This document shows positions 1 through 64,000 of a stretch of DNA of 64,000 bases, one piece after another. Location: positions 62,001-126,000 of the forward strand of contig CALKXJ010000010.1 in the NCBI GenBank assembly GCA_938003835.1, read 5' to 3'. The DNA comes from an uncultured Bryobacteraceae bacterium. Lineage in GTDB: Bacteria; Acidobacteriota; Terriglobia; Bryobacterales; Bryobacteraceae. The notes below the pieces were generated by a model. The model saw only the letters and a program-made list of their open reading frames with translations. It did not search any database and was not told the DNA's origin. Position 1 is the stretch's first letter, and each line of letters starts with the position of its first letter. The position numbers and the translations under genes are program-made.

Positions 1-37
1 CCAGGGCAGCCCGGAGAAACTCTCTGCGGATGAGCAT
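1..37 (-). CDS. N-terminus of a Tat-exported protein (partial)
   Basis: An ATG at 37-35 on the minus strand follows a GGGAGG ribosome-binding site (44-49). It opens a frame beginning MLIRREFLRAAL and leaves the window at base 1. The RREFLR stretch is a twin-arginine signal core, so the product is probably exported folded by the Tat system. It lies 80 bases downstream of the epimerase gene on the same strand and may belong to the same operon. Only 12 residues are visible, so the function cannot be named. Confidence 0.5.
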   Translation of the reverse strand, partial: MLIRREFLRAAL

Positions 38-117
38 CGGGGACCTCCCGCTTATTGGCGCACTGCCGAATCCGCATCATAGCCGCAAACCGGGTGCGGC
101 GTGTCGCCGGCGACGCA

Positions 118-1071
118 TTACCGGGCGGTTGCCGCCAGCGTCCGGCGCTGCCACTCGAGCGTGCGGCGCAGTCCCTCCTCCAGGCTGAAGCGAGGCGCAT
201 GGCTGAGATCCCGGACCGCAGCGGTGATGTCGGCGCGCGAGTGGCGCACGTCACCAGGCCGCGGCGGTGCGTAATTCGGTTCGAGCGAGACGCCCTCGAT
301 CTGCTGGAGCAGGCGCCAGATCTGGTTCAGCGTGTACTGCCCGCCGTTGCCCGCGTTGTAGAGCTTGCCCGCCACATTCGGCGCCCGGGAGGCTTTGATG
401 GTGAGCGAGACCACATCCTCGACATAAGTGAAATCGCGCGACTGTTCGCCGTCGCCGAAGATGGTGGGCCGCCGCCGCTCGAGAATCGCGCGAAGAAAGA
501 TGGAAATCACGCCCGAGTAGGGACTGGACGGGTCCTGCCGCGGCCCGTAGACGTTGAAGTAGCGCAGCGAGACCGTCTCGAGCCCGTAACAGGAATAAAA
601 GACCCGGGCGTAATACTCGCCGGTCAGCTTCTGCAAGGCGTAGGGAGACAGCGGCTGGGGCGCCATCGTCTCCACCTTGGGCAGCACCGGCGTGTCGCCG
701 TAAGCCGACGAAGAGGCCGCGTAGACCACGCGCCGAACGCCGCCGGCCACGCAGGCCCGGAGCACCTGAAACGTCCCGTCGATATTCACCTCGTGCGAAG
801 GCACCGGATCCTCGATCGAACGCGGCACCGAGGGGATCGCCGCCAGGTGGAAAACCGTGTCCGCGCCGCGCAGCAGAGAGGCGATCGCGTCGTAATCGCG
901 GATGTCCACCGCATGGAACGCGATCCGGTCCCAAATCTCGGCCAGATTCTCCCGCTTGCCCGTGAGCAGGTTGTCGATCACGGTCACCTGGCCGTCACCT
1001 TCTTCGAGCAGGCGCCGCACCAGCGCCGAACCGATGAAACCGGCGCCCCCGGTCACCACGTACCGTTTCAT
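118..1071 (-). CDS. NAD-dependent sugar-nucleotide epimerase (extended SDR)
   Basis: The product is 317 residues and should act on a UDP- or dTDP-sugar in the cytoplasm. The NAD-binding motif GGAGFIG is at residues 8-14. The catalytic pair is Y144 and K148 in PYALQK. The substrate-side signature RYFNVYGPRQDP and the late FGDGEQSRDF motif match UDP-glucose/UDP-GlcNAc 4-epimerases and related dehydratases. The ATG at 1071 overlaps the stop of the upstream isomerase-like gene in an ATGA arrangement, which fixes the start and implies translational coupling. The longer frame running to 1611 is a shadow of that upstream gene. The exact substrate cannot be read from the sequence. Confidence 0.9.
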   Translation of the reverse strand: MKRYVVTGGAGFIGSALVRRLLEEGDGQVTVIDNLLTGKRENLAEIWDRIAFHAVDIRDYDAIASLLRGADTVFHLAAIPSVPRSIEDPVPSHEVNIDGTFQVLRACVAGGVRRVVYAASSSAYGDTPVLPKVETMAPQPLSPYALQKLTGEYYARVFYSCYGLETVSLRYFNVYGPRQDPSSPYSGVISIFLRAILERRRPTIFGDGEQSRDFTYVEDVVSLTIKASRAPNVAGKLYNAGNGGQYTLNQIWRLLQQIEGVSLEPNYAPPRPGDVRHSRADITAAVRDLSHAPRFSLEEGLRRTLEWQRRTLAATAR

Positions 1072-1919
1072 AGCCTCAGCTTGGCGATCTGCGTCTCGAT
1101 ATATCGTAGGGAATCGCGGGCAATGTTCTCGGCGCCGGGCGAGAAATCGAACACTTCGAGCGACAGCCAGCCCGGATAATTGCGGCGCGCCAGCACCTCG
1201 AGCACCGGAACGAAATTGTAGTCGCCCGTTCCCGGGTGGCGGCCGTCGGTCTCGTTGATGTGCACGTGGCGGATGAACTCGAAGTAGCGGTCCACGAGCT
1301 GCGCGTGCGGCTCCACTTCGTCCACGGCGTTGTGCGTGTCGAACATGGTCCGCACCGCGGGGCTGTTGATCTCCTGCACGGCGCGCACGGCCTCCTCGAG
1401 CGAAAGCATGACGTCGCACTGGTTGCGCGGCAGCGGCTCGATGAGAATCGTCACCCGGCGCTGCTCGGCATGAGGGGCCACCCCGGCCAGCCCCTCGATC
1501 AGGTGACGCGTCGCGGCCTCGCGGCTCAGGCCGCCGGTGGTGCGCCGCTGCTGGGGCGAACCGAAGACCATGACGCCGTTGTCGGCACGGTCGCCCGCCA
1601 GATCCGCGCAAAGATCGATGAGCCGGTCGACATGGAGCCAGCTCTTTTTGCGCAGCTCCTTGTCCGGGGTGGTCACGTGGAGTCCCTTCGGGGCCAGCAG
1701 CAGCCAGTGCAGGCCGACGAAATACAGGCCTTCGCCCTCCATGATGGACCGGTACTCGCGGCGCTTTTCCTCGCTCAACGCGGCGGGATCCTCGGCCAGG
1801 GTGAACGGGGCGATCTCGATACCCTCATAGCCGATGCGGCGCATCGACCGGCAGGCCTCCATAAAAGACCAGCCTTTGTAGATCTCATTGCAGATGGCGT
1901 GGCGAAATCGGTAGCTCAT
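1068..1919 (-). CDS. Sugar phosphate isomerase/epimerase-like TIM barrel protein
   Basis: The product is 283 residues of the xylose-isomerase-like TIM barrel superfamily (AP endonuclease 2 fold). Family features are the metal-site segments ILIEPLPRNQCD, MFDTHNAVD and HVHINETDGRHPGTGDYNF, and the closing strand LSLEVFDFSPGAE. No signal peptide is present, so it is cytoplasmic, unlike the Tat-exported relative at 48063-48974. It precedes and overlaps the SDR epimerase gene by four bases, suggesting a joint role in sugar conversion. Substrates in this family vary widely (inositol derivatives, keto-sugars, hydroxypyruvate), so the reaction is left open. Confidence 0.85.
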   Translation of the reverse strand: MSYRFRHAICNEIYKGWSFMEACRSMRRIGYEGIEIAPFTLAEDPAALSEEKRREYRSIMEGEGLYFVGLHWLLLAPKGLHVTTPDKELRKKSWLHVDRLIDLCADLAGDRADNGVMVFGSPQQRRTTGGLSREAATRHLIEGLAGVAPHAEQRRVTILIEPLPRNQCDVMLSLEEAVRAVQEINSPAVRTMFDTHNAVDEVEPHAQLVDRYFEFIRHVHINETDGRHPGTGDYNFVPVLEVLARRNYPGWLSLEVFDFSPGAENIARDSLRYIETQIAKLRL

Positions 1920-1999
1920 GGCACCTCGCTACGGATTGGGAAGAGCGCACCGGGCGCGGGCGCGGGGCCGGCCAAGAACTCTTCTCGACTCAGTGTATT

Positions 2000-3016
2000 T
2001 CAATCGGCGACGACGTGCACCCGCTTCGGGGCGACCTCGGGCGGGCCGAGGATGCTTTGGGCGGCAGCTTCGAGCGGGAGGCGGCGTATAAGCCGCTCGA
2101 GGATGCGCCGGTCGAAGCGGCCCAGATCCTCGACTGCCGCGGCAAACGCTCCCGGGCCGGCATTGACGCTGCCGATCACCGCGCGGTTGCCGACGATCAA
2201 TTTTCGAAACGGGAACCTGCCGGAGGCGTCGTCGGCGCCGAGCAGAACCGCGACGCCGAGCGGCGCTAGCTGTTCGATTCCGGCAAACGTCACATCGGCG
2301 GAGCCGGTGGCCTCGATCAGAATATCGGCCTCCGGCCCCTCGATCCGCTGCCGGTAGGCGATACCGGCTTCGGCGAGCAACGCCGCCCGCGGGTGATCCG
2401 CCGGCTCGAGCGAGTGCACCGCCACCTCCAGGCCGCGCAGTTCGAGCACCAGGGCCGCGAGAATGCCGATCGGTCCGGCGCCCAACACCAGCGCCCGCCT
2501 GGCGCCGGGCTCATGAACGCGCAGCGCGGTCTCCACGGCTTTCTCCACCACGCTCAGCGGCTCGATCAGCACGGCGTAGTCGACGAGCGAGGCGGGCACC
2601 CGCACCAGGTCTTCTTCTTCGTCCACGGCGTAGCCGGCCAGATAGCCGTGCAGGCCGCAGATGCCCCGCTCGTGCGAGACGGGCGCCAGGCACAGGTCCC
2701 GGCGGCCACGGGCACAGCTCGGACAAGGCGGCCGGCAGGGGCGGCGCACCATGGGCACCACCCAGTCGCCTGGCTTGAGATCCCTGACTCCGTTGCCGCA
2801 GGCGATGACTTCAGCCAGCGCTTCGTGGCCCAGGATGAGGAAGTCCTCCCCGGCCGGCGGGAAGCCCAGCCGGAACAGCGCCAGCTCGCGGTCGGTCCCG
2901 CAAACGCCCACCTCACGGATGCGAAGCAGTACCTCGGTAGGCGCCTCGAGCTCCGGCTCGGGCATCTCGCGCAGCTCGAGTTGGCGGCTTGTGTAGTTCA
3001 GGCCGAAGGCCCGCAT
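2000..3016 (-). CDS. Zinc-dependent alcohol/glucose dehydrogenase (MDR family)
   Basis: A 338-residue medium-chain dehydrogenase. The catalytic zinc ligands are C39 (GVCGTD) and H64-E65 (GHE). A structural zinc site has four cysteines at 94, 98, 101 and 109. The dinucleotide-binding GAGPIG is at 179-184. The order of parts resembles glucose 1-dehydrogenases of the archaeal GdhA type. I take the ATG at 3016 because it forms a TGATG overlap with the stop of the upstream glycosyltransferase gene; the frame extends 25 codons further but that stretch lies over the neighbour and is low complexity. Substrate is inferred, not proven. Confidence 0.85.
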   Translation of the reverse strand: MRAFGLNYTSRQLELREMPEPELEAPTEVLLRIREVGVCGTDRELALFRLGFPPAGEDFLILGHEALAEVIACGNGVRDLKPGDWVVPMVRRPCRPPCPSCARGRRDLCLAPVSHERGICGLHGYLAGYAVDEEEDLVRVPASLVDYAVLIEPLSVVEKAVETALRVHEPGARRALVLGAGPIGILAALVLELRGLEVAVHSLEPADHPRAALLAEAGIAYRQRIEGPEADILIEATGSADVTFAGIEQLAPLGVAVLLGADDASGRFPFRKLIVGNRAVIGSVNAGPGAFAAAVEDLGRFDRRILERLIRRLPLEAAAQSILGPPEVAPKRVHVVAD

Positions 3017-4428
3017 CAGCTTGCGGGCCTCCGCCCCACCACCACCAGCGACAGGCCGCGCCACGGCAGCAGCGGATCCAGCCGTCTCCACAGCCAGACG
3101 GTCTTGTCAAAGAGCTTGAGCACGGGCTTCGAGATGGTCCCCCGCCGGAGCAGCTTCCCGTGCAGCCACCAGGCGGGCACCGAGACCTTGTTGACGTTAT
3201 GAACCGCTTCGATCTCGAGCCCGCAAGCCTTGAGCATCCGCTCGAGCTCCTCGCGCCGGAAGCGCCGCCTGTGGCCCATGTGGCGGTCGAGCGTACCCTC
3301 GAGCGACGGATTCTGCGGCGCCAGTACTATGAGGCGCCCGCCCGGTTCGAGCACCGAAGCCAGGCCGGCCACGGTCGCCTGCGGATCTTCGAGATATTCA
3401 AGAAGGTTCAGGCAGAGCGCGGTCTCGAAGCGCCGGCCGAGGGCGGCAAAGGCTTCGGGATGAGCGGGATCGAACTCGATGACCGTGACGTTGGGGGTGC
3501 GCAGGAAACGGTTCCGCAGCGCGTGAAGGTATAGCGGGTCGCGCTCGCCGGCGACATATTCCAGCCGGCGCGCCATCAATCGGCTGCTGAAGATGCCGAG
3601 GCCGGCGCCGATCTCGAGCACGCGATCGCCCAGATACGGCCGGATCAGTTGCGTCATCCACCGCACGTACTGGGGCGTGCCGGTGAGGTTGTTGAGCACG
3701 CCGCGACCGTAGCGCTCGACATAGAGATCGTCGATGATCCAGAACTTGAGGATGACCAGGAGCGCCTTGAGGCCGTCCTTCCAGCCGATCTTCTTGCCCT
3801 CTTCGTAGGAGCGGCCGTGGTAGCTGATCGGCACTTCATAGACGCGGAAGCCCCGCTTGGCGCACTTCATGGTGATCTCCGGCTCGAAGCCGAAACGGTC
3901 CGAGCGGATCGGGATGCTTTTGAGCAGCTCGGTCCGGAACACCTTGTAGCAGGTCTCCATGTCGGTGAGATGGAGGTTGGAGAACATGTCGCAAAGGACG
4001 GTGAGGCCCTTATTGATCATCGAGTGCCAGAAGGGCAGCACGCGCCGTTGCGCGCGAACCATGAAGCGGGAGCCGAAGACCGCATCGGCGTGCCCGTCGA
4101 GCAGCGGGCGGAGCAACACGGGATACTCTTCCGGGTCATACTCGAGATCGGCGTCCTGGATGAGGCAGAAGTCGCCCGTGGCGTAGGCGATGGCGGTGCG
4201 GATGGCGGCGCCCTTGCCGCGGTTGACCTCGTGACGGAGCAACCGGACGGCGGGCTCGGCAGCGGCGATGCGCTCGAGGATCTCCGAGGTGCCGTCCGTC
4301 GAGCAGTCATCCACCACGATGACCTCACGCTGCATCGCCTCGGGCAACGGCGCCGCCAGCACCTTAGCCAGACTGCGCTCGACGACGGTGCGTTCGTTGT
4401 AGACGGGCACCAGGATCGAGAGCTTCAT
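3016..4428 (-). CDS. Fused GT2 glycosyltransferase and SAM methyltransferase
   Basis: A 470-residue two-domain protein. Residues 1 to about 235 are a GT-A family 2 glycosyltransferase of the dolichol-phosphate-mannose synthase type: nucleotide-binding VVDDCSTDG (38-46) and metal-binding QDADLEYDP (91-99). Residues from about 250 carry a class I methyltransferase with the SAM motif VLEIGAGLGIFSS at about 270-282 and an LNLLEYLEDP motif II/III region. The join is at ERYGRGVLNNLTGTPQYVRW. Such an enzyme could charge a polyprenyl phosphate with sugar and methylate the same glycan. A TATACT box (4440-4445) sits only 11 bases upstream of the ATG. The gene leads the 2000-4428 block and is divergent from 4501. 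Confidence 0.88.
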   Translation of the reverse strand: MKLSILVPVYNERTVVERSLAKVLAAPLPEAMQREVIVVDDCSTDGTSEILERIAAAEPAVRLLRHEVNRGKGAAIRTAIAYATGDFCLIQDADLEYDPEEYPVLLRPLLDGHADAVFGSRFMVRAQRRVLPFWHSMINKGLTVLCDMFSNLHLTDMETCYKVFRTELLKSIPIRSDRFGFEPEITMKCAKRGFRVYEVPISYHGRSYEEGKKIGWKDGLKALLVILKFWIIDDLYVERYGRGVLNNLTGTPQYVRWMTQLIRPYLGDRVLEIGAGLGIFSSRLMARRLEYVAGERDPLYLHALRNRFLRTPNVTVIEFDPAHPEAFAALGRRFETALCLNLLEYLEDPQATVAGLASVLEPGGRLIVLAPQNPSLEGTLDRHMGHRRRFRREELERMLKACGLEIEAVHNVNKVSVPAWWLHGKLLRRGTISKPVLKLFDKTVWLWRRLDPLLPWRGLSLVVVGRRPAS

Positions 4429-4500
4429 CGGGTTTCCCTAGTATAGTCGCACGCCTGCGGTGCTTGGCCTGCCCGGTCCGGCTCAGATACGCTAGGACGC

Positions 4501-5763
4501 ATGAAGTGGGTCATTGTTGCCGCTTTCCTGGCCCTGGACGCTCTGGCCGGCTCCCTGCCCGAGGTGCGCGCCGGGGCCGCCCGCATCGACATCACGCCGC
4601 GTGAAGCGAGCGCCTTGCCCATGAGCGGCTACGCCGGCCGCAAGGAAGGCTTCCAGGAGATCCACGACCGGTTGTACGCGCGCGCCATCGTCGCCGCGGC
4701 GGGGGATTTCGAGGTGGCCATCGTCGTTGCCGATTTGATCGGCTTCTCCAACCGCCTCTGGGAACGGTTCACCACCCGGATCGCCGCCGAATCGGGTATC
4801 CAGGCCGATCACATACTTCTTGCCGGCACCCATACCCACGGTGGGCCGGCCCTGGGCACCTATTCGGGTGAGCCGCAAAGCCCGGAGCAAAACGCCTACC
4901 TCGACGAGCTCGAACAGAAGCTGGCGGCGGCCGCCGTCGAAGCGAAACGCAACCTCCGGCCCGCGCGAATCGGTTTCGGCACGGGCAGAGCCAGCGTGAA
5001 CATCAACCGCCGCGCCAGGATGGCCGCCGGGGACTGGTGGTTGGGACTCAACCCCGACGGACCCTCCGATAAGACCGTCGCCGTGGTGAGGTTCGAGACG
5101 CACGACGGGGCGCCTTTCGCTTTTCTCATCAACTACGCCGTGCACGGCACGGTTCTCGGGCCGCGCAACATGGCAATCTCGGCCGATCTGCCCGGCGCCA
5201 CCTCGCGCCTGGTCGAAGAGCATTTCGGCGACCGCGTGGTGGCCGTGTTCACCGCCGGAGCCTCGGGCGACCAGGATCCGATCTACCGCGTGGGAACCGA
5301 TTTCGAGCAGGTCGGCGCCCTGGGGCGCATCCTCGGCGAGGAGGTCCTGCGCGTGGCCGGCCAGATCCGCACCTCGCCGCACGGCCGGCTCGGCGCTGTC
5401 CAGCGCGTGGTGAGCTGTCCGGGCAAGCGAAGCCCCGACGGGCCGCGGCGCCGCACCGACGGCCGCTATGAGTTCGTCGACGCCGACCCGGTGGACATCC
5501 GGCTGTCGCTCCTGATGCTCGACCACATCGCCGTTGCCGGGGTCTCGGGCGAGGTTTTGACGCGGATCGGCGAGAAGCTCAAGACCGCCTCCCCGTTCAG
5601 CCGGACTTTCATGGTCACGCATGCCAACGGCTCGAGCGGCTACCTGCCGGACGACGACGCCTATGACCAGGTGAGCTATGAAATCGTCACCGCGCGCGTC
5701 AAGCGCGGCTGCGCCGAGCAGGCTATCGTGAACAATCTCGTCGCGATGATGGAGGAGTTTTAG
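4501..5763 (+). CDS. Secreted neutral/alkaline ceramidase N-terminal domain protein
   Basis: A 420-residue protein with a short signal peptide (residues 1 to about 17, MKWVIVAAFLALDALAG). It matches the N-terminal catalytic domain of neutral/alkaline non-lysosomal ceramidases, zinc hydrolases that cleave the amide bond of ceramide. The zinc-site motif AGTHTHGGP and the conserved NYAVHGTVLGP and HANGSSGYLPDDDAYD segments are visible. It lacks the C-terminal immunoglobulin-like domain of classical ceramidases, so it is the short single-domain form common in soil bacteria, whose substrate may not be ceramide. AGGA lies just before the ATG. It converges on the next gene with a nine-base gap. Confidence 0.82.
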   Translation: MKWVIVAAFLALDALAGSLPEVRAGAARIDITPREASALPMSGYAGRKEGFQEIHDRLYARAIVAAAGDFEVAIVVADLIGFSNRLWERFTTRIAAESGIQADHILLAGTHTHGGPALGTYSGEPQSPEQNAYLDELEQKLAAAAVEAKRNLRPARIGFGTGRASVNINRRARMAAGDWWLGLNPDGPSDKTVAVVRFETHDGAPFAFLINYAVHGTVLGPRNMAISADLPGATSRLVEEHFGDRVVAVFTAGASGDQDPIYRVGTDFEQVGALGRILGEEVLRVAGQIRTSPHGRLGAVQRVVSCPGKRSPDGPRRRTDGRYEFVDADPVDIRLSLLMLDHIAVAGVSGEVLTRIGEKLKTASPFSRTFMVTHANGSSGYLPDDDAYDQVSYEIVTARVKRGCAEQAIVNNLVAMMEEF

Positions 5764-5772
5764 CCGCGACTC

Positions 5773-7086
5773 TCAGGACCGCCCCGCGAGGCGCGGGTTC
5801 TTGTACTGGTAGCTGCCCGGCACGTAGGGGAACTTCTTCTCGACGCCGTCGATGAGCTCGACGCCAAAGCCGGGCTTGTCGGAAAGCCGCATCCAGCCCC
5901 GCTCGACCCGCAGCGGCTCTTTGAAGATCTCTTCCTTGAGCGGGTTGTAGGTCATGTTCAGCTCCAGGTACTCGCGATTCGGGATGCTTGCCACCAGCGC
6001 GGCGTTGGCCATCGTGGTTCCACCGCCGTGCCAGTTGTGCGGGATGAGCACCTTGCCGCGCCGCCAGGCCATGCGCGAGATGTACCAGTTCTCGGTGAGG
6101 CCGGCCACGTTCGAGTCCGGCTGGATGATGTCGAGCGCCCCGCGGTCCAGCCAGACCTGCGCCTCGAAGCGCTCACGGAAGCGCTCGCCGCCCGAGACGC
6201 GCACCGTCGGCAGGGCCTCCTGGAGCGCCAGGAAGAAATCGATGTCCTCGATCAGCGTCCCGCCCGGCGCCTCCTCGAACCATTCGAATTTGAGCTCTTC
6301 GAGCACCGGGCAGAACTCCTTGAGGATCTGCTCGCGCGTGACGCCCGTGCCGCCCATGGATTCGTGCGCCAGCTTGAAGTCCCAGCCGACGGCCTCGCGC
6401 AGGCGGCGCATCAGGTGGATGTACTTGTCGAGCGTCATGCCGCCAGCGGCCCAGCTCGTGCCGGTGCGCAGCTTCATCAGCTCGTAGCCCTCCTCCTTGT
6501 GCCGCAGCGCCTGCTCGATGAGAAACTGCTCGCCGCCGGCGTACCACTCATGCTCGACGCCCGAGCTGGCGTAAACCTTGATCGTGCGGGCAGGCTCGTT
6601 GTCCGTTGCGAGCAGTTCATAGACCGGCTTTCCCACCGCCTTGCCGATCAGGTCCCAGAGTGCGCAGTCCAGTCCCGCCCACGGGGCGCGGCTCCGGCGG
6701 CTGTCATTGCCTCGCGCCGTCAGCAGCTCGACGTCGAAGGGGTTGTGCCCGACCACCAGCGGCTTGATCACCTCCTCGGTGTACTGCTTGATGTAGTCGG
6801 GCCCCTCATACGGCGATCCCTCACCGATGCCGACCAGACCCTGATCGGTGAAGACCTGCGTAATGGCGCCGTCGGTCTTCCAGACGATGTAGTCGGCCGA
6901 CCGCCAGAGGTTCTTTTTGGGATCGACGTAGGAGAGCGGGATGACTCGAACGTCGGTGATCCTGAGTTTCGGGCGCTCCAGACCGTCGAGCGGATGGTTG
7001 CGTGTTCGCGTGGGCCGCGTGCGCCGGCCGCAAGCGGCTGCCAGGGCCGCTGCGCCGATGAGATCGCGCCGGGAAAACTTCGCCAT
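5773..7086 (-). CDS. Tat-exported mandelate racemase/muconate lactonizing enzyme-like protein
   Basis: A 437-residue enolase-superfamily protein with a Tat signal (KFSRRDLIGAAALAAACG) at the N-terminus. The barrel carries the KLR segment after strand 2, metal ligands in FKLAHES, WFEEAPGG and VSGGERF, and the terminal PHNWHGGG histidine segment, as in sugar-acid dehydratases. The ATG at 7086 was chosen because the Tat motif starts there; the frame runs upstream into the neighbour but has no signal. It lies five bases after the stop of the DUF4832 gene, so the two are probably one transcript. It may dehydrate a sugar acid in the periplasm, a cautious inference. Confidence 0.85.
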   Translation of the reverse strand: MAKFSRRDLIGAAALAAACGRRTRPTRTRNHPLDGLERPKLRITDVRVIPLSYVDPKKNLWRSADYIVWKTDGAITQVFTDQGLVGIGEGSPYEGPDYIKQYTEEVIKPLVVGHNPFDVELLTARGNDSRRSRAPWAGLDCALWDLIGKAVGKPVYELLATDNEPARTIKVYASSGVEHEWYAGGEQFLIEQALRHKEEGYELMKLRTGTSWAAGGMTLDKYIHLMRRLREAVGWDFKLAHESMGGTGVTREQILKEFCPVLEELKFEWFEEAPGGTLIEDIDFFLALQEALPTVRVSGGERFRERFEAQVWLDRGALDIIQPDSNVAGLTENWYISRMAWRRGKVLIPHNWHGGGTTMANAALVASIPNREYLELNMTYNPLKEEIFKEPLRVERGWMRLSDKPGFGVELIDGVEKKFPYVPGSYQYKNPRLAGRS

Positions 7087-7091
7087 TGCCG

Positions 7092-8498
7092 TCACTCCAC
7101 GCGAACTTCCCCGAGATCGTACCAGCCGTCGGGTTGCCGTCCTTCGATCGCCAGCCGGATGGCCGGCGCACCCGTCCGGGGATCGAGCAGCGCCACGCGC
7201 AGGCGCCAGGAGCCCGGCCGAACCGTTTCGGGGATGTAGATGGTCGACTCGTACAGGGCATCGCCCGGCAGCCAGGTTCGCGGATCCGCGTCTGTGGGGA
7301 TAAGCGCGGCTCCCTGCGCCGATCGCAACTCGAGCGCCAGCCGGTGGTGTTCGTACACCGGCGCCACGCCCTTGTTGAGCCACCACAGGCTGACTGGCGC
7401 CATCTGACCCGCTCGGAGCACCCTGGGCAGCTCGACGCGCCGCAGGATGAAGCGGTAGCCGATTTTCTTCTGAAACTCGTCAAACTTGGCGCGCCACTCC
7501 GGCGGGATTGGCGAGCTCTTGATGTTGATCGAGCTGGCATGCCAGCGGAGCGCCTGCTCGAGGATATAGTCGAGGTCGAAGTTGTGCTCCTTCCAGTAGA
7601 GGGGCGTCCAGCAGGTTTCGAGCGACACCGGCCTCCGCCGCCAGACCTCCTGGGCGCCGGCGCGCACCAGTTGCAGGGGATAAAAGTCGAGCATGTGGGA
7701 CCAGCGGCGGCCCCAACTCTCCCAGTACTGGCCGCGCATGTCGCCCCAGCAGTCCAGACGCCAGCCCGCGCCGCGCTCGGTGGCGTAGCGGAGCACCTGA
7801 AGTTCGTCGAAGTTCACCAGAAGCGGCGTGCGACGGAAGCCCTCGAGATAAAGGTCAAGCAGCGCCCGGTGCGTTTCCCACGAGGGCAGATACGGACCCC
7901 AGCCTTCGCCCCAGTAGCCCACCGTCGAGATGTCGACGCTGTCGAGGTAGGGGTGGCCGTCGTAGCGTTCGGCGAAAGCCTTCACCAGACCGCCCCAGTG
8001 CTTGCGATAGAGCGGGTCATCGGCGTCGGGCGACCAGATCTCGCCGTCCTTGTCCTCAGGCTTGTTGGCGCGCCGGGCTCCCGACCTCCGGTACCACTCC
8101 GGCAGGGGGTTCTTCTGGTCATACGGCATCAGGCGGATGGCGAGCTTCTGGCCCTGCTCGCGCGCCTGGGCGATTGCCAGATCGATCATGTCCCAGCGGT
8201 AGCGGCCCGGCTCCGGCTCGATCTGCCCCCAGAACCAGCGGAAGTAGGCGATCGAGGAGTCGGGAAAGTCGGGAGGGCTCGAAGCCCGCTCGAGCTTCTC
8301 CGTCGGCCCGACTTCAGACCACTTCCCTCCGGGGTTCACCGCCACGCCCTTGACGCGCTGGAAGGTCTGAATCCCCATGCCGGGATTCACCAGCACGTCG
8401 TCAATCTCCTTGGGCCAGAAAACGAGCTTGTCCGTCTGCGCCTGCGCCGAAAGCACACTCAAAAGTAAGAAATCGGGGACAGTATACTCAATCCCCAA
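7092..8498 (-). CDS. DUF4832 glycoside-hydrolase-like secreted protein, 5' end altered by a REP palindrome
   Basis: About 468 residues. The region SSIAYFRWFWGQIEPEPGRY and the following LAIRLMPYD and LPEWYRR segments have the look of a (beta/alpha)8 glycosidase barrel, and the C-terminal part resembles the beta-sandwich of DUF4832 proteins. A signal peptide should open the protein, but its start is replaced by a REP element: reading from TTG at 8498 gives GIEYTVPD encoded by the repeat, then the hydrophobic FLLLSVLSAQAQ remnant. Upstream of the repeat the frame stays open to 8630 but encodes nothing signal-like. It is likely co-transcribed with the enolase-family gene. Whether it is still exported is uncertain. 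Confidence 0.75.
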   Translation of the reverse strand: MGIEYTVPDFLLLSVLSAQAQTDKLVFWPKEIDDVLVNPGMGIQTFQRVKGVAVNPGGKWSEVGPTEKLERASSPPDFPDSSIAYFRWFWGQIEPEPGRYRWDMIDLAIAQAREQGQKLAIRLMPYDQKNPLPEWYRRSGARRANKPEDKDGEIWSPDADDPLYRKHWGGLVKAFAERYDGHPYLDSVDISTVGYWGEGWGPYLPSWETHRALLDLYLEGFRRTPLLVNFDELQVLRYATERGAGWRLDCWGDMRGQYWESWGRRWSHMLDFYPLQLVRAGAQEVWRRRPVSLETCWTPLYWKEHNFDLDYILEQALRWHASSINIKSSPIPPEWRAKFDEFQKKIGYRFILRRVELPRVLRAGQMAPVSLWWLNKGVAPVYEHHRLALELRSAQGAALIPTDADPRTWLPGDALYESTIYIPETVRPGSWRLRVALLDPRTGAPAIRLAIEGRQPDGWYDLGEVRVE

Positions 8499-8500
8499 TT
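8475..8500 (+). repeat. REP-like palindrome, copy 1 (solitary)
   Basis: An imperfect palindrome: a GGGGA/TCCCC stem flanking the self-complementary core AGTATACT, then CAATT. It matches the two copies flanking the transposase at 30956-31684. It lies across the 5' end of the DUF4832 gene and supplies its apparent TTG start and first codons. Confidence 0.85.
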
Positions 8501-8825
8501 CGGCTGCCGGAGGCGACCCGCAGGCATGAGGACGGCCGTCCACCGACCGCAGACAAGAGACATTGCCCGCTTCGCCGGCCTGCACGTCGGTACACCGAGC
8601 GTCACTGTCGCCCGCACCCGGTCTGGGCACAAGGCCCCGGAAATCACCTGTTGCATCCTCATCTTCCGCTCCCCTTTGGCAACCGCCAGCAGTGGTGCTC
8701 CTTAGTCATTCCCACCAGGGAGCTTCGCCGCCTTCTCCCCCGAGGGACCTGACGCTAACAACTGGAGCGTTTCTTAGGTATTGATACCTTAAAGAACTTT
8801 ATAATGTTGACGGAGGACGAAAGTA
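8501..8825. other. Intergenic stretch with no recognisable gene
   Basis: About 325 bases between the REP copy and the start of the frameshifted small gene. Short frames exist on both strands (for example a 67-codon minus frame from 8662 that ends inside the DUF4832 gene region), but none has a ribosome-binding site with plausible composition or a recognisable product. The only structure I see is the inverted repeat near 8776, listed separately. Confidence 0.6.
8776..8805 (+). promoter_or_regulatory. Inverted repeat AGGTAT-TG-ATACCT with downstream TATAAT box
   Basis: A six-base inverted repeat (8776-8789) with a two-base loop is followed by a second small dyad (AAAG/CTTT, 8791-8800) and a consensus TATAAT at 8800-8805. 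The small gene's GGAGG is at 8812-8816 and its ATG at 8826. The dyad overlaps the place where RNA polymerase would bind and could be an operator. No convincing -35 element stands at standard spacing, so promoter activity is an inference. Confidence 0.4.
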
Positions 8826-9222
8826 ATGTCCGGCCCAAATTTTCCGATTCGGCGTCGCGTTTTGCCTCATCCTGACTTGCGCTCCTTTCCTTTGGGCGCT
8901 TCCCTGCAACTGGCAGATCTCGACTCCAGTTTGGGGGCAACGCTGCTTCGAAGGCTGGTGGTGTGAGTGGGAGGAATGCTGGTCTTGCCCGGAATGCGCT
9001 TTGTTCTGCGCCTGTGACCAGATCGTCTGGTGTCTGTGCAATGCACAAATCCTGCATCTGAATGCGTTTGGGCACATGCCCTGCGATGGCGGCGGGGGAA
9101 CGGCGTTGCCCGGCACGCCCGGCCAATCTATCCAGCCGACTTCGATCACGGCGACGCCATGCGCTCGACCGGGTACAGTTGGGAATCAGTTCGCGTCTGA
9201 TATTACGGCGGTGAGTAAATAA
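8826..9222 (+). pseudogene. Cys/Trp-rich small secreted protein, interrupted by one frameshift
   Basis: The ATG at 8826 follows GGAGG at nine bases and encodes a basic n-region (MSGPNFPIRRR). The frame breaks near the T run at 8860-8863; ignoring one T there gives VCLILTCAPFLWALP, a good signal-peptide core, and a reading frame open to TAA at 9220-9222 (131 residues). The mature part has about 12 cysteines, densest in CEWEECWSCPECALFCAC followed by a short CLC cluster, then a Gly-rich tail. The stop lies just before the AAAGGAGG of the propeller-like gene, so the two look co-transcribed. The break may be a real mutation, an assembly error, or slippage on T4. I know no named family; the protein may be an exported disulfide- or metal-binding peptide. 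Confidence 0.5.
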
Positions 9223-9236
9223 AGGAGGCGACACAG

Positions 9237-10208
9237 ATGCGGGTTTTGATTTCCTTGTTTGCCGCTCTTACGGCCACCGCGCCATCGGGCTTTTCCGGGT
9301 TGAAGGCCGAGATCATCTGGCGGACCTCGATCGGCACACTCGAAGAGCGGGTGAATCACCGGGGTTGTGACTGTGCCGACGGTACGCTGGTTGTGACCTA
9401 CTCGAATGGCGCCGTGACCGTGATCGATGCGGGCGGATCGGTGCTGGCGCTTCGATCCCCCGTGCCCGAGTTGCAAGGGGCCTTGGCCAGCGTTTGCGAA
9501 GGGGGCACCCTCTATGTCTCGACGAGCCAATCGGCCGCTGTGCGGCTCTTCCGGATCGGGCCGGGCGGGCGGTTAACCTTGCTCCGCAGCTTCCCGATGA
9601 CGGGCGCGCCGAACCGGTTCGCTCTTCTCGACGGCAACCTCTGGGTTCTCGGGATGGCGCGGGTCGGGAACTCCCATGTGCCGCTGCGGCGGTTCACCGC
9701 TGAAGGCGAGTTCCTCGACACCCCGGAGGTCCCCCTCGCCGCGATGAACGGCGGCTTGATCAATCAATTGGTGCTTCAAGCTTCGCTCGCCGTTCATCCC
9801 GGCCGGCAGCAGGTCATCTACGTGCCCGCCAATCCCTTCCGCTTTTTCTGCTTCAGCCCGGACGGCCGGCTGGTCGAATCGAAGGCGGCTGCCGGCACCC
9901 GGCATGAGGGGGCTGACCTCTCGGGTCTGGCACCCTGGGCGGTCCGCCGGTCCTATTACGATTGGGTGCGAAACGTGTTGTGCCTTCCTGACGGGAGACT
10001 GGTGGCGCAGATTATCAAAGGCGCTCGCCCAGGTGGTGATGCCAGCTTTCTGGAGGTAATCGATCGCAATCTCGATCTAATAGCCCGCGACATCCCGGTT
10101 CCGTTCGACATGGGATATCTGTTCGGCGCCGACGCGGCGGGCTATTTGTACTTTGTCAATCTGCGGATCCCAGGCGCGTCCGCTCTCAAAGTTCGACTCA
10201 TCGACTAG
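9237..10208 (+). CDS. Secreted beta-propeller-like protein
   Basis: A 323-residue protein with an N-terminal signal peptide (MRVLISLFAALTATAPSG). The body is a succession of short beta-rich units of the form hydrophobic-G-xL-hydrophobic (DGTLVVTYSNG, EGGTLYVSTSQS, LDGNLWVLGMAR, PDGRLVAQIIKG, AAGYLYFVNLR), as in six-bladed propellers of the NHL/BF3164 type. A strong AAAGGAGG lies eight bases before the ATG. It directly follows the Cys/Trp-rich small gene. Two inverted REP palindromes lie immediately downstream. No catalytic motif is visible; a binding role at the cell surface or in the periplasm is inferred. Confidence 0.7.
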   Translation: MRVLISLFAALTATAPSGFSGLKAEIIWRTSIGTLEERVNHRGCDCADGTLVVTYSNGAVTVIDAGGSVLALRSPVPELQGALASVCEGGTLYVSTSQSAAVRLFRIGPGGRLTLLRSFPMTGAPNRFALLDGNLWVLGMARVGNSHVPLRRFTAEGEFLDTPEVPLAAMNGGLINQLVLQASLAVHPGRQQVIYVPANPFRFFCFSPDGRLVESKAAAGTRHEGADLSGLAPWAVRRSYYDWVRNVLCLPDGRLVAQIIKGARPGGDASFLEVIDRNLDLIARDIPVPFDMGYLFGADAAGYLYFVNLRIPGASALKVRLID

Positions 10209-10216
10209 CTTAAAAC

Positions 10217-10243
10217 GGGGACAGTATACTCTTTTCCCAATTT
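10217..10243 (+). repeat. REP-like palindrome, copy 2 (paired with copy 3)
   Basis: Starts GGGGACAGTATACTC and continues with a diverged TTTTCCCAATTT end. It lies nine bases after the propeller gene stop, in inverted orientation to copy 3 at 10266-10290. Together they can form a long hairpin between the converging propeller and hisA genes and could work as a bidirectional transcript end. Confidence 0.8.
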
Positions 10244-10262
10244 CCTCGACGGAGCGACAGGC

Positions 10263-10982
10263 CTAAATTGGGGATTGAGTATACTGTCCCTGATTTTTTG
10301 CCAGGGTTGCGAGATCCAGGCGGCCGGTGTAAAGCGCCATGCCGAGTGCGGCATGGATACCCAGACGGTCGAGTTCGCGGATCTCCTCGAGCGTGGTGAT
10401 GCCGCCGGCGGCCGTCAGCTCGCGATCGGTCAGCGCGCGCAGGCGGCGGAACCAGTCCAGGTCTGTGCCCTGCATCATTCCCTCTTTGTCGACATAGGTG
10501 CACAGGAAACCCGAGCAGTAGGGCTCGAGCTCGGAGATGAGCTGTTCAGCCAGCAGATTCGTCGATTCGCGCCAGCCTTTGATGACGATCCGGCCCGCCC
10601 TGGAATCGAGCGCCAACAGGATGCGCTCGCGCCCGACGGCGCGGTTGAGCATCTCGAGAAAGCCCCGATTTGGACCCTGATCCGAGAAGGCCGCCGTGCC
10701 GACGATTACTTTGTGCGCCCCCTGGTCGACGAGCCGGCGCGCCCTCTCGACGGTGCGAACACCGCCGCCCACGCGGCAGACCGCCCGCGCCGTCAAGAAC
10801 TCGACTAGCGCATCATTGGCGCCCCGGCCCATCGCAGCGTCGAGATCGATGACTTGAATCTGCGCGAAGCCGGCGAATTTGCGCAGCATCTCTTCGGGCG
10901 AATCGCCCTCGAGCGCCTTTTCCCTGCCCTGGATGAGCTGGACGACCTTGCCTTCCATCAGGTCGATGCACGGGATGATCAT
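10263..10982 (-). CDS. hisA: ProFAR isomerase HisA
   Basis: A 239-residue TIM barrel, the usual HisA length. It converts the ProFAR aminoaldose to the PRFAR ketose, the fourth step-group of histidine synthesis. The general acid/base aspartate is in PCIDLMEG (D7 region), the phosphate-binding loops are VGGGVRT and AAGGITT, and the second catalytic region is in [10 protein letters not shown]. The last gene of the his operon; its ATG overlaps the hisF stop (ATGA). The final nine residues and the stop come from a REP palindrome, so the natural C-terminus has been replaced, apparently without removing the barrel. Confidence 0.95.
10266..10290 (-). repeat. REP-like palindrome, copy 3 (inside the 3' end of hisA)
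   Basis: Reads AATTGGGGATTGAGTATAC then TGTCCC on the plus strand, the reverse orientation of copy 2. It encodes the last residues of HisA (QGQYTQSPI), with the TAG stop immediately after it at 10263-10265. Confidence 0.82.
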
Positions 10983-11743
10983 TCAGGCAGCCTCACAGGA
11001 ACGTTGTGCTTGTCGAGGAACTCCTTGAGCTGGGCGACGGTGTAACGGCCGTAGTGGAAGATCGAGGCGGCCAGCGCCGCGTCGGCCTCTCCCTCAGTGA
11101 GCACCTCGAGGAAATCCTCCGGCTTGCCGGCGCCGCCCGAGGCGATCACCGGGATCTTTGTGGCGCGCGCCACCGCGCGGGTCAGCTCACAGTCGAAGCC
11201 ACCCTGCACTCCGTCGGTGTCCATCGAGGTGAGCAGGATTTCGCCGGCGCCTAACGCTTCGCCCCGCACGGCCCACTCGATGGCGTCGATGCCCTCATCG
11301 ACCCGCCCGCCGCGCGTATAGACGGTCCAGGCGCCCGGCGCCCGCCGTTTGGCGTCGATCGCCAGCACGACGGCCTGCGAGCCGAACTCTGCCGCCAGCT
11401 CGGCGATCAGCTCCGGCCGGCGCACAGCGGCCGTGTTGACGCTCACCTTATCCGCCCCGGCCAACAGAATTTTGCGCGCATCCTCGACCGAGCGGATGCC
11501 GCCGCCCACCGTGAGCGGAATAAAAACCGCGCGGGCGGTGCGAGCCACCACATCCACCATGGTGTCGCGCTCGTCACTCGAGGCGGTGATGTCCAGAAAC
11601 ACCAGCTCGTCGGCGCCCTGCTCGTTGTAACGGCCCGCGAGCTCCACCGGGTCGCCGGCGTCGCGCAGGTTGAGGAAGTTCACACCCTTCACCACCCGCC
11701 CGCCGGTGACATCCAGACACGGGATGATCCTCCTGGTCAGCAT
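10979..11743 (-). CDS. hisF: Imidazole glycerol phosphate synthase cyclase subunit HisF
   Basis: A 254-residue TIM barrel. HisF takes ammonia from HisH and PRFAR to make imidazole glycerol phosphate and AICAR. The catalytic aspartates are in RIIPCLDV (D11) and the ITASS-neighbouring and TSMDTDG strands; LTVGGGIRS and ASGGAG are the phosphate loops. Length and ends are standard. It overlaps hisH by seven bases upstream and hisA by four downstream, consistent with tight coupling of the HisH-HisF heterodimer subunits. Confidence 0.97.
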
Positions 11744-12339
11744 CCGTCTAACTCCACAAAGTTCCTCATCACCGCCAGGCCGATCCGGCCCGACTTTTCG
11801 GGATGGAATTGCACTCCAAAGACATTATCCTGCTCGAGCAGCGACGTATATGGAACGTCGTAATGCGTGATGGCCGCGGTTGCCTCGTTGAGAGGCACGT
11901 AATAACTGTGGGCGAAGTAGACGAACGGCCGATCCGGAAGACCTTTGAGCAAGCGGCACGGGCGAAGCGGCTCGAGCGCGTTCCAGCCCATGTGCGGCAC
12001 GCGCGTGGCGGCGCTGAACCTTCGCACCGTTTCCCCGAACAGACCCAGCCCGGCAAGCTCCGGCGCCTCTTCGCTCGAGCGAAAAAGCACCTGAAGGCCC
12101 AAACAGATGCCCAGAAAGGGAACGCCGGCCCGGATGCGCTCGACGAGCACGGCACGCACACCGCTGGCGTCGAGCGCCCGCATGATCTGGCCGAAGTTTC
12201 CGACGCCGGGAAGGATCAGCTTCGAGGCGCGCCGCAGCCCGGCGGCGTCGCGCACCACTTCATACGGCGCTCCCACTTCTTCGAGCGTATTCGCCACCGA
12301 GCGAAGGTTGCCCGCGCCGTAGTCGAAGATGGCGATCAT
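11737..12339 (-). CDS. hisH: Imidazole glycerol phosphate synthase glutaminase subunit HisH
   Basis: A 200-residue class I glutamine amidotransferase. It hydrolyses glutamine and channels ammonia to HisF. The oxyanion-strand glycine motif PGVGNFG, the nucleophile in [10 protein letters not shown] and the histidine-glutamate pair in VQFHPEKSG are all present. The start at 12339 begins [11 protein letters not shown], the normal HisH N-terminus, and forms an ATGA overlap with hisB; the longer frame to 12420 is not HisH-like. Confidence 0.97.
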
Positions 12340-12935
12340 AGCAGTCCCTTGGTGGAGGGCAGCTCGTCCCGCAGCCGCCGGTCGCGCGAGCAGGCATACT
12401 TCATCGCCCGGGCGAAGCATTTGAAGATGGCTTCGATTTTGTGGTGGCTGGAACGGCCGTAGAGCACCTTGGCGTGCAAGTTCGCTCCGGCGTGCGTGAC
12501 GAAGCCACCGAAGAAGTCCTCGAGCAGCTCGGTCTCAAGGTCCCCCACCTGGCGGGCGCGGACCAGATCACGGTAGACCAGCGCGGGGCGGCCGCCCAGA
12601 TCGACGGCCACCACCGCCAGCGTCTCGTCCATGGTCTGCACGAAATAGCCGGCCCGGTTGATGCCCCGCCGATCACCGAGCGCCCTGGCGAAAAGCTGGC
12701 CCAGAACGATGCCGACATCCTCGACCGTGTGATGCTGGTCGACGTCGAGGTCACCGTGCGCTTCGAGTTCCAGGTCGAAGCCGCCGTGCCGGGCGAACAG
12801 CTCGAGCATGTGGTCGAGAAAGCGGATGCCGGTCGAGATCCGGTAACGGCCCTTGCCCTCCAGGCGGAGCCGCCCGCGGATCTGGGTCTCCCGGGTGATG
12901 CGTTCGATGGTGGCGGCCCGCATGGCGCTTTTCAC
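12336..12935 (-). CDS. hisB: Imidazoleglycerol-phosphate dehydratase HisB (monofunctional)
   Basis: A 199-residue dehydratase without the N-terminal phosphatase domain found in enteric HisB. The manganese-binding histidine clusters are [17 protein letters not shown] and DQHHTVEDV in the first half and HAGANLHAK and [11 protein letters not shown] in the second. The GTG at 12935 overlaps the hisC stop (GTGA); the ATG at 12923 ([10 protein letters not shown]) is a good alternative. A separate histidinol phosphatase gene is not in the window, so that step must be encoded elsewhere. Confidence 0.95.
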
Positions 12936-13987
12936 CAGACCTCGTCCAACGCCTCGAAGAAGCGTGCCACCTGCTCCCGCGTGCCGGCGGTCACGCGCAC
13001 GCAGCCCGGCAGCTCGTAACTGCGGTCGCGCACGAGCACCCCGCGCGCGCGCAATGCGTCGCGGATCGCCACGGCGCGCGGACCGGCGTCGAACAGCACA
13101 AAGTTGGCTTCGCTCGGCCAGTAGCGGATGCCGCGCCGCCCGAAGCCCTCGTAAAGGAGCTCGCGCGCGGCCCGCACCTCGGCGACGTAGTCGCGGATGT
13201 AAGCGGTGTCGGTGATCGCCACCTCGGCGGCCAGCGCGGCCAGCGCGTTCACGCTGTAGGGCGACTGTGCCTTGTGGAGAAAGGCGATGTTGCCAGGATG
13301 AGAAAGCAGGCAGCCTAACCGCATCGCCGCCATGCCGTACACCTTCGAGAACGTCCGGCTGATAAACAGGTTCGGAAACTCTTCAAGCAACGGGATCGCC
13401 GTGACGCCGCTGAACTCGTAATAGGCTTCGTCGACCAGTACGGCGGCACGGGGCACAGCTTCGAGAATCCGCCGGATGCCCTCCACCGGCACGCCGGTTC
13501 CCGTGGGATTGTTCGGGTTCGCAATGAACACCGCACGAGTTCCCGGCCCGAGCCCCTCGAGGAGCTCCTCGAGCGGGAAGCTCAGGTCGCCAGAGCGGTA
13601 AGGGATCTCGCGGATGGCGGCGCCGGCCACCTCCGCATAGAAGCGGTACATGGCGTAGGAGGGCTTGAGCAGCACCACCTCCTCGCCCGAGTCGACGTAG
13701 GTGTTTACAAGCACCTGGATCGCCTCGTCGGTGCCGTTGGTCAACAGGAGCCGGCTCTCCTCGACGCCGAAAAACGCCGCCAGCTTCGGCCGGACACGGT
13801 CGTATTCGGGATAGACGGCCAGCGCTTCCGCGGAAAGCCGTTCGCGCAGGAATTCCGCGACGCGGGGCGAGGCGCCCACGGTGTTCTCATTGAAATCCAG
13901 CCGCAGTTTTCCCGCCCGGCCCGAAGTGGGAGGAGAGTAGGGCGCCATCGCCAGCACAGCCTTTCGCGGCACGGGAGGCTCAGCCAT
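12932..13987 (-). CDS. hisC: Histidinol-phosphate aminotransferase HisC
   Basis: A 351-residue PLP enzyme of fold type I. It transaminates imidazole acetol phosphate to histidinol phosphate. Visible features are LDFNENTVG near the N-terminus, TNGTDEAIQ, the substrate loop ANPNNPTGT, the cofactor-binding VDEAYYEF, the Schiff-base lysine in [16 protein letters not shown] and the C-terminal ANFVLF. The start at 13987 lies eight bases inside the end of hisD. A longer upstream frame is the shadow of hisD. Confidence 0.95.
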
Positions 13988-15224
13988 CGAGACGCACCTC
14001 CACGCTGCGCGCATGCGCCTCGAGCCCTTCGGCGCGCGCCAGCGTGGTGATGGCCGGCGCCAGACGCGCCAGGGCGTTGGGCGCGAGCTCCTGCACGGAA
14101 ATGACCTTGACGAAATCGGCCGCCGAAAGTCCGCCCCGGAGCCGCGCGGCTCCCGAAGTCGGCAGCACGTGGTTGGGCCCTGCGGCGTAGTCGCCCGCCG
14201 CCTCCGGGCTGTGCGGCCCGATGAAGACCGAGCCGGCGTGGCGCACGCGCTCGAGCAGCCGCCGGTCCGGCAAGCTGAGATGCTCGGGAGCAAACCGGTT
14301 GGCAAGCTCAACAGCCTCGTCGAGCGAATCCACCAGGATAATCGCCGAATTGCGCTGGATCGCCTGGCGGGCCACAGCCGCCGTTTCGAGATCACCAATC
14401 CGGCGTTCGATCTCGCTGGCCACCGTGCGCGCCAGTTTCCGGGAGGTCGTCAACAGAATCGCCGAGGCGTCGACGTCATGCTCAGCCTGGGCCAGCATGT
14501 CGGCAGCGAGCCATGCCGGATTGCCGTCCTCCGCGATGATAAGGATTTCGGTGGGCCCGGCGATGAAGTCGATGCCTACCTCGCCGGCCAGCAGCTTCTT
14601 GGCCGCCGCGACGTAGATGTTGCCCGGACCCACGATACGGTCGGCGCGCGGCACGGTGCGCGTGCCGTAAGCGAAGGCCGCAATCGCGTGGGCTCCTCCC
14701 ATCTCAAACACCGCTGAAACCTTGAGCATGCGCGCCGTGCCGAGGATCGCATCCATCGGCCGGGGCGTGGCCACGCAAACCGTCTCGACGCCCGCCACCC
14801 GCGCCGGTATGGCCGTCATCATCAAGGTCGAAGGTAGCGGGTAGCGCCCTGCCGGGATGTATGCGGCCACGGTCTCGAGCGGGCGCACAATCTGGCTGAG
14901 CTTGAGCCCGGGCGAGGGCGCGAGGACCTTCGGCCGCGGCAACTGCAAGCGGGCATAGGCGGAGATGTTGGCCGCCGCGGTCCGCACCGCTCGCCGGAAC
15001 TCGGGCGGCAGGCGCCGGTACGCCGAATCCAGCTCGGCCTGCGGCACGCGCACCGTGGCGCGCTCCAGCCTGTCAAAGCGCCGGCAATATTCAAGCAGCG
15101 CGCGGTCACCGCGGGTGCGTACGGCTTCGAGGATCGGCCGCACGGCATTCTCCGCCTCAGCGAGCCGCTGAGCCCGGCGCCGCAGCAGCCGCTGGGCCTG
15201 CTTGCCTTCGATGATCCGGATCAT
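13980..15224 (-). CDS. hisD: Histidinol dehydrogenase HisD
   Basis: A 414-residue zinc enzyme that oxidises histidinol to histidine in two NAD-dependent steps. The family signatures GPGNIYVAAAKKLL, DFIAGPTEILI, QAEHDVDASA, NRFAPEHLSL and GPNHVLPTSG (with the zinc and catalytic histidines) are complete. Length is slightly below the common 430 residues but both ends are intact. It sits two bases after hisG and overlaps hisC. Confidence 0.97.
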   Translation of the reverse strand: MIRIIEGKQAQRLLRRRAQRLAEAENAVRPILEAVRTRGDRALLEYCRRFDRLERATVRVPQAELDSAYRRLPPEFRRAVRTAAANISAYARLQLPRPKVLAPSPGLKLSQIVRPLETVAAYIPAGRYPLPSTLMMTAIPARVAGVETVCVATPRPMDAILGTARMLKVSAVFEMGGAHAIAAFAYGTRTVPRADRIVGPGNIYVAAAKKLLAGEVGIDFIAGPTEILIIAEDGNPAWLAADMLAQAEHDVDASAILLTTSRKLARTVASEIERRIGDLETAAVARQAIQRNSAIILVDSLDEAVELANRFAPEHLSLPDRRLLERVRHAGSVFIGPHSPEAAGDYAAGPNHVLPTSGAARLRGGLSAADFVKVISVQELAPNALARLAPAITTLARAEGLEAHARSVEVRLDG

Positions 15225-15226
15225 GG

Positions 15227-16096
15227 CTACATCACGATCTTGTTCAGCGGATACTCGACGATTCCCTGCGCGCCGGCCTGCTTGAGCCGGGGAATGATCC
15301 GGCGCACGGTGGACTCATCCAGGATGGTGTTCACCGCCAGCCAGTCCGGGTCGCTCAGCGGCGAGACGGTCGGCTTCTTGAGCGCGGGCAGCGTCTCGAG
15401 CACGCGGTCGAGGTTCTTGCGCTCGACATTGAGCATCAAGCCGACCTTGCCGAGAGCGTTCATCGCCCCCTCGAGCAGCATCTTGATGTCCTCGATCTTT
15501 TGCCGCTTCCACGGATCTTGCCAGGCCTCGAGGTTCGCGATGAGTTGCGTGTTCGACTCGAGCACCGTCTCGACGATGCGAAGGTTGTTGGCGCGCAGCG
15601 ACGAGCCTGTCTCGGTCACCTCGACGATGGCATCGGCGAGCACCGGCGGCTTGACCTCGGTGGCACCCCAACTGAACTCGACCTTGGCGCTGACGCCGTG
15701 CTCGGCCAGGTAGCGCTTGGTGGTCGCCACCAGCTCGGTGGCGATGATCTTGCCCTCGAGGTCCTTCACCGACCGCACGGGCGAGGACTCGGGCACCGCC
15801 AGCACCCAGCGCACCTTGCCGAAGCTCTGCTTGGCATAGACGAGATCGGCCACCGTCACCACGTGGGCGTCGTTTTCCCGCACCCAGTCATAGCCGGTGA
15901 GTCCGGCGTCGAGCACGCCGTCCTCCACATAGCGCGCCATCTCCTGCGCGCGGATCAGCATGCACTCGATCTCGGGATCGTCAATCGAGGGGAAGTAGGA
16001 GCGGGCGCCCACCGTGATCTGGAAGCCGGCGCGGCGGAACAGCTCAATGGTGGCGTCCTGCAAGCTTCCCTTGGGAATACCGAGTTTTAGTGTCAT
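15227..16096 (-). CDS. hisG: ATP phosphoribosyltransferase HisG (long form)
   Basis: A 289-residue long-form HisG. It catalyses the first, feedback-controlled step, joining ATP and PRPP. The catalytic domains contain [20 protein letters not shown] and the PRPP-loop EVTETGSSL. The extra C-terminal part (from about residue 210) is the ACT-like domain that binds histidine, so this enzyme should not need HisZ. The ATG at 16096 overlaps the hisI stop (ATGA). Confidence 0.96.
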
Positions 16097-16473
16097 TGCG
16101 TGCCTCCGTAGACCGCGCCGGGATCGTAGGCGCGCGGCTCTGTCACTCTCCAATGGCCGCCGTCGAACGTGCGATAGAAGCAGCTCCGGTAGCCGTTGTG
16201 GCAGACGCCCGGTCCCAGCGCCTCGACTTGAACCAGCAGCGCGTCGGAGTCGCAGTCGGCCTGGATCGACTTCACCACCAGGCGATGGCCCGACGTCTCT
16301 CCCTTCACCCAGAGCTTGTTTCGCGAACGGCTGAAGAAGGTGGCATAGCCTGTCTCCACGGTTTTCTGAAACGCCTCCTGGTTCATGAAGCCCAGCATCA
16401 GAACCCTGCCGGTGGCGTGGTCCTGGATCACCGCCGGGATCAATCCCCCCAGCTTGTCGAAATCGAGTTCCAT
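16093..16473 (-). CDS. hisI: Phosphoribosyl-AMP cyclohydrolase HisI
   Basis: A 126-residue monofunctional cyclohydrolase that opens the purine ring of PR-AMP. The metal ligands are in [12 protein letters not shown] and the two cysteines in [22 protein letters not shown] and WVKGETSGH are family signatures. The ATG at 16473 has GAGGAG seven bases upstream; a TTG twelve bases earlier is less likely. First structural gene of the operon, immediately downstream of the attenuator-like hairpin. No HisE domain or gene is present here, so PR-ATP pyrophosphohydrolase must be elsewhere. Confidence 0.95.
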
Positions 16474-16492
16474 CGCACTCCTCAAAACAGAA

Positions 16493-16518
16493 GCGCCCGC
16501 CGGATTCGCGGCGGGCGC
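16493..16518 (-). terminator. Attenuator-like hairpin before hisI
   Basis: On the minus strand the RNA forms a perfect ten-pair stem GCGCCCGCCG/CGGCGGGCGC with a six-base loop, followed by UUCUGUUUUG and then the hisI ribosome-binding site. The 5' arm is also nearly complementary to CGACGGGCCGC at 16554-16564, inside the leader peptide gene just after the His codons (nine pairs, one mismatch, one bulge). The two structures exclude each other, as expected of a terminator and anti-terminator. Confidence 0.72.
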
Positions 16519-16546
16519 CGTTTTCGAATTCTTTCTGGAGAATTGC

Positions 16547-16621
16547 TCAGACAGCGGCCCGTCGCGGCAACGGATGCCGGTGGTGATGGTGCCGGTGGCG
16601 CGACACGGACCGGTTCAGCAT
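16547..16621 (-). CDS. hisL: His operon leader peptide (HisL-like)
   Basis: A 24-codon frame upstream of hisI on the same strand. Residues 8-17 read RHRHHHHRHP: six histidine codons in eight positions, and arginines between them. The TGA stop at 16549-16547 lies 28 bases before the hairpin. A ribosome held at the histidine codons would leave the anti-terminator segment (16554-16564) free, while one reaching the stop would cover it. This is the logic of his attenuation known from enteric bacteria. No Shine-Dalgarno is visible; a TATACT box ends eight bases before the ATG, so the transcript may be leaderless. The match is to the principle, not to any known HisL sequence. Confidence 0.75.
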   Translation of the reverse strand: MLNRSVSRHRHHHHRHPLPRRAAV

Positions 16622-16629
16622 GAGATTTG

Positions 16630-16638
16630 AGTATAACA
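16630..16638 (-). promoter_or_regulatory. Extended -10 promoter of the his operon
   Basis: Minus-strand TGTTATACT, an extended -10 element (TGn plus TATACT). Transcription would begin at or within a couple of bases of the leader ATG at 16621. The region upstream is the 3' end of the asparaginase-family gene, so any -35 element lies within coding sequence; none is obvious. Confidence 0.5.
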
Positions 16639-16643
16639 AACGC

Positions 16644-17735
16644 TCAGCGTTCAAGCAGCCAGGCGCAATCCTCAAGACGGCTCCCGGTGCCGTCGTTCAC
16701 CGCAAAGCGCTGGGGCCGAGGCCGGCCTTCTTTGTCGCGGCTCCGCCAGAGCGATGCCGATCCGTAAGCGCCGTCTTTGCGCAGCGCGTAGAAGGTGATG
16801 TCGAAGGCGGCCAGACGGCTGCGGTCGTTGTTGAAGTTACGCGCGATCCGCTTCAGGCATTCGAGACATGCCTCGCGCGGGTGCATGCCGGCACGCATGG
16901 CCTCGACGATGGTGTGCGCGCCCGCGACGCGGATGTTCTCCTCACCGCGCCCGGTGGCGCCGGCGGCGCCGACGTCCTGGTCGACGAACAGGCCAGCTCC
17001 GATGATCGGGGAATCGCCCACGCGGCCCGGGATCTTCCAGGCCAGACCGCTCGTCGTGGTGACGCCGGACATCTCGCCTTTGGCGTTCAGCGCCAGGCAA
17101 TTGATTGTGCCCGTGGGCGGGTTCGTCGCCACCTGCCAGGCCCAGGCCAGCGTGGCTTCGTCCACGTGAGGAAATCGCTGTCGGAGGGCCTGCGGGGACT
17201 TTTCGGGCGGAGCATCGAGCCCGTCGGTCCAGTTGTTGCGCCCGCTGGCGTCCCGGAGGGACTGCTTCCAGACCAGCCAGGCCAGGCGCGCCTTCTCGGT
17301 GAGCAGATTCTCTTCCTGGAATCCGTAAGCCTTGGCGAAGCGCAGTGCTCCTTCCCCGACCAGCATCACGTGATCGGTGCGCTCCATCACCAGCCGCGCC
17401 ACCTGCGCCGGATGGCGGATGCCACGCAGCCCGGCCACCGCACCTGCGCGCCGCGTCGGCCCGTGCATCACCGAGGCATCCAGCTCGACGATGCCTTCCT
17501 CGTTGGGCAATCCCCCGTAGCCGACCGTGGTGTCTTCCGGATCGTCCTCGTTGATGGCCACCCCGGCGACCACCGCATCGAGCGTGTCTCCGCCGGCCTG
17601 TAAGATCTCCATCGCCTTGGCGCAGGCGCGCTCGCCGTTGACGCTCGCGATGACAATGTTGCGCGGCTGCGCCGCGGCGAGCCGCACCGCTCCGGCCGCT
17701 GCCGGTCCCATCATCCATTCCCTTCGCGTCATCAT
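16644..17735 (-). CDS. Exported N4-(beta-N-acetylglucosaminyl)-L-asparaginase family protein
   Basis: A 363-residue Ntn-hydrolase. Family features are GGDTLDAVVAGV, the VGYGGLPNEEG-VELDASVMHG block, the nucleophile threonine at the processing site in PPTGTINCLAL, and GRVGDSPIIGAGLFVD followed by GRGEENIRV. These enzymes release GlcNAc-Asn linkages or beta-aspartyl residues after autocleavage. The N-terminus (MMTRREWMMGPAAAGAVRLAAAQ) contains a twin-arginine-like signal, so it is probably periplasmic. The start at 17735 follows GAGGAG; the frame upstream has no signal. It is divergent from aroA and its 3' end abuts the his promoter. Confidence 0.88.
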   Translation of the reverse strand: MMTRREWMMGPAAAGAVRLAAAQPRNIVIASVNGERACAKAMEILQAGGDTLDAVVAGVAINEDDPEDTTVGYGGLPNEEGIVELDASVMHGPTRRAGAVAGLRGIRHPAQVARLVMERTDHVMLVGEGALRFAKAYGFQEENLLTEKARLAWLVWKQSLRDASGRNNWTDGLDAPPEKSPQALRQRFPHVDEATLAWAWQVATNPPTGTINCLALNAKGEMSGVTTTSGLAWKIPGRVGDSPIIGAGLFVDQDVGAAGATGRGEENIRVAGAHTIVEAMRAGMHPREACLECLKRIARNFNNDRSRLAAFDITFYALRKDGAYGSASLWRSRDKEGRPRPQRFAVNDGTGSRLEDCAWLLER

Positions 17736-17849
17736 GGGGAACACCGTACTCCTCGTTGCTAGACTGATGTTCAGGATGCAGCGAAATCTGCGTGCAAAGC
17801 CCGTTCCTCCATTGTGCGGCGCGACGCGCGCGGCTAGCAAGGAAACCGA

Positions 17850-19130
17850 GTGATCATGGAGATCTCGCCCTCGGGACCGCTTCGCGGAGCGGTACGGCTG
17901 CCCGGCGACAAGTCCATCTCGCACCGCTATGCGATCCTGGCGGCCCTGGCCGAAGGCTCCACGCGGATCCGCAACTATTCAAGCGGGGCCGACTGCGCCT
18001 CGACGCTGGGCGCCCTGCGCGCCCTCGGAGTCCCGGTCGAGCGCGAGGCGAGCGAAGTCACGATCCGGGGGCGCGGCCCGGATGGTCTTCGCGCGCCTAA
18101 GGAAACCATTGACGCGGGCAACTCCGGCTCGACGATTCGCATGCTGAGCGGCGTGCTGGCCGCGCAACCGTTCACCAGCCGCATCAGCGGCGATGCCTCG
18201 CTTTCCCGGCGTCCCATGGACCGCATCATGCGACCTCTGGGCGAGATGGGCGCCGTCATCCGCGCGCGGGAAGGACGCTTCCCGCCGCTCGAGATCGAAG
18301 GCCGCCCGCTTCGCCCCATCAGCTACGCGCTGCCGGTGGCGAGCGCCCAGGTGAAGACCTGCGTGCTTCTGGCGGGCCTGTTCGCACCGGGCCGCACAAC
18401 GGTGATCGAGCCCGTGCCCACGCGCGATCACACCGAGATCGCCCTGCGCGAGTTCGGCGCCGACGTTGAAGTCGACGGCCGCCGCATCAGCGTCGAAGGG
18501 CCGGCCCGGCTGCGGCCGCGCGAACTCTGGGTTCCGGGAGACCTCTCCTCGGCGGCCTTCTTCCTGGTGGCGGCCACATTGATTCCGGGCAGCCTGGTGA
18601 CGCTCGAGCGCGTCGGACTGAATCCCCGGCGCGCCGCGCTGCTCGATTTTCTGGCGGGCCTGGGCGCGCGGATCCGCATCCTGGGCCTGGAACAAGCGCA
18701 CGGCGAGCCCGTCGGCGATCTCGAGGTGGAGCACGCGCCCGTGCGCGGCGGCCGCATCGAGGGCGGCCTCACCGCCGCCCTCATCGACGAGATCCCGGTG
18801 CTCGCCGTACTGGGCGCTGTTACGCGCGAAGGCCTGGAGGTCCGCGACGCGGCCGAACTGCGCGTCAAGGAAACCGACCGCATTGCCAGCGTGGCGGAGA
18901 ACCTGCGCCGCATGGGTGTGCGCATCGAAACGCGGGACGACGGTTTCTTCGTGCCGGGCAATCAGCACTTCGAGGGCGCCGAAGTGGACTCCTTCGGCGA
19001 CCATCGCATCGCCATGGCCTTCGCCGTCGCCGCGCTTGCCGCCCGCGGCCCATCCCGAATCCTGAACGCCGAAGCGGCCTCCGTCTCCTACCCCGAGTTT
19101 TTCGATACACTTCAGTCACTGCGCAGTTAG
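17850..19130 (+). CDS. aroA: 3-phosphoshikimate 1-carboxyvinyltransferase (EPSP synthase)
   Basis: A 426-residue shikimate-pathway enzyme that joins PEP and shikimate 3-phosphate. Signatures: LPGDKSISHRYAILAALAEG, the PEP-binding DAGNSGSTIRML, and the late LRVKETDRI and FGDHRIAMAF. Motifs are intact, so it should be active. The glycine-rich segment at the PEP site reads NSGST, as in the class II-like enzymes of Gram-positive bacteria rather than NAGTA. A GTG at 17850 and an ATG at 17856 are both possible starts after AAGGAAA. No other aro gene is nearby. Confidence 0.95.
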   Translation: MIMEISPSGPLRGAVRLPGDKSISHRYAILAALAEGSTRIRNYSSGADCASTLGALRALGVPVEREASEVTIRGRGPDGLRAPKETIDAGNSGSTIRMLSGVLAAQPFTSRISGDASLSRRPMDRIMRPLGEMGAVIRAREGRFPPLEIEGRPLRPISYALPVASAQVKTCVLLAGLFAPGRTTVIEPVPTRDHTEIALREFGADVEVDGRRISVEGPARLRPRELWVPGDLSSAAFFLVAATLIPGSLVTLERVGLNPRRAALLDFLAGLGARIRILGLEQAHGEPVGDLEVEHAPVRGGRIEGGLTAALIDEIPVLAVLGAVTREGLEVRDAAELRVKETDRIASVAENLRRMGVRIETRDDGFFVPGNQHFEGAEVDSFGDHRIAMAFAVAALAARGPSRILNAEAASVSYPEFFDTLQSLRS

Positions 19131-19156
19131 CAGGCGGCTGGAGGAGAGCCGCAGGG

Positions 19157-19795
19157 ATGGAGCCGGATACGTCGTCTCAACTCGCGCTCGAGGGACTGGT
19201 CCACGACCTCAACAACGTCTTCGAAACCATTTCCGATGCGGCTGAGCTGCTGGCCGCCGACCCGAATTATGCGTTCCTGGCAGCGGCGCTGCGCCGCTCC
19301 GTCGTTCGGGGCCGGCGCATCGTCGAGGATTTCACCGCCACCGCTTTAGGCCCGCAGGACTTTGCGGCGTTGCTCGACAGCGCCATCGAGTTCGCGGGCG
19401 ACCTCTTCCAGGCTCTCGACGCGCCTTTGGTCGAGTTCCGGCGGGACCTCGAGCCGGGCATCCGCGTCCGGGGAGGTTTCGCCGCCTGGGAGCGCGTCCT
19501 GGTGAACTTGTTCGTCAACGCCGCGCAGGCCATGAGAGAGGGAGGCTCGATCGAGATCTCGGCCCGGCAGACGGGCGACGCCGTGGAGATTTCCGTGGCC
19601 GATTCTGGTCCCGGCATTCCCGACGAGATCCTGCCGGAGATCTTCAAGCCGCACTTTTCCACCAAGTCGCCCAAGGCGGGCCTCGGGCTGCACATTGTTC
19701 AGTCGATCGTGACGCAAAACGGAGGTGTGGTGAAGGCGGCTAACCGGACGGACTCGCCCGGGGCGGTCTTCTCGATCCGCCTGCCCCGGATCTGA
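19157..19795 (+). CDS. Soluble histidine kinase without sensor domain
   Basis: A 212-residue protein made only of a kinase core. The phosphoacceptor is probably H16 in LVHDLNNVFETI (NtrB-like H-box). The ATP-binding part has the N box NLFVNAAQAM, G1 DSGPGIP, F box FKPHFSTKS and G2 GLGLHIV. There is no membrane segment, PAS or receiver domain, and no response-regulator gene is beside it, so its input and partner are unknown. It starts 26 bases after aroA and is probably read through from it. Confidence 0.85.
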   Translation: MEPDTSSQLALEGLVHDLNNVFETISDAAELLAADPNYAFLAAALRRSVVRGRRIVEDFTATALGPQDFAALLDSAIEFAGDLFQALDAPLVEFRRDLEPGIRVRGGFAAWERVLVNLFVNAAQAMREGGSIEISARQTGDAVEISVADSGPGIPDEILPEIFKPHFSTKSPKAGLGLHIVQSIVTQNGGVVKAANRTDSPGAVFSIRLPRI

Positions 19796-19804
19796 AGGGC
19801 AGCC

Positions 19805-21118
19805 TTACGGGCGCGGCTTGCGGGTCAGCGGGTCGTCGAAAGTCGAAGGAGGGCGTTCCGGCCGCGGCGGGTTGAAGATGAGCGTCACATCGGCGGTGAG
19901 CGCCTGGTCGTTGAGCTTCACCTGGGCCCGCGCCTCGCGCAGGTTGTCGAACAGCCCGCGCTCGCGCACCTGCTCGAGGAAGAAGTCGGGGTAGCCGGCC
20001 GGGAAAGGCTCGCCCGTTTTCAGTCCCCAGATCCGGCGGATCTCGTGCTCGCCGTGCAGGTCCAGTCCCTCCACGCGCAGAGAGCCGAAAGTGTACTGCG
20101 GCCCGGGCTCCACCACCAGCACCAGATCCACCGTGCGCCGCTCGTCGTCCAGACGGCGCTCGGCGCGGGTGACCACCTTGAGATGGCCGTCGCGGCGCAG
20201 GCGCGCGTTGACGCGCTCGATCGCCGCCGCGACTTCCTGAAAGTTCGCCAGGTCGCCGATCTTGAGCGCCGCCACCTTCACCAGCTCCTGGTCGAGCGAG
20301 GCGGTCCCTTCCACCTTGACGTCTCCCAGTTCGTAAGTTTCGCCCTCGTTGACCTCCACCGTGATCTTCAGGCCGCGGATATCGCCCGGCGCCCGCTCGG
20401 CGGTGATTCTCGGAAAGGTGACCCGCAAGCGCCCGCGCGCCTCGTACAGGGGCCGGATCGAGGCATCGAGCAGCTCGCGCATGCGCGATTCGGTGTAGCG
20501 CGAGCCGACCGCCACGCCGCGGATGGCCTCCCGCAGGGTCCCAGTCGGGATGACCTGGTTGCCGGTGAAGTCCACATCAGCAACCACCGGCATGGCGCCT
20601 GCGGGCCGGAACATGACATAAAGCTCGCCGGGCCGGTCGGCAGTCAGCTCGCCCGTCACCCTGACGTCGCGCCCCTTCTGCGCCAGATAGCGCTCGAGAT
20701 GGCCGGCGTAGCGGGCGATGGCCTCCTGGGTTCCCGGGATCTTTTCCCTGAACAGCGGCTCGACGGTCTCCAAATGCAGGCGCAACTCCTGATCCGGCGT
20801 CTCCAGGAATTCGAAGCGAATCGGGTAGACCTGCTCGATTTCGGCCACTTCAAAAACCACGGCATAGCCGTCACGCGAGGGCGCCGGGCCGAAGCGAAAG
20901 CCCACCGTTTCGAATGCCCCGCTGGAGATGAGCCGGTCGCGCGCCGCCTCGAACACGCGCTGATTGCCGGGCTGGCCGATCACCAGGCCCGTGAGCGCCA
21001 GGATCTCTTCGGAGGAATAAAGGCGGTTGCCTTCGACCGCGAGGCTGCGGATCGGCCAAGTCTGCGGCTGCCCCAGGCTGGCCATGGCAATGACTGCAAG
21101 GAGGGCGAGGCGCGTCAT
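19805..21118 (-). CDS. Periplasmic POTRA-domain protein (BamA/TamA-like, no barrel)
   Basis: A 437-residue protein with a signal peptide (TRLALLAVIAMASLGQPQ) and at least four to five POTRA-type units: IRSLAVEGNRLYSSEEI, VADVDFTGNQVIPTGTLREAI, ELGDVKVEGTASLDQELV and FGSLRVEGLDLHGEHEI. These are the periplasmic arms of BamA-family outer-membrane proteins. The C-terminus ends with a Pro-rich tail (RPERPPSTFDDPLTRKPRP), with no room for the 16-strand barrel. It may be a periplasmic chaperone or have lost its barrel. The ATG at 21118 overlaps the stop of the oxidase-like gene. Confidence 0.82.
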   Translation of the reverse strand: MTRLALLAVIAMASLGQPQTWPIRSLAVEGNRLYSSEEILALTGLVIGQPGNQRVFEAARDRLISSGAFETVGFRFGPAPSRDGYAVVFEVAEIEQVYPIRFEFLETPDQELRLHLETVEPLFREKIPGTQEAIARYAGHLERYLAQKGRDVRVTGELTADRPGELYVMFRPAGAMPVVADVDFTGNQVIPTGTLREAIRGVAVGSRYTESRMRELLDASIRPLYEARGRLRVTFPRITAERAPGDIRGLKITVEVNEGETYELGDVKVEGTASLDQELVKVAALKIGDLANFQEVAAAIERVNARLRRDGHLKVVTRAERRLDDERRTVDLVLVVEPGPQYTFGSLRVEGLDLHGEHEIRRIWGLKTGEPFPAGYPDFFLEQVRERGLFDNLREARAQVKLNDQALTADVTLIFNPPRPERPPSTFDDPLTRKPRP

Positions 21119-22389
21119 TCGCACTGTTTAGACGCGGCCAAGCGGGCGGCGGGTTCAGGAGCATGCCCGAACAGCGAACGGAGCAGGTCCCGGGCGGCAA
21201 CGGCAAGCGCTGCCACCAGGCCAATCGTTCCAAGAAAGGAGATGGTATCCAGCCGCCCGAAGGAGTCGGCGAGCGCGCCAGGACCCCACGGCCGTCCCAG
21301 ATACCCAGTGACGAAACTCGGAAAGAAAGCGAAGTTCCAGGCGCCGAAGAGGAGCAGCGCCGCCAGGCCCGTCGCCGCCTCAGGTGTGGCCCGCCCCGCG
21401 ATCACATCCCGCCAGTGATGGACTCCTGCCAGGAAGGCGGCAAGCACCACTCCCGCCATGAAGTGCAAATGAGCGCTCTCGAAGGCGGTGGCCGCCAGAT
21501 GCGCGTTCGTGGGAGCGCTCGCCAGAAGCAGGAAACCGCCGCCAGAGATCATCGCCAGGCCGATCGACGTCCAGGCGAAGGCCAGAGCGGGCCCGCGCGC
21601 CGGCGGCTGGCGCAAAACGGTCGCCAGAAGCGCGGCAACCAGCGCCGCCGGCGGCAACACGGCAAGGAGCAAGCTCCCGGCAAGCACGGGGCCGAGCTCC
21701 AAGGCGAGCAGCCGGCTCCCCCAAGGCAGAAAGGTCGACGCCGCGATGGCGCCGAGCAGCCACGGAACGAGTCTGCGGCCATAGAGCGCGCCGCCTGAGG
21801 AATCCCGGACTACCTCTGCGACAACACCCAGTGCCGGCACGAGCGCGAGCGGCGCCACCGGGGCTGGTTCCAAGCCACCAGTCGCGAGTCTTGCCAACCA
21901 CGCCGTTCCGCTCAAGACGATCGACCAGGCGAACGGTCCGCAGGACTGACGGCGGCGAACGGCGAGCATCAGGCTGAGGAACGTAAAAGCGAGCGACAAA
22001 GCGCCAAGGATGGCGCAACGGCGCAAGTCCGGCTCCCCGCGAACCAGCCCGGCGAGCCAGACCGCGCCGGCGACGAGCCAGAGGCACCAACCCGCCAGCG
22101 CCAGCCACGGCGCCGGCCGCGACTCCAACACCGCCAACCCCAGGCCCGCGGGAATCGCCGGCAAGAGCACCAGCAGGACCATCCCGCAGCCATGCCAGGC
22201 GCCGAGCAGCTCGTAGCTCTTTGCCTCGAGGAGATCTCCCGCCGGGAAGAGGATCCCCGCCTGAACGGCCACCGCGCCGAGAAAGCCGGCCAGCCCGACC
22301 AGCGGCATCGCGACCAGATAGAGGATCGCGATGCGCCGCGCATCGGCGGCGAGCAACCAGGCGCGAACCGTGTAGGAGGCGGTGCTCAC
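21115..22389 (-). CDS. Heme-copper oxidase subunit I homologue lacking CuB ligands
   Basis: A 424-residue protein with about 11-12 membrane segments. Helix II keeps the heme ligand (GAWHGCGM, H66), and helix X keeps both heme histidines (ESAHLHFMAG, H307 and H309); the later WNFAFFPSFVTGYLGRP matches subunit I. The CuB site is gone: where helix VI should read GHPEVY the protein has PAPVAP (H to A176, Y to P180), and where helix VII should read WAHH it has WGSR (S225, R226). It therefore cannot reduce oxygen by the usual chemistry, but may hold one or two hemes. It is the last cistron of the complex III operon, overlapping the subunit II gene (ATGA). Confidence 0.8.
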   Translation of the reverse strand: MSTASYTVRAWLLAADARRIAILYLVAMPLVGLAGFLGAVAVQAGILFPAGDLLEAKSYELLGAWHGCGMVLLVLLPAIPAGLGLAVLESRPAPWLALAGWCLWLVAGAVWLAGLVRGEPDLRRCAILGALSLAFTFLSLMLAVRRRQSCGPFAWSIVLSGTAWLARLATGGLEPAPVAPLALVPALGVVAEVVRDSSGGALYGRRLVPWLLGAIAASTFLPWGSRLLALELGPVLAGSLLLAVLPPAALVAALLATVLRQPPARGPALAFAWTSIGLAMISGGGFLLLASAPTNAHLAATAFESAHLHFMAGVVLAAFLAGVHHWRDVIAGRATPEAATGLAALLLFGAWNFAFFPSFVTGYLGRPWGPGALADSFGRLDTISFLGTIGLVAALAVAARDLLRSLFGHAPEPAARLAASKQCE

Positions 22390-23252
22390 CGTGGACCTCC
22401 CTCGAGTGTCTTCAGATACTGGAGCAGGGCGTTCAACTGGCTTTCACTCAACTGGCCGGCAAAAGAAGGCATCACGGGCTCGTAGCCTGCCACGACCTTG
22501 GCATCGGGCTCGCGGATGGATTCAAGAACGTAGTCCTCGTCGGCCGTAAGCGTCGTGCCCTCGCGCAGGGTGACCGTGCGGCCGATCAGGCCCGCCAGAG
22601 CCGGACCCCGTCCCGCTCCGTCCGGGCGGTGGCAATTTTCGCATTTGAGGTTCAAGTAAAGGCGCCGGCCCGCCTCCAGGGGGGATTCGCCCGGCACCTC
22701 CCCGCGCGCCCACTGCAAGTACTCGCGCAGGTCCATCACCACCACCGTGCCCCGCATCGCCCGGTTGTGCGGCCCGCAACGCGCCGCACAATACAGCACG
22801 AACTGCCCTTTCTGCTGCGTCTTGAGCTCGAGCGCCGTCTCCCGTCCAACAAACATGAACTTCTTGACACGGAGGGCCGGGATGGACAGCGCGTGCGGTA
22901 CATCTTCCGAGCTCATCCGGAGGCGCACCGGATAGCCTAGTGGCAGGTGCAGTTCATTGAGCTCGCGCCGCCCTTCCGGATGCTGCACCTTCCACATCCA
23001 CTGCCTGGCCACGACATCGATTTCGATGGCGGGCTCTGCATGCGGCGCGCCCCGTGCCACCAGATAGCTCCCCAGCGCGAACGACGCCAGTACCAGCACG
23101 GCCGCTACCACCCATGCGACCGCCATCACCCGCAAGCGCCGCGGCGCCAAGGGCCTCCGCCGCCGCAGCGCCCAAAGGGCGAGCAATCCGAAGCCCGCCG
23201 TCGCCAGCGTCATGGCCAGCGCCAGAGTGTCCACTCGAGCCGTATCCGTCAT
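22386..23252 (-). CDS. Cytochrome c oxidase subunit II fused to cytochrome c
   Basis: A 288-residue membrane-anchored protein. Two N-terminal helices (about 8-30 and 44-64) are followed by the cupredoxin domain (ARQWMWKVQ, NELHLPLGYPVRLRMSSEDVPHAL) and a C-terminal class I cytochrome c with CENCH (204-208) and axial methionine in VMPSF. CuA ligands are H120, C155, C159 and M166, but the last histidine is at position 162 (CGPHNRAM) instead of the usual 163 (CGxxHxxM). The start at 23252 overlaps actE (ATGA). It probably passes electrons from alternative complex III; the CuA irregularity and its odd partner make the acceptor uncertain. Confidence 0.85.
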   Translation of the reverse strand: MTDTARVDTLALAMTLATAGFGLLALWALRRRRPLAPRRLRVMAVAWVVAAVLVLASFALGSYLVARGAPHAEPAIEIDVVARQWMWKVQHPEGRRELNELHLPLGYPVRLRMSSEDVPHALSIPALRVKKFMFVGRETALELKTQQKGQFVLYCAARCGPHNRAMRGTVVVMDLREYLQWARGEVPGESPLEAGRRLYLNLKCENCHRPDGAGRGPALAGLIGRTVTLREGTTLTADEDYVLESIREPDAKVVAGYEPVMPSFAGQLSESQLNALLQYLKTLEGGPR

Positions 23253-24100
23253 CGTTCGCCCGCCTTCCCTGCTACAGAGGCGCGCACGGGGAGGCCGGCC
23301 TCGAGCAACAGCTCGACGGCGCGCTCCACGGGGATGTGTAGGATCTTCTTCTCCGGGTCGATCCAGCCGTACGAGCCCAGCCGCGCCCGCTGCTCCGCCT
23401 GCACCTGAGCGAGTTCCGCCGGCGGATCCCGTTGCAGGCGCACTGGGGGAATCTCGGGTGTGGGCGCCCGGGCAGGCGGGATGCCCGCAGGGATCTCCGG
23501 GAGCCGCGCCCACTGGCTCAGTTGCAGGGCGCGGAGCCAGGCAACGATAGCCCACCGGTCCTCCGGCGGAATCCGGTCGGCAAAGTCATCCATCGCTCCG
23601 ATACCCCGGCTGATGACGTCGAAGAAGTGTCCTACCGGCGCCTGGCGCAGCCGCTCGATGTGATAAGACGGCGGGCGGCGAAACCCCCGGCGGACAACCA
23701 TGCCGTCGCCGTAGCCCGCCAACCCGTGACAGGGCGCGCAGAAGATCTCGAAGCGCTCACGCCCGCGCGCGAAATGCCGGCGCGTGATGGCAAACGGAAA
23801 GCTCTCGGCGAGCGGCGGGCCCGCCAGGCGCGCCAGGGTGCGCTCCAGGGCCTCCTCCGAAGTCGGGAACAGCTCCACCGGCTGCTTCGCCTGCTCGGAG
23901 TAGCCGGTGTAGAGGTGGCGGTCTTCCAGGAGCCGTCCGCGCGCCACCGTGCCGGGCGGCTGCGGTCGCAGCGAACGGCGGTCGGCGAAAAACTCGAAAC
24001 GCTCCATCGGCTCGAGCCTCGGCTGGTCGTACATCTCCCGGCGACATCCCCCCGCCAGAAGTGCGAGCGCGCAGGCCACCACACTAGCCCGGAACTTCAT
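23249..24100 (-). CDS. actE: Alternative complex III cytochrome c lipoprotein ActE
   Basis: A 283-residue lipoprotein (lipobox LAGGC, C19) with one heme-c site, CAPCH at 121-125, followed by GDGMVVRRGFRRPPSYH, typical of ActE. The C-terminal extension (GSYGWIDPEKKILHIPVERAVELL) is the conserved segment found at the end of such proteins when they precede oxidase subunits. It overlaps the actCD stop by 17 bases and the subunit II gene by four. It should carry electrons from the complex to the next acceptor on the periplasmic face. Confidence 0.85.
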   Translation of the reverse strand: MKFRASVVACALALLAGGCRREMYDQPRLEPMERFEFFADRRSLRPQPPGTVARGRLLEDRHLYTGYSEQAKQPVELFPTSEEALERTLARLAGPPLAESFPFAITRRHFARGRERFEIFCAPCHGLAGYGDGMVVRRGFRRPPSYHIERLRQAPVGHFFDVISRGIGAMDDFADRIPPEDRWAIVAWLRALQLSQWARLPEIPAGIPPARAPTPEIPPVRLQRDPPAELAQVQAEQRARLGSYGWIDPEKKILHIPVERAVELLLEAGLPVRASVAGKAGER

Positions 24101-25928
24101 GAACCTCCTGCGCCCCCGACCTCTCGAGAAAATCACGCGTCCTCAGCGAATCGAAGCGCTCGTCGGCCGTCTCGATCAGCAGGAAGAACCGGTCACGGCT
24201 GGCGCGTTCGAAACCGGGGATGGCGAACACCGGGTGGTGCGGCTCCGGCAGTCCCGTGGCGGCAGCCATCGCCGCCAGCGCCCCGAGCGCGGCTCCCAGC
24301 ACGGCGCATTCGAAGGTGACCGGAACGAAAGCCTGCCAGCTTGCCGCGGCCTTTCCCCCTACAGCGAGCGGCAGGTCGATGACGTTCGACCAGAACTGAA
24401 GCAATAGCCCGCCAAAGGCGCCGGCGAGGCCACCGGCGAACATGGCCGGCGACAGGCGCACGCGCGGGGCGCCGAGCACCGCCGGCAGCCCCTCCACCGG
24501 CGCCGGGGAAAAAGCGTCCAGCCTGCGGTAGCCTTCCACTCGGGCTCGGCGCACGGCCTCGACCAGTTGCCCGGCCGTTGTGAAAACGCCGGCCAGCCCG
24601 TAGGGGCGTGTGCCCGGATGCACCGCCCTCGCAGTATCGTCGGAGCCGGCGGCCGGCTCGCGCTGTGGCGAAGCTGCGGCGACCGGCATCACCGGCAGGA
24701 ATCGCACCAGCAGCAGCATCAGCCAGGCGAACCAGCCCGCCGCTCCGGCCAGCGTGGCCCAGTCCCAAAATGTCGGCCGGTAGATTCCCCACGCGGCGGG
24801 CAGGTAATCGCGGTGCAGGCTCACCACCACGATGAGAAACCGTTCGAGCCACATGCCGGCGCTTACCGCCAGCGCCACCGTGAACAGCCGCCAGGGCCTG
24901 CGCCGGGCAGCGCCGAACCAGAGCGCCTGAATCGCCACGACGTTCAGTGCAACAAGCGCCCAACCGGCCGGGGCGTAGGGTCCCGAGAGCCGGTTTGCCA
25001 GCGCGTACCGCTCGTAGGGGCTGCCGCCGTACCCGGCGAAAAAGAGTTCAGCCGCGTACCCGTAGGTGACCACGAGTCCCGCCGCCAGCAGCACCTTGGC
25101 CATCGCATCCAGGTGAGATTCCGTGATGCGCTCCCCGAGGCCCACGAGCGCGCGCAACGGAACGACGAGCACGATCAGCAAGGCCAGGCCGGAGAAAATA
25201 GCCCCCGCGACGAAGTAGGGCGGGAAGATGGTCGAATGCCAGCCCGGCACCAGGGAGACGGCGAAATCGAAACTGACCACCGAATGCACCGATACCACGA
25301 GCGGCGTAGCTAGCCCGGCCAGCAGCCAGCAGGCCATCCGGTGGGTCTCCCACTGGCGCGCAGAGCCGCGCCAGCCGAGCGCCGCCAGGCACCAGGCGAT
25401 CCTGCCGCGGCGGCTCCGCGCCTGATCGCGAAGCACCGCCAGGTCGGGCAAGAGGCTCAAATACCAAAACAGCAGCGAGACGAACCCGTAAGTCAGGATG
25501 GCGAAAAAGTCCCAGACCAGCGGACTATGAAACTGCGGCCAGGTACCCATCGAATTCGGATAGGGCAGCAACCAGAAGAACAGCCACGGCCGCCCCATGT
25601 GCAGCAGGGGGAACAGCGCCGCGCAGCCGATGGCGACGACGGTCATCGTCTCGGCCAGTCGGTGGACCCCGCTCCGCCAGTTCTGCCGGAGCAGGAGCAG
25701 AATCGCCGAGATCAGCGTGCCCGCATGCGCGATGCCGATCCACCAGACGAAGTTGATGATGGCGAAGCCCCAGCCCACGGGCGCGTTGATTCCCCAGATG
25801 CCCAGGCCGCGCCAGAGCAGCACCGCGAGCGAGCCGGCCAGCACGAGCACCAGCACCGAGGCAATGCCGAAGGCCGCCCACCAGTAGCGGCGCGCCGCAT
25901 CGGGCATGGCGAGCGCGCCCTTAGCCAT
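24084..25928 (-). CDS. Fused ActC-ActD membrane subunit of alternative complex III
   Basis: A 614-residue protein. Residues 1 to about 415 are an NrfD/PsrC-like quinol-binding membrane protein with ten helices (WGINAPVGWGFAIINFVWW, HMGRPWLFFWLLPYPNS, VVSVHSVVSFDFAVS). After a linker (about 416-440), residues 441-614 are a complete ActD (DUF3341): RPYGLAGVFTTAGQLVEAV, two helices, and FLLIETADERFD. Elsewhere the two are separate genes. No stop codon or start signal separates them here. The ATG at 25928 overlaps the actB stop by eight bases; 25907 is an alternative. Confidence 0.85.
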   Translation of the reverse strand: MAKGALAMPDAARRYWWAAFGIASVLVLVLAGSLAVLLWRGLGIWGINAPVGWGFAIINFVWWIGIAHAGTLISAILLLLRQNWRSGVHRLAETMTVVAIGCAALFPLLHMGRPWLFFWLLPYPNSMGTWPQFHSPLVWDFFAILTYGFVSLLFWYLSLLPDLAVLRDQARSRRGRIAWCLAALGWRGSARQWETHRMACWLLAGLATPLVVSVHSVVSFDFAVSLVPGWHSTIFPPYFVAGAIFSGLALLIVLVVPLRALVGLGERITESHLDAMAKVLLAAGLVVTYGYAAELFFAGYGGSPYERYALANRLSGPYAPAGWALVALNVVAIQALWFGAARRRPWRLFTVALAVSAGMWLERFLIVVVSLHRDYLPAAWGIYRPTFWDWATLAGAAGWFAWLMLLLVRFLPVMPVAAASPQREPAAGSDDTARAVHPGTRPYGLAGVFTTAGQLVEAVRRARVEGYRRLDAFSPAPVEGLPAVLGAPRVRLSPAMFAGGLAGAFGGLLLQFWSNVIDLPLAVGGKAAASWQAFVPVTFECAVLGAALGALAAMAAATGLPEPHHPVFAIPGFERASRDRFFLLIETADERFDSLRTRDFLERSGAQEVHEVPG

Positions 25929-28614
25929 GGCGCGGCTCCGAAACCAGATACCGCGTGCGGGGGCGCGTACCGAGTCGCTCCAGCAGCGCCGCCGAGGGGC
26001 GGCCGGCGAGGAGGCGCCGGACGCGGCTCGCCGGATCATTCAGATCGCCGAAGACGATTGCCCCCGTGGGACAGGCGCCCTGGCAAGCGGTGACAACCTC
26101 GCCGTCCCGGATCCGCCGGCCCTCTTTTGCCGCAGCGATGCGCGCGGCGCTGATTCGCTGCACGCACCAGGTGCATTTTTCGATGACGCCGCGCGTGCGC
26201 ACCGTCACCCCGGGGTTGTACAGCATCCTGCGCACCGGCGTGGTCTGGTCGGCGTACTGATAGAAGTTGAAGCGGCGGACCTTGTAGGGACAGTTGTTAG
26301 CGCAGTAGCGGCTCCCCACACACCGGTTGTAGATCATCTCGTTGAGTCCCTCGGCGCTGTGCACCGTCGCGCCGGTGGGACAAACCGGCTCGCACGGAGC
26401 GTTCTCGCAGTGAACGCACATCACCGGCAGGTGGACGAACCGCGGCGCATCCTCCGGTCCTTCCGCGTAGAGATCGATGCGCAGCCAGTGCATCTCGCGG
26501 CCCCGCATCAGCTGGTCGCGCCCGACCGGCGGGATGTTGTTCTCGGCGACGCACGCCGCCACGCAGGCGTTGCAGCCCGTGCAGGCCTCAGGGTCGATCA
26601 CCATGCCCCAGGCGTACTCCTCTGACGTCGTCCGAGATTCAACCCGCCGGCCGCCTTCGAGCAGTGGGCGGCCCTCCATGCGGTGATGCTCCTGCGTGCT
26701 CGCCAAAGCGTGTTTCCGAGCCGTTCTCACAACCTCCAGCCCTTCGGCCGCGAAGAAGCCCGCCGAAGTGCGGATCCTGCCTGCATCGAAGCCGCCGCCG
26801 TGGCGCCCGTAGCCCAGCGTCAACGTGACAGCGCCGTCGGCGTGGCCCGGCACCACCAACACCGGCGCATGGACGGCGCGCCCGTCCAGACGGAACTCGA
26901 CCACATCGCCGCTCGCCAGGCCGAGCCGGGAAGCAGTGGCGCGGCTCAGGTACGCCGCGTTTTCCCAGGCGAGTTTCGTCATGGGCTTGGGCAGCTCCTC
27001 GAGCCAGGCATTGCCGGCGAAGCGCCCGTCCCACACCGTCGCGTCAGGCTGGAAGCTCACCTCGAGAGGCGCCGCAGGCTTCGGCGGCGCGAGCAGCCGC
27101 GCCAGGTCGCGACGGGGTTCGATCGAGAGTCGCTCGGCGGCGCTGCCCGCCACGAAACCGTCGTGTAGGGAACGCCGCCAGAAGCGTTCGAAATCTTCTT
27201 CGGCCGCCAGGCTGCGGCCCGCACGCAGAAAGAGACTGTAGGCCCGCCCGCGCCAGTGTTCGCGCAGCAGTTCGTAGCCCGAGGCGTCCGGGCGACCTCG
27301 CATCGCTGCGAGCAGCTCGTGAAACGACTTGCCCTCCCACAGCGGCGCAATCAAGGGCTGCATGATCGTCGCCGTGCCGTCGAAAGCGCGTATGTCGCTC
27401 CAGGTCTCGAACGGGTGCGCCTCGGGAACGTGCCAGACGGCCAGGCGCGAGGTGTCGTTCAGGTAGTGCGAAGTGTGCACCCGCAGCCTCACGCGCGCCA
27501 GGCGGGCGGCGAAGTCGAGGTCCGCGGGAGCATCGCGCACCGGGTCGCCCCCCAGCATCACCAGCATCTCGACACGGCCCGCGTCGATATCGCGGGCGAG
27601 TTCACTCAGCGAGGCGAGTTCGAGCTCGGGGAGCGCCTCGACCGGCTCGGTGATCTCGACGGCCCGCCCCAGGTTGCCCAGCCGGTGGTTAATGGCGAGC
27701 GCCGCCAGATGAACCTGTGCCGGCTGCTCGTCTCCGGCGAGCACGATCGAGGCGCCGCGGTGTCGCTCGAGTTCACGCGCCCAGCGCGCCGCGCCGTCCT
27801 CCCGCTGCGTCGCAGGTACGATTCCCATCTCAGCGGCTAGAGCGAGGCTGAAGCCCTCGATCTCGCGCGGGCTAGCAGTACGGCGCTCATCAGCCTTAGA
27901 ACCCGTGGGCGAGGGCATCGTTTCGATGACGAGCAGCCTCGGCCGCTTGCTCATGAAGTCGCGTGCGTAGCGCACGGCCGCAGCCCCCCGAGCAAGAAAG
28001 TCCGCGTCCAGAGAAACGACGCACTCGGCGCGGTCGAAGCGATAGATGAGGTCCACGTCCCGGCCGAAGGCGGCCCGCACCGCCTGACGCCCGGGATCCC
28101 GGCAAAGCGGCTCGTACTGGTGCCAGCGCGCGGCGGGGAAGGCTTCCAAGAGCTCGGCGATCTGCCAGGCCAGAGTCGGCGAAGTAACGGTCTGGGTCAG
28201 AATGCGCAGCCCCTCGCCTTGACACGCCCGCTGCTCGCGAAGCGCAAGTCCCAGCCACTCGGTAAAGTGCGCCCAGGTGCGCGGGCGGCCGTTTTCGGTG
28301 ATCGTTTGCGCGCGCGCGGGATCGTAAAGCGACCACAGCCAACTCTGCGCAAAGGCGTCCGTCGCGCCGAGGCTTGCCGGGTGCTCCGGATTGCCCTCCA
28401 CCTTCACCGGCCGGCCCGCCAGAGTCTTGACCAGCACTCCGAGCCCGAAGCCTCCGAGCGGCGTCGCGGTGGCGAAGTAAAGGGGCCGGTCCGGTGCTTC
28501 AGCTTCAGCGCGAGCCCCCCAGGGCAAGATCGTCTCGCGGGGCTGGCGGGTGCAGGCCCCCAGGCCGGCCAGAGCCGACAGAACGAACTCGCGGCGTTCG
28601 AGCAGGCGCTTCAT
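25921..28614 (-). CDS. actB: Alternative complex III iron-sulfur subunit ActB
   Basis: An 897-residue protein combining a molybdopterin-oxidoreductase-like half (lacking the cofactor ligands, as usual for ActB) and a C-terminal ferredoxin half. Cys groups CTGCNACVAAC, CVHCENAPCEPVC, CVGSRYCANNC and CTWC...CQGACP fit three [4Fe-4S] and one [3Fe-4S] cluster. The N-terminus has both a twin-arginine stretch (ERREFVLSALAGL) and a lipobox (LGAC, C21), so it is probably a Tat-exported lipoprotein. The ATG at 28614 overlaps the actA stop. It passes electrons from quinol at ActC toward the hemes. Confidence 0.92.
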   Translation of the reverse strand: MKRLLERREFVLSALAGLGACTRQPRETILPWGARAEAEAPDRPLYFATATPLGGFGLGVLVKTLAGRPVKVEGNPEHPASLGATDAFAQSWLWSLYDPARAQTITENGRPRTWAHFTEWLGLALREQRACQGEGLRILTQTVTSPTLAWQIAELLEAFPAARWHQYEPLCRDPGRQAVRAAFGRDVDLIYRFDRAECVVSLDADFLARGAAAVRYARDFMSKRPRLLVIETMPSPTGSKADERRTASPREIEGFSLALAAEMGIVPATQREDGAARWARELERHRGASIVLAGDEQPAQVHLAALAINHRLGNLGRAVEITEPVEALPELELASLSELARDIDAGRVEMLVMLGGDPVRDAPADLDFAARLARVRLRVHTSHYLNDTSRLAVWHVPEAHPFETWSDIRAFDGTATIMQPLIAPLWEGKSFHELLAAMRGRPDASGYELLREHWRGRAYSLFLRAGRSLAAEEDFERFWRRSLHDGFVAGSAAERLSIEPRRDLARLLAPPKPAAPLEVSFQPDATVWDGRFAGNAWLEELPKPMTKLAWENAAYLSRATASRLGLASGDVVEFRLDGRAVHAPVLVVPGHADGAVTLTLGYGRHGGGFDAGRIRTSAGFFAAEGLEVVRTARKHALASTQEHHRMEGRPLLEGGRRVESRTTSEEYAWGMVIDPEACTGCNACVAACVAENNIPPVGRDQLMRGREMHWLRIDLYAEGPEDAPRFVHLPVMCVHCENAPCEPVCPTGATVHSAEGLNEMIYNRCVGSRYCANNCPYKVRRFNFYQYADQTTPVRRMLYNPGVTVRTRGVIEKCTWCVQRISAARIAAAKEGRRIRDGEVVTACQGACPTGAIVFGDLNDPASRVRRLLAGRPSAALLERLGTRPRTRYLVSEPRHG

Positions 28615-29261
28615 CGGTGGCAAAACGAGCAGTCCGTGGGGCGGCGCAAGCCGTATTCGCGCACGAGGCGCCGGCCGAGCGCCACCGGATCCCCCTCCGG
28701 CTGCCAGTCCATGCGGAAGACCTGCTCCACGGGCCAGGCATAGCGCTCAGGATTGCGATGGCAATCCAGGCACCAGCGCATCGTCATAGCCACCGGCTGC
28801 TCGGTGAGCGGCATCAGGTCGACGCGGCCGTGACAGGTCACGCAGGCGAAGCCCTTGCGCACATGAATGCTGTGATCGAAGGAAACGAAGTCCGGCAGAT
28901 CGGCGACGCGGACCCACTCGATCGAGCGATCCCCATCGAAAGCCGACCGCACGGGCTCGAGCGGCGCGGCGTCGGAGAAGACCTGCGCGTGGCAGTGCAT
29001 GCATGTCTTCGCCGAGGGCATGCCGGCCACGGCGCCGGTTTCGACCCACCAGTGGCAGTGACGGCAATCGAGGCCCAGGCCTCCCACGTGCAGTTTGTGA
29101 CTGAACGGAACCGGCTGCACCGGCGCCTCGCCCGCCCGCGTCACCCAGCTCGAGCCGCCGAGGGATGAGAAAAGCCAGAGGAGAGCCGGTCCAGCCCCAA
29201 GGGCCCCCACCAGAGCCAGGCGCACCGCCAGGTTCGCGCTCGGAGGCAGAATCTGCGGCAT
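28611..29261 (-). CDS. actA: Alternative complex III pentaheme cytochrome ActA
   Basis: A 216-residue protein with one N-terminal membrane anchor (about 12-34) and five CxxCH sites at 66-70, 87-91, 140-144, 164-168 and 211-215, the number known for ActA. Histidines in VPFSHKLHV and SFDHSIHVRKG are likely distal ligands. First gene of the operon actA-actB-actCD-actE-subunit II-subunit I homologue, all joined by short overlaps. The complex oxidises quinol and reduces cytochrome c or an oxidase, replacing the bc1 complex. Confidence 0.92.
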   Translation of the reverse strand: MPQILPPSANLAVRLALVGALGAGPALLWLFSSLGGSSWVTRAGEAPVQPVPFSHKLHVGGLGLDCRHCHWWVETGAVAGMPSAKTCMHCHAQVFSDAAPLEPVRSAFDGDRSIEWVRVADLPDFVSFDHSIHVRKGFACVTCHGRVDLMPLTEQPVAMTMRWCLDCHRNPERYAWPVEQVFRMDWQPEGDPVALGRRLVREYGLRRPTDCSFCHR

Positions 29262-29279
29262 CGCGCAGGGATCAGTCTA

Positions 29280-30185
29280 TCACTGGGTGGAGCGCATCTC
29301 CTCGAGCAGGCGCTCGAGCATCTCGGCGGGAATCGAGGCGTCGATGGCCAGGCGATTCTCCTGGCGGCTTACCGCAACGACGTCGGAGAGGCCGGCGAGC
29401 CCGGGGCGGTCGCGGAGCGTCAGGCGAGCCAGGCCGAGCATGCCGCGCGCCGCCGTCTCGAGCGTTTCGGCATCCTCGGGCGAGGCGCACTCGAGACGGG
29501 CGGTGAGGGCGACGCCGTCGCTGAGCGCGCCCGCGGCAGTAAGGCCCCGGATTCGCTCGAGCAGCCGCGCGAAGTTGCTCCAGTCGCCCGGAAGCTTCTC
29601 GGCAGAAAACGGCGAAACGCCGCCGGCGGCGACCGCCCAGAGCTGGTTCTCCGGCTCGATCGTCTTGACGCGATCCGCAAGAGCCTTCGGCAAACCGGTG
29701 TATTCGTTGCGCCCATCGAGCAGTGAACGCAGCACCGCGGCGCGGGAAACGGCTGCCGTCGAGGGGTTCAAGAATGTGACGGCGAGCTGCTCGTCACCGA
29801 TCAGCATGTAGTTCTTGTAGGCCATGCGCCGCGCCCCGGCGCGCTCCAGCTTCGGTTCGAGACCCATGGCCGAGAACCGGCCGCGCAACAGCACGACGGT
29901 GTCTTTGCCGTTGGAAGCGATGAGCCCCTCCCACAGGTCCGCGTTCGGATCGAGGCCCGCCTCCCGCAGATACTCTCCGATGCCGCCCCCCGGACCTGCC
30001 GCCAGCAGTTTCTGATAAAACCGCGACTGCCGGAGCCGGTCGAAGCGGATGCCGGACAGCATCAGCGTATCCGGGGGGACGAGCGCCTGAAGGCCCGGGT
30101 CGATGACAACGTGAGCCGGGCGGCGCGGGCCGCAGGCAGCCAGGACGAGCAGGGTCGCCAGGAGAAGCCACGCCGGAGTCGCCAT
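29280..30185 (-). CDS. Lipoprotein of unknown function
   Basis: A 301-residue protein whose N-terminus is a lipoprotein signal (LLLATLLVLAAC, lipobox LAAC). It reads PDTLMLSGIRFDRLRQSRFYQKLL near the start and has alternating beta and helical segments without known catalytic residues; proteins with this layout are common in Acidobacteria. The start at 30185 is chosen for the signal peptide; the frame continues upstream as a shadow of the methyltransferase gene. It lies 18 bases upstream of actA on the same strand, so it may be carried on the same transcript and could be an accessory factor. Confidence 0.7.
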   Translation of the reverse strand: MATPAWLLLATLLVLAACGPRRPAHVVIDPGLQALVPPDTLMLSGIRFDRLRQSRFYQKLLAAGPGGGIGEYLREAGLDPNADLWEGLIASNGKDTVVLLRGRFSAMGLEPKLERAGARRMAYKNYMLIGDEQLAVTFLNPSTAAVSRAAVLRSLLDGRNEYTGLPKALADRVKTIEPENQLWAVAAGGVSPFSAEKLPGDWSNFARLLERIRGLTAAGALSDGVALTARLECASPEDAETLETAARGMLGLARLTLRDRPGLAGLSDVVAVSRQENRLAIDASIPAEMLERLLEEMRSTQ

Positions 30186-30192
30186 CCCTTCA

Positions 30193-30966
30193 TTATGTGG
30201 GAGCGCGTGCCAGGATCTCGAAGTTCGAGCCCAGGCGGTTGAGGCCCGGCACCCGCACGAGGAACTCGTCCGTAAGCCGCGCGAACCGGTACAGGCGCGC
30301 CGCTTTGGGAAACAGCCCGGCGCAGGGCGTCGACAGGAAATCATAGAAGCGCGTCTGGGCCCGAAGTCCTGCACGCCGGAACCGTTCGCATGTGGACCAG
30401 GGCCCGAGCTCTCGCTCGCCTGGGCTGCGGTACTTGCGCATCAGGCCCGGCACCAGGATCCGGCCGAGGGCGCCAGTCAGCCGGTAACGGCTGGGATCCA
30501 GGCTGTAGAAGACGCCCCCGCGCCTGAGCAGCGAGGGAAGGCGCCGCACCACACGCTCGAGCTCCTCCTCGGGCAGGTGGTGCAGGAAAAAGATGGCAAG
30601 GATGATGTCGAAGGAGCGCTCCGGAAACTCGATGGCGTTCAACTCAGCAGCCACAAACTCGACATTCCGGACGCCGGCTTTGGCGGCGTCGGCCCGCGCC
30701 TGCCGGATGGCCGCCGGGGAGAAATCGACGCCCGTGATCCAGCCGACATGAGGCGCCAGCAGCAGCTCCGTGTCGCCGAGGCCGCAGCCCAGGCTGAGCA
30801 GGCGCGAGGTCGGACGCGCCTGGGTCCGCTCGAGAATCCGCGCCGCCAGATGCCTGCGGAAAGCCCGCACCGCCGGTTGCGCAAAATGTCTCTGCGCAAA
30901 CCCCGAGTAGATGGCCTCGTGATACTCCCGCTCCCCCAAATCGGGGACAGTATACTCAATTCCCAA
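30193..30966 (-). CDS. Class I SAM-dependent methyltransferase, 5' end from a REP palindrome
   Basis: About 257 residues. The SAM-binding motif I is LLSLGCGLGDTELLL, followed by GVDFSPAAI and the post-motif FDIILAIFFLHHLPEEE; substrate not known. The apparent start is a TTG at 30966 inside REP copy 4, so the first nine residues (MGIEYTVPD) are repeat-encoded; another TTG at 30939 lies just beyond the repeat. The first 11 bases overlap the end of the transposase frame. The original start was probably lost when the transposase module arrived; the rest is intact. Confidence 0.8.
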   Translation of the reverse strand: MGIEYTVPDLGEREYHEAIYSGFAQRHFAQPAVRAFRRHLAARILERTQARPTSRLLSLGCGLGDTELLLAPHVGWITGVDFSPAAIRQARADAAKAGVRNVEFVAAELNAIEFPERSFDIILAIFFLHHLPEEELERVVRRLPSLLRRGGVFYSLDPSRYRLTGALGRILVPGLMRKYRSPGERELGPWSTCERFRRAGLRAQTRFYDFLSTPCAGLFPKAARLYRFARLTDEFLVRVPGLNRLGSNFEILARAPT

Positions 30967-30968
30967 TT
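30943..30968 (+). repeat. REP-like palindrome, copy 4 (left flank of the transposase)
   Basis: GGGGACAGTATACTCAATTC followed by CCAATT, in the same orientation as copy 1 and inverted relative to copy 5. It contains the transposase TGA stop and the apparent TTG start of the methyltransferase gene. Confidence 0.87.
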
Positions 30969-31684
30969 TCGAGCGTCATCTGCCCACCTGCCGCCGCAGC
31001 CACGGCTCGCTGCTCCGCCGGTCGGCGACCCCGCCTCCGAGGACGAAGGCAGCGCCCGGCGAGGCTCTCCATCCTTTCGACAAACGCTTCCGAGCCGAAA
31101 GGACGGCCGGAGCGGGTTGCGGACCGGATCCGTTCGGCCAGCGCTTCCTCGTCGATGCCGCGCTCGAGCACCGTGCGCCAACGCTCGGCACCATATTCGG
31201 CCTGCCAGGGGCCGAGTTCGACCCACGGCGGCGCCGCGACCAGCCCGCAATGCAGGGCGGCGCTCGACCAGGGATAGTCCGCAGCGTCCTGGCACAATCC
31301 GGCACGGACGGGATTCCGCTCCACGTAGGCCATAGCGCACCACAGGTGAGACCACTCGAGCGGGCAAGAGTAGAAGCGGGCCTGCCAGAGGTGACCACAG
31401 CTTCCGCGCTGGATGTTGACGAGGCGCGCATAGTCGGCATGGATTCGTCCCAGAGTGCGCGCCAGGGAATCGGCCCGTTCGGGCACGGTGATCAGGTGCA
31501 CGTGATTCGGCATCAGGCACCAGGCCCAGATGCGCAAGCCGTATTCGCCCGCCCGGCGGCGGAGCAGTCGGAGATAGAGCCGGTAGTGAACTTCGTCCCA
31601 GAAAATGCGCTGCCTGGCGTTACCGCGCTGCGTGACGTGGTGGGGCACACCGGGGATGACGACTCTCGCGATTCGTGCCATCAT
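30956..31684 (-). CDS. REP-associated tyrosine transposase (RAYT, IS200/IS605-like)
   Basis: A 242-residue Y1 transposase. It has the N-terminal PGVPHHVTQRGN motif, the metal-binding HUH motif at 61-63 (LMPNHVHLI), and the catalytic tyrosine at about 105 (HLWQARFYS), then the conserved YVERNPVRAGL-DYPWSS block. These enzymes nick single-stranded REP DNA and are held responsible for spreading REP elements. The C-terminus (about 190-242) is Arg-rich. Its TGA stop is supplied by REP copy 4. All catalytic residues are present, so it may be active. Confidence 0.93.
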   Translation of the reverse strand: MMARIARVVIPGVPHHVTQRGNARQRIFWDEVHYRLYLRLLRRRAGEYGLRIWAWCLMPNHVHLITVPERADSLARTLGRIHADYARLVNIQRGSCGHLWQARFYSCPLEWSHLWCAMAYVERNPVRAGLCQDAADYPWSSAALHCGLVAAPPWVELGPWQAEYGAERWRTVLERGIDEEALAERIRSATRSGRPFGSEAFVERMESLAGRCLRPRRRGRRPAEQRAVAAAAGGQMTLEIGN

Positions 31685-33792
31685 TCCGCATAGTGGGTGC
31701 GCGTTGGGAATCGTCTCTCAAATGGGGATTGAGTATACTGTCCCCAATTTTGTTCTGGCGGGGGGTGGTGGGGGGCACGCATGTGCTCCCCTGGGATTTC
31801 CGCGACTTTCATCTGCCCATGGCCGAGCTCCAGGCCCATTGCCTGCGCACCGGCCAGTGGCCGCTGTGGGATCCCTTCAGCTACTTCGGCCGGCCGCTGG
31901 TGGCCAACATTCAAGCGCAGACGTTCTATCCGCCGCGGTGGATTGCCCTCGCTGTCAACCATCTCACCGGGGGCGAGCACCTGCTCTATCTGCTCGAGCT
32001 GCTGGCTATCGCGCACGTCATGCTGGCCGGGCTGTTTGCGCGCCGACTCCTGGAGCGGCTCGGCGCCCCGCCCGCCGCCGCGACGGCCGGCTCGATCGTC
32101 TACCAGCTCGGCGGGTTCTTCGCCTCCCAGGCGCAACACCTGGGCGTGATCTGCGGCGGAGCGTGGCTGCCGCTCGCCTGGCTGGCCGTGCTCGAACTCA
32201 AAGACCGCATCAACCGGCGCTGGGTGGCGATTCTCGCGCTCGCCCTCGCCATGGCGATTCTGGCCGGGTTGCCGTCGCTCGCCGCCGGGATCTTCGCCTC
32301 CACCTGGGTCTTGACGGCGGGCGTGATCCTGTCTCACGGCGCCGGGCTGCGGACCGGCCTCGCGGTCGCGCGGGCGAGCCTCGCGGCGTTGCTGCTCGCC
32401 GCCGTGCAGCTGCTTCCCACCATCGAACTGAACTTTCACAGCATTGCGCAATACCGCGCCGAATGGCGGCCCACCGGCGGCGGGATTCCGATTCAGGCCT
32501 TGGTATCGATGGTTGCGCCCAACCACTATGGGATCTTCGACCTGAGCACCTATCGCGGCCCGTGGGAGCCGACCTTCATGTACCTTTATTGCAGCCTGGG
32601 CGGACTGGCGCTGGCCCTTGCGGCCCTCTTTTCTTGGCGTCGCCCTGAGACGCGCCTGTTCGGCCCCCTCACGCTCCTGTTTTCGCTGGCGATGCTCGGC
32701 GACCAGACGCCCATCGGCCGCTGGGGCTACCAGGCGCTGCCCGCCGCCGTCCGCGCAGCCGTTCAACCCGAGTTCCTGATGCCGAACTTCATCCTCGGCA
32801 TTGCCGTGCTCTGCGGCCTCGGGGCGGCGCAGATGCTGAAACGGAAGCCTCTCGCCTGGGCGGCCGTGGCCGTCATCGCCGCTGACCTGATTCTGGTGGG
32901 CTCGGGCCGGCCAATGAACAGCGTCCCGCTGGCCGTCGAGCCAGGTGTGACGCGCAATGCCTTCGAAGGCAGCGAGGAGCTGCTCGCCCGTTTGCGCCTG
33001 TTCGTCAACCAGGCCGTACCGCCCCACCGCGTCGACCTCGCCGGCGACACCCACCGCTGGGGCATGACGGCCCCGCTAACGCGTATCCCGACGGGAACAG
33101 GTTACGATCCCATGGCTCCTGCCCGCGTCATCCGCCTGCGGCTGGCCTTTGCCCGGGGCGAGCGCTGGGGCGCAACCTACCCCGTCGAGAATCTCGCCTC
33201 GCCGGCGGTGGACTTGGCGAGCATTCGGTATGTCCTCTCGCGCGCTCCGATCCCTGCCGAGACGCTCGATGCGGCACACTTCCGCCACGCCGCCGACCTT
33301 CCGGGGCGGAAGCTCTACGAGAACCTGGAGGCGCTGCCGCGGTTCTATCTGGTTCAAAAGATTCGGCGCGCGGCGAATCTCGAGGAAGCGGCGGCGATGC
33401 TCGAGGACCCCGCGCTCAACCCACGAACCGAAGCCATCGTCGAAGGCGATGACATCCCCGCGGGAGCGGCTTCGGGAAGCGTCAGGGTGCTTTCTTATCG
33501 GGAAAACCGCATCGCGCTCGAAGTCACGGCCGAGGAGCCGGCGTACTTAGTCACCTCCGAGACCCATTATCCGGGCTGGAAGGCGTGGGTTGACGGAGTC
33601 GAGCAGCCGATTCTCTACACCAACGTGGCTTTCCGCGGGCTGCCTGTGCCCTCCGGGCGGCACCGCGTCGTGCTGGCCTTCGAGCCGGTACTGCCCGCCG
33701 TCGGCGCCGCGTTCAGTGCGCTGGGTCTGTTTCTGCTGTGGTTTCCACGGCCCGGTAGAGCGCACCTGCCGGGGCTTCGGCGACCATCGTGA
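31675..33792 (+). CDS. YfhO-family membrane protein, N-terminus rebuilt by a REP palindrome
   Basis: Up to 705 residues with about 11 membrane helices and a C-terminal soluble domain (ETHYPGWKAWVDGVEQPI), typical of YfhO-type proteins linked to surface polymer glycosylation. The conserved start of the family (hydrophobic helix then LPWDFRDFHLP, and GQWPLWDPFSYFGRPL) is present, but the first helix is cut by REP copy 5, which supplies LSILSPIL before LFWRGVVGG. The true start is unclear: ATG 31675 overlaps the transposase gene by ten bases, TTG codons lie in the repeat. The last 80 bases overlap the converging gene. Confidence 0.75.
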   Translation: MPSFRIVGARWESSLKWGLSILSPILFWRGVVGGTHVLPWDFRDFHLPMAELQAHCLRTGQWPLWDPFSYFGRPLVANIQAQTFYPPRWIALAVNHLTGGEHLLYLLELLAIAHVMLAGLFARRLLERLGAPPAAATAGSIVYQLGGFFASQAQHLGVICGGAWLPLAWLAVLELKDRINRRWVAILALALAMAILAGLPSLAAGIFASTWVLTAGVILSHGAGLRTGLAVARASLAALLLAAVQLLPTIELNFHSIAQYRAEWRPTGGGIPIQALVSMVAPNHYGIFDLSTYRGPWEPTFMYLYCSLGGLALALAALFSWRRPETRLFGPLTLLFSLAMLGDQTPIGRWGYQALPAAVRAAVQPEFLMPNFILGIAVLCGLGAAQMLKRKPLAWAAVAVIAADLILVGSGRPMNSVPLAVEPGVTRNAFEGSEELLARLRLFVNQAVPPHRVDLAGDTHRWGMTAPLTRIPTGTGYDPMAPARVIRLRLAFARGERWGATYPVENLASPAVDLASIRYVLSRAPIPAETLDAAHFRHAADLPGRKLYENLEALPRFYLVQKIRRAANLEEAAAMLEDPALNPRTEAIVEGDDIPAGAASGSVRVLSYRENRIALEVTAEEPAYLVTSETHYPGWKAWVDGVEQPILYTNVAFRGLPVPSGRHRVVLAFEPVLPAVGAAFSALGLFLLWFPRPGRAHLPGLRRPS
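31724..31750 (-). repeat. REP-like palindrome, copy 5 (right flank of the transposase)
   Basis: GGGGATTGAGTATACTGTCC followed by CCAATTT, inverted to copy 4. It lies 40 bases upstream of the transposase ATG and inside the first codons of the YfhO-like gene, where it encodes LSILSPIL of the first membrane helix. Confidence 0.87.
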
Positions 33793-35641
33793 ATCCCAAC
33801 GGGGGCGGTAGCGTCGCATCCTCCGGCACCCGCCGAAGCCAGGCCATCCAGCCCGTGCCCGCGGGCGGCGTCTGGCTGCTCGGGCCCACGATGACCTCGT
33901 GCTGGAGCCTCCGTCCGACCAGAGGCAGGTGCGCGCAATGCTGCTGGCTGAACTCGTCGTCGACCGCATAGTAAATTCGCTGGCGCGGCAGATCGTAAAG
34001 CGGCAGGTACACCGGCTGATAGCGGACGAGCCAGGCCGGCCGGCGCAGCTCGATACGAATCGACCCGGCGAGCACAACCAGCGCCACCGCGGCAACCTTC
34101 CACCGGCCCGGCAAAAGCGTCCACGCGCCGACCGCCACGAGCGCCAGCGCCGCCACAATCGGCCAGGAAATGTCCGGTTCGCGACGCACAATCAACCACA
34201 CCCGGCTGGCGGCGTTCAACCCGAGTAGCAGACCTATCGCCACCCGCATTCCCTGCCGCGCCGAGAACAGCCACAGCAGAACCAGTTCGCCGACCAGCAG
34301 CGCCCCTTCCACGTAACGCAGGCTGTTCAGATCGTTCCGCACAAAGGCGAGATCGCCGGGGTAGCCGGAGGCGCTGTAGATCGAGCGAACGTAGACGCCC
34401 CAGCAGACCAACTGGTAGAGCGCCAGGGCGACCAATACGGGACTGCCGCTCCCCCTCCACCACCACACGCCGATCGCCCACAGGCAGACCGCCGCACTGC
34501 CCACGAGGATGACGGCGAGGACAGCGGGAAACAGCAAACCGGCTGGGGAGACGCCGCCCGCCGGCCAAAAGAACGCCTGCCAGAGCCGCGCGTCACCCAG
34601 ATTGTGCGCGATCGAGGAGTATGCGAGGTCGGCGCGTCCCGGCAGGCGGAACAAAATCAGATCGATCTCAAAAGGGTAAAACGGATTCCTGTAAGTGGTG
34701 GCGTTCCAGACATAGTAAGTGCCCACCGACGGCAACCACACTAGTGCTGCGCATCCGACCGCCCGGAGCACTTCCTTCCGGTGCGCCCACAGCCGCCGGT
34801 GCGCCACCGCCAGCGCCGCCAGGCCGCCTGCCGCCAGCAGGACCGGGCCGCTGAACTTGACCGAGAGGAACACCGCTGAGGCGGCCAGCCACGCAGTGTC
34901 AGCGCGCACCAGCGTGCCTTTCGCCGCGCGCACGCAGAGGATGGCTGCCGCCACCTGGCCCGCGGCATGGACCATGTCGTTCTTGATGGTGGGCACGCCG
35001 CTCGGGCCGTTCCACAGATGCGGAAACGCAAGGAGCGCTCCGGCCACAGGAAGGGCGAACCGCTCCGGCAACCCCAGCTCTCGCGCCAGCACATAGAGCA
35101 GCAGGCCGATCAGGGCGACGGCTTTGAGTGACTCGACCCACAGGAAAGCGTCGCTCCGTGCAAGAACGATTCCCGGCAGGTAAGTAAGCTCCCAAAAAGG
35201 GACGTAATTATAAGCGAAGCGGAAGGGCGTCGATTGGTTAGAGACCCATCCGAGAACATAATGCAGGTTATATAAGGAATCGATCTCCTCCACCGGCCGG
35301 AGCACGATGGCCAGCAACGCCGCCCCCAGCCCTAGGGTCGCCGCCGCGGGAAAGCCCGGGAACCGCACCGGAATCACCCGGCGCCCGCGCCACAGGCCGG
35401 CAACCAGGAACGCAGCCGCCAGGGTCCGGTAGGCCGCGGGCGAATTTGCCCCGGCAAAGGTCAGCGCCGCGGCGGCCGCGGCGGCCACCAGGATCTGGAA
35501 CGCCAGCCAGAGCGCCAGCCTCTCGGCGCCGGGGCGCAGACGCTCGAGCGGCACCAGGCACAGAGCGCCCAGCCCCGCCTGCCAGAACACAACCCACGCC
35601 GTGCCGGCGGCGACCGGAGATAAGGCTGACAGCGAAATCAA
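33713..35641 (-). CDS. Large polytopic membrane protein, glycosyltransferase-like
   Basis: A 642-residue protein with about 13-14 hydrophobic helices and a short soluble C-terminus. The first loop after helix 3-4 holds EEIDSLYNLHYVLGWVSN and FWELTYLPGIVLA, like the acidic first loop of polyprenyl-phosphate-sugar transferases (GT-C), but no canonical DE pair is evident, so I only call it GT-C-like. It faces the YfhO-like gene tail to tail with an 80-base overlap. Both may act on the same surface polymer. It is divergent from the DUF58 gene with a 40-base gap. Confidence 0.7.
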   Translation of the reverse strand: MISLSALSPVAAGTAWVVFWQAGLGALCLVPLERLRPGAERLALWLAFQILVAAAAAAALTFAGANSPAAYRTLAAAFLVAGLWRGRRVIPVRFPGFPAAATLGLGAALLAIVLRPVEEIDSLYNLHYVLGWVSNQSTPFRFAYNYVPFWELTYLPGIVLARSDAFLWVESLKAVALIGLLLYVLARELGLPERFALPVAGALLAFPHLWNGPSGVPTIKNDMVHAAGQVAAAILCVRAAKGTLVRADTAWLAASAVFLSVKFSGPVLLAAGGLAALAVAHRRLWAHRKEVLRAVGCAALVWLPSVGTYYVWNATTYRNPFYPFEIDLILFRLPGRADLAYSSIAHNLGDARLWQAFFWPAGGVSPAGLLFPAVLAVILVGSAAVCLWAIGVWWWRGSGSPVLVALALYQLVCWGVYVRSIYSASGYPGDLAFVRNDLNSLRYVEGALLVGELVLLWLFSARQGMRVAIGLLLGLNAASRVWLIVRREPDISWPIVAALALVAVGAWTLLPGRWKVAAVALVVLAGSIRIELRRPAWLVRYQPVYLPLYDLPRQRIYYAVDDEFSQQHCAHLPLVGRRLQHEVIVGPSSQTPPAGTGWMAWLRRVPEDATLPPPLGFTMVAEAPAGALYRAVETTAETDPAH

Positions 35642-35682
35642 GTCCCGCTCATTCTACCCTTGCCTATGGGAGGATGAGGGCA

Positions 35683-36891
35683 ATGGCGCGCGCATACTGG
35701 CTGCGCATCCCGAGAGAGCTCCACTCCAGGGTCGGCTACCGGATCACCCGCGCCGGCCTGCTGTTCGTGCTCACCACGCTGCTCGTGGGGCTGGCGGCGT
35801 TTTTCTCCGCCAACAACCTGCTCTTCCTTCTGCTTGCCGCCATGCTTGCCACGCTGCTGATCTCCGGCTTTGTCAGCCGGCTGAGCCTTGCCGGGCTCGA
35901 GCTGGAGTTCGAGCTGCCCGAGCACATCCCGGCTCGAAGGCCGGTGGCTGCCCGGATCCGGGTGAGCAACTCCAAGTGGCTGCTGCCATCCTTCTCCATC
36001 CGGCTGATCGGAATTCCGCCAAGTGCCTTCGCCTCGCCCATCTACTTTCCGATAATCCCGGCAAAGTCACGCCTGGAGGAAACGGTGACCGTGGTCTTCG
36101 GGCGCCGCGGCCGCCACCGTGAAGAGAGCTTCCAGTTCGCCACACGCTTTCCGTTCGGCTTCTCCGAGCGAAGGGTGCTCGTGAGCCTCCCCCGCGAGGT
36201 TCTCGTCTATCCGGCTCTCGATCCAGTGCCGGGTTTCGACGAAATCGTCGGCCAGGTCCAGGGGGAACTCGAAGCGCGCCAGCGGGGACGCGGCCATGAC
36301 TTCTACCGCATCCGCCCGTACGAACCGCTCGAGAGCGCTCGACACGTGGACTGGAAGGCCACCGCGCACACCGGCGAACTCCAGGTGCGTGAGTTTGCGC
36401 GCGAGACCGAACCGCTGGTGGAAATCGTCCTGGATCTCGATGTCGGCCCGCGTGAGCACGCCTGGCTCGAGACCGCCATAGAATGCTCGGCATACCTGGC
36501 ATGGAGGGTCCTCTTGCGCGAAGCTCGCGTTCACTTTCGCACCCAGGAGTTCGATCTGGCGGTACCGGCGGAAGGCGACGTCTATACTATCCTGAAGTAT
36601 CTGGCCTTGGTGGAGCCGCGCCCGGGATGCGGCGCAATCGAACCCAGTGACGAGGAGAGCTTCCCAGTGGTATTCACACCGAGCCGGGCCCGCTTCGACG
36701 AGGCCGGCTGGCACGGCGCTCTCGTGCTTACTCCTGAGCGTCTTGCTCCCACGCGCTCCGGCGCAGAGCCCGCTCGAGCCGGTGCGAACTTCGATCACCG
36801 TGACCGGGACGGTCGAAGCCGAGATCGCGTCCCTGGTGACGGTGCAGACCCAGGAGCAGATTCGGCGGCTCGCCGGCGTGAACCTGGATGA
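35683..36891 (+). CDS. DUF58 domain protein
   Basis: About 402 residues. Two membrane helices (about 23-60: AGLLFVLTTLLVGLAAFF and LLFLLLAAMLATLLISGF) are followed by a beta-rich domain and the DUF58 signature YRIRPYEPLESARHVDWKAT. DUF58 proteins usually stand with MoxR ATPases and transglutaminase-like genes; none is here. The ATG at 35683 follows GGGAGG; 35674 is an alternative. The last 45 residues (Arg/Asp/Gly-rich, after LTPERLAPT) overlap the signal peptide and plug of the TonB receptor in another frame and look like run-on, so the gene may have lost its own stop. Confidence 0.8.
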   Translation: MARAYWLRIPRELHSRVGYRITRAGLLFVLTTLLVGLAAFFSANNLLFLLLAAMLATLLISGFVSRLSLAGLELEFELPEHIPARRPVAARIRVSNSKWLLPSFSIRLIGIPPSAFASPIYFPIIPAKSRLEETVTVVFGRRGRHREESFQFATRFPFGFSERRVLVSLPREVLVYPALDPVPGFDEIVGQVQGELEARQRGRGHDFYRIRPYEPLESARHVDWKATAHTGELQVREFARETEPLVEIVLDLDVGPREHAWLETAIECSAYLAWRVLLREARVHFRTQEFDLAVPAEGDVYTILKYLALVEPRPGCGAIEPSDEESFPVVFTPSRARFDEAGWHGALVLTPERLAPTRSGAEPARAGANFDHRDRDGRSRDRVPGDGADPGADSAARRREPG

Positions 36892-38605
36892 CCGGCTGCG
36901 CAGCGTGCCGGGCTTCTCGCTGTTCCGCCGGTCTTCGAGCCTGGCAGCGCATCCCACCGTCCAGGGTGTTTCGCTGCGCGGAATCGGGCCCACCGGCGCC
37001 AGCCGCACGCTCGTGCGCTGGGACGGCGTACCGGTGAACGATCCCTTCGGCGGCTGGGTCCAGTGGAACCGGTTCGACCCGGACCAGATCGGACGGATCG
37101 AGATCGTGCGCGGCGCCTCGACCAGCGCCTTCGGCGATCGGGCCATGGGCGGCGTGATTTCACTCTTCACCGAAGAGCCCTCGAGAAGCCGCCTCCGCGG
37201 CGCTTACGAGGCCGGCAATCGCGAGACTCATTCGATCTCGACGGCCGCCACGCGTCTGGGCCGGCGCCTGGCCCTCTCCGGCAGCGCACGCGCCTTCACC
37301 ACCGGCGGCTACTTCATCGTGCCCGAGGAGATCCGCGGCGCCGTGGACCGCAAAGCGGACCTCAGATTCCTCGCCGGCAACGCGCGCCTGGACGTACTCT
37401 CTCCCCAAGCGCGACTGTTCATGAAGTTCGACGCTCTGGCCGAAGAGCGCGGCAACGGCACTGCCTTGCAGGCGAACTCCACGACGCTCGGAAGCCTGGC
37501 CGGACATTACTCCCGCGAAGGGGTCCGCAACGGGCTGAGCCTGCTCGGCTACCACACCCGCCAGGAGTTTCGCAGCAGGTTCACGGCCATCGCCGCCCGC
37601 CGGGACGTCGAGCAGATCACGACGATCCAGAGCGTTCCGGCGGAGGCGGCGGGCGGCTCGGCCGTCGTGCGTCAGGCGCGGCCGAGTTTCGGCCTGCTCG
37701 CCGGGGCCGATCTTCACCGCGTCGAAGGCTCGAGCCACGACACTAGCCCAGCGACCGGTTTGCGCCGCGCAAGCGGCGGCGTGGAAACCCAGCACGGCTA
37801 CTTCCTCCAGACCGTCGGCGGAGCCGGTCCCGCGCGCCTGTATCTGGGAGCGCGCTATCACTTCGCCGGCGCCGGCAGGCGATTCTTCAGCCCGAGCGCG
37901 GGCCTGGCCTCCTCGCTCGGCCGCCTGCGGCTCCGCGGGTCCCTCTACCGCAGTTTTCGCGCGCCAACGCTGAACGAACTGTACCGGGAGTTTCGCACCG
38001 GGAACGTCGTCACCCGGGCGAATGACCGGCTGGCGCCCGAGTCGCTCTCCGGCGCCGAAGTAGGTCTCGACCTCACAGGAACGGCGGGCCGGCTTAGCGT
38101 GACGCTCTTCCGCAACCGGCTAGACGACTTGATCACCAACGTCACCTTGAGCGCGTCGCCCAACTTGATTGTGCGCGAGCGCCAGAACCGCGACCGGGCG
38201 CTCGTGCGCGGCCTCGAGGTCGAATTGCGCCGGCGCTGGGGGCCGTGGACCGCCGAGACATCGTACCTCGTGGCGGATTCGCGCTTTGCCGAGGGCGCAC
38301 GCGTCCCTCAGGTCCCCAAGCACCAGGGCTCGGCGCAACTAGCGTACTCCGGTGAGGCGACGCTCATCGCCTTCGGAGTGCGCGCCTACACCTTGCAGTT
38401 CGAGGACGACGCCAACCTGTTCCGGCTGCCCGGATTCGCCTCCGTCCACCTGGCCGTGCGGCGCCGCCTGAAGGCCGGACTGTTTGCCGTGGGCACCGTG
38501 GAGAATCTGCTCGACCACCAGTATCTGGTGGGCTTCACGCCCCAGCCGCAGACGGGCGCGCCGCGCCTCTGGCGCGCAGGCTTGCGCTGGGAGGGCGCCC
38601 GCTGA
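36647..38605 (+). CDS. TonB-dependent outer-membrane receptor
   Basis: A 652-residue receptor. Signal peptide core ALSCLLLSVLLPRAPAQS, then a plug domain (VNLDDRLRSVPGFSLFRRSS, GVSLRGIGPTGASRTLVRWDG, IEIVRGASTSAFGDRAMGGVI) and a beta-barrel ending in an aromatic-free GLRWEGAR. The late segment FRAPTLNELYREFRTGN and VENLLDHQY are typical of siderophore/cobalamin-type receptors; substrate unknown. The only start codon in frame before the signal is GTG at 36647, 245 bases inside the DUF58 gene, giving a long n-region. No TonB or ExbBD gene is nearby. Confidence 0.85.
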   Translation: MTRRASQWYSHRAGPASTRPAGTALSCLLLSVLLPRAPAQSPLEPVRTSITVTGTVEAEIASLVTVQTQEQIRRLAGVNLDDRLRSVPGFSLFRRSSSLAAHPTVQGVSLRGIGPTGASRTLVRWDGVPVNDPFGGWVQWNRFDPDQIGRIEIVRGASTSAFGDRAMGGVISLFTEEPSRSRLRGAYEAGNRETHSISTAATRLGRRLALSGSARAFTTGGYFIVPEEIRGAVDRKADLRFLAGNARLDVLSPQARLFMKFDALAEERGNGTALQANSTTLGSLAGHYSREGVRNGLSLLGYHTRQEFRSRFTAIAARRDVEQITTIQSVPAEAAGGSAVVRQARPSFGLLAGADLHRVEGSSHDTSPATGLRRASGGVETQHGYFLQTVGGAGPARLYLGARYHFAGAGRRFFSPSAGLASSLGRLRLRGSLYRSFRAPTLNELYREFRTGNVVTRANDRLAPESLSGAEVGLDLTGTAGRLSVTLFRNRLDDLITNVTLSASPNLIVRERQNRDRALVRGLEVELRRRWGPWTAETSYLVADSRFAEGARVPQVPKHQGSAQLAYSGEATLIAFGVRAYTLQFEDDANLFRLPGFASVHLAVRRRLKAGLFAVGTVENLLDHQYLVGFTPQPQTGAPRLWRAGLRWEGAR

Positions 38606-38611
38606 GCAGTC

Positions 38612-40681
38612 TCACTGGCGCCGGAAGACCAGCTCGACGAGCGAGTGCGGAGGAAAACGGTACTCGAAGCTCGAGCCTTCGATCGCGAAATCGCCGGCGC
38701 GCAGAGTCACCCTCTCGGGCTCTTCGAGTGTGTTTTGCGCCAGGTAGCTCGCGCCGTCGAGCGTCCGCGTCAGCACCCGGGGCGCGGCCGGGAAGCCTTC
38801 GAGGGCGATGGTGCAGGCGAGCGCGCGCTCGGGGCTGCGATTGATGACAATCAGCGTCAACTCTTCCCCCTTTTCGTCGACGAGCGCGATTGGATCGAGC
38901 AGCGGCACCGGCTCGTCGCGCGTCTGGCGCAAGTGCTTGCCCGGCGATCGGTAGTGCGGCACCTTTGCCCTCAGCGCGACGGGATACACGCCGGAGTGCG
39001 TGCCGTAGAGGAGCGAAGCAGAATGCACCGGGTTGGCGAAGACGATCTCGCGCTGCTTGCGCAGGCCCCCGGCATGATTCACCAGGGCGCTGTGCGTGAT
39101 CATCTCGATGAGGTCGCCCTCGCGGATCGCTGTGTGGATCAGCCCGGCCAGGAACAGCGACTCGGCCTGCGTGGAGTTGGTGGGCAGTCCTGGGCGGTTC
39201 GTGAAGATCTGCGCCTCGGTGATGGCGATGCTCGGCTTCAGGCCCGCCTCCTGCATCAGCCGTGCGAGCCCGATCAGTTTGGCGCGCAGGCTCACCGGGA
39301 AGGCCATGAGCTCCTCGAAGACCTCGCGCGCGTCCGCCTCGGGCGATATGCCGCCGCCCGGAAGCTCGTGGATGGCCAGGGTGCGAACCGCCTTGCCGTT
39401 ACGGGCGATGAGCGGCGCACTCCAGGATTCGTTTTGTCCGATTGCGAGGAAGTGAATTTCCGGGTCGACGCCGCGCATGGCCTCGTAAAAGGCCGCGTAG
39501 CGCTCGGCGTACTCCTCGGCGGTGCAGTGCCCGATCTGCCAGCTTCCGTAGAGTTCATTGCCGATCTCCCAGAACCGCACGCCGTACGGCTCCGGCCGCC
39601 CGTTGCGGGCACGCAGCGCACCGTACCGGCTGCTCGCCGGGCCGTTGGCGTACTCGACCCAGTTGGCCGCCTCCTGTGCCGTGCCGTTGCCCGCGTTGAC
39701 GCAGATGAGCGGTTCGCAGCCGATGAGCCGGCACAGCGTCATGTACTCGTCCATGCCGACGTGGTTCGGCTCGAAGTCGCCCCAAGCGGGATTCCGGCGT
39801 GTCGGGCGGCGCTCCACGGGACCGATGCCATCCTCCCAGTGATAGCCGGACACGAAATTCCCGCCCGGGAACCGCAGCAGGGGCAGGCGCGCCTGGCGCA
39901 ACAGCCGGACGACGTCGGGATCGAAACCCTCGATGTGATCGGCCGGAAACAGCGTGATCTGGTCGATCCGGACGGCGCCCGGAGCCCCGAGCTCGATCCG
40001 GAACACGAGCGGCGTTCCCCTCGAGACCGCACCGCGCGCAATGCGCAATTCGAGCTCGCGGCGAGTCCAGCCGGGCGCATCCACCTCGAGCTCGCCCGCG
40101 GCCAGCTCCGCACCCGGAGCCTGCACGCTGATCCGCAGGCGTGCCGAGCCTTTGGCGTAAAACGCCAACTGGTAAGTGGCTTCGCGGTGCAAGGGGAGGA
40201 AGATGGGCTGCTCGATCCCCGCGCCTCCTTCGACCGAGGGCGCCGCGATTCTCTGGCAGCGCTCCGAATTCAAGGCGTCGCCGTCAAGGCCGTAGTCGAC
40301 GCCGGCCGCTTTACCCCACGGCAGCCACCACGGCGCCACGCCGCCGCCCGGAGCCTCGGGGATCGCAAGCGAGGGGAAGGCTTCCGGGAAATCGCCCCGG
40401 CGGATCCACTCCGGAATGCGCTTCCAGTCCTCACCGATCAGTTCCCAGGACTCGAAACTGGGGTTTTTCAGGATCTGAGCCCAAAGGCCGTTGTAGACGT
40501 TCCACCAGAGGTGCTCGGTGAACTTGCCGTAGAGATAGCGCGAGACCGGCTGAGCGGCGCGCTCAGCGGCGCGGACTTCGATCCGGGCCGCCCCGGGATC
40601 AGCCTCCTCGAACTCGATCAGCGGCGCCGCTACACTCAGACGGGCGAGCAGGATGGCAGCGAAGCATGAGACCGGGCGCAT
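38612..40681 (-). CDS. Secreted GH51 alpha-L-arabinofuranosidase-like enzyme
   Basis: A 689-residue protein with a signal peptide (MRPVSCFAAILLARLSVAAP). The TIM-barrel part has LRFPGGNFVSGYHWEDGIGP, the acid/base glutamate in WEIGNELYG (E376) and the nucleophile in IAITEAQIF (E489), both as in GH51. A beta-sandwich inserted before the barrel (about 150-245) resembles a carbohydrate-binding module. The ATG at 40681 has GGGGAG six bases upstream, better than the in-frame ATG at 40699. It should remove arabinose side chains from plant polymers. Converges with the TonB receptor. Confidence 0.9.
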   Translation of the reverse strand: MRPVSCFAAILLARLSVAAPLIEFEEADPGAARIEVRAAERAAQPVSRYLYGKFTEHLWWNVYNGLWAQILKNPSFESWELIGEDWKRIPEWIRRGDFPEAFPSLAIPEAPGGGVAPWWLPWGKAAGVDYGLDGDALNSERCQRIAAPSVEGGAGIEQPIFLPLHREATYQLAFYAKGSARLRISVQAPGAELAAGELEVDAPGWTRRELELRIARGAVSRGTPLVFRIELGAPGAVRIDQITLFPADHIEGFDPDVVRLLRQARLPLLRFPGGNFVSGYHWEDGIGPVERRPTRRNPAWGDFEPNHVGMDEYMTLCRLIGCEPLICVNAGNGTAQEAANWVEYANGPASSRYGALRARNGRPEPYGVRFWEIGNELYGSWQIGHCTAEEYAERYAAFYEAMRGVDPEIHFLAIGQNESWSAPLIARNGKAVRTLAIHELPGGGISPEADAREVFEELMAFPVSLRAKLIGLARLMQEAGLKPSIAITEAQIFTNRPGLPTNSTQAESLFLAGLIHTAIREGDLIEMITHSALVNHAGGLRKQREIVFANPVHSASLLYGTHSGVYPVALRAKVPHYRSPGKHLRQTRDEPVPLLDPIALVDEKGEELTLIVINRSPERALACTIALEGFPAAPRVLTRTLDGASYLAQNTLEEPERVTLRAGDFAIEGSSFEYRFPPHSLVELVFRRQ

Positions 40682-40788
40682 GCGGACTCCCCGGGCCATC
40701 TTAGCGGAGGTCTGGGCCGGCGCGCGCGGCCCGAACAGGGAGGGCCGATCCTGTTTCGCTATACTGGAGGCGCGATCGACCCAGCCTC

Positions 40789-41568
40789 ATGCCTTCCTCC
40801 GCCGACATCGACATCGACTATCTGATCGAAACCTGCCGCCTGGCCGGCGCGGCGATCCTCCAGCTCTACGACGGCGCCATCGAGGTACAGCTCAAGGCGG
40901 ACGCTTCGCCGCTCACGCTCGCCGATCTGCGCTCCCAGGCGATCATCGCCGAGCGGCTCCGGCAGGCTTTTCCGGAGGTCCCGCTGCTGGCCGAGGAAAA
41001 TGCCGAGCAGGCTCCTTACGAGGTGCGGCGGCACTGGCGGGCGCTTTGGCTGGTCGATCCGCTCGATGGAACCAAGGAGTTCCTCAAGCGCAACGGCCAG
41101 TTCACCGTCAACATCGCCCTCATTGAGGGCCGGCGCCCGGCGCTCGGCTTCGTCTACGCGCCCGCACTCGGCAAGCTGTACTACGGCGGGCCGGAACTGG
41201 GCGCGTTCCGGCTCGAAGCGGACGGCACGCGCACCCGCCTGCCGGAGACGGAACGGGCGGGCGGTCCGCGCCGGATTGTGGGTAGCCTCTCGCATCATTC
41301 TCCGGAGATGGACCGCTATCTTGAAGAGCAGCGCCGGCTCCACGGCGAGATCGAATTCGTGCAGATGGGCAGCGCCCTCAAGGTCTGCCTGGTGGCTGAA
41401 GGGCGCGCCGATGTCTACCCCCGCCTGGGGACGACGATGGAGTGGGACACCGCAGCCGCGCACGCGGTCGCGAGCGGCGCCGGCCGAAAACTCGTGCGCT
41501 GGGGTTCGGCCGAGGAGCTCAGCTACAACAAGGAAGATCTGCGCAACGACTGGTTCATCGTCGAGTGA
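40789..41568 (+). CDS. cysQ: 3'(2'),5'-bisphosphate nucleotidase CysQ
   Basis: A 259-residue inositol-monophosphatase-fold enzyme. The metal-binding motifs are LLAEEN, WLVDPLDGTKEFLKRNGQF and the C-terminal EWDTAAAHAV. The KEFLKRNG wording is characteristic of CysQ, which removes the 3' phosphate from PAP formed in sulfate assimilation. A TATACT box at 40760-40765 lies 23 bases upstream of the ATG. Its 3' end overlaps the converging sulfatase gene by 14 bases, an apt but possibly accidental pairing of sulfur functions. Confidence 0.9.
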   Translation: MPSSADIDIDYLIETCRLAGAAILQLYDGAIEVQLKADASPLTLADLRSQAIIAERLRQAFPEVPLLAEENAEQAPYEVRRHWRALWLVDPLDGTKEFLKRNGQFTVNIALIEGRRPALGFVYAPALGKLYYGGPELGAFRLEADGTRTRLPETERAGGPRRIVGSLSHHSPEMDRYLEEQRRLHGEIEFVQMGSALKVCLVAEGRADVYPRLGTTMEWDTAAAHAVASGAGRKLVRWGSAEELSYNKEDLRNDWFIVE

Positions 41569-43420
41569 CGCCGGCCGCCGCGCCGGTGATGTGCTCGATG
41601 AGGCGCGGAATGTAGCTGCGCATGCGCTCGTGGGCGTTCGGGTCCTCGCGGGGCAGCCGCGCCACCTCGGCGCGCACGGGGGCGGCTTTTTCGCCGAGCT
41701 CGTCGATGGCGTTGAGGGCGGCGATGGAGACATAGACCCCGTGGCGGTCCGCCGGCGCCAGCTCGAGCAGCACCCGCAGCGCCTCCTTGAGGTCTGAGCT
41801 ATCCCCGTAACGCCCGAGCGCCTCGGCCGCCACGATCCGCACGTACGGGGAGGCGTCGCCCAGAGCCCGCCGCAACTCGCTGCGCCGGCCCTGGACTGCC
41901 GGCGCACCGCGCATGAGCAGCCCCAGGGCCGCCCAGTAGCGCACCGCGCTGTCGGCATCGGCGAGGCGCTGCGCCAAAGTGGCGGTCGCTTCCGGATCGA
42001 GCATCGAGGCCAGCTCGGCCGTCTCCAGGATCCGCTCGAGCGGGTAGCGTTCGCGGTCGTGCCCCATCTCGTAAGGCGTCGAGCCGGCCGAGCGCGAATG
42101 AATCTCTCCCTCCGGAAGAAATCCCACGTCGCGCACCGAAAGGATCCACTCGCGCAAGGCGGCGCGGAACCGCTCGAGCGTCGCGCGGTGCTCCGGCGAG
42201 CCAGCCAAGTTCCGCACCTCGTCCGGATCGCTCTCCAGGTCGTAAAGCTCCTCGGGCGGTTTCCGCTCCCAGAAAGCTCGCTGGGCGGCGTCGAGCTTGC
42301 CTTCCTCGTAGAGCCGCTTCCAGAGCTGCGTGGTCGGCGTTTCGAACATGTAGGCGACGTGCTGGCCGTAGATCTTGTGCGGCATGTAGTTGCGGATGTA
42401 GACGTAGCGCTCGTCGCGCGCGCTCCGCATCAGGTCGTAGCGCTCGTCCATGCGGCCGCGGAAGCCGAACAGGTATTGCGGCGGGGCGGCAGCGTAGGGG
42501 CCGAGAAAGGCGCGACCTTGCATGTGATCGGGCGGTTTGATGCCCGCCAGGCTCAAGACCGTGGGCGCCAGATCGACGAAGCCGACCAGGCGGCCGTTCA
42601 CGCCGCCCGGTTTCCAGCCGTCGGGAACCAGATGGGTGTACGCGGGAGGAACGTAAAGGATCAACGGCACCTGAAGGCCGGAGTTGTACGGCCACCGCTT
42701 CGAGCGGGGCATGCCCGAGCCGTGGTCGCTGTAGAAGAAGACGATGGTTTGCCCGGCCAGGCCGTCGCGCTCGAGCTCCTCGAGGATCCGGCCGGCCCGC
42801 TCGTCCATCTCGGTGATCTTGTCGTAGTACTGGGCCCAGTCGCGGCGGACCTCCGGAGTGTCGGGATGGTAAGCGGGCACCCTCACGCCGGCTGGATCAT
42901 GCACCGGCGTGTGAGGCCGAAGGCGAATCTGGCTCTCGTGCGTCATCGTCAGGTTGAAGATGGCGAAGAAGGGCCGGCCCGCCGGCCGGTTGCGCCAGTG
43001 CGCCTTGTCGCTCGAGGCGTCCCAGACGTCGGCCGGTTTGGCGAGGCTGTAATCTTCTTTGACGTTGTTGGTGGCGTAATAGCCCGCCTCGCGCAGGTAC
43101 TGCGGGTACATCTTCATGCCCGCGGGAAGACGGGTCATGCTGCGCATGTGTTCCGAACCGGTGGAGGTGGGATACATGCCGGAGATGATGGCGGTCCGTG
43201 CGGGAGCGCAAACGGGCGCGTTGGACCAGACGTGGGCATAGCGCATGCCGCGCGCGGCCAGCCGGTCCAGATGAGGCGTCGTCGCGTAGGCGTCGCCGTA
43301 CGCGCCGAGGTGCGGTCCCATGTCTTCGCACGTGATCCAGAGCATGTTCGGAAGCGGCGGGCTCCGGCGGCAGCCGACAGCCAGCAGGACAAAGACGGCA
43401 CTGGCGGTGAGAATTCGCAT
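41555..43420 (-). CDS. Lipoprotein sulfatase with HEAT-like C-terminus
   Basis: A 621-residue sulfatase. A lipobox-like end (VLLAVGC, C17) suggests a membrane-anchored lipoprotein. The formylglycine site is C71-A-P-A-R75 in APVCAPARTAIISGMYPTS, needing a maturation enzyme not seen here. Metal ligands lie in CEDMGPHLG and YSDHGSGMPRSK. The pattern resembles N-sulfoglucosamine sulfohydrolase-type enzymes that act on sulfated polysaccharides. Residues about 460-600 form repeated helical pairs (DPEATATLAQRLADADSAVRYWAA) like HEAT repeats, a frequent extension in environmental sulfatases. GAGGAG precedes the ATG. Confidence 0.88.
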   Translation of the reverse strand: MRILTASAVFVLLAVGCRRSPPLPNMLWITCEDMGPHLGAYGDAYATTPHLDRLAARGMRYAHVWSNAPVCAPARTAIISGMYPTSTGSEHMRSMTRLPAGMKMYPQYLREAGYYATNNVKEDYSLAKPADVWDASSDKAHWRNRPAGRPFFAIFNLTMTHESQIRLRPHTPVHDPAGVRVPAYHPDTPEVRRDWAQYYDKITEMDERAGRILEELERDGLAGQTIVFFYSDHGSGMPRSKRWPYNSGLQVPLILYVPPAYTHLVPDGWKPGGVNGRLVGFVDLAPTVLSLAGIKPPDHMQGRAFLGPYAAAPPQYLFGFRGRMDERYDLMRSARDERYVYIRNYMPHKIYGQHVAYMFETPTTQLWKRLYEEGKLDAAQRAFWERKPPEELYDLESDPDEVRNLAGSPEHRATLERFRAALREWILSVRDVGFLPEGEIHSRSAGSTPYEMGHDRERYPLERILETAELASMLDPEATATLAQRLADADSAVRYWAALGLLMRGAPAVQGRRSELRRALGDASPYVRIVAAEALGRYGDSSDLKEALRVLLELAPADRHGVYVSIAALNAIDELGEKAAPVRAEVARLPREDPNAHERMRSYIPRLIEHITGAAAGVTRR

Positions 43421-43449
43421 GGCGGTCTCCTCAGGACACTATAGTCCCA

Positions 43450-43797
43450 ATGCCGTTGTGCGATGATACGCATGGTTTGCGCTTTATGCCGCCCGGCGAG
43501 GAAGGCTTGCGCCGCCAGGAACGCCGCCAGCTCCATGCCAGAGCCATCGTCAACTGGGAGGATGCTTCCGGCAAGCTATGCCGGGTGCGCGGGCTCTGCC
43601 GGAACTACTCGGACACCGGGGCCGGCCTCGTGCTGCCCGAACCGGTGCCGGTCCGCGCGCTAGTGGGAATCGAAATCCCCGAGCTTGCGCTCAAGGCGAC
43701 GGCGACGGTGCGCTACTGCCGTCGGGGACTCAAGGGATTCTATGTCGGTCTTGCAGCTACATCCGGCACGGGGTGGCAGCCATCCGCACGAGGATGA
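43450..43797 (+). CDS. PilZ-domain protein
   Basis: A 115-residue single-domain protein. The c-di-GMP-binding signature is present: RRQERR at the start of the domain, then NYSDTGAGLVL (the (D/N)xSxxG motif), ending with FYVGL. It should act as a small cytoplasmic c-di-GMP receptor. The start shares a 29-base divergent region with the sulfatase gene, containing the palindrome ACTATAGT. Its stop overlaps the next gene (ATGA). No cyclase or phosphodiesterase is nearby. Confidence 0.8.
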   Translation: MPLCDDTHGLRFMPPGEEGLRRQERRQLHARAIVNWEDASGKLCRVRGLCRNYSDTGAGLVLPEPVPVRALVGIEIPELALKATATVRYCRRGLKGFYVGLAATSGTGWQPSARG

Positions 43798-44414
43798 GAG
43801 CAGCGAAACTTCGGCGGGGGGCGATCTGGCTGCTGGCGGCGGCCGGAGCGCTGCTCGGCTTGGTGACCCTCACCCCGCTGGTCCAGTGGTGGACGCGGGC
43901 CCTGGCCGGCGCCTGGTCGGAAGCTGACGGCGCCGTGCTTGTGGTTCTGACCGGCTCGGATCTCGACGACGGGATTCTGGGTTACAGCTCCTACTGGCGG
44001 GCGGTGTACGCGGTGCTGATCTGGCGCACGCGCCGCCCTGCGGAGATCTGGATCTCCGGAGGCGGCCCAATGGAGGTGCCGATGGCCGAGTCGATGAAGA
44101 CCTTCCTGGTGGCCTCGGGCGTGCCCGCATCCCGAATTCATGTCGAAGGCGACTCGCGCTCGACCTGGGAGAGCGCCCAGCGCATGAGCCGGCTTTTGGA
44201 GGCCGAGTCCCGCCCCATCGCGCTGCTCACCAGCGACTATCACATGTTGCGTGCCCGCCGCATGTTCGAGAAGGCCGGCCTCAAGGTTTTGCCGATGCCC
44301 ATCCCCGACGGGCTCAAACGCGCCACGCGCATGCACCTGCGCTGGTGGGTCTTCCTCGACCTGGCGCGGGAGAGTGCGGCCATCGTTGTGGCATGGATGG
44401 AACACCGGATCTGA
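43794..44414 (+). CDS. DUF218 (YdcF/SanA/ElyC-like) membrane protein
   Basis: A 206-residue protein with one N-terminal membrane segment (IWLLAAAGALLGLVTL). The DUF218 fold is shown by AVLVVLTGS, IWISGGGP, the SRSTWESAQR block (family ExxSxxTxEN) and LLTSDYHMLRARRMF. Members are linked to envelope and murein or lipid-carrier metabolism. It overlaps the PilZ gene by four bases, so the two are co-translated and may share a c-di-GMP-linked envelope role, an inference from order only. Confidence 0.85.
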   Translation: MRAAKLRRGAIWLLAAAGALLGLVTLTPLVQWWTRALAGAWSEADGAVLVVLTGSDLDDGILGYSSYWRAVYAVLIWRTRRPAEIWISGGGPMEVPMAESMKTFLVASGVPASRIHVEGDSRSTWESAQRMSRLLEAESRPIALLTSDYHMLRARRMFEKAGLKVLPMPIPDGLKRATRMHLRWWVFLDLARESAAIVVAWMEHRI

Positions 44415-44462
44415 TGGGCGGCTTCCGGCGGCTGAGATAGTCTGGAAAGAAGGAGTCATCGG

Positions 44463-45410
44463 GTGGCGCACGTCGATCACCGCCTACGCCTGGGCCGGGT
44501 GCTGATTGGGTCGCTCGTGGCGACCGTCGCCTTCGTCGCCGTCGAGGTGGCGGCCGGCCTAAAGGCCCACAGCCTCGCTCTGCTCTCCGACGCCGGCCAC
44601 AACTTTACCGACGCGCTGGCCCTGGCGCTGGCCGCGCTCGGTTTCTACTTCGAGTCCCGCCCGCCCGACGAGATCAAGACCTACGGCTACCACCGGGCAG
44701 GCGTTTTGGCCGCCTTTGTCAACGCCTTGACCCTGCTCGGCTTGGCGGGGTTCATCCTCTGGGAGAGCTACCACCGGCTGCGCGCACCCCAGCCGGTCGA
44801 CGATCTGATCATGCTCGTCGTGGCGGCGCTCGGCCTGGTGGTGAACGTGGCCATCATGATCGCCCTCCACCGCGATCAGGGCCGCGATCTGAACATCCGC
44901 GCCGCCTATGTCCACATGCTAGGTGACGCGCTTGGCTCCATCGGCATCATCGCCGGCTCAATCCTGATCCGTTACACCGGCTGGCACATCATCGACCCCA
45001 TCCTGTCGGTTTTCATCGCCGCCCTGATCATCTGGACGGCCTGGGACATCGTCCGGGACACGCTGAATATTCTGCTCGAGGGGCTGCCCCGCGGCATGAC
45101 GCTTGAGGCAGTCACTCAGGCCATCCGCGAGATTCCCGGCGTCAAGGACGTCCACGACCTGCACATCTGGAGCCTGGGGACCAGGACGCACGCCTTAAGC
45201 TGCCACGTCGTGATCGCCGACATTCCGCCCTCGGAGAGCGCGCCGGTGCTGGCGCGGCTCAACCGCATGCTGGCGGAGCGCTTCGGAATTCATCACACGA
45301 CGGTGCAGTTCGAGTGCACTGAGTGCGCCGTTTCACTCAACGGCTGCACGATCCTCGTCCCGGTGCGCCAGCGAGCGGAGCCCCTCAGCTCGCAACTTCC
45401 TTCCAGGTGA
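44463..45410 (+). CDS. Cation diffusion facilitator (zinc-type) exporter
   Basis: A 315-residue CDF transporter with six helices. The transport-site ligands are in helix II (LLSDAGHNFTDAL: D and HxxxD) and helix V (HMLGDALGS: HxxxD), the DHHD-like pattern of zinc/cadmium exporters. The C-terminal cytoplasmic domain has the DLHIWSLGTRTHALSCHV strand and a metal-binding C-terminus (HHTTVQFECTEC). Start is GTG at 44463. The last 26 bases overlap the converging oxidoreductase gene. Confidence 0.92.
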   Translation: MAHVDHRLRLGRVLIGSLVATVAFVAVEVAAGLKAHSLALLSDAGHNFTDALALALAALGFYFESRPPDEIKTYGYHRAGVLAAFVNALTLLGLAGFILWESYHRLRAPQPVDDLIMLVVAALGLVVNVAIMIALHRDQGRDLNIRAAYVHMLGDALGSIGIIAGSILIRYTGWHIIDPILSVFIAALIIWTAWDIVRDTLNILLEGLPRGMTLEAVTQAIREIPGVKDVHDLHIWSLGTRTHALSCHVVIADIPPSESAPVLARLNRMLAERFGIHHTTVQFECTECAVSLNGCTILVPVRQRAEPLSSQLPSR

Positions 45411-46500
45411 CGATGCGCCGCTCGTAGATCGACCGGGTCGCCATGATCGGCACCAGGGTCGAGATGTATGCCGACTCGACGTCGTTGATCGGGGGCTTGC
45501 GGTTGGCGCGCACGTTGTCGATGAAGGCGGCCAGCGACAGGTAGCTCGAATCCTTCCCGGCGTTCTCCACCTCGAGCTGGATCGGCGGGCCCTTCTGCTC
45601 GCGCGGTTGCCAGACGGCCGCCTGCAAATCGATGGCGCCCTGGCTGCCGAACACCCGCATCGCATGGCCGCTGAAGCCCGGCGGGTCGAAGTAGTGGTGG
45701 CTGAAGCTGACGCGGCTCGACGGGTAGTCGAAGATCACGCTGTAGTTGTCCATCACCGTCCGGCCCGGGGGCTCATTGACGAACAGAGTGGTGCCGCCGG
45801 AACCGTAGACCCGTTCCGGATGCGCGCCGATCGCCCAGGTGAACAGGTCCAGGATATGTATGCCCTGGTCGACGATGATGTCGCCGCACTTGGTCCGGTC
45901 GAAGTACCAGGGAATAGTCCGCGGCAGATCGCCGCCGAAGCGCGTCCCCTGGCAGAAGAGCACCTTGCCGATGCCGCCGGAGTGGATGAAGCGCTCCGCC
46001 GCGTTGATCTTCGGGTCGAAGCGCAACTGGAAGCCCACCTGCATGATGCCCTTGGCCGATTTGGCCGCCTGGCGGACCATCTTGCAGTCGGCGACGGTGA
46101 GCGCCAGAGGCTTTTCGGCATAGAGATGCCGGCCGACCTCGAGGATGGCAATGTTGACGTCGCGGTGCAGGTAGTCCGGCACGGCCTGCACGACGGCCTC
46201 GATATCCTTGCGCTCATCGAGCATCTTGCGGAAATCGGTATAAGCGGCTGCCTTGCCGCCGGCCTGGGCCACCTGCGCCGCGGCCGCCGAGGCGCGCTCG
46301 GCGTCGACGTCGCAGACGGCCACCACTTCGACGCCGGGCACCTGGAGCATATGCCGCAGCAGGAAGCTCCCGCGGTTGCCGACCCCGACAAAGGCGACGC
46401 GCACGGTGTCGGACCGGGATTGGCCTTTGAGGATTGCCGGCGCTGCGGCGAGCGCGGCAGGAGCCGCCAGGAAGCGGCGGCGCGAAAACGAGCTGTTCAT
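45385..46500 (-). CDS. Tat-exported Gfo/Idh/MocA family oxidoreductase
   Basis: A 371-residue protein with a clear Tat signal (SFSRRRFLAAPAALAAAPA). The Rossmann part has VAFVGVGNRG and the CDVDAERA acidic end; the catalytic-side motif is YAEKPLALTVAD (EKP), and WYFDRTKCGDIIVDQGIHILDL belongs to the C-terminal sheet. Such Tat-exported members bind NAD(P) tightly and act on sugars in the periplasm, similar to glucose-fructose oxidoreductase. The ATG at 46500 has a GGAGG at a suitable distance; a TATAAT box at 46560-46565 and a hairpin lie upstream. Confidence 0.9.
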   Translation of the reverse strand: MNSSFSRRRFLAAPAALAAAPAILKGQSRSDTVRVAFVGVGNRGSFLLRHMLQVPGVEVVAVCDVDAERASAAAAQVAQAGGKAAAYTDFRKMLDERKDIEAVVQAVPDYLHRDVNIAILEVGRHLYAEKPLALTVADCKMVRQAAKSAKGIMQVGFQLRFDPKINAAERFIHSGGIGKVLFCQGTRFGGDLPRTIPWYFDRTKCGDIIVDQGIHILDLFTWAIGAHPERVYGSGGTTLFVNEPPGRTVMDNYSVIFDYPSSRVSFSHHYFDPPGFSGHAMRVFGSQGAIDLQAAVWQPREQKGPPIQLEVENAGKDSSYLSLAAFIDNVRANRKPPINDVESAYISTLVPIMATRSIYERRIVTWKEVAS

Positions 46501-46542
46501 GTTGACCTCCGGTGTGTTGGAGCCCTCGAGGCGATGTGCCAT

Positions 46543-46565
46543 GGCGGAAACCGCCTTTTATTATA
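46543..46565 (-). promoter_or_regulatory. TATAAT box and 5' leader hairpin of the oxidoreductase gene
   Basis: On the minus strand TATAAT (46565-46560) is followed by a short hairpin GGCGG-TTT-CCGCC (46555-46543). On the plus strand the same hairpin is followed by TTTTATTA and could stop transcription coming from the left. No -35 element is evident. Confidence 0.4.
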
Positions 46566-46602
46566 GGGAAACACCGGCGCCACCGCCCGAGAGCGCCTCC
46601 GT

Positions 46603-48039
46603 TCAGTAACGTTGCAGGTAGACGACGTGCGTCTGGAGATACTCGTACAATCCGTGCTTGCCGTCGGCGCCGCCGATGCCGCTCTTGCGCCAGCCGGCGT
46701 GAAAGCCCTGCATGGCCTCGAAGTTCTCGCGGTTGATATAGGTTTCCCCGAAGCGGATCTCCTGGCAGGCACGCAGCGCCACGTTCAGATCCCGCGTGTA
46801 GATCGAGGAGGTGAGCCCGTAGTCGGAGTCGTTGGCGTAGGCGATGGCCTCGTCGAGATCCTCGAAGGTCACGATCGGGACCACCGGGCCGAACGTCTCG
46901 CGGCGGATGATCTCCATCTGCTGGCGGCAGCCGGCAAGAACGGTCGGCTCGTAGTAGTAGCCGCGCTCGTCCGGACCGCGCTTGCCCCCAGTGACGAGCT
47001 CGGCGCCCGCCTCGAGCGCCCCGCGCACCAGCCGGTCCACTTTCCGGAAGCCGGCCTCGTTGATGAGCGGGCCGTAGTCGACCGTGGGATCAGCCAGCGG
47101 ATCGCCAAAGCGCGTCTGGCGCATCGCCTCGGCCAGCCGCCCGGTGAACTCCTGGGCGACGGATCGCTGGACGTAGACGCGCTCGGCGCAGTTGCACACC
47201 TGGCCGCTGTTGAGCACGCGCGAGGCCTTCACTGCGCGCACCGCCAGCTCGATGTCGGCATCCGCCATGACGATGGCGGGCGCCTTGCCCCCCAGCTCGA
47301 GATTCACCTTGGTGATGTTGGGCGCGGCTGCCGCCATGATGGCCGAGCCTGTCTCGACGCTGCCGGTGAAGCTCACCATGCCGATGCGAGGCGAGGAGGC
47401 CAGCGCGTGTCCGGCCGTCGGCCCCCGCCCGTGCACGATGTTGATCAGACCGGCGGGCAGGCCCGCCTCAGCCACGATCTCGGCGAATTTGACGGCGTTG
47501 TGCGGGGTCTCCTCGCTCGGCTTGATGACGATGGTGTTGCCCGCCACCAGCGCGGGCGCCGCCTTGCGGGCGATCAGGAAGAACGGAAAGTTCCAGGGCA
47601 GAATTCCGCCGATGACGCCGATGGGCTGGCGGAACAACAGGATGGTCTCCCCCGGACGGTCGCTCTCGATAATCTCGCCCTCGATGCGACGGGCCCACTC
47701 TGCCATGTAGTCGATGTAGTCAGCGGTGAAGTTCACCTCCGTGCGGGCAAGATCGAGCGTCTTGCCCTGCTCCTCGGTGATGATGCGCGCCAGAGGCTCC
47801 ACGCGCTGGCGGATTCGCGCGGCGATCTCGCGCAGGACGCGGGCCCGCTCGATGGCGGGCCGCCGCGCCCAGGCCGGCTGAGCCCTTTCGGCCGCGGCGA
47901 CCGCCGCCTCGACGTCTCCGGGACTCGAATCGGGCACCGTGCAGATCGGGTGGCCGTTGGCCGGGTTCCTCACCACAATGCGCTCGGTCGAACTCGCCGG
48001 CACAAACCGGCCGTCGATGAAATTGTCGTAGTGCTGCAT
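46603..48039 (-). CDS. aldA: Lactaldehyde/aldehyde dehydrogenase, AldA-type
   Basis: A 478-residue NAD-dependent aldehyde dehydrogenase. The catalytic cysteine is C282 in SGQVCNCAERVYV and the base E248 in NLELGGKAP; PWNFPFFL binds cofactor. The CNCAERVYVQ wording and the C-terminus ending in QTHVVYLQ match E. coli AldA, which oxidises L-lactaldehyde from fucose and rhamnose. With sugar isomerases and a RhaT-like transporter in the region, a deoxy-sugar route is plausible. It follows the isomerase-like gene by 23 bases. Confidence 0.93.
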   Translation of the reverse strand: MQHYDNFIDGRFVPASSTERIVVRNPANGHPICTVPDSSPGDVEAAVAAAERAQPAWARRPAIERARVLREIAARIRQRVEPLARIITEEQGKTLDLARTEVNFTADYIDYMAEWARRIEGEIIESDRPGETILLFRQPIGVIGGILPWNFPFFLIARKAAPALVAGNTIVIKPSEETPHNAVKFAEIVAEAGLPAGLINIVHGRGPTAGHALASSPRIGMVSFTGSVETGSAIMAAAAPNITKVNLELGGKAPAIVMADADIELAVRAVKASRVLNSGQVCNCAERVYVQRSVAQEFTGRLAEAMRQTRFGDPLADPTVDYGPLINEAGFRKVDRLVRGALEAGAELVTGGKRGPDERGYYYEPTVLAGCRQQMEIIRRETFGPVVPIVTFEDLDEAIAYANDSDYGLTSSIYTRDLNVALRACQEIRFGETYINRENFEAMQGFHAGWRKSGIGGADGKHGLYEYLQTHVVYLQRY

Positions 48040-48062
48040 CTCGGACGCCTCCGGCGTCCATT

Positions 48063-48974
48063 CTAGAAGAACGAGACGCCCACCTCGCGCGCCACTTTCT
48101 GGATGTAGCGCTTGCCCTCCTCGTACTCCTCCGGGCCTTTGAGGTGTTCCATCATGAGCGGCGCGTCAGCCTCCAGGCGGGCCAGCTCCGTCAGGTACGT
48201 CCGGTAGTCGATTTCACCGCGCCCGGGAATGACCTCGCGGAAGTGGACATTCATTTCGACCACCCACTCGAGATCCTTGGCGTGACAGGAGCGGATCCAG
48301 CGCCCGAGCTTGCGGAAACAGTCCTCGATAAAGGCAGCGTTGTTGTAGAACCGTTCCGGGCTGTTGACGCCGTTGCATACGTCGATGTGCACGGCGAAGC
48401 CCGTCCGGTCGATCGCCTTGATCAGCTTCAAGTACTGGTCGGCGTCGGTGGGCAGCGCCCAGCCCATCATCTCGAGCGTGAAGCGAGTGCGCTTCGGCTT
48501 GACCTCATCGAGCAGACGGCGACAATTCTCCACCGTGGCGTCGAAGAACTCCTGCGAAAAATTCTTCGGATGCGGACCGTACCAGACCTTGGGGTTGAAC
48601 GAGCCGGCGATGTCCACGCAGCAGCGCGCCCCCACCTCCTCGGCAAGGGCCAGCCGCTCGGCCACGTAGCGCAGGTTCTCCTTGCGCTTTTCCGGATCCG
48701 GATCGAGCATGTTCCGCCAGGCGCCCACTTCGGCGATGACGACATTTTCCGCCGCGAAGGCCTTTTCGATTTCGCGAATGCGCGCCGTGTCGGAAAGCTT
48801 CGCCTCCGGGCAGTAAGCGGCGCTGTAGCCCAGGCGGCGGTGCTCGCGCGCCAGCTCGCGCGGATCGTCGCTTTTCAGGAAAATCGGCCCGCCGAAGCGG
48901 ATCCGGTTGCCCGGAGCAGCCATGGCGGTGGAGGCGCTGGCGGCCAGGAAGGTGCGTCGGCTGAAAGTGCGCAT
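48063..48974 (-). CDS. Tat-exported sugar phosphate isomerase/epimerase-like protein
   Basis: A 303-residue TIM-barrel protein of the xylose-isomerase-like superfamily with a Tat signal (TFSRRTFLAASASTAMAAPG). Metal-site segments are FTLEMMGWALPT, HIDVCNGVN, SCHAKDLEW and GRGEIDYRTYL. It precedes aldA by 23 bases on the same strand. Export is unusual for an isomerase of phosphorylated sugars, so the substrate is probably a free sugar or keto-sugar. Confidence 0.87.
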   Translation of the reverse strand: MRTFSRRTFLAASASTAMAAPGNRIRFGGPIFLKSDDPRELAREHRRLGYSAAYCPEAKLSDTARIREIEKAFAAENVVIAEVGAWRNMLDPDPEKRKENLRYVAERLALAEEVGARCCVDIAGSFNPKVWYGPHPKNFSQEFFDATVENCRRLLDEVKPKRTRFTLEMMGWALPTDADQYLKLIKAIDRTGFAVHIDVCNGVNSPERFYNNAAFIEDCFRKLGRWIRSCHAKDLEWVVEMNVHFREVIPGRGEIDYRTYLTELARLEADAPLMMEHLKGPEEYEEGKRYIQKVAREVGVSFF

Positions 48975-49021
48975 TGAGGTCTCCTTGGGGAATTCTCTCG
49001 CTCGATGATACCCTGTCCGGC

Positions 49022-49780
49022 TCAGGCGCGTTCCGGCTTGCGCGCCACCAGATACAGGCTCTGCCCGAACGGCAACCTCAGGCCCGCCCGGATCAGCAGG
49101 CTTTCCAGATACAGGGCTGCGTAAAAGAGACCCTCCAGCGGGGCCGGCAGGGGCTGGAGCCCCGAGGCCGGCCGGGCGCGAACGAGCGGCTCCCAAAGGC
49201 GGAACTTGACGAGGGCCAGCGGGCTCAGCAGGAAGTTGGCGAAGGTTAGCCGCTCGATCTCCAGACCCGCGCCGGCTGCCAGGTTTCTCAGGCGCGCGGG
49301 CGTGAACCGCTGCCGTTCCCAGACGAACTCGGAATGGCGGCTTCGGAAGATCTTGAGCGCGGAGGTCCGCACCAGGAGTCGCCCGCCGGGCCGCACCAGG
49401 CGTGCGCATTCCCGGAAGGCGCGGAAGTCCTCACCCGGGGCAAAGTGAGCCAGCACGTCCATGAGCAGCACCAGGTCGAAGCTTCGATCCGGAAAGGGTA
49501 GCGCCAGCAGGTTGGCCTGGACGCTCGGGACGCCATGATCATGGGAGGAGATTCGCACCGCCTGCGCGTCCAAGTCCGCGGTCACCACCGGCGCCCGGTA
49601 GCGCGCCGCCACCAGCGCGGCAAAGTAGCCCGTGCCGGCCCCGCCTTCGAAGATTCTCATCGGGCGGTCACCCTCGATCAGCGGATCGAGCAGGGCAAAG
49701 GCGATCCGGCGCATGCCGCGGAACCACCACAGGCTCTGCTCTGCCCGGACGATATTACCGATCTCTTCTGGGTTGATCAT
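49022..49780 (-). CDS. Class I SAM-dependent methyltransferase
   Basis: A 252-residue methyltransferase. The SAM motif is MRIFEGGAGTGYFAALV, with the acidic ADLD end of strand 2 and LVLLMDVLAHFAPGED; the GxGxG is EGGAGTG, a slight variant. The N-terminal EQSLWWFRGMRR stretch occurs in methyltransferases of glycan clusters. It is divergent from the GT39 gene and the 5' ends nearly touch. Probably methylates a sugar or lipid-linked glycan. Confidence 0.85.
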   Translation of the reverse strand: MINPEEIGNIVRAEQSLWWFRGMRRIAFALLDPLIEGDRPMRIFEGGAGTGYFAALVAARYRAPVVTADLDAQAVRISSHDHGVPSVQANLLALPFPDRSFDLVLLMDVLAHFAPGEDFRAFRECARLVRPGGRLLVRTSALKIFRSRHSEFVWERQRFTPARLRNLAAGAGLEIERLTFANFLLSPLALVKFRLWEPLVRARPASGLQPLPAPLEGLFYAALYLESLLIRAGLRLPFGQSLYLVARKPERA

Positions 49781-49820
49781 GTCGGCGAAACGGCAGACCC
49801 CAGACTCCGATTATGATGGA

Positions 49821-51527
49821 ATGCCCCGGCCGATGCGGATGAGGGCCAAATTCCGGGCGGTTGCGGCGATCCTGCTGGCCGCCTACGCCTGTGTGCTGGT
49901 GTGGAACGCCTGGCGTGTCGGCATCACCATGGACGAGCCGACGCGACTGCTCGGCGCCCAGCTCTACTGGATGAATCTGCCGGACCATCAGCCGATCGAC
50001 CAGCCGCCCCTGCTCAGCATGGTTACCGGCTGGGCGCCCCGCCTGCTCGACATCCCGCTCATGCGGGACCACCCCATCTGGAAGCAGCAGTGGAAGGAGC
50101 ACGTCTCCTCGTTCATCCTCGACCGAGTCCCCGGCGAGACCATCCACCGGCTGTTTTTCCTGGCGCGGCTGGGGGTCATCCCGTTCGCCCTGCTCACCGC
50201 CCTTCTTTTGTGGCGCTGGGCGCGCGAGCTGTTCGACGAGGTCACCGCCTTCCTCGTTTTCCTCCTGTTCCTGCTGCTGCCGGAGCCCCGCGGGCACGCC
50301 GCGCTGGTCACCTCGGATCTGCCGGCCACGTTCAGCTACCTGTTGGCCGGCTACTGCGCCTGGCGCTACTGGCGGGCGCCATCGATCGGCGGAGCGGTCT
50401 TCCTAGGGCTGGCCTCGGGACTGGCCCTCATCACTAAACTGTCGCTACTGATCGTGCCGCTGGTGGCCGGTCTGATCGTCCTGGGCCGCGCGCTCGGCTC
50501 GCCCTCCGGCCGGCGTACGGCACCGGCGGCGGTTGCCCTCTTGATCCTGGTGAGCTGGCTCGTGCCTGCGGCCGCCTACAAGTTCGACACCCGGCGTCTG
50601 ACGCCGGTCGAGCTCGCCGACATGAGCCGCCGGCAGGAATATCCGCCCCTGCTTCTCCAGGCGGCCCGCCTGCTTACGGCCGTTCCGCTTCCGAGGGATC
50701 TCCAGACCGGCATCCGCCAGATGGGGAACTACTATAAGGAGGGCACCCGGGTCTACCTGCTCGGCCGGATCTACCCTCACGGCCACTGGTCCTATTATCT
50801 GGTAACGCTCGCGCTGAAACCCCCCATCGCCTTCCAGATTCTTGTGGTAGTGGGACTGGCGGTAATGCTGGCCGGCCTTTGGCGGCGCCGCTTGCCGCCT
50901 GACCGGCTCTTCGTGCTCATACCGGGCTTCATCTATCTCGGCTTCTCCATGGCCTCCCCCATTCAGCTCGGCATCCGCCTGATTCTGCCCGCCATCGGCT
51001 TTTTTCTGCTGGTAGCGGGATTCGGCATCGCCTGGCTGCGCACACAGCGCGGGGGCAAGGCGGCGCTGGCGGCCCTGTACGCCTTCCTGGTGCTTTCTAC
51101 CGGGCGCATCTTCCCGCACGACATCTCCTATTTCAACGAGTGGGCGGGCGGCCCGGAAAACGGCTGGCGCTACCTTTCCGACAGCAACATCGACTGGGGC
51201 CACTGTCTGCCCGAGCTGGCCGCCTACATGAAGCGCCACGGCATCGAGAGAATCAAGTTGTTCCCGTTCGGCTTCGACAAGCCGCACCGGTACTTCCGGC
51301 AGGGCGAGGCTGAGCTGGAGTTTACACCCTGGACGCCGGACAGGATTCGGGGCCCGGTCTATGAGCCGGGGTCGGAAATCTATGCTGTTCCTGTTTCCCT
51401 TTTGGGAGGGCAATATTACGAGCCGGACTTCAGAGATTACTTGAAGTTTTTCCGCGATCGCGCCCCAGACGCCAGACCCGGTTTTTGTATCTTCATCTTC
51501 GACCTCCGCCAAAAGCCTAGTACTTGA
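49821..51527 (+). CDS. GT39-type membrane glycosyltransferase
   Basis: A 568-residue polytopic protein of the GT-C fold (ArnT/PMT-like). After the first helix (AVAAILLAAYACVLVWNAW) comes the catalytic acidic pair in GITMDEPTRLLGAQLYW, then PIDQPPLLSMV. About ten further helices follow, and a soluble C-terminus (GPENGWRYLSDSNIDWGHCLPELAAYM) typical of bacterial members. It transfers a sugar from polyprenyl phosphate to a periplasmic acceptor. Start 49821 is one of several ATG codons (49833, 49839). Confidence 0.82.
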   Translation: MPRPMRMRAKFRAVAAILLAAYACVLVWNAWRVGITMDEPTRLLGAQLYWMNLPDHQPIDQPPLLSMVTGWAPRLLDIPLMRDHPIWKQQWKEHVSSFILDRVPGETIHRLFFLARLGVIPFALLTALLLWRWARELFDEVTAFLVFLLFLLLPEPRGHAALVTSDLPATFSYLLAGYCAWRYWRAPSIGGAVFLGLASGLALITKLSLLIVPLVAGLIVLGRALGSPSGRRTAPAAVALLILVSWLVPAAAYKFDTRRLTPVELADMSRRQEYPPLLLQAARLLTAVPLPRDLQTGIRQMGNYYKEGTRVYLLGRIYPHGHWSYYLVTLALKPPIAFQILVVVGLAVMLAGLWRRRLPPDRLFVLIPGFIYLGFSMASPIQLGIRLILPAIGFFLLVAGFGIAWLRTQRGGKAALAALYAFLVLSTGRIFPHDISYFNEWAGGPENGWRYLSDSNIDWGHCLPELAAYMKRHGIERIKLFPFGFDKPHRYFRQGEAELEFTPWTPDRIRGPVYEPGSEIYAVPVSLLGGQYYEPDFRDYLKFFRDRAPDARPGFCIFIFDLRQKPST

Positions 51528-51577
51528 CAGCTTGTGGTATCGTATTGGGCGGCTTCATACTGATTCGTGTAACGGGG

Positions 51578-52348
51578 ATGGCAGTGAATCAGCTCCCAAG
51601 CCTGACGATCTTTTTCCCAGCCTACAACGACGCTCCGTCGCTGCCCGCACTCATTGAGGAGGCCTTCCGGCAGGGCGAGCGCTGCGCGGCCGATCTCGAA
51701 GTCGTCGTCGTCGACGACGCCAGCCAGGACGATACCCAGGAGGTCCTGACCCGGCTCCGGGAGCGTTTCGGACCCCGCCTGCGCGTGGTCCGACACCAGA
51801 CGAACCGCGGCTACGGCGGCGCCTTGCGCAGCGGCTTTCAAGCCGCCACCAAGGAGTATGTCTTCTACACCGACGGCGACGGGCAGTATGACCTGCGTGA
51901 CCTGCCCCGCCTGGTCGAGCAGATGGGGCCGGGTGTGGGCCTGGTGAACGGTTACAAGACCTCACGGCAGGATGCCTGGTACCGCGTCGTGCTGGGCGAA
52001 ATCTACCTGTTCGTCACCCGCCACCTGTTTTGGCTGAAGATCCACGACGTCGATTGCGACTTCCGGCTCATCCGGCGCGAGGTGCTCGACGAGGTCCAGC
52101 TCACCAGCTCGAGCGGCGCCATCTGCGTCGAGCTGGTACGCCGGATCCAATCCACCGGTTGCGGCGTGGTCGAGGTCCCGGTGCGTCACCTGCCGCGCCT
52201 GCACGGCCGCTCGCAGTTCTTTCGACTCCCCAACCTCTGGAAGATGATAGTGGACGTGGGACGGCTCTTCGTCCTGCTGATGATTTTGGCAGACTTCCGT
52301 CCGGCGCGCCGGCGCTGGCCGGTTCCCGCTTCGGAGCGCGGAAAATGA
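51578..52348 (+). CDS. GT2 glycosyltransferase (DPM synthase-like)
   Basis: A 256-residue family 2 enzyme: LTIFFPAYNDAPSL start, VVVVDDASQDDTQEV for nucleotide binding, FYTDGDGQYDLRDLPRL for metal, and a C-terminal region of membrane-associating helices. It probably makes the polyprenyl-phosphate sugar used by the GT39 enzyme just upstream. ATG at 51578 (MAVNQLPSL) follows a GGGG; a TTG further upstream overlaps the GT39 stop. The stop overlaps the SDR start (ATGA). Confidence 0.87.
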   Translation: MAVNQLPSLTIFFPAYNDAPSLPALIEEAFRQGERCAADLEVVVVDDASQDDTQEVLTRLRERFGPRLRVVRHQTNRGYGGALRSGFQAATKEYVFYTDGDGQYDLRDLPRLVEQMGPGVGLVNGYKTSRQDAWYRVVLGEIYLFVTRHLFWLKIHDVDCDFRLIRREVLDEVQLTSSSGAICVELVRRIQSTGCGVVEVPVRHLPRLHGRSQFFRLPNLWKMIVDVGRLFVLLMILADFRPARRRWPVPASERGK

Positions 52349-53385
52349 ACCGGGCAAGGTTTCGCGACAAGGCGGTCCTGGTTACCGGCGGCCTGGGCTT
52401 CATCGGTAGCAATCTGGCCTTGCGGCTGCTCCGGGAGGGCGCCCGGGTCACCGTGGTCGACGCGCTGGTGGAGGGCTGCGGGGGCAATTCTTACAATCTG
52501 GTTGAAGCTGTCGGTGCCATCCGTCTCATCGCGGCCGACATTGGCGACTCGGTAGCGATGGCGGAGGCGCTCGCCGGTCAGCAACTCATTTTCAACCTCG
52601 CCGGCGAGATCAGCCACACCAACAGTGTGCGCTTCCCGGAACGCGATCTTGATCTGAACGCCCGGTCACACCTGCGGTTCCTCGAATCCTGCCGGCGCTG
52701 GGCGCCGCAGGCCCGCATCGTCTATGCCAGCTCGCGCCAAATCTACGGAACACCCCAGTACCTGCCCGTGGACGAGCGCCATCCGATTCAGCCCTCGGAC
52801 TTCAACGGCGTCCACAAGTTCGCCGCCGAGACGTATCACCGGCTGTTCGCCGCCATCCACGGCCTCGAGACCGTTTCGCTGCGGCTGACCAACGTTTACG
52901 GTCCCCGGCAGGCGCTCCACTTGCCCTGGCAAGGCTTCATTACGACTTTTGTGGCGCGCGCCCTGCGCGGAGAGAGCTTGCGGGTGTTCGGCGACGGCAC
53001 CCAGTTGCGCGACATGCTCTATGTCGACGATGCCGTCGAAGCCTTCCTGCGTGCCGCGCTCGCTCCGCTTCCCGGCAGAGCCCATTGGCTGGTCTGCAAC
53101 GTCGGCGGTCCGCGCCCGCTGTCGCTCACCGAGATCGCCCGGACGATTGCAGGCGCCGACGTCACGCACGTCCCGTTCCCGGAAACCAGCCGTCTGATCG
53201 ACATCGGCAGTTATTACGCTGACGACCGCCTGCTGAGATCCTGGACGGGCTGGGCGCCGCGCGTGGAGTTCACCGAAGGAATCGCTCGTACGCTCGCCTT
53301 CTACCGAGATCATGCCGCCATCTACCTGCCACAGGCTGCCGATACTGCTGACCGACTTGCGGCCCGGGCACACGCAGTGCATTGA
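52345..53385 (+). CDS. SDR-family sugar-nucleotide enzyme with Asn at the catalytic Tyr position
   Basis: A 346-residue extended SDR: NAD motif VTGGLGFIGSN (13-23), NLAGEISHT, YASSRQIYG and LRLTNVYGPRQ. The YxxxK motif reads N154-G-V-H-K158 (SDFNGVHKFAAE), so the catalytic tyrosine is replaced by asparagine. Relatives with NGxxK exist in glycan gene clusters, so this is probably a subfamily feature rather than damage. It follows the GT2 gene (ATGA) and overlaps the aminotransferase gene by 74 bases, as expected of a pair making a keto- then amino-sugar. Confidence 0.88.
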   Translation: MNRARFRDKAVLVTGGLGFIGSNLALRLLREGARVTVVDALVEGCGGNSYNLVEAVGAIRLIAADIGDSVAMAEALAGQQLIFNLAGEISHTNSVRFPERDLDLNARSHLRFLESCRRWAPQARIVYASSRQIYGTPQYLPVDERHPIQPSDFNGVHKFAAETYHRLFAAIHGLETVSLRLTNVYGPRQALHLPWQGFITTFVARALRGESLRVFGDGTQLRDMLYVDDAVEAFLRAALAPLPGRAHWLVCNVGGPRPLSLTEIARTIAGADVTHVPFPETSRLIDIGSYYADDRLLRSWTGWAPRVEFTEGIARTLAFYRDHAAIYLPQAADTADRLAARAHAVH

Positions 53386-54451
53386 GGCCTGGCAACGCAG
53401 GCTCCCCGAACTCGTCGAGCGAAGCCGCTGGATTCTGGGCCCGGAAGTCGATGCCTTCGAGTCGGAATTCGCCGCCTTTTGCGGGGCGGCGCGGGCCGTC
53501 GGCACCGCCTCGGGAACTGACGCGATCACCATCGCGCTGTGGCTTCATGACATCCGGACGCCCGAGCACGAGGTCATCACGACCCCGCTGACGGCGCCCT
53601 TCACGGCGCTGGCGGTGCTCCGCGCCGGAGCGAGTGTCCGCTTCGCCGACGTGGACCCCGACACCCTGCTGCTCGATCCCGCCAGGGCCGCGGCTGCACG
53701 GACGGCGAATACGGCCGCTTTCTTGCCCGTGCACCTCTACGGGCAGAGCTGTGACCTCGAGCGCTGGCAGGCCCTGGCCGGCAAGTGGGGTGCGGCACTC
53801 GTTCAGGACGCCTGCCAGGCGCACGGCGCACGCCACCGGGGCCGGTCCTTCAACGATTACTCGCCCTGTGCCGCCTACAGTTTCTACCCCACGAAGAATC
53901 TCGGGGCGCTCGGTGACGGCGGGGCGTTGTGTCTCGCCCGGGAGGCTGACGCGGAGCGGGCGCGCCGGCTTCGCGACGGCGGGCGGGTCTCCGGCCATAT
54001 GGCCGAAATCGCAGGTCTCAATTCCCGGCTGGACGAGCTGCAAGCGGCCTACCTGCGAGTCGCTCTTGCGCACTTGCCGGAGTGGAACAGCCGGAGGCAA
54101 TGGCTCGCTCGCCTCTATGACGAGGAACTGGCGGCGCTGCCTGCCGAACTGATCCGCCCCGTAGGCCGCGCCTCAGGGAGCGATCACGTCTATCACCTCT
54201 ACGTGGTGCGGGCCGCCCGCCGGGAAGCGCTCCGGCAGTTCCTGGAAAGCCGCGGCGTGATGACGGGGATTCACTACCCGGTTCCACTCCACCTCCAGCC
54301 CGCCTTCGCCGCCTGCGGCCTCAGGCCGGGCGACCTGCCGGTGGCCGAGCGCGCCGCCGGTGAGATCCTGTCGTTGCCGATGGGCGTGCACCTGGGCGAA
54401 GAAGAGGTGCGCTACACAGGCTCCCTGATTCGCGATTTCTACCTCGGCTGA
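53312..54451 (+). CDS. DegT/DnrJ/EryC1/StrS aminotransferase
   Basis: A 379-residue PLP-dependent sugar aminotransferase. Features: LTDLRPGHTQCIEAW near the N-terminus, ILGPEVDAFESEFAAFCG, GTASGTDAITIAL, the aspartate in LVQDACQAHGA and the PLP lysine in SFYPTKNLGALGDGGAL. These enzymes aminate nucleotide keto-sugars. The start overlaps the SDR gene in another frame; no later start codon would keep the conserved N-terminus. Last gene of the glycan block, nine bases from the converging transporter. Confidence 0.92.
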   Translation: MPPSTCHRLPILLTDLRPGHTQCIEAWQRRLPELVERSRWILGPEVDAFESEFAAFCGAARAVGTASGTDAITIALWLHDIRTPEHEVITTPLTAPFTALAVLRAGASVRFADVDPDTLLLDPARAAAARTANTAAFLPVHLYGQSCDLERWQALAGKWGAALVQDACQAHGARHRGRSFNDYSPCAAYSFYPTKNLGALGDGGALCLAREADAERARRLRDGGRVSGHMAEIAGLNSRLDELQAAYLRVALAHLPEWNSRRQWLARLYDEELAALPAELIRPVGRASGSDHVYHLYVVRAARREALRQFLESRGVMTGIHYPVPLHLQPAFAACGLRPGDLPVAERAAGEILSLPMGVHLGEEEVRYTGSLIRDFYLG

Positions 54452-54460
54452 AGCCGAAGC

Positions 54461-55516
54461 TCAGCGCGCCGCGGCCGAGGCGTACAACGGCGCTATCGAG
54501 ATCAGGCCCAGACCCACCACGAAAGCGGCGATCATCAATCCAATCAGTTGCAGGACCCGCCGCGGCGCCCCGGCAAACTCTTTCCAGTAGAGCAATCCCC
54601 ACAGCGTGCTCACCAGCACGGCGCCCTGGCCGATGGCGTAGCTGATCGCCGGGCCGACCTGCACCTCTTCGGGCGCGCTGGCGGCGGCGAAGTTGGCGAT
54701 GGCGCCGACGGCCCAGATGACGCCTCCGGCCACGCCCAGCAGGTGCTGGCGCAGGGTTCCCTTGAAGTAGTCGCGAATGCGGACCGGATCGCCCGCCACG
54801 GGGACGTTCATGAAGACGATGTTGAAGACGGGCGTGGAAAGAAAGACGCCCAGCGCGAAGATGAATCCCACGGAATAGGCCCGCAGGCCGAGCTCGCCCT
54901 GCTTGGACATCTCCACCAGCGGATAGAACGAGCCCATCAAGACTCCACAGGCCAGGCTGAGGCCGATGGCCCGCATCCCGGTCCTTGGCGGCGCGTAATG
55001 CTTGTGCTTCCATTCCCTGGCGGCTTCGGCGTCCTTGACGGCGGCGTGCAAGCGGTAGGCGCGCGAGGTGAGCAGGATGCCCACCACCAGGAACGCCGCC
55101 CCGCTGAACAGCAGGTAGGGGTTGCCCTGCGGATTCAGCGCGTAGCTCCAGATGACGCCGATCACCAGCGCCAGCCCGATGCCTATGGGGAAGGCCACCG
55201 CCATGCCGGCCAGCGAGATGGCGGCCACCAGCAGCATGTTCGCCAGATTGAAGACGACGCCCGCGGCGAAGCCGAAGGCTAGCGAGAGCTTGCGGGCAAT
55301 GAGCAGATTGTCGCGGAAGGAGAGCTCGGTGCCCATCTCGCCGAAGGTCAGGGCCAGCACCACCGCCGCCAGCAGGACGCCGATGGCGTAGTCGAAGTAG
55401 TAAAGCTCGAAGCGCCACTTGCCGGTCATCTTGGTGGTGTTGGCCCAAGAGCCCCAGCAGAGCATCGTGAGGAACGTGAGAAGCAGCGCGGTCTCGTAGG
55501 TGGTCGGCAAGATCAT
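54461..55516 (-). CDS. DMT-superfamily sugar transporter (RhaT/GRP-like)
   Basis: A 351-residue protein with ten membrane helices. The first helix has FLTMLCWGSWANTTKMTGKWRF cut short here, typical of the glucose/rhamnose porter branch (RhaT-like, often labelled multidrug DMT permease). NLANMLLVAAISLAGMAVAFP and QGAVLVSTLWGLLYWKEF are matching later helices. The start ATG at 55516 (MILPTTYET) is preferred over the TTG at 55546. Probably imports a sugar, perhaps a deoxy-sugar, with protons; substrate inferred. Confidence 0.8.
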   Translation of the reverse strand: MILPTTYETALLLTFLTMLCWGSWANTTKMTGKWRFELYYFDYAIGVLLAAVVLALTFGEMGTELSFRDNLLIARKLSLAFGFAAGVVFNLANMLLVAAISLAGMAVAFPIGIGLALVIGVIWSYALNPQGNPYLLFSGAAFLVVGILLTSRAYRLHAAVKDAEAAREWKHKHYAPPRTGMRAIGLSLACGVLMGSFYPLVEMSKQGELGLRAYSVGFIFALGVFLSTPVFNIVFMNVPVAGDPVRIRDYFKGTLRQHLLGVAGGVIWAVGAIANFAAASAPEEVQVGPAISYAIGQGAVLVSTLWGLLYWKEFAGAPRRVLQLIGLMIAAFVVGLGLISIAPLYASAAAR

Positions 55517-55571
55517 GGCAGCAGCTTTGCCGAGCGGCCCCCTCAAGGCAGCCGCCCGGCGCGATTTGTTT

Positions 55572-55577
55572 TATAAT
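55572..55577 (+). promoter_or_regulatory. TATAAT -10 box upstream of the TPR gene
   Basis: A consensus TATAAT in an AT-rich patch, 31 bases before the ATG at 55609, with AGGAGG between. It lies in the 92-base divergent region with the transporter gene. No matching -35 element is clear. Confidence 0.45.
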
Positions 55578-55608
55578 ACTCGCATTTCTGAGCCACAGGA
55601 GGCGTCGC

Positions 55609-56751
55609 ATGAAGCGGTTGGTCACACTGGTTTGCGCGGCGGTTCTCGGCTTGCCGGCCGCCGGCCAACAGTTTGAAATTGACACCAACACCCCCGAGGG
55701 GCAACTGCTCCAGCAGATCGGCCTCGAGGAGGATTTGAACAAGAAGGCGGAGCTGCTCGAACAGTTCGCCAAGACCTACCCGCAGCATCCGGGGCTGCAC
55801 TGGGTGATGAATCAGCTCCCGGGGACATACGAAAAGCTAAATCAGCCCGACAAGGCGCTCGAGGCCTGCGAGCGGATGCTTCAGGTCAACCCCACCAACG
55901 CCGCCGGCTCGCACGCCTGCCTGAAGATTGCCGAGGCGCAGAAGGATCCGGATCAGATTCGCAAGTGGGCCCTGCTCACCCACGGCGCCTCCAAGAAAGC
56001 GGTCGAAGCGCCCAAGCCGGAATTCAAAGACAAGGATGAGGAAGAGGAGTGGAACCAGACGATCGACTTTGCGCGGCAGGTGGGGACGTATTCGGAATAC
56101 TCGGCCTACGCGGCGGCCCTCCAGACCACCGACCCGGCGAAGAAGATCGAGCTGGCCGAAGCGTTGCGGCAGATGAATCCGGAGAGCCAATATCTGCCGC
56201 AACTCATTCCGATGCTTTTCCTGGCCTACCGCCAGACCGGCAACACGGAAAAAGCGGTGGAGCTGGCCGAGCAGGTCCTGGCTAAGGACGCCACCAACGA
56301 GGACATGCTGCTGGTGGTCGCCGACTACTACATGAACCAGAAAAAGGACGCCGCCAAGACGCTCACCTACTCGAGCAAGCTCGTCGAGCTGATGAGCACG
56401 AAACCGGCGCCTCAAGGCGTCAGCGCTGAGGACTGGGAGAAGAAGCGCAAAAGCAGCCTCGGCGTCGGCTATTGGATGATGGGCGTGACCTACGCCACGC
56501 AGAACAAGCTGCTCGAAGCCGACAAGGTGCTGCGGCAGGCGCTCCCGTTCGTCTCCGACAACGACCAGTTGCGGGCCACCGCGTTGTTTCACCTCGGAGT
56601 GGTCAACTACCGGCTGGGCGAGAAGGGCGACGAGAAGCGAATCCTCGATGCGTTCAACTTCACCAAAGAGTGCGCCGCCATCAAAAGCCCGGTCCAGGCG
56701 GCGGCGCAGCGGAACCTGAAGGCGATCCAGGCACAGTACCGCTTGAAATGA
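55609..56751 (+). CDS. Secreted TPR-repeat protein
   Basis: A 380-residue protein with a signal peptide (MKRLVTLVCAAVLGLPAAGQ) and tetratricopeptide-like helical pairs: NKKAELLEQFAKTYPQHPG, EKLNQPDKALEACERMLQVNP, RQTGNTEKAVELAEQVLAKD and QNKLLEADKVLRQALPF. A Lys/Glu-rich linker (KPEFKDKDEEEEW) lies in the middle. Strong AGGAGG before the ATG. Probably a periplasmic protein-interaction module; function unknown. Its stop overlaps the kinase gene (ATGA). Confidence 0.85.
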   Translation: MKRLVTLVCAAVLGLPAAGQQFEIDTNTPEGQLLQQIGLEEDLNKKAELLEQFAKTYPQHPGLHWVMNQLPGTYEKLNQPDKALEACERMLQVNPTNAAGSHACLKIAEAQKDPDQIRKWALLTHGASKKAVEAPKPEFKDKDEEEEWNQTIDFARQVGTYSEYSAYAAALQTTDPAKKIELAEALRQMNPESQYLPQLIPMLFLAYRQTGNTEKAVELAEQVLAKDATNEDMLLVVADYYMNQKKDAAKTLTYSSKLVELMSTKPAPQGVSAEDWEKKRKSSLGVGYWMMGVTYATQNKLLEADKVLRQALPFVSDNDQLRATALFHLGVVNYRLGEKGDEKRILDAFNFTKECAAIKSPVQAAAQRNLKAIQAQYRLK

Positions 56752-57848
56752 ACATTCTCGTTCCCAATCTCGGATCCACTTCGCTGAAGTACCAGCTTCT
56801 CGAGATGCCCGCCGAGACGGTGCTGGCGCGCGGAAGGCTGGAGCGGGTGAGTGACTATCGGGAGGCGATCCGGCAGATCGACACCGGCCGGCACGCCATC
56901 GACGCCGTCGCTTTCAAGACGGTGCTCGCCGGGGAGAAGTACCGGGGCACGTTCCTCATCGATGACGGCGTGCTGGCGGCTCTGGAGGAATACCTGCCGG
57001 CAGCCCCGGCTCACAACGCCATCTACCTCACCGGCATCCGTGCCTTCCGCGAAACGCTTCCCGGCGTGCCGCTGGTGGCCGCCTTCGAAACCGAATTCCA
57101 CGCCACGATGCCGGAGTATGCCGTCCGTTACGGGATTCCGGCCGACTGGCGCGAGAAGTTCGGCATCCGCCGCTACGGCTTTCACGGCGCCTCGCACGAG
57201 TATGTCAGCCGGCGGGTCCCGGAGATCCTGGGCACAACCGCCGAGAAGCTGCGTCTGGTGAGCTGTCATCTGGGCGGCAGCTCCTCGATGTGCGCCATCC
57301 TGGGCGGCCGGTCCGTCGACACCACGATGGGCTTCTCGCCCCAGTCGGGCCTCGAGAACGCCACGCGGCACGGCGAACTGGACGTCTTCGCCGTGCTTTA
57401 CATGATGGAGCGGAACGGCTGGACGATCGATGAGGTGCGGCGGCAACTGGCCCGGACCGGAGGCCTGGCGGGCCTGTCCGGCATCCCCGGCGGCGACGTG
57501 CGCGACATCGAAGCGGCAGCGCGCCAGGGCAACCGCGACGCCGCCCTCGCCCTCGACGTCTTCGTCTATCAAGTGAAGAAGACGATCGGCGCCTACGCGG
57601 CGGCTATGGGCGGCCTCGATGCCATCGCGTTCACAGGAGGCATCGGCGAGAACGCGCCGGGACTTCGCGCTGCCTGCTGTGGGGGGCTCGAGTTTCTCGG
57701 CATCCGCCTCGATGCTTCTCGCAATCAGGAGGGCGCCGGCGACCGCGTCATCTCGGCGGACGATTCCGCCGTGAAGGTCGTCGTGCTCACGACCAACGAA
57801 GAGCTGGTCGTAGCCCGCCGCGCTTACCGCTGCCTGACGCAATCCTGA
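56748..57848 (+). CDS. Acetate/propionate kinase-like protein with altered active site
   Basis: A 366-residue ASKHA kinase, about 30 shorter than typical acetate kinase. Conserved: N7 (VPNLGSTSLKY), the RRYGFHGASH histidine, TTMGFSPQSGLENATRHGELD, FTGGIGENAP and TNEEL near the end. Changed: the arginine of HRVVHGG is K57 (AFKTVLAGE), and the catalytic aspartate of FDTAFH is E114 (FETEFH). Both are chemically similar swaps, so it may be active on a different carboxylate. No phosphotransacetylase gene is beside it. Start overlaps the TPR gene stop. Confidence 0.82.
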   Translation: MNILVPNLGSTSLKYQLLEMPAETVLARGRLERVSDYREAIRQIDTGRHAIDAVAFKTVLAGEKYRGTFLIDDGVLAALEEYLPAAPAHNAIYLTGIRAFRETLPGVPLVAAFETEFHATMPEYAVRYGIPADWREKFGIRRYGFHGASHEYVSRRVPEILGTTAEKLRLVSCHLGGSSSMCAILGGRSVDTTMGFSPQSGLENATRHGELDVFAVLYMMERNGWTIDEVRRQLARTGGLAGLSGIPGGDVRDIEAAARQGNRDAALALDVFVYQVKKTIGAYAAAMGGLDAIAFTGGIGENAPGLRAACCGGLEFLGIRLDASRNQEGAGDRVISADDSAVKVVVLTTNEELVVARRAYRCLTQS

Positions 57849-57872
57849 CAGCGCGGGGCAGGCCGGCGGCGC

Positions 57873-57878
57873 TATAAT
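57873..57878 (+). promoter_or_regulatory. TATAAT box nine bases before the xdhC start
   Basis: A consensus -10 hexamer whose expected start site falls almost at the ATG (57888), and there is no Shine-Dalgarno between. The mRNA is probably leaderless. CTGACA at 57845-57850 would be a -35 only with an overlong 22-base spacer. Confidence 0.45.
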
Positions 57879-57887
57879 TCGTGGGCG

Positions 57888-58724
57888 ATGGACCTCTACG
57901 AGGAAGTGGTGCGCCTGCGCCGGGCGGGCCAGAAGTGCGCCCTGGCCACCATCGTCCAGGTGAACGGCTCCATCCCCAGCTACCAGAGCGCGAAGCTGCT
58001 GGTGCGCGAGGACGGCTCGATGCTCGGCACCATCGGCGGCGGCTGTGTCGAGGCCGAGGTCTGGCAGGCCGCCCGCGAGGTGATCGAAACCGAAAAGCCG
58101 CGCTACCTGGACTTCAGCCTGGGCCAGGATGCGGCTTACGATAACGGGCTCATCTGCGGCGGACAGCTCCACGTTTATATCGAGCCCGTGATCCCCCAGC
58201 CTCAAGCATTGATCTTCGGCGCCGGCCACATCTCGAAGAGTCTCGCCAGGGTGGCCTCGCTGGCCGGCTTCGCCGTCACCGTCATCGATGACCGGGAGCA
58301 GTTCGCCAACCGCGAGCGTTTCCCGGACGCCGAGGAGATCTACGCCGGCGAGTACGAGGAGATCTTTGGCAAGCTGCGGGTCAGCGCCTCGAGCTACATC
58401 ATCATCGTTACGCGCGGCCACCGCGATGACATGAGAGTGCTCAAGTGGGCCGTCACCACTCAGGCCCGCTACATCGCCATGATCGGCAGCAAGCGGAAGG
58501 TCATCTCGGTGGTCCGGGAGCTGGAGAAAGAGGGAATATCGCGGGCCGCCTTTGAGCGTCTGTCGGCGCCGATGGGCCTGGAAATTGGAGCCGTGACGCC
58601 CGAGGAGATTGCCGTTTCGGTCGTCGCCGAGATGATCGCCGCTCGGCGCCTTCCGGGAGGCGACTGGCGGCAGCTGTCCAAGTCGATCTTCACGAATCCC
58701 GCGCTCCGGGCGGTTTTGAAATGA
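57888..58724 (+). CDS. xdhC: XdhC-family molybdenum-hydroxylase maturation protein
   Basis: A 278-residue protein. The N-terminal XdhC/CoxI domain has ATIVQVNGSIPSYQSAKLLV and GTIGGGCVEAEVW; the C-terminal Rossmann domain has ALIFGAGHISKSLARVASLAGF, VIDDREQFANRERFP and MIGSKRK. XdhC binds and sulfurates the molybdenum cofactor before insertion into xanthine dehydrogenase-type enzymes. The next gene, a MobA-like transferase, overlaps it by four bases, a usual pair. No molybdenum hydroxylase gene is in the window. Confidence 0.92.
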   Translation: MDLYEEVVRLRRAGQKCALATIVQVNGSIPSYQSAKLLVREDGSMLGTIGGGCVEAEVWQAAREVIETEKPRYLDFSLGQDAAYDNGLICGGQLHVYIEPVIPQPQALIFGAGHISKSLARVASLAGFAVTVIDDREQFANRERFPDAEEIYAGEYEEIFGKLRVSASSYIIIVTRGHRDDMRVLKWAVTTQARYIAMIGSKRKVISVVRELEKEGISRAAFERLSAPMGLEIGAVTPEEIAVSVVAEMIAARRLPGGDWRQLSKSIFTNPALRAVLK

Positions 58725-59314
58725 AGATCGCCGGTCTGATCCTCGCCGCCGGCGCCTCGCGGCGCATGGGACGCCTCAAGCCGCTCGTCGAGTTCGAAGG
58801 TGAGACCTTTCTGGACCGGTTGATCGGCCTGCTCCAGCCGCACTGCGACCCGGTGCTGGTGGTCGTCGGAGAGCAGGCGGACGCGGTCATCAGCGGCATC
58901 GCGCGCGCTTCCGAGGTCCGCTTCGTGCGCAACCCGCAGCCGGAGCGCGGGCAGCTCAGCTCGCTCCAGTGCGGCCTGCGCGAGATCCCGCAGGACCGGG
59001 CCGCGGTGATCTTCACACCGGTCGATTACCCTGCCGTCCGGCCAGAGACGCTTGCGGCATTGGTGGAGGCCTTCGAGTCATCAGACGCACTGGTTGTCGT
59101 GCCGGTCTGCGCCGGCCGGCACGGCCATCCGGTGGGGATCCACCGCGACCTGTTCGGCGAGCTGCTCGAGCTTCCTGGCGAAGCGACCGCGCGCGACGTA
59201 CTCCGCCGCCACCCTGCCCGGACACGCTACGTCGAAGTGACCGACGAGGGCGTCCTGCGAGATATCGACGATCCGGAGGCTTACGGGCGGTTGCTCGGAC
59301 GGGACAGCAACTGA
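58721..59314 (+). CDS. MobA-like molybdenum cofactor nucleotidyltransferase
   Basis: A 197-residue enzyme starting LILAAGASRRMGRLKPL, the NTP-binding loop of the MobA/MocA group. FTPVDYPAVRPETL holds the metal aspartate and GHPVGIHRDLFGELL the pocket. MocA adds CMP to molybdopterin, which fits the neighbour XdhC; the sequence alone does not separate CMP from GMP use. It starts in an ATGA overlap with xdhC and ends in a TGATG overlap with the AsmA-like gene. Confidence 0.88.
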   Translation: MKIAGLILAAGASRRMGRLKPLVEFEGETFLDRLIGLLQPHCDPVLVVVGEQADAVISGIARASEVRFVRNPQPERGQLSSLQCGLREIPQDRAAVIFTPVDYPAVRPETLAALVEAFESSDALVVVPVCAGRHGHPVGIHRDLFGELLELPGEATARDVLRRHPARTRYVEVTDEGVLRDIDDPEAYGRLLGRDSN

Positions 59315-61704
59315 TGCCGCGCCGGCGGGCCCTTGTGCTGCGCGCCGCCGTTTGGATCGGCGGCGCCCTTCTCTTTGCTGCCCTCATCGCCCCTTGGGTC
59401 CGGGCGGACCGATTCCGCGTCAACATCGAGACCGCGCTCGAGGAGGCGCTCGACCGCAACGTGAACATCACGGGCCCGGTCCGTTTCCAGCTGTGGCCGG
59501 GACCCGGATTTTCGGCCGAGGAGGTGATCATTCACGATGACCCCGCGGTGGGACTCGAGCCGCTGGCCTATGTGGGTTCCCTCAGCATCGCCATCCGGCC
59601 CGGCTCGTTGTGGCGCCGGCGCCTGGAGGTGGCGACGCTGCGCCTCCGGGAACCCAGCGTCAACCTGGTGAAGACCGGCGCCGGGCAATGGAACTTCCCC
59701 TCGCTTCTCGAACGCGCTTTCGCCACCACCGCTCGGCGCAGGGCAGCCGTGCCTGACATTCAGGTCCGCTCCGGCCGCCTGAACTTCAAGTTCGGCGAGA
59801 CCAAGTCAGTCTTCTACTTCACCGAGGCGGATCTGGACATCGATCCCGACAGCCCCGCCCGGGCGGTGCGCATCCGGTTCGCCGGCCGGATGGCGCGTAC
59901 GGACCGGCCCCTCGGAGGGGCCGGAAGGCTCTCGGGCCGCGGCCGGTTGCTCCTTGCCCCGGATCAGGAAGGCAGGCTGGAGCTCAACCTCCACCTGGAG
60001 CGTAGTGCCCTGGCCGAGATCCTGGTGCTGCTCCAGGGCCGTAGCCTGGGCCTCGGAGGCTTCCTGGTCTCGACAGCCCAGTTGGAAGGTCCGCTATCGG
60101 CTCTGGTCATTCGCGGCAGTCTTCAGTTGGCGGGGGTCGGCGGCGGGCTCCTGGCGTTCGGTTCCGACCGATGGTCGGTCGATTACACGGGCCGCCTGGA
60201 TCTGAATGCGCAGGACCTGCTGCTTGAAAGCCGGCCCGCCTCGGGCAAGACCGTGCCGGTCTGGTTTCGTTTACGGGCCACCGCCTACCTGACCCGGCCG
60301 CGTTGGGCCGCCGGCCTTGCGGTGCGCCGCCTCCCGATCGACTCGATGCCCGCCCTGGCGCGCGAACTCGGAGCTTCGCCTCCCCCGGGGCTGGCGTTGC
60401 GAGGGGTCGCTTCCGGCGCGGTGAGCTGGTCGGCCGAGCGTGGTCCGCAGGGCCAGTTTCTCATCGAAGAGGGAGCGATCGCCTGGGAGGACTCCGCCGC
60501 GGCGTCTGTGCGCTTTCCTGTGGCCCGGTTCCTACTCCTCGGTGACCGGCTGCGGCTCGAGCCTGCCGAGCTACGCCTGAGCGACACCGAAGTGGCGTGG
60601 ACGGAGTTCAGCGCCGGTCCGTTCCGGGAACGGCTCGAGCTCAGGCTCCGGGCGGAAGCCATTTCCGTGGCGCGATTCCTGGAACTTTGGGGCCGGCTCA
60701 CCGCCCATTCGCCTCCCCCCCTGCTTGCCGCCTGCGCCGGCGGCAGGTTCGATGGATTGCTGCGTTTCAGCCGGATTTCAGCGGCGGAGGGAACCTGGGA
60801 CGGCACCCTGCTGGTGCGCGATGCCTTGTTGGAGGTCGACGGGCTGGCCCGCCCCGTCGAACTCGCCGCCGGAGGCATTCATCTGAGCCGGAGCGCTTAC
60901 TCGCTGCGCCTGCTTTCCGCGCGAGCCGGACGAACTGCTTTCAGCGGAGAGTACCGGTTTTCCGGCAAAGGACCGCGGCCGCACTTCCTCCGCTTGTCCG
61001 CCGAACGAATCGATGCCGGTCAGCTCGAAGAGCTGCTCGGCCCGGCGCTGCGCCGGAGGCGCGGTTTGCTGGCGAGGACCTTTCGCTTCGCGCCGCCTCC
61101 TGTGCCCGTATGGCTCCGGAATCGCCGGCTGGCGGGGAGGTTGGAGATTGCGCGTTTCGAGGCCGGAGGGGTAATCCTCGAAGGAGTCGGGACGACCTAC
61201 TACTGGGACGGGCCACAGCTCGAGCTGGCCCGATTCCAGGCCCGCTATCGCGGCGCTCCACTGGAGGGGCGTCTGGTGGCGGAGCTGGGTGGCGCCACCC
61301 CGATCTTCCGCGGCCGTATCACCGCCGCCGGCCTGAGCTGGAACGGTGGCGAGCTGAACCTCGACGCCCAGGTGCGCGCCGAGGGTGTACCGCGCCCGTT
61401 GGTAGCCAATCTCTGGCTGGAAGGAGCATTCTCGGGCAAGTTTCTGAGCCTTGGAGGCCGGTCCTGGGAGCGAGCCTCCGGGTGCTTTGAGCTTGTTTTC
61501 GAAAGGGGGGCGTCGCGCGAGCGGCTGCCCTGCGTCGAGCTCCATCACGGCGACGAGACCTATTACGGATACACGATGGGAGCGGAAACGGGCAGCCCGG
61601 AGCTGCTCCTGTTTCAAAACTCGGAGGAGCTCACGCTCGCCGGGCCGCTGCTGTTTGGCAAAATGCGCGGCGAAGGCGGCCGGGCCGAACAACAATCGCG
61701 ATAG
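59314..61704 (+). CDS. AsmA-family envelope protein
   Basis: A 796-residue protein with one N-terminal membrane helix (LVLRAAVWIGGALLFAALIAPWV) and a long beta-rich periplasmic body. The AsmA start is seen in EEALDRNVNITGPVRFQLWPGPGFSAEEVIIHDDP and LRLREPSVNLVKTGAGQWN, each cut here to the key part. Family members lie between the membranes and are thought to move lipid or limit outer-membrane assembly. The start at 59314 shares one base with the previous stop. No obvious link to the molybdenum genes. Confidence 0.85.
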   Translation: MPRRRALVLRAAVWIGGALLFAALIAPWVRADRFRVNIETALEEALDRNVNITGPVRFQLWPGPGFSAEEVIIHDDPAVGLEPLAYVGSLSIAIRPGSLWRRRLEVATLRLREPSVNLVKTGAGQWNFPSLLERAFATTARRRAAVPDIQVRSGRLNFKFGETKSVFYFTEADLDIDPDSPARAVRIRFAGRMARTDRPLGGAGRLSGRGRLLLAPDQEGRLELNLHLERSALAEILVLLQGRSLGLGGFLVSTAQLEGPLSALVIRGSLQLAGVGGGLLAFGSDRWSVDYTGRLDLNAQDLLLESRPASGKTVPVWFRLRATAYLTRPRWAAGLAVRRLPIDSMPALARELGASPPPGLALRGVASGAVSWSAERGPQGQFLIEEGAIAWEDSAAASVRFPVARFLLLGDRLRLEPAELRLSDTEVAWTEFSAGPFRERLELRLRAEAISVARFLELWGRLTAHSPPPLLAACAGGRFDGLLRFSRISAAEGTWDGTLLVRDALLEVDGLARPVELAAGGIHLSRSAYSLRLLSARAGRTAFSGEYRFSGKGPRPHFLRLSAERIDAGQLEELLGPALRRRRGLLARTFRFAPPPVPVWLRNRRLAGRLEIARFEAGGVILEGVGTTYYWDGPQLELARFQARYRGAPLEGRLVAELGGATPIFRGRITAAGLSWNGGELNLDAQVRAEGVPRPLVANLWLEGAFSGKFLSLGGRSWERASGCFELVFERGASRERLPCVELHHGDETYYGYTMGAETGSPELLLFQNSEELTLAGPLLFGKMRGEGGRAEQQSR

Positions 61705-61738
61705 AATATGATTTAGGGCTGGCGCAAAGGATCCCCAG

Positions 61739-62878
61739 GTGACCGGGCACTCTCCCTCCCTGCTCGCAACCACTTCCCCGGGCGGCCATACGCCGTCGGC
61801 CCGGGAAGCCCTCGAGCCCGTTCGCACCACGACCCGCGATCAACTCGAGGCCGCCTGGCAGCTCCACGTCGACCGCGTCCAACGCGAGTTGGCGCGCGGC
61901 TGGGCCGAGGACATCTCGCGCGTGCTCGAGGAGCGGTTCGAGGAGATCGCCCGCTTTCTCGAGGAGGCTGTGGAACGGCTGGCGGCCGAGCGCGTCGCCG
62001 CCGGCTGGCAAGCCGCGGCCGCCCGCGGCGGGCAGGAAGCCAACCGGCGCCTCACGGAACGCCTGAACCAGGCCGGCCGCCGCCTCCGGCAGGCAGGTGA
62101 CATCCAGGAGTGGACTCGAGTGCTCCTCGAGGTCAGCCGGGACTTCTCTCCCCTCACCCTGCTGTTCCGGTTCACCGGCGATACCGTGCGCTTGGAGCGT
62201 GCCGCCGGAGACGGGCTCCCGGAGCAGCTCGCTGAGCTGTCCTCGATTGAACTGGCGACGGCGCCTGCGTTCCGGACGCTTCTCGAGTGCCGGGATATGG
62301 TGATCGCCCTGGCCTCTCCCGAGGAGATCTCCCCGTCGCTGGCCTCACGATTGCCTCCGTCTGGCGGCCGCGTCGCCCTGGTGCCGATCACGCTCCGGGG
62401 CCGGGTGGTCGCCGCCCTGTTCGCCGCGGCGGAGGAGGCTTCCGATCTGAACGCGCTCGAGCTTGTGGCGGGGCTCGCCTCCGCCGCGCTCGAGACGCGC
62501 CCGCCGGCGCCGGACGGCACTCCCGGCGGCTTCGTTCTGATTTCGGGCCTTTCACGACCCGGCAGCTTGCCGCTGCCGCCCTGGTCGAGCCTCTCGAAGG
62601 AAGACCAGGAATTTCATTTGAAAGCGCAGCGCTTCGCCCGCGTATGCGTCGCCGAGTTGCGCCTGTACGAGTCCGAGGCGGTCAAGCAGGGGCGCGCCGC
62701 CAGAGACCTCTACGCGCGGCTCAAGGAAAAGATCGACGCCGGACGCGAGGCATACCGCCGGCAGTTCATGGACGTATGTCCGTCCATGGTGGACTATCTT
62801 CATCTCGAGCTCGTTCGCATCTTGGCCAATGATGATGAGACGCTGCTGGGGACGGACTACCCTGGTCCGCTGGTTTAA
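61739..62878 (+). CDS. GAF-like domain protein with N-terminal coiled coil
   Basis: A 379-residue protein. Residues 30 to about 130 are charged and helical (RVQRELARGWAEDISRVLEE, then ERLAAERVAAGW), likely a coiled coil. The middle (about 130-260) resembles a GAF domain (TLLFRFTGDTVRLERAAGDG, RVALVPITLRGRVVAALFAA). The C-terminus (AQRFARVCVAELRLYESEAV, YLHLELVRILANDDETLLG) is a conserved block seen in Acidobacteria proteins of this kind. GTG start at 61739 follows AAAGGA. Function not known; ligand sensing is possible. Confidence 0.72.
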   Translation: MTGHSPSLLATTSPGGHTPSAREALEPVRTTTRDQLEAAWQLHVDRVQRELARGWAEDISRVLEERFEEIARFLEEAVERLAAERVAAGWQAAAARGGQEANRRLTERLNQAGRRLRQAGDIQEWTRVLLEVSRDFSPLTLLFRFTGDTVRLERAAGDGLPEQLAELSSIELATAPAFRTLLECRDMVIALASPEEISPSLASRLPPSGGRVALVPITLRGRVVAALFAAAEEASDLNALELVAGLASAALETRPPAPDGTPGGFVLISGLSRPGSLPLPPWSSLSKEDQEFHLKAQRFARVCVAELRLYESEAVKQGRAARDLYARLKEKIDAGREAYRRQFMDVCPSMVDYLHLELVRILANDDETLLGTDYPGPLV

Positions 62879-64000
62879 GCTCTGGCTGCTGGTGGCGACG
62901 GCGGGCGCACAGGCCGCTTCGCTTGAGTCACTGGCCGCGGCCTATCGCAAGAATCCGACAAGCGCGAACCGCGCCGCGCTGCTGGCGTATGCCGCGCAAA
63001 AAGGCGCCACGCAGGAAGCCGCGCTGGCCCGGCTGATCGTGGGTTCTGTCGATGCCTCCGGTGAGGAGCCCCGCAACGCCGTTCCGCTGCTGCGGCAAGC
63101 CAAAGATCGCCTCCGGACGCTCCACGACTATACCGGATACTACCTGGCGACCGCCTTGTATCGCACGGCCAACTACGGGGAAGCCCTCCAGGAGCTCGAA
63201 GCCGCGATCACAGCGCAGCCGGTATCGCCCCTGCGCGCCTCCGCGCTGATGCTCGCCGCGCGCATCCATCTTGAGAGCGGGAGGGCGGATCGCGCCGTCG
63301 CCCTGCTGCGCAATCACGCCAACGAGCTGCCGCTACCCTCGAGTCTGGAGCTGCTGGCGCAAAGCCTGGAGCGTTCGGCCAATCAAGCAGAGGCCGCTCG
63401 CGTCTGGCAGCGCATCTGGTGCGAGTATCCGCTATCGGGCGAGGCCAGGCGAGCCGCGGCGGCCATCGAGCGTCTGAGGCAGGCGCTCGGTAACCGGTAT
63501 CCGCCCCTCAGCCCGGAGATGCGCTTTACTCGGGTCGACCGGCTGCTGGCAGGGCGCGAGTTCGAAACTGCCCGGCGCGAACTGCAAGCCATGACCACGT
63601 CGCTGACCGGCGCCGCGCGCGACCGGGCGCGGGTGTGGCTCGGCCGGGCACGGCATCTGCGGAACCAGGACGCTGTCGCCTATCAGTGGCTCAGCTCTCT
63701 TCAGGTGTCAAGCCCCGAAGCCGACGCTGAGCGGTTGTACTATCTGGTGGCCAGCTCGCGGCGTCTCGGCAAGGTGAGCGAGATGCTTCAGGCGCTGGCG
63801 CAGTTGAACAAGAAGTATCCCAAATCGAGCTGGCGGCTGGAAGCACTGGTGGCCGTGGGCAATCACTTCCTTCTGGCGAACGACGTCGCCCGCTACGAGC
63901 CGCTGTTCCGCGCCTGCGCCGAGACTTTCCCGACTGATCCAAAGGCCGCCTACTGCCACTGGAAGGTGACTTGGGCAGCGTATCTGGGGCGCCGCCCTCA
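62829..64000 (+). CDS. Soluble lytic transglycosylase, N-terminal part (truncated by window end)
   Basis: An open frame from ATG ATG ATG at 62829-62837 to the window end, 390 codons, overlapping the GAF gene by 50 bases in another frame. It begins with a signal peptide (RWFKLWLLVATAGAQA) and then helical repeats (NRAALLAYAAQKGATQEAAL, YLATALYRTANYGEALQELE, SALMLAARIHLESGRADRAV), ending in FPTDPKAAYCHWKVTWAAYL. This matches the ring-shaped superhelical part of Slt70-type murein transglycosylases; the catalytic domain should follow beyond 64000. It would cleave peptidoglycan in the periplasm. Confidence 0.78.
   Translation, partial: MMMRRCWGRTTLVRWFKLWLLVATAGAQAASLESLAAAYRKNPTSANRAALLAYAAQKGATQEAALARLIVGSVDASGEEPRNAVPLLRQAKDRLRTLHDYTGYYLATALYRTANYGEALQELEAAITAQPVSPLRASALMLAARIHLESGRADRAVALLRNHANELPLPSSLELLAQSLERSANQAEAARVWQRIWCEYPLSGEARRAAAAIERLRQALGNRYPPLSPEMRFTRVDRLLAGREFETARRELQAMTTSLTGAARDRARVWLGRARHLRNQDAVAYQWLSSLQVSSPEADAERLYYLVASSRRLGKVSEMLQALAQLNKKYPKSSWRLEALVAVGNHFLLANDVARYEPLFRACAETFPTDPKAAYCHWKVTWAAYLGRRP

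Follow-up and report, generated by a model that had tools for sequence, protein, structure and literature searches.

A probable His-codon transcription attenuator before the his operon of a Bryobacteraceae bacterium, with counterparts in other Acidobacteriota

Introduction

Attenuation of amino-acid operons has been worked out in few phyla. In the enterobacterial his attenuator (Rfam RF00514), a leader peptide rich in His codons precedes the his operon, which begins with hisG, and the position of the ribosome on the leader determines whether an antiterminator or an intrinsic terminator is formed. In the enteric his and trp attenuators, a protector hairpin allows termination even in the absence of leader translation. 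His-rich leaders have already been reported in Proteobacteria and Firmicutes (PMC2965389, PMC9413887). Those of Firmicutes, known from few lineages only (Bacillus cereus group, Peptostreptococcaceae, Erysipelotrichales; PMC2965389, PMC9413887), combine a terminator and an antiterminator in a sequence unrelated to the enteric leader. In Sinorhizobium meliloti, an alphaproteobacterium, the 5′ end of the trpL leader RNA is the ATG of the leader peptide (PMC7298713). For Acidobacteria, almost no predicted attenuator had an assigned function (PMC2965389).

The locus described here lies on the minus strand of the window, that is the whole 64-kb stretch of DNA that was analysed. The host is a soil bacterium, and Acidobacteriota are among the most abundant soil phyla. 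As in enterobacteria, a His-codon leader precedes the his operon and the ribosome would choose between an antiterminator and an intrinsic terminator; this much stands of an earlier claim, made in a sequence-only reading of the same DNA, that the locus reproduces enteric-type attenuation. Unlike the enteric system, however, the operon starts with hisI, the final codons of the ORF contain the antiterminator segment, the leader is probably read from a leaderless mRNA and no protector hairpin was predicted; the last two points do not fit the claim. From the Firmicutes leaders, which also join a terminator to an antiterminator, it differs in phylum and sequence, and in being near-universal in two orders and spread over many families. 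The likely 5′ end of its RNA at the leader ATG recalls trpL, which serves Trp in another phylum. The sequence-only reading had rightly named Gammaproteobacteria as a home of His leaders, but the range is wider and includes Firmicutes. No description of His-leader attenuation in Acidobacteriota was found in open-access full text; an earlier prediction is possible in subscription papers (Lopatovskaya 2010, Vitreschak 2004). The mechanism is of a known type, while the phylum and the variant are new.

Results

The leader, the hairpins and the operon

The leader is followed by an operon of eight genes, hisIGDCBHFA. The features are, in the direction of transcription:

16630-16635, minus strand: -10 box TATACT, 8 nt 5′ of the leader ATG (sequence and conservation)
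16547-16621, minus strand: leader ORF, from the ATG at 16621 through 24 sense codons (MLNRSVSRHRHHHHRHPLPRRAAV) to a TGA whose last base is 16547
16574-16597, minus strand: regulatory His codons, six in eight (H R H H H H R H; sequence)
16554-16565, minus strand: antiterminator segment B (GCGACGGGCCGC; CGACGGGCCGC at 16564-16554), in the last leader codons
16509-16518, minus strand: terminator 5′ arm C (GCGCCCGCCG), common to antiterminator and terminator (sequence, folding)
16493-16502, minus strand: terminator 3′ arm D (CGGCGGGCGC; sequence, folding)
16484-16492, minus strand: U-rich tail TTCTGTTTT, interrupted (sequence)
16093-16473, minus strand: hisI, first structural gene, ATG at 16473 (NF000768, over cut-off)
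15227-16096, minus strand: hisG (TIGR00070 and TIGR03455)
13980-15224, minus strand: hisD (TIGR00069)
12932-13999, minus strand: hisC, start codon approximate (TIGR01141)
12336-12935, minus strand: hisB (NF002111)
11737-12420, minus strand: hisH, start codon approximate (TIGR01855)
10979-11743, minus strand: hisF (TIGR00735)
10263-10982, minus strand: hisA-like, last gene of the run (PF00977 and its place after hisF)

The ORF, its His codons, the hairpin and the antiterminator segment lie, exact to the base, where the sequence-only reading had put them. The 24-codon frame with six His codons in eight is there before hisI, and no other frame in the window combines four or more His within 10 codons with a nearby stop. 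The hairpin is the perfect ten-pair stem that had been described, closed by a 6-nt loop and followed by TTCTGTTTT, a U tract that is interrupted. Two features of the attenuator class are therefore present: a short ORF rich in codons for the regulated amino acid, directly 5′ of the biosynthetic operon, and an intrinsic terminator (with that interrupted U tract) between the leader and the first gene. Rfam scans of the window and of the leader assigned no family. The RF00514 covariance model (His_leader) gave no match even at E <= 10; the best leader-type match was Thr_leader (14 bits, E 3.3).

Conservation of the His leader

Of 200 genomes from the order Bryobacterales, HisI could be placed in 187, and the upstream DNA was read for 90. 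A leader was scored where three or more His fell within ten codons of a short frame that ended less than 200 nt 5′ of hisI. Such leaders precede hisI in 82 of the 90 genomes, with at least four His in 79 and at least five in 65, compared with 4%, 0.11% and 0 of dinucleotide shuffles (n = 1800). Leaders with at least four His were also found in 70 of 80 named loci from GTDB genomes, a set that overlaps with the 90. All 75 Terriglobales loci read have a His leader (the order of G254 was taken as Terriglobales from gene content and kinship). Beyond these orders, His leaders stand 5′ of hisI in other Acidobacteriota families (L100, L101, L103-L105, L107, L110, L111, L121) and before the first gene of differently ordered his operons (L132, L135, L144, L245, L246, L248, L252). 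The comparison with relatives that the sequence-only reading had proposed as its own test did not refute it: conservation of His codons and stems extends over the order and the wider phylum, and compensatory changes accompany it. The leader peptide is conserved in its His content only; spacing and flanking residues vary.

The His frame is missing in 8 of the 90 Bryobacterales (L063, L008, L038, L043, L072, L077, L079, L081), of which L008 still has a frame of nine codons, two of them His. Upstream of hisI in L063, L043 and L081 the -10 box is retained and the leader ORF is lost; L063 also retains the terminator. In the 9-13 kb upstream of hisI scanned in distant families, several (e.g. f24, f29, f32) had no leader, and universality across the phylum is therefore not claimed.

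These data bear on two other readings of the locus. The hairpin might be a mere terminator of the upstream gene (beta-aspartyl-peptidase-like, 16644-17924), which is co-oriented and stops 23 nt short of the leader ATG, the His frame being due to chance. Since only about 10 nt separate the U tract from hisI, no space would be left for a promoter, and the His frame, the -10 box and segment B are kept in relatives and in differently ordered his operons; we consider this explanation almost inconceivable. The leader could also work mainly on the translation of hisI, by coupling or reinitiation, with the hairpin secondary. The hisI start lies 73 nt past the leader stop, and in a few distant cases (L147, L149, L157) no clear terminator follows the leader, as such a role would allow; however, almost all Bryobacterales and Terriglobales have, between the stop of the leader and hisI, a GC-rich hairpin with T's behind it, which renders a mainly translational effect extremely unlikely. 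Control of transcription by attenuation is the reading followed below.

A probable leaderless start

The -10 box upstream of the leader ATG is mostly TATACT, in Bryobacterales often inside TGNTATACT N5 TTC ATG. Its spacing to the ATG is 8-10 nt in 69 of the 79 Bryobacterales leaders, and usually also in 82 leaders of other Acidobacteriota. Shine-Dalgarno-like motifs are scarce (5/79 leaders, versus 34/90 hisI starts). Taken together, the conserved box and the scarcity of these motifs suggest that the leader mRNA is probably leaderless and that transcription starts at the ATG or a few bases from it. From the same kind of signal, about 13% of the genes of three Acidobacteria have been inferred to be leaderless (PMC3160421). 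Across the host's own genome, the extended -10 plus ATG pattern had eight matches versus none in the reversed control; the his leader aside, no obvious amino-acid leader was seen among the eight.

A switch between two pairings of arm C

In most species the sequence of segment B, located 3′ of the His run, is similar to that of terminator arm D, and B can form a helix with C. The median distance from the last His codon to the start of B is 10 nt, and in 78 of 79 leaders B ends at stop+13 or earlier, inside the stretch that a ribosome on the stop codon would occupy. This includes leaders whose stop precedes B, in which B lies directly behind the stop codon. The position of B implies that a ribosome stalled near the beginning of the His run would leave it free, whereas one at the stop would cover it.

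The RNA downstream of the ribosome was folded as it would exist before D is made, and the probability that C is paired upstream was taken as the measure. In the window this probability falls from 0.91, for a ribosome placed on the first His codon, through 0.78 on the last one to 0.09 on the stop, as expected from the earlier proposal that a stall frees the segment and a ribosome at the stop masks it. The size of the switch over 78 species is 0.55, against 0.19 with shuffled intervening sequence, and it is larger than the shuffled value in 76 of the 78. In equilibrium folding the terminator prevails whichever ribosome state is modelled; the decision must therefore be kinetic, as we assume here and as in other attenuators. 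Without a ribosome, C is already paired upstream before D is made (0.91 in the window; 83% of the 78 species exceed 0.5). Because C is thus pre-empted, no protector hairpin is evident. An untranslated leader is consequently predicted to read through.

The B:C duplex of the window alone has an energy of -14.7 kcal/mol, which is not significant against shuffles (p = 0.13), and complementarity in this single sequence was dropped as proof. The pairing segment that had been proposed at 16554-16564, past the His codons, is present, and its support is therefore comparative. For Terriglobales, B was picked by its likeness to a consensus and not by pairing. In 36 distinct rows, 86.8% of cells are paired versus 84.2% after shuffling (reached in 0/500), both-side changes number 14 versus 7.8 (2/500), and with the partner slid out of register at most 58% pair. 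Over 51 distinct rows pairing is 0.791 versus 0.758 permuted (0/2000 as high), and cognate B region:C pairs exceed non-cognate ones in 15 of 16 families (0.618 versus 0.527 of perfect-duplex energy; permutation fraction 0.0002), in permutation tests that control only partly for relatedness. Family f6 is an example, in which C is GCCCTCCG and B contains CGGAGGG. The third class feature, an exclusive antiterminator whose 5′ part is freed at the His codons and masked at the stop, is thus present by position, folding and covariation, and the system belongs to the leader-peptide attenuators by every testable defining feature.

At 16557-16565 and in relatives, many Bryobacterales B segments read GCGACGGGC, which sets an A opposite a C in the B:C helix. 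This recurrent mismatch may keep the antiterminator weaker than the terminator.

Leaders of other amino-acid operons

Upstream of ilvB in the host's own genome (G000:C8:155796-157481; L317) we found TATACT N7 ATG, MERPVSRLNLASLRAGLRLSILSAVVVILIIIEVIVGGPA and then a GGCCACC/GGTGGCC hairpin with T5. In 12 of the 28 genomes read, the own genome included, ilvB has a leader in which Ile, Val and Leu make up at least 8 of 12 codons; none of the shuffles gave one. The ilvB leader is a candidate branched-chain amino-acid attenuator with the layout of the his leader. Among relatives (L325-L352), ilvB leaders recur with Ile/Val/Leu-rich codons, a -10 box adjoining the ATG and a terminator. No Trp- or Leu-rich leader was found upstream of trpE and leuA in the own genome.

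Families f47, f17 and f35 have an operon running from aroDE-hisZ-hisG through hisIE, with trpE next in L136, L138 and L142. Leaders with both Trp and His stand before aroDE-hisZ-hisG...hisIE in L136 (stop at 154), L138, L142 and L238-L244; their peptides include ...SWWAHGHGKG (six species), ...LHWHHWTHN, ...GWWGFVHHHVE and ...SRHWHVHHS. For the His-only leaders of L132, L135 and L144, no trpE was found within the roughly 2 kb read beyond hisI. Since the Trp+His leaders stand before aroDE-his-trpE operons, leader codons track operon content. We regard the Trp+His leader, from its codons and context, as a candidate attenuator with two inputs that would control shikimate, histidine and tryptophan genes together.

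This correspondence weighs on a further explanation, in which the His run is an arrest or metal-binding peptide and stalling is due to the nascent chain, as a sensor of, for example, free histidine or a metal ion, and not to scarcity of charged tRNA-His. Poly-His peptides bind metals, and the position of stalling would be identical. Yet His content alone is conserved, not spacing or flanking residues, and the leaders of other operons match their own products (Ile/Val before ilvB; Trp+His before aroDE-his-trpE), which makes a nascent-chain sensor very unlikely beside sensing of charged tRNA-His.

Discussion

The locus very probably controls the his operon by ribosome-mediated transcription attenuation, with charged tRNA-His as the signal sensed. 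The parts are conserved, B and C covary, and the modelled RNA switches with the position of the ribosome; the start of transcription, translation, stalling and response to histidine are predicted to take the following course. RNA polymerase would start at or beside the leader ATG and a ribosome would initiate on the leaderless mRNA. When charged tRNA-His is scarce, the ribosome would stall on the His run and unmask B (16565-16554), which could pair with C (16518-16509) ahead of the synthesis of D. The terminator would then be absent, and polymerase would continue into hisIGDCBHFA. With sufficient histidine, the ribosome would reach the stop codon and mask B, C:D would form and transcription would end at about 16484. 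If the leader is not translated, read-through is expected, no protector hairpin being predicted.

This analysis assigns a function, with comparative support, to an Acidobacteriota attenuator family outside Rfam His_leader. With a probable leaderless start and no protector, start-codon mutants are predicted to read through and not to terminate, which separates this system from the enteric model. We lean, if only slightly, towards a broader view, that Acidobacteriota possess leaderless two-state attenuators phylum-wide, with no protector and read-through as the default, and a dual-input Trp/His version on aroDE-his-trpE. The Trp+His leaders on merged his-trp operons provide a natural test of the attenuation model.

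Two minor observations concern distant loci. In family f19, His-rich frames (AHHGHRHHAHRCVRAPREM... at L149:4145 and FHHGHRHAHRCVRAPREM... at L157:4097) have no clear intrinsic terminator, and perhaps have a different output. In family f18 (G260), two His leaders stand in tandem at L248:3600-3970, each with its own terminator (MVIATVSRHHHHHHPILGPGTGARAV, VPFHAHHHHHVHFPPG).
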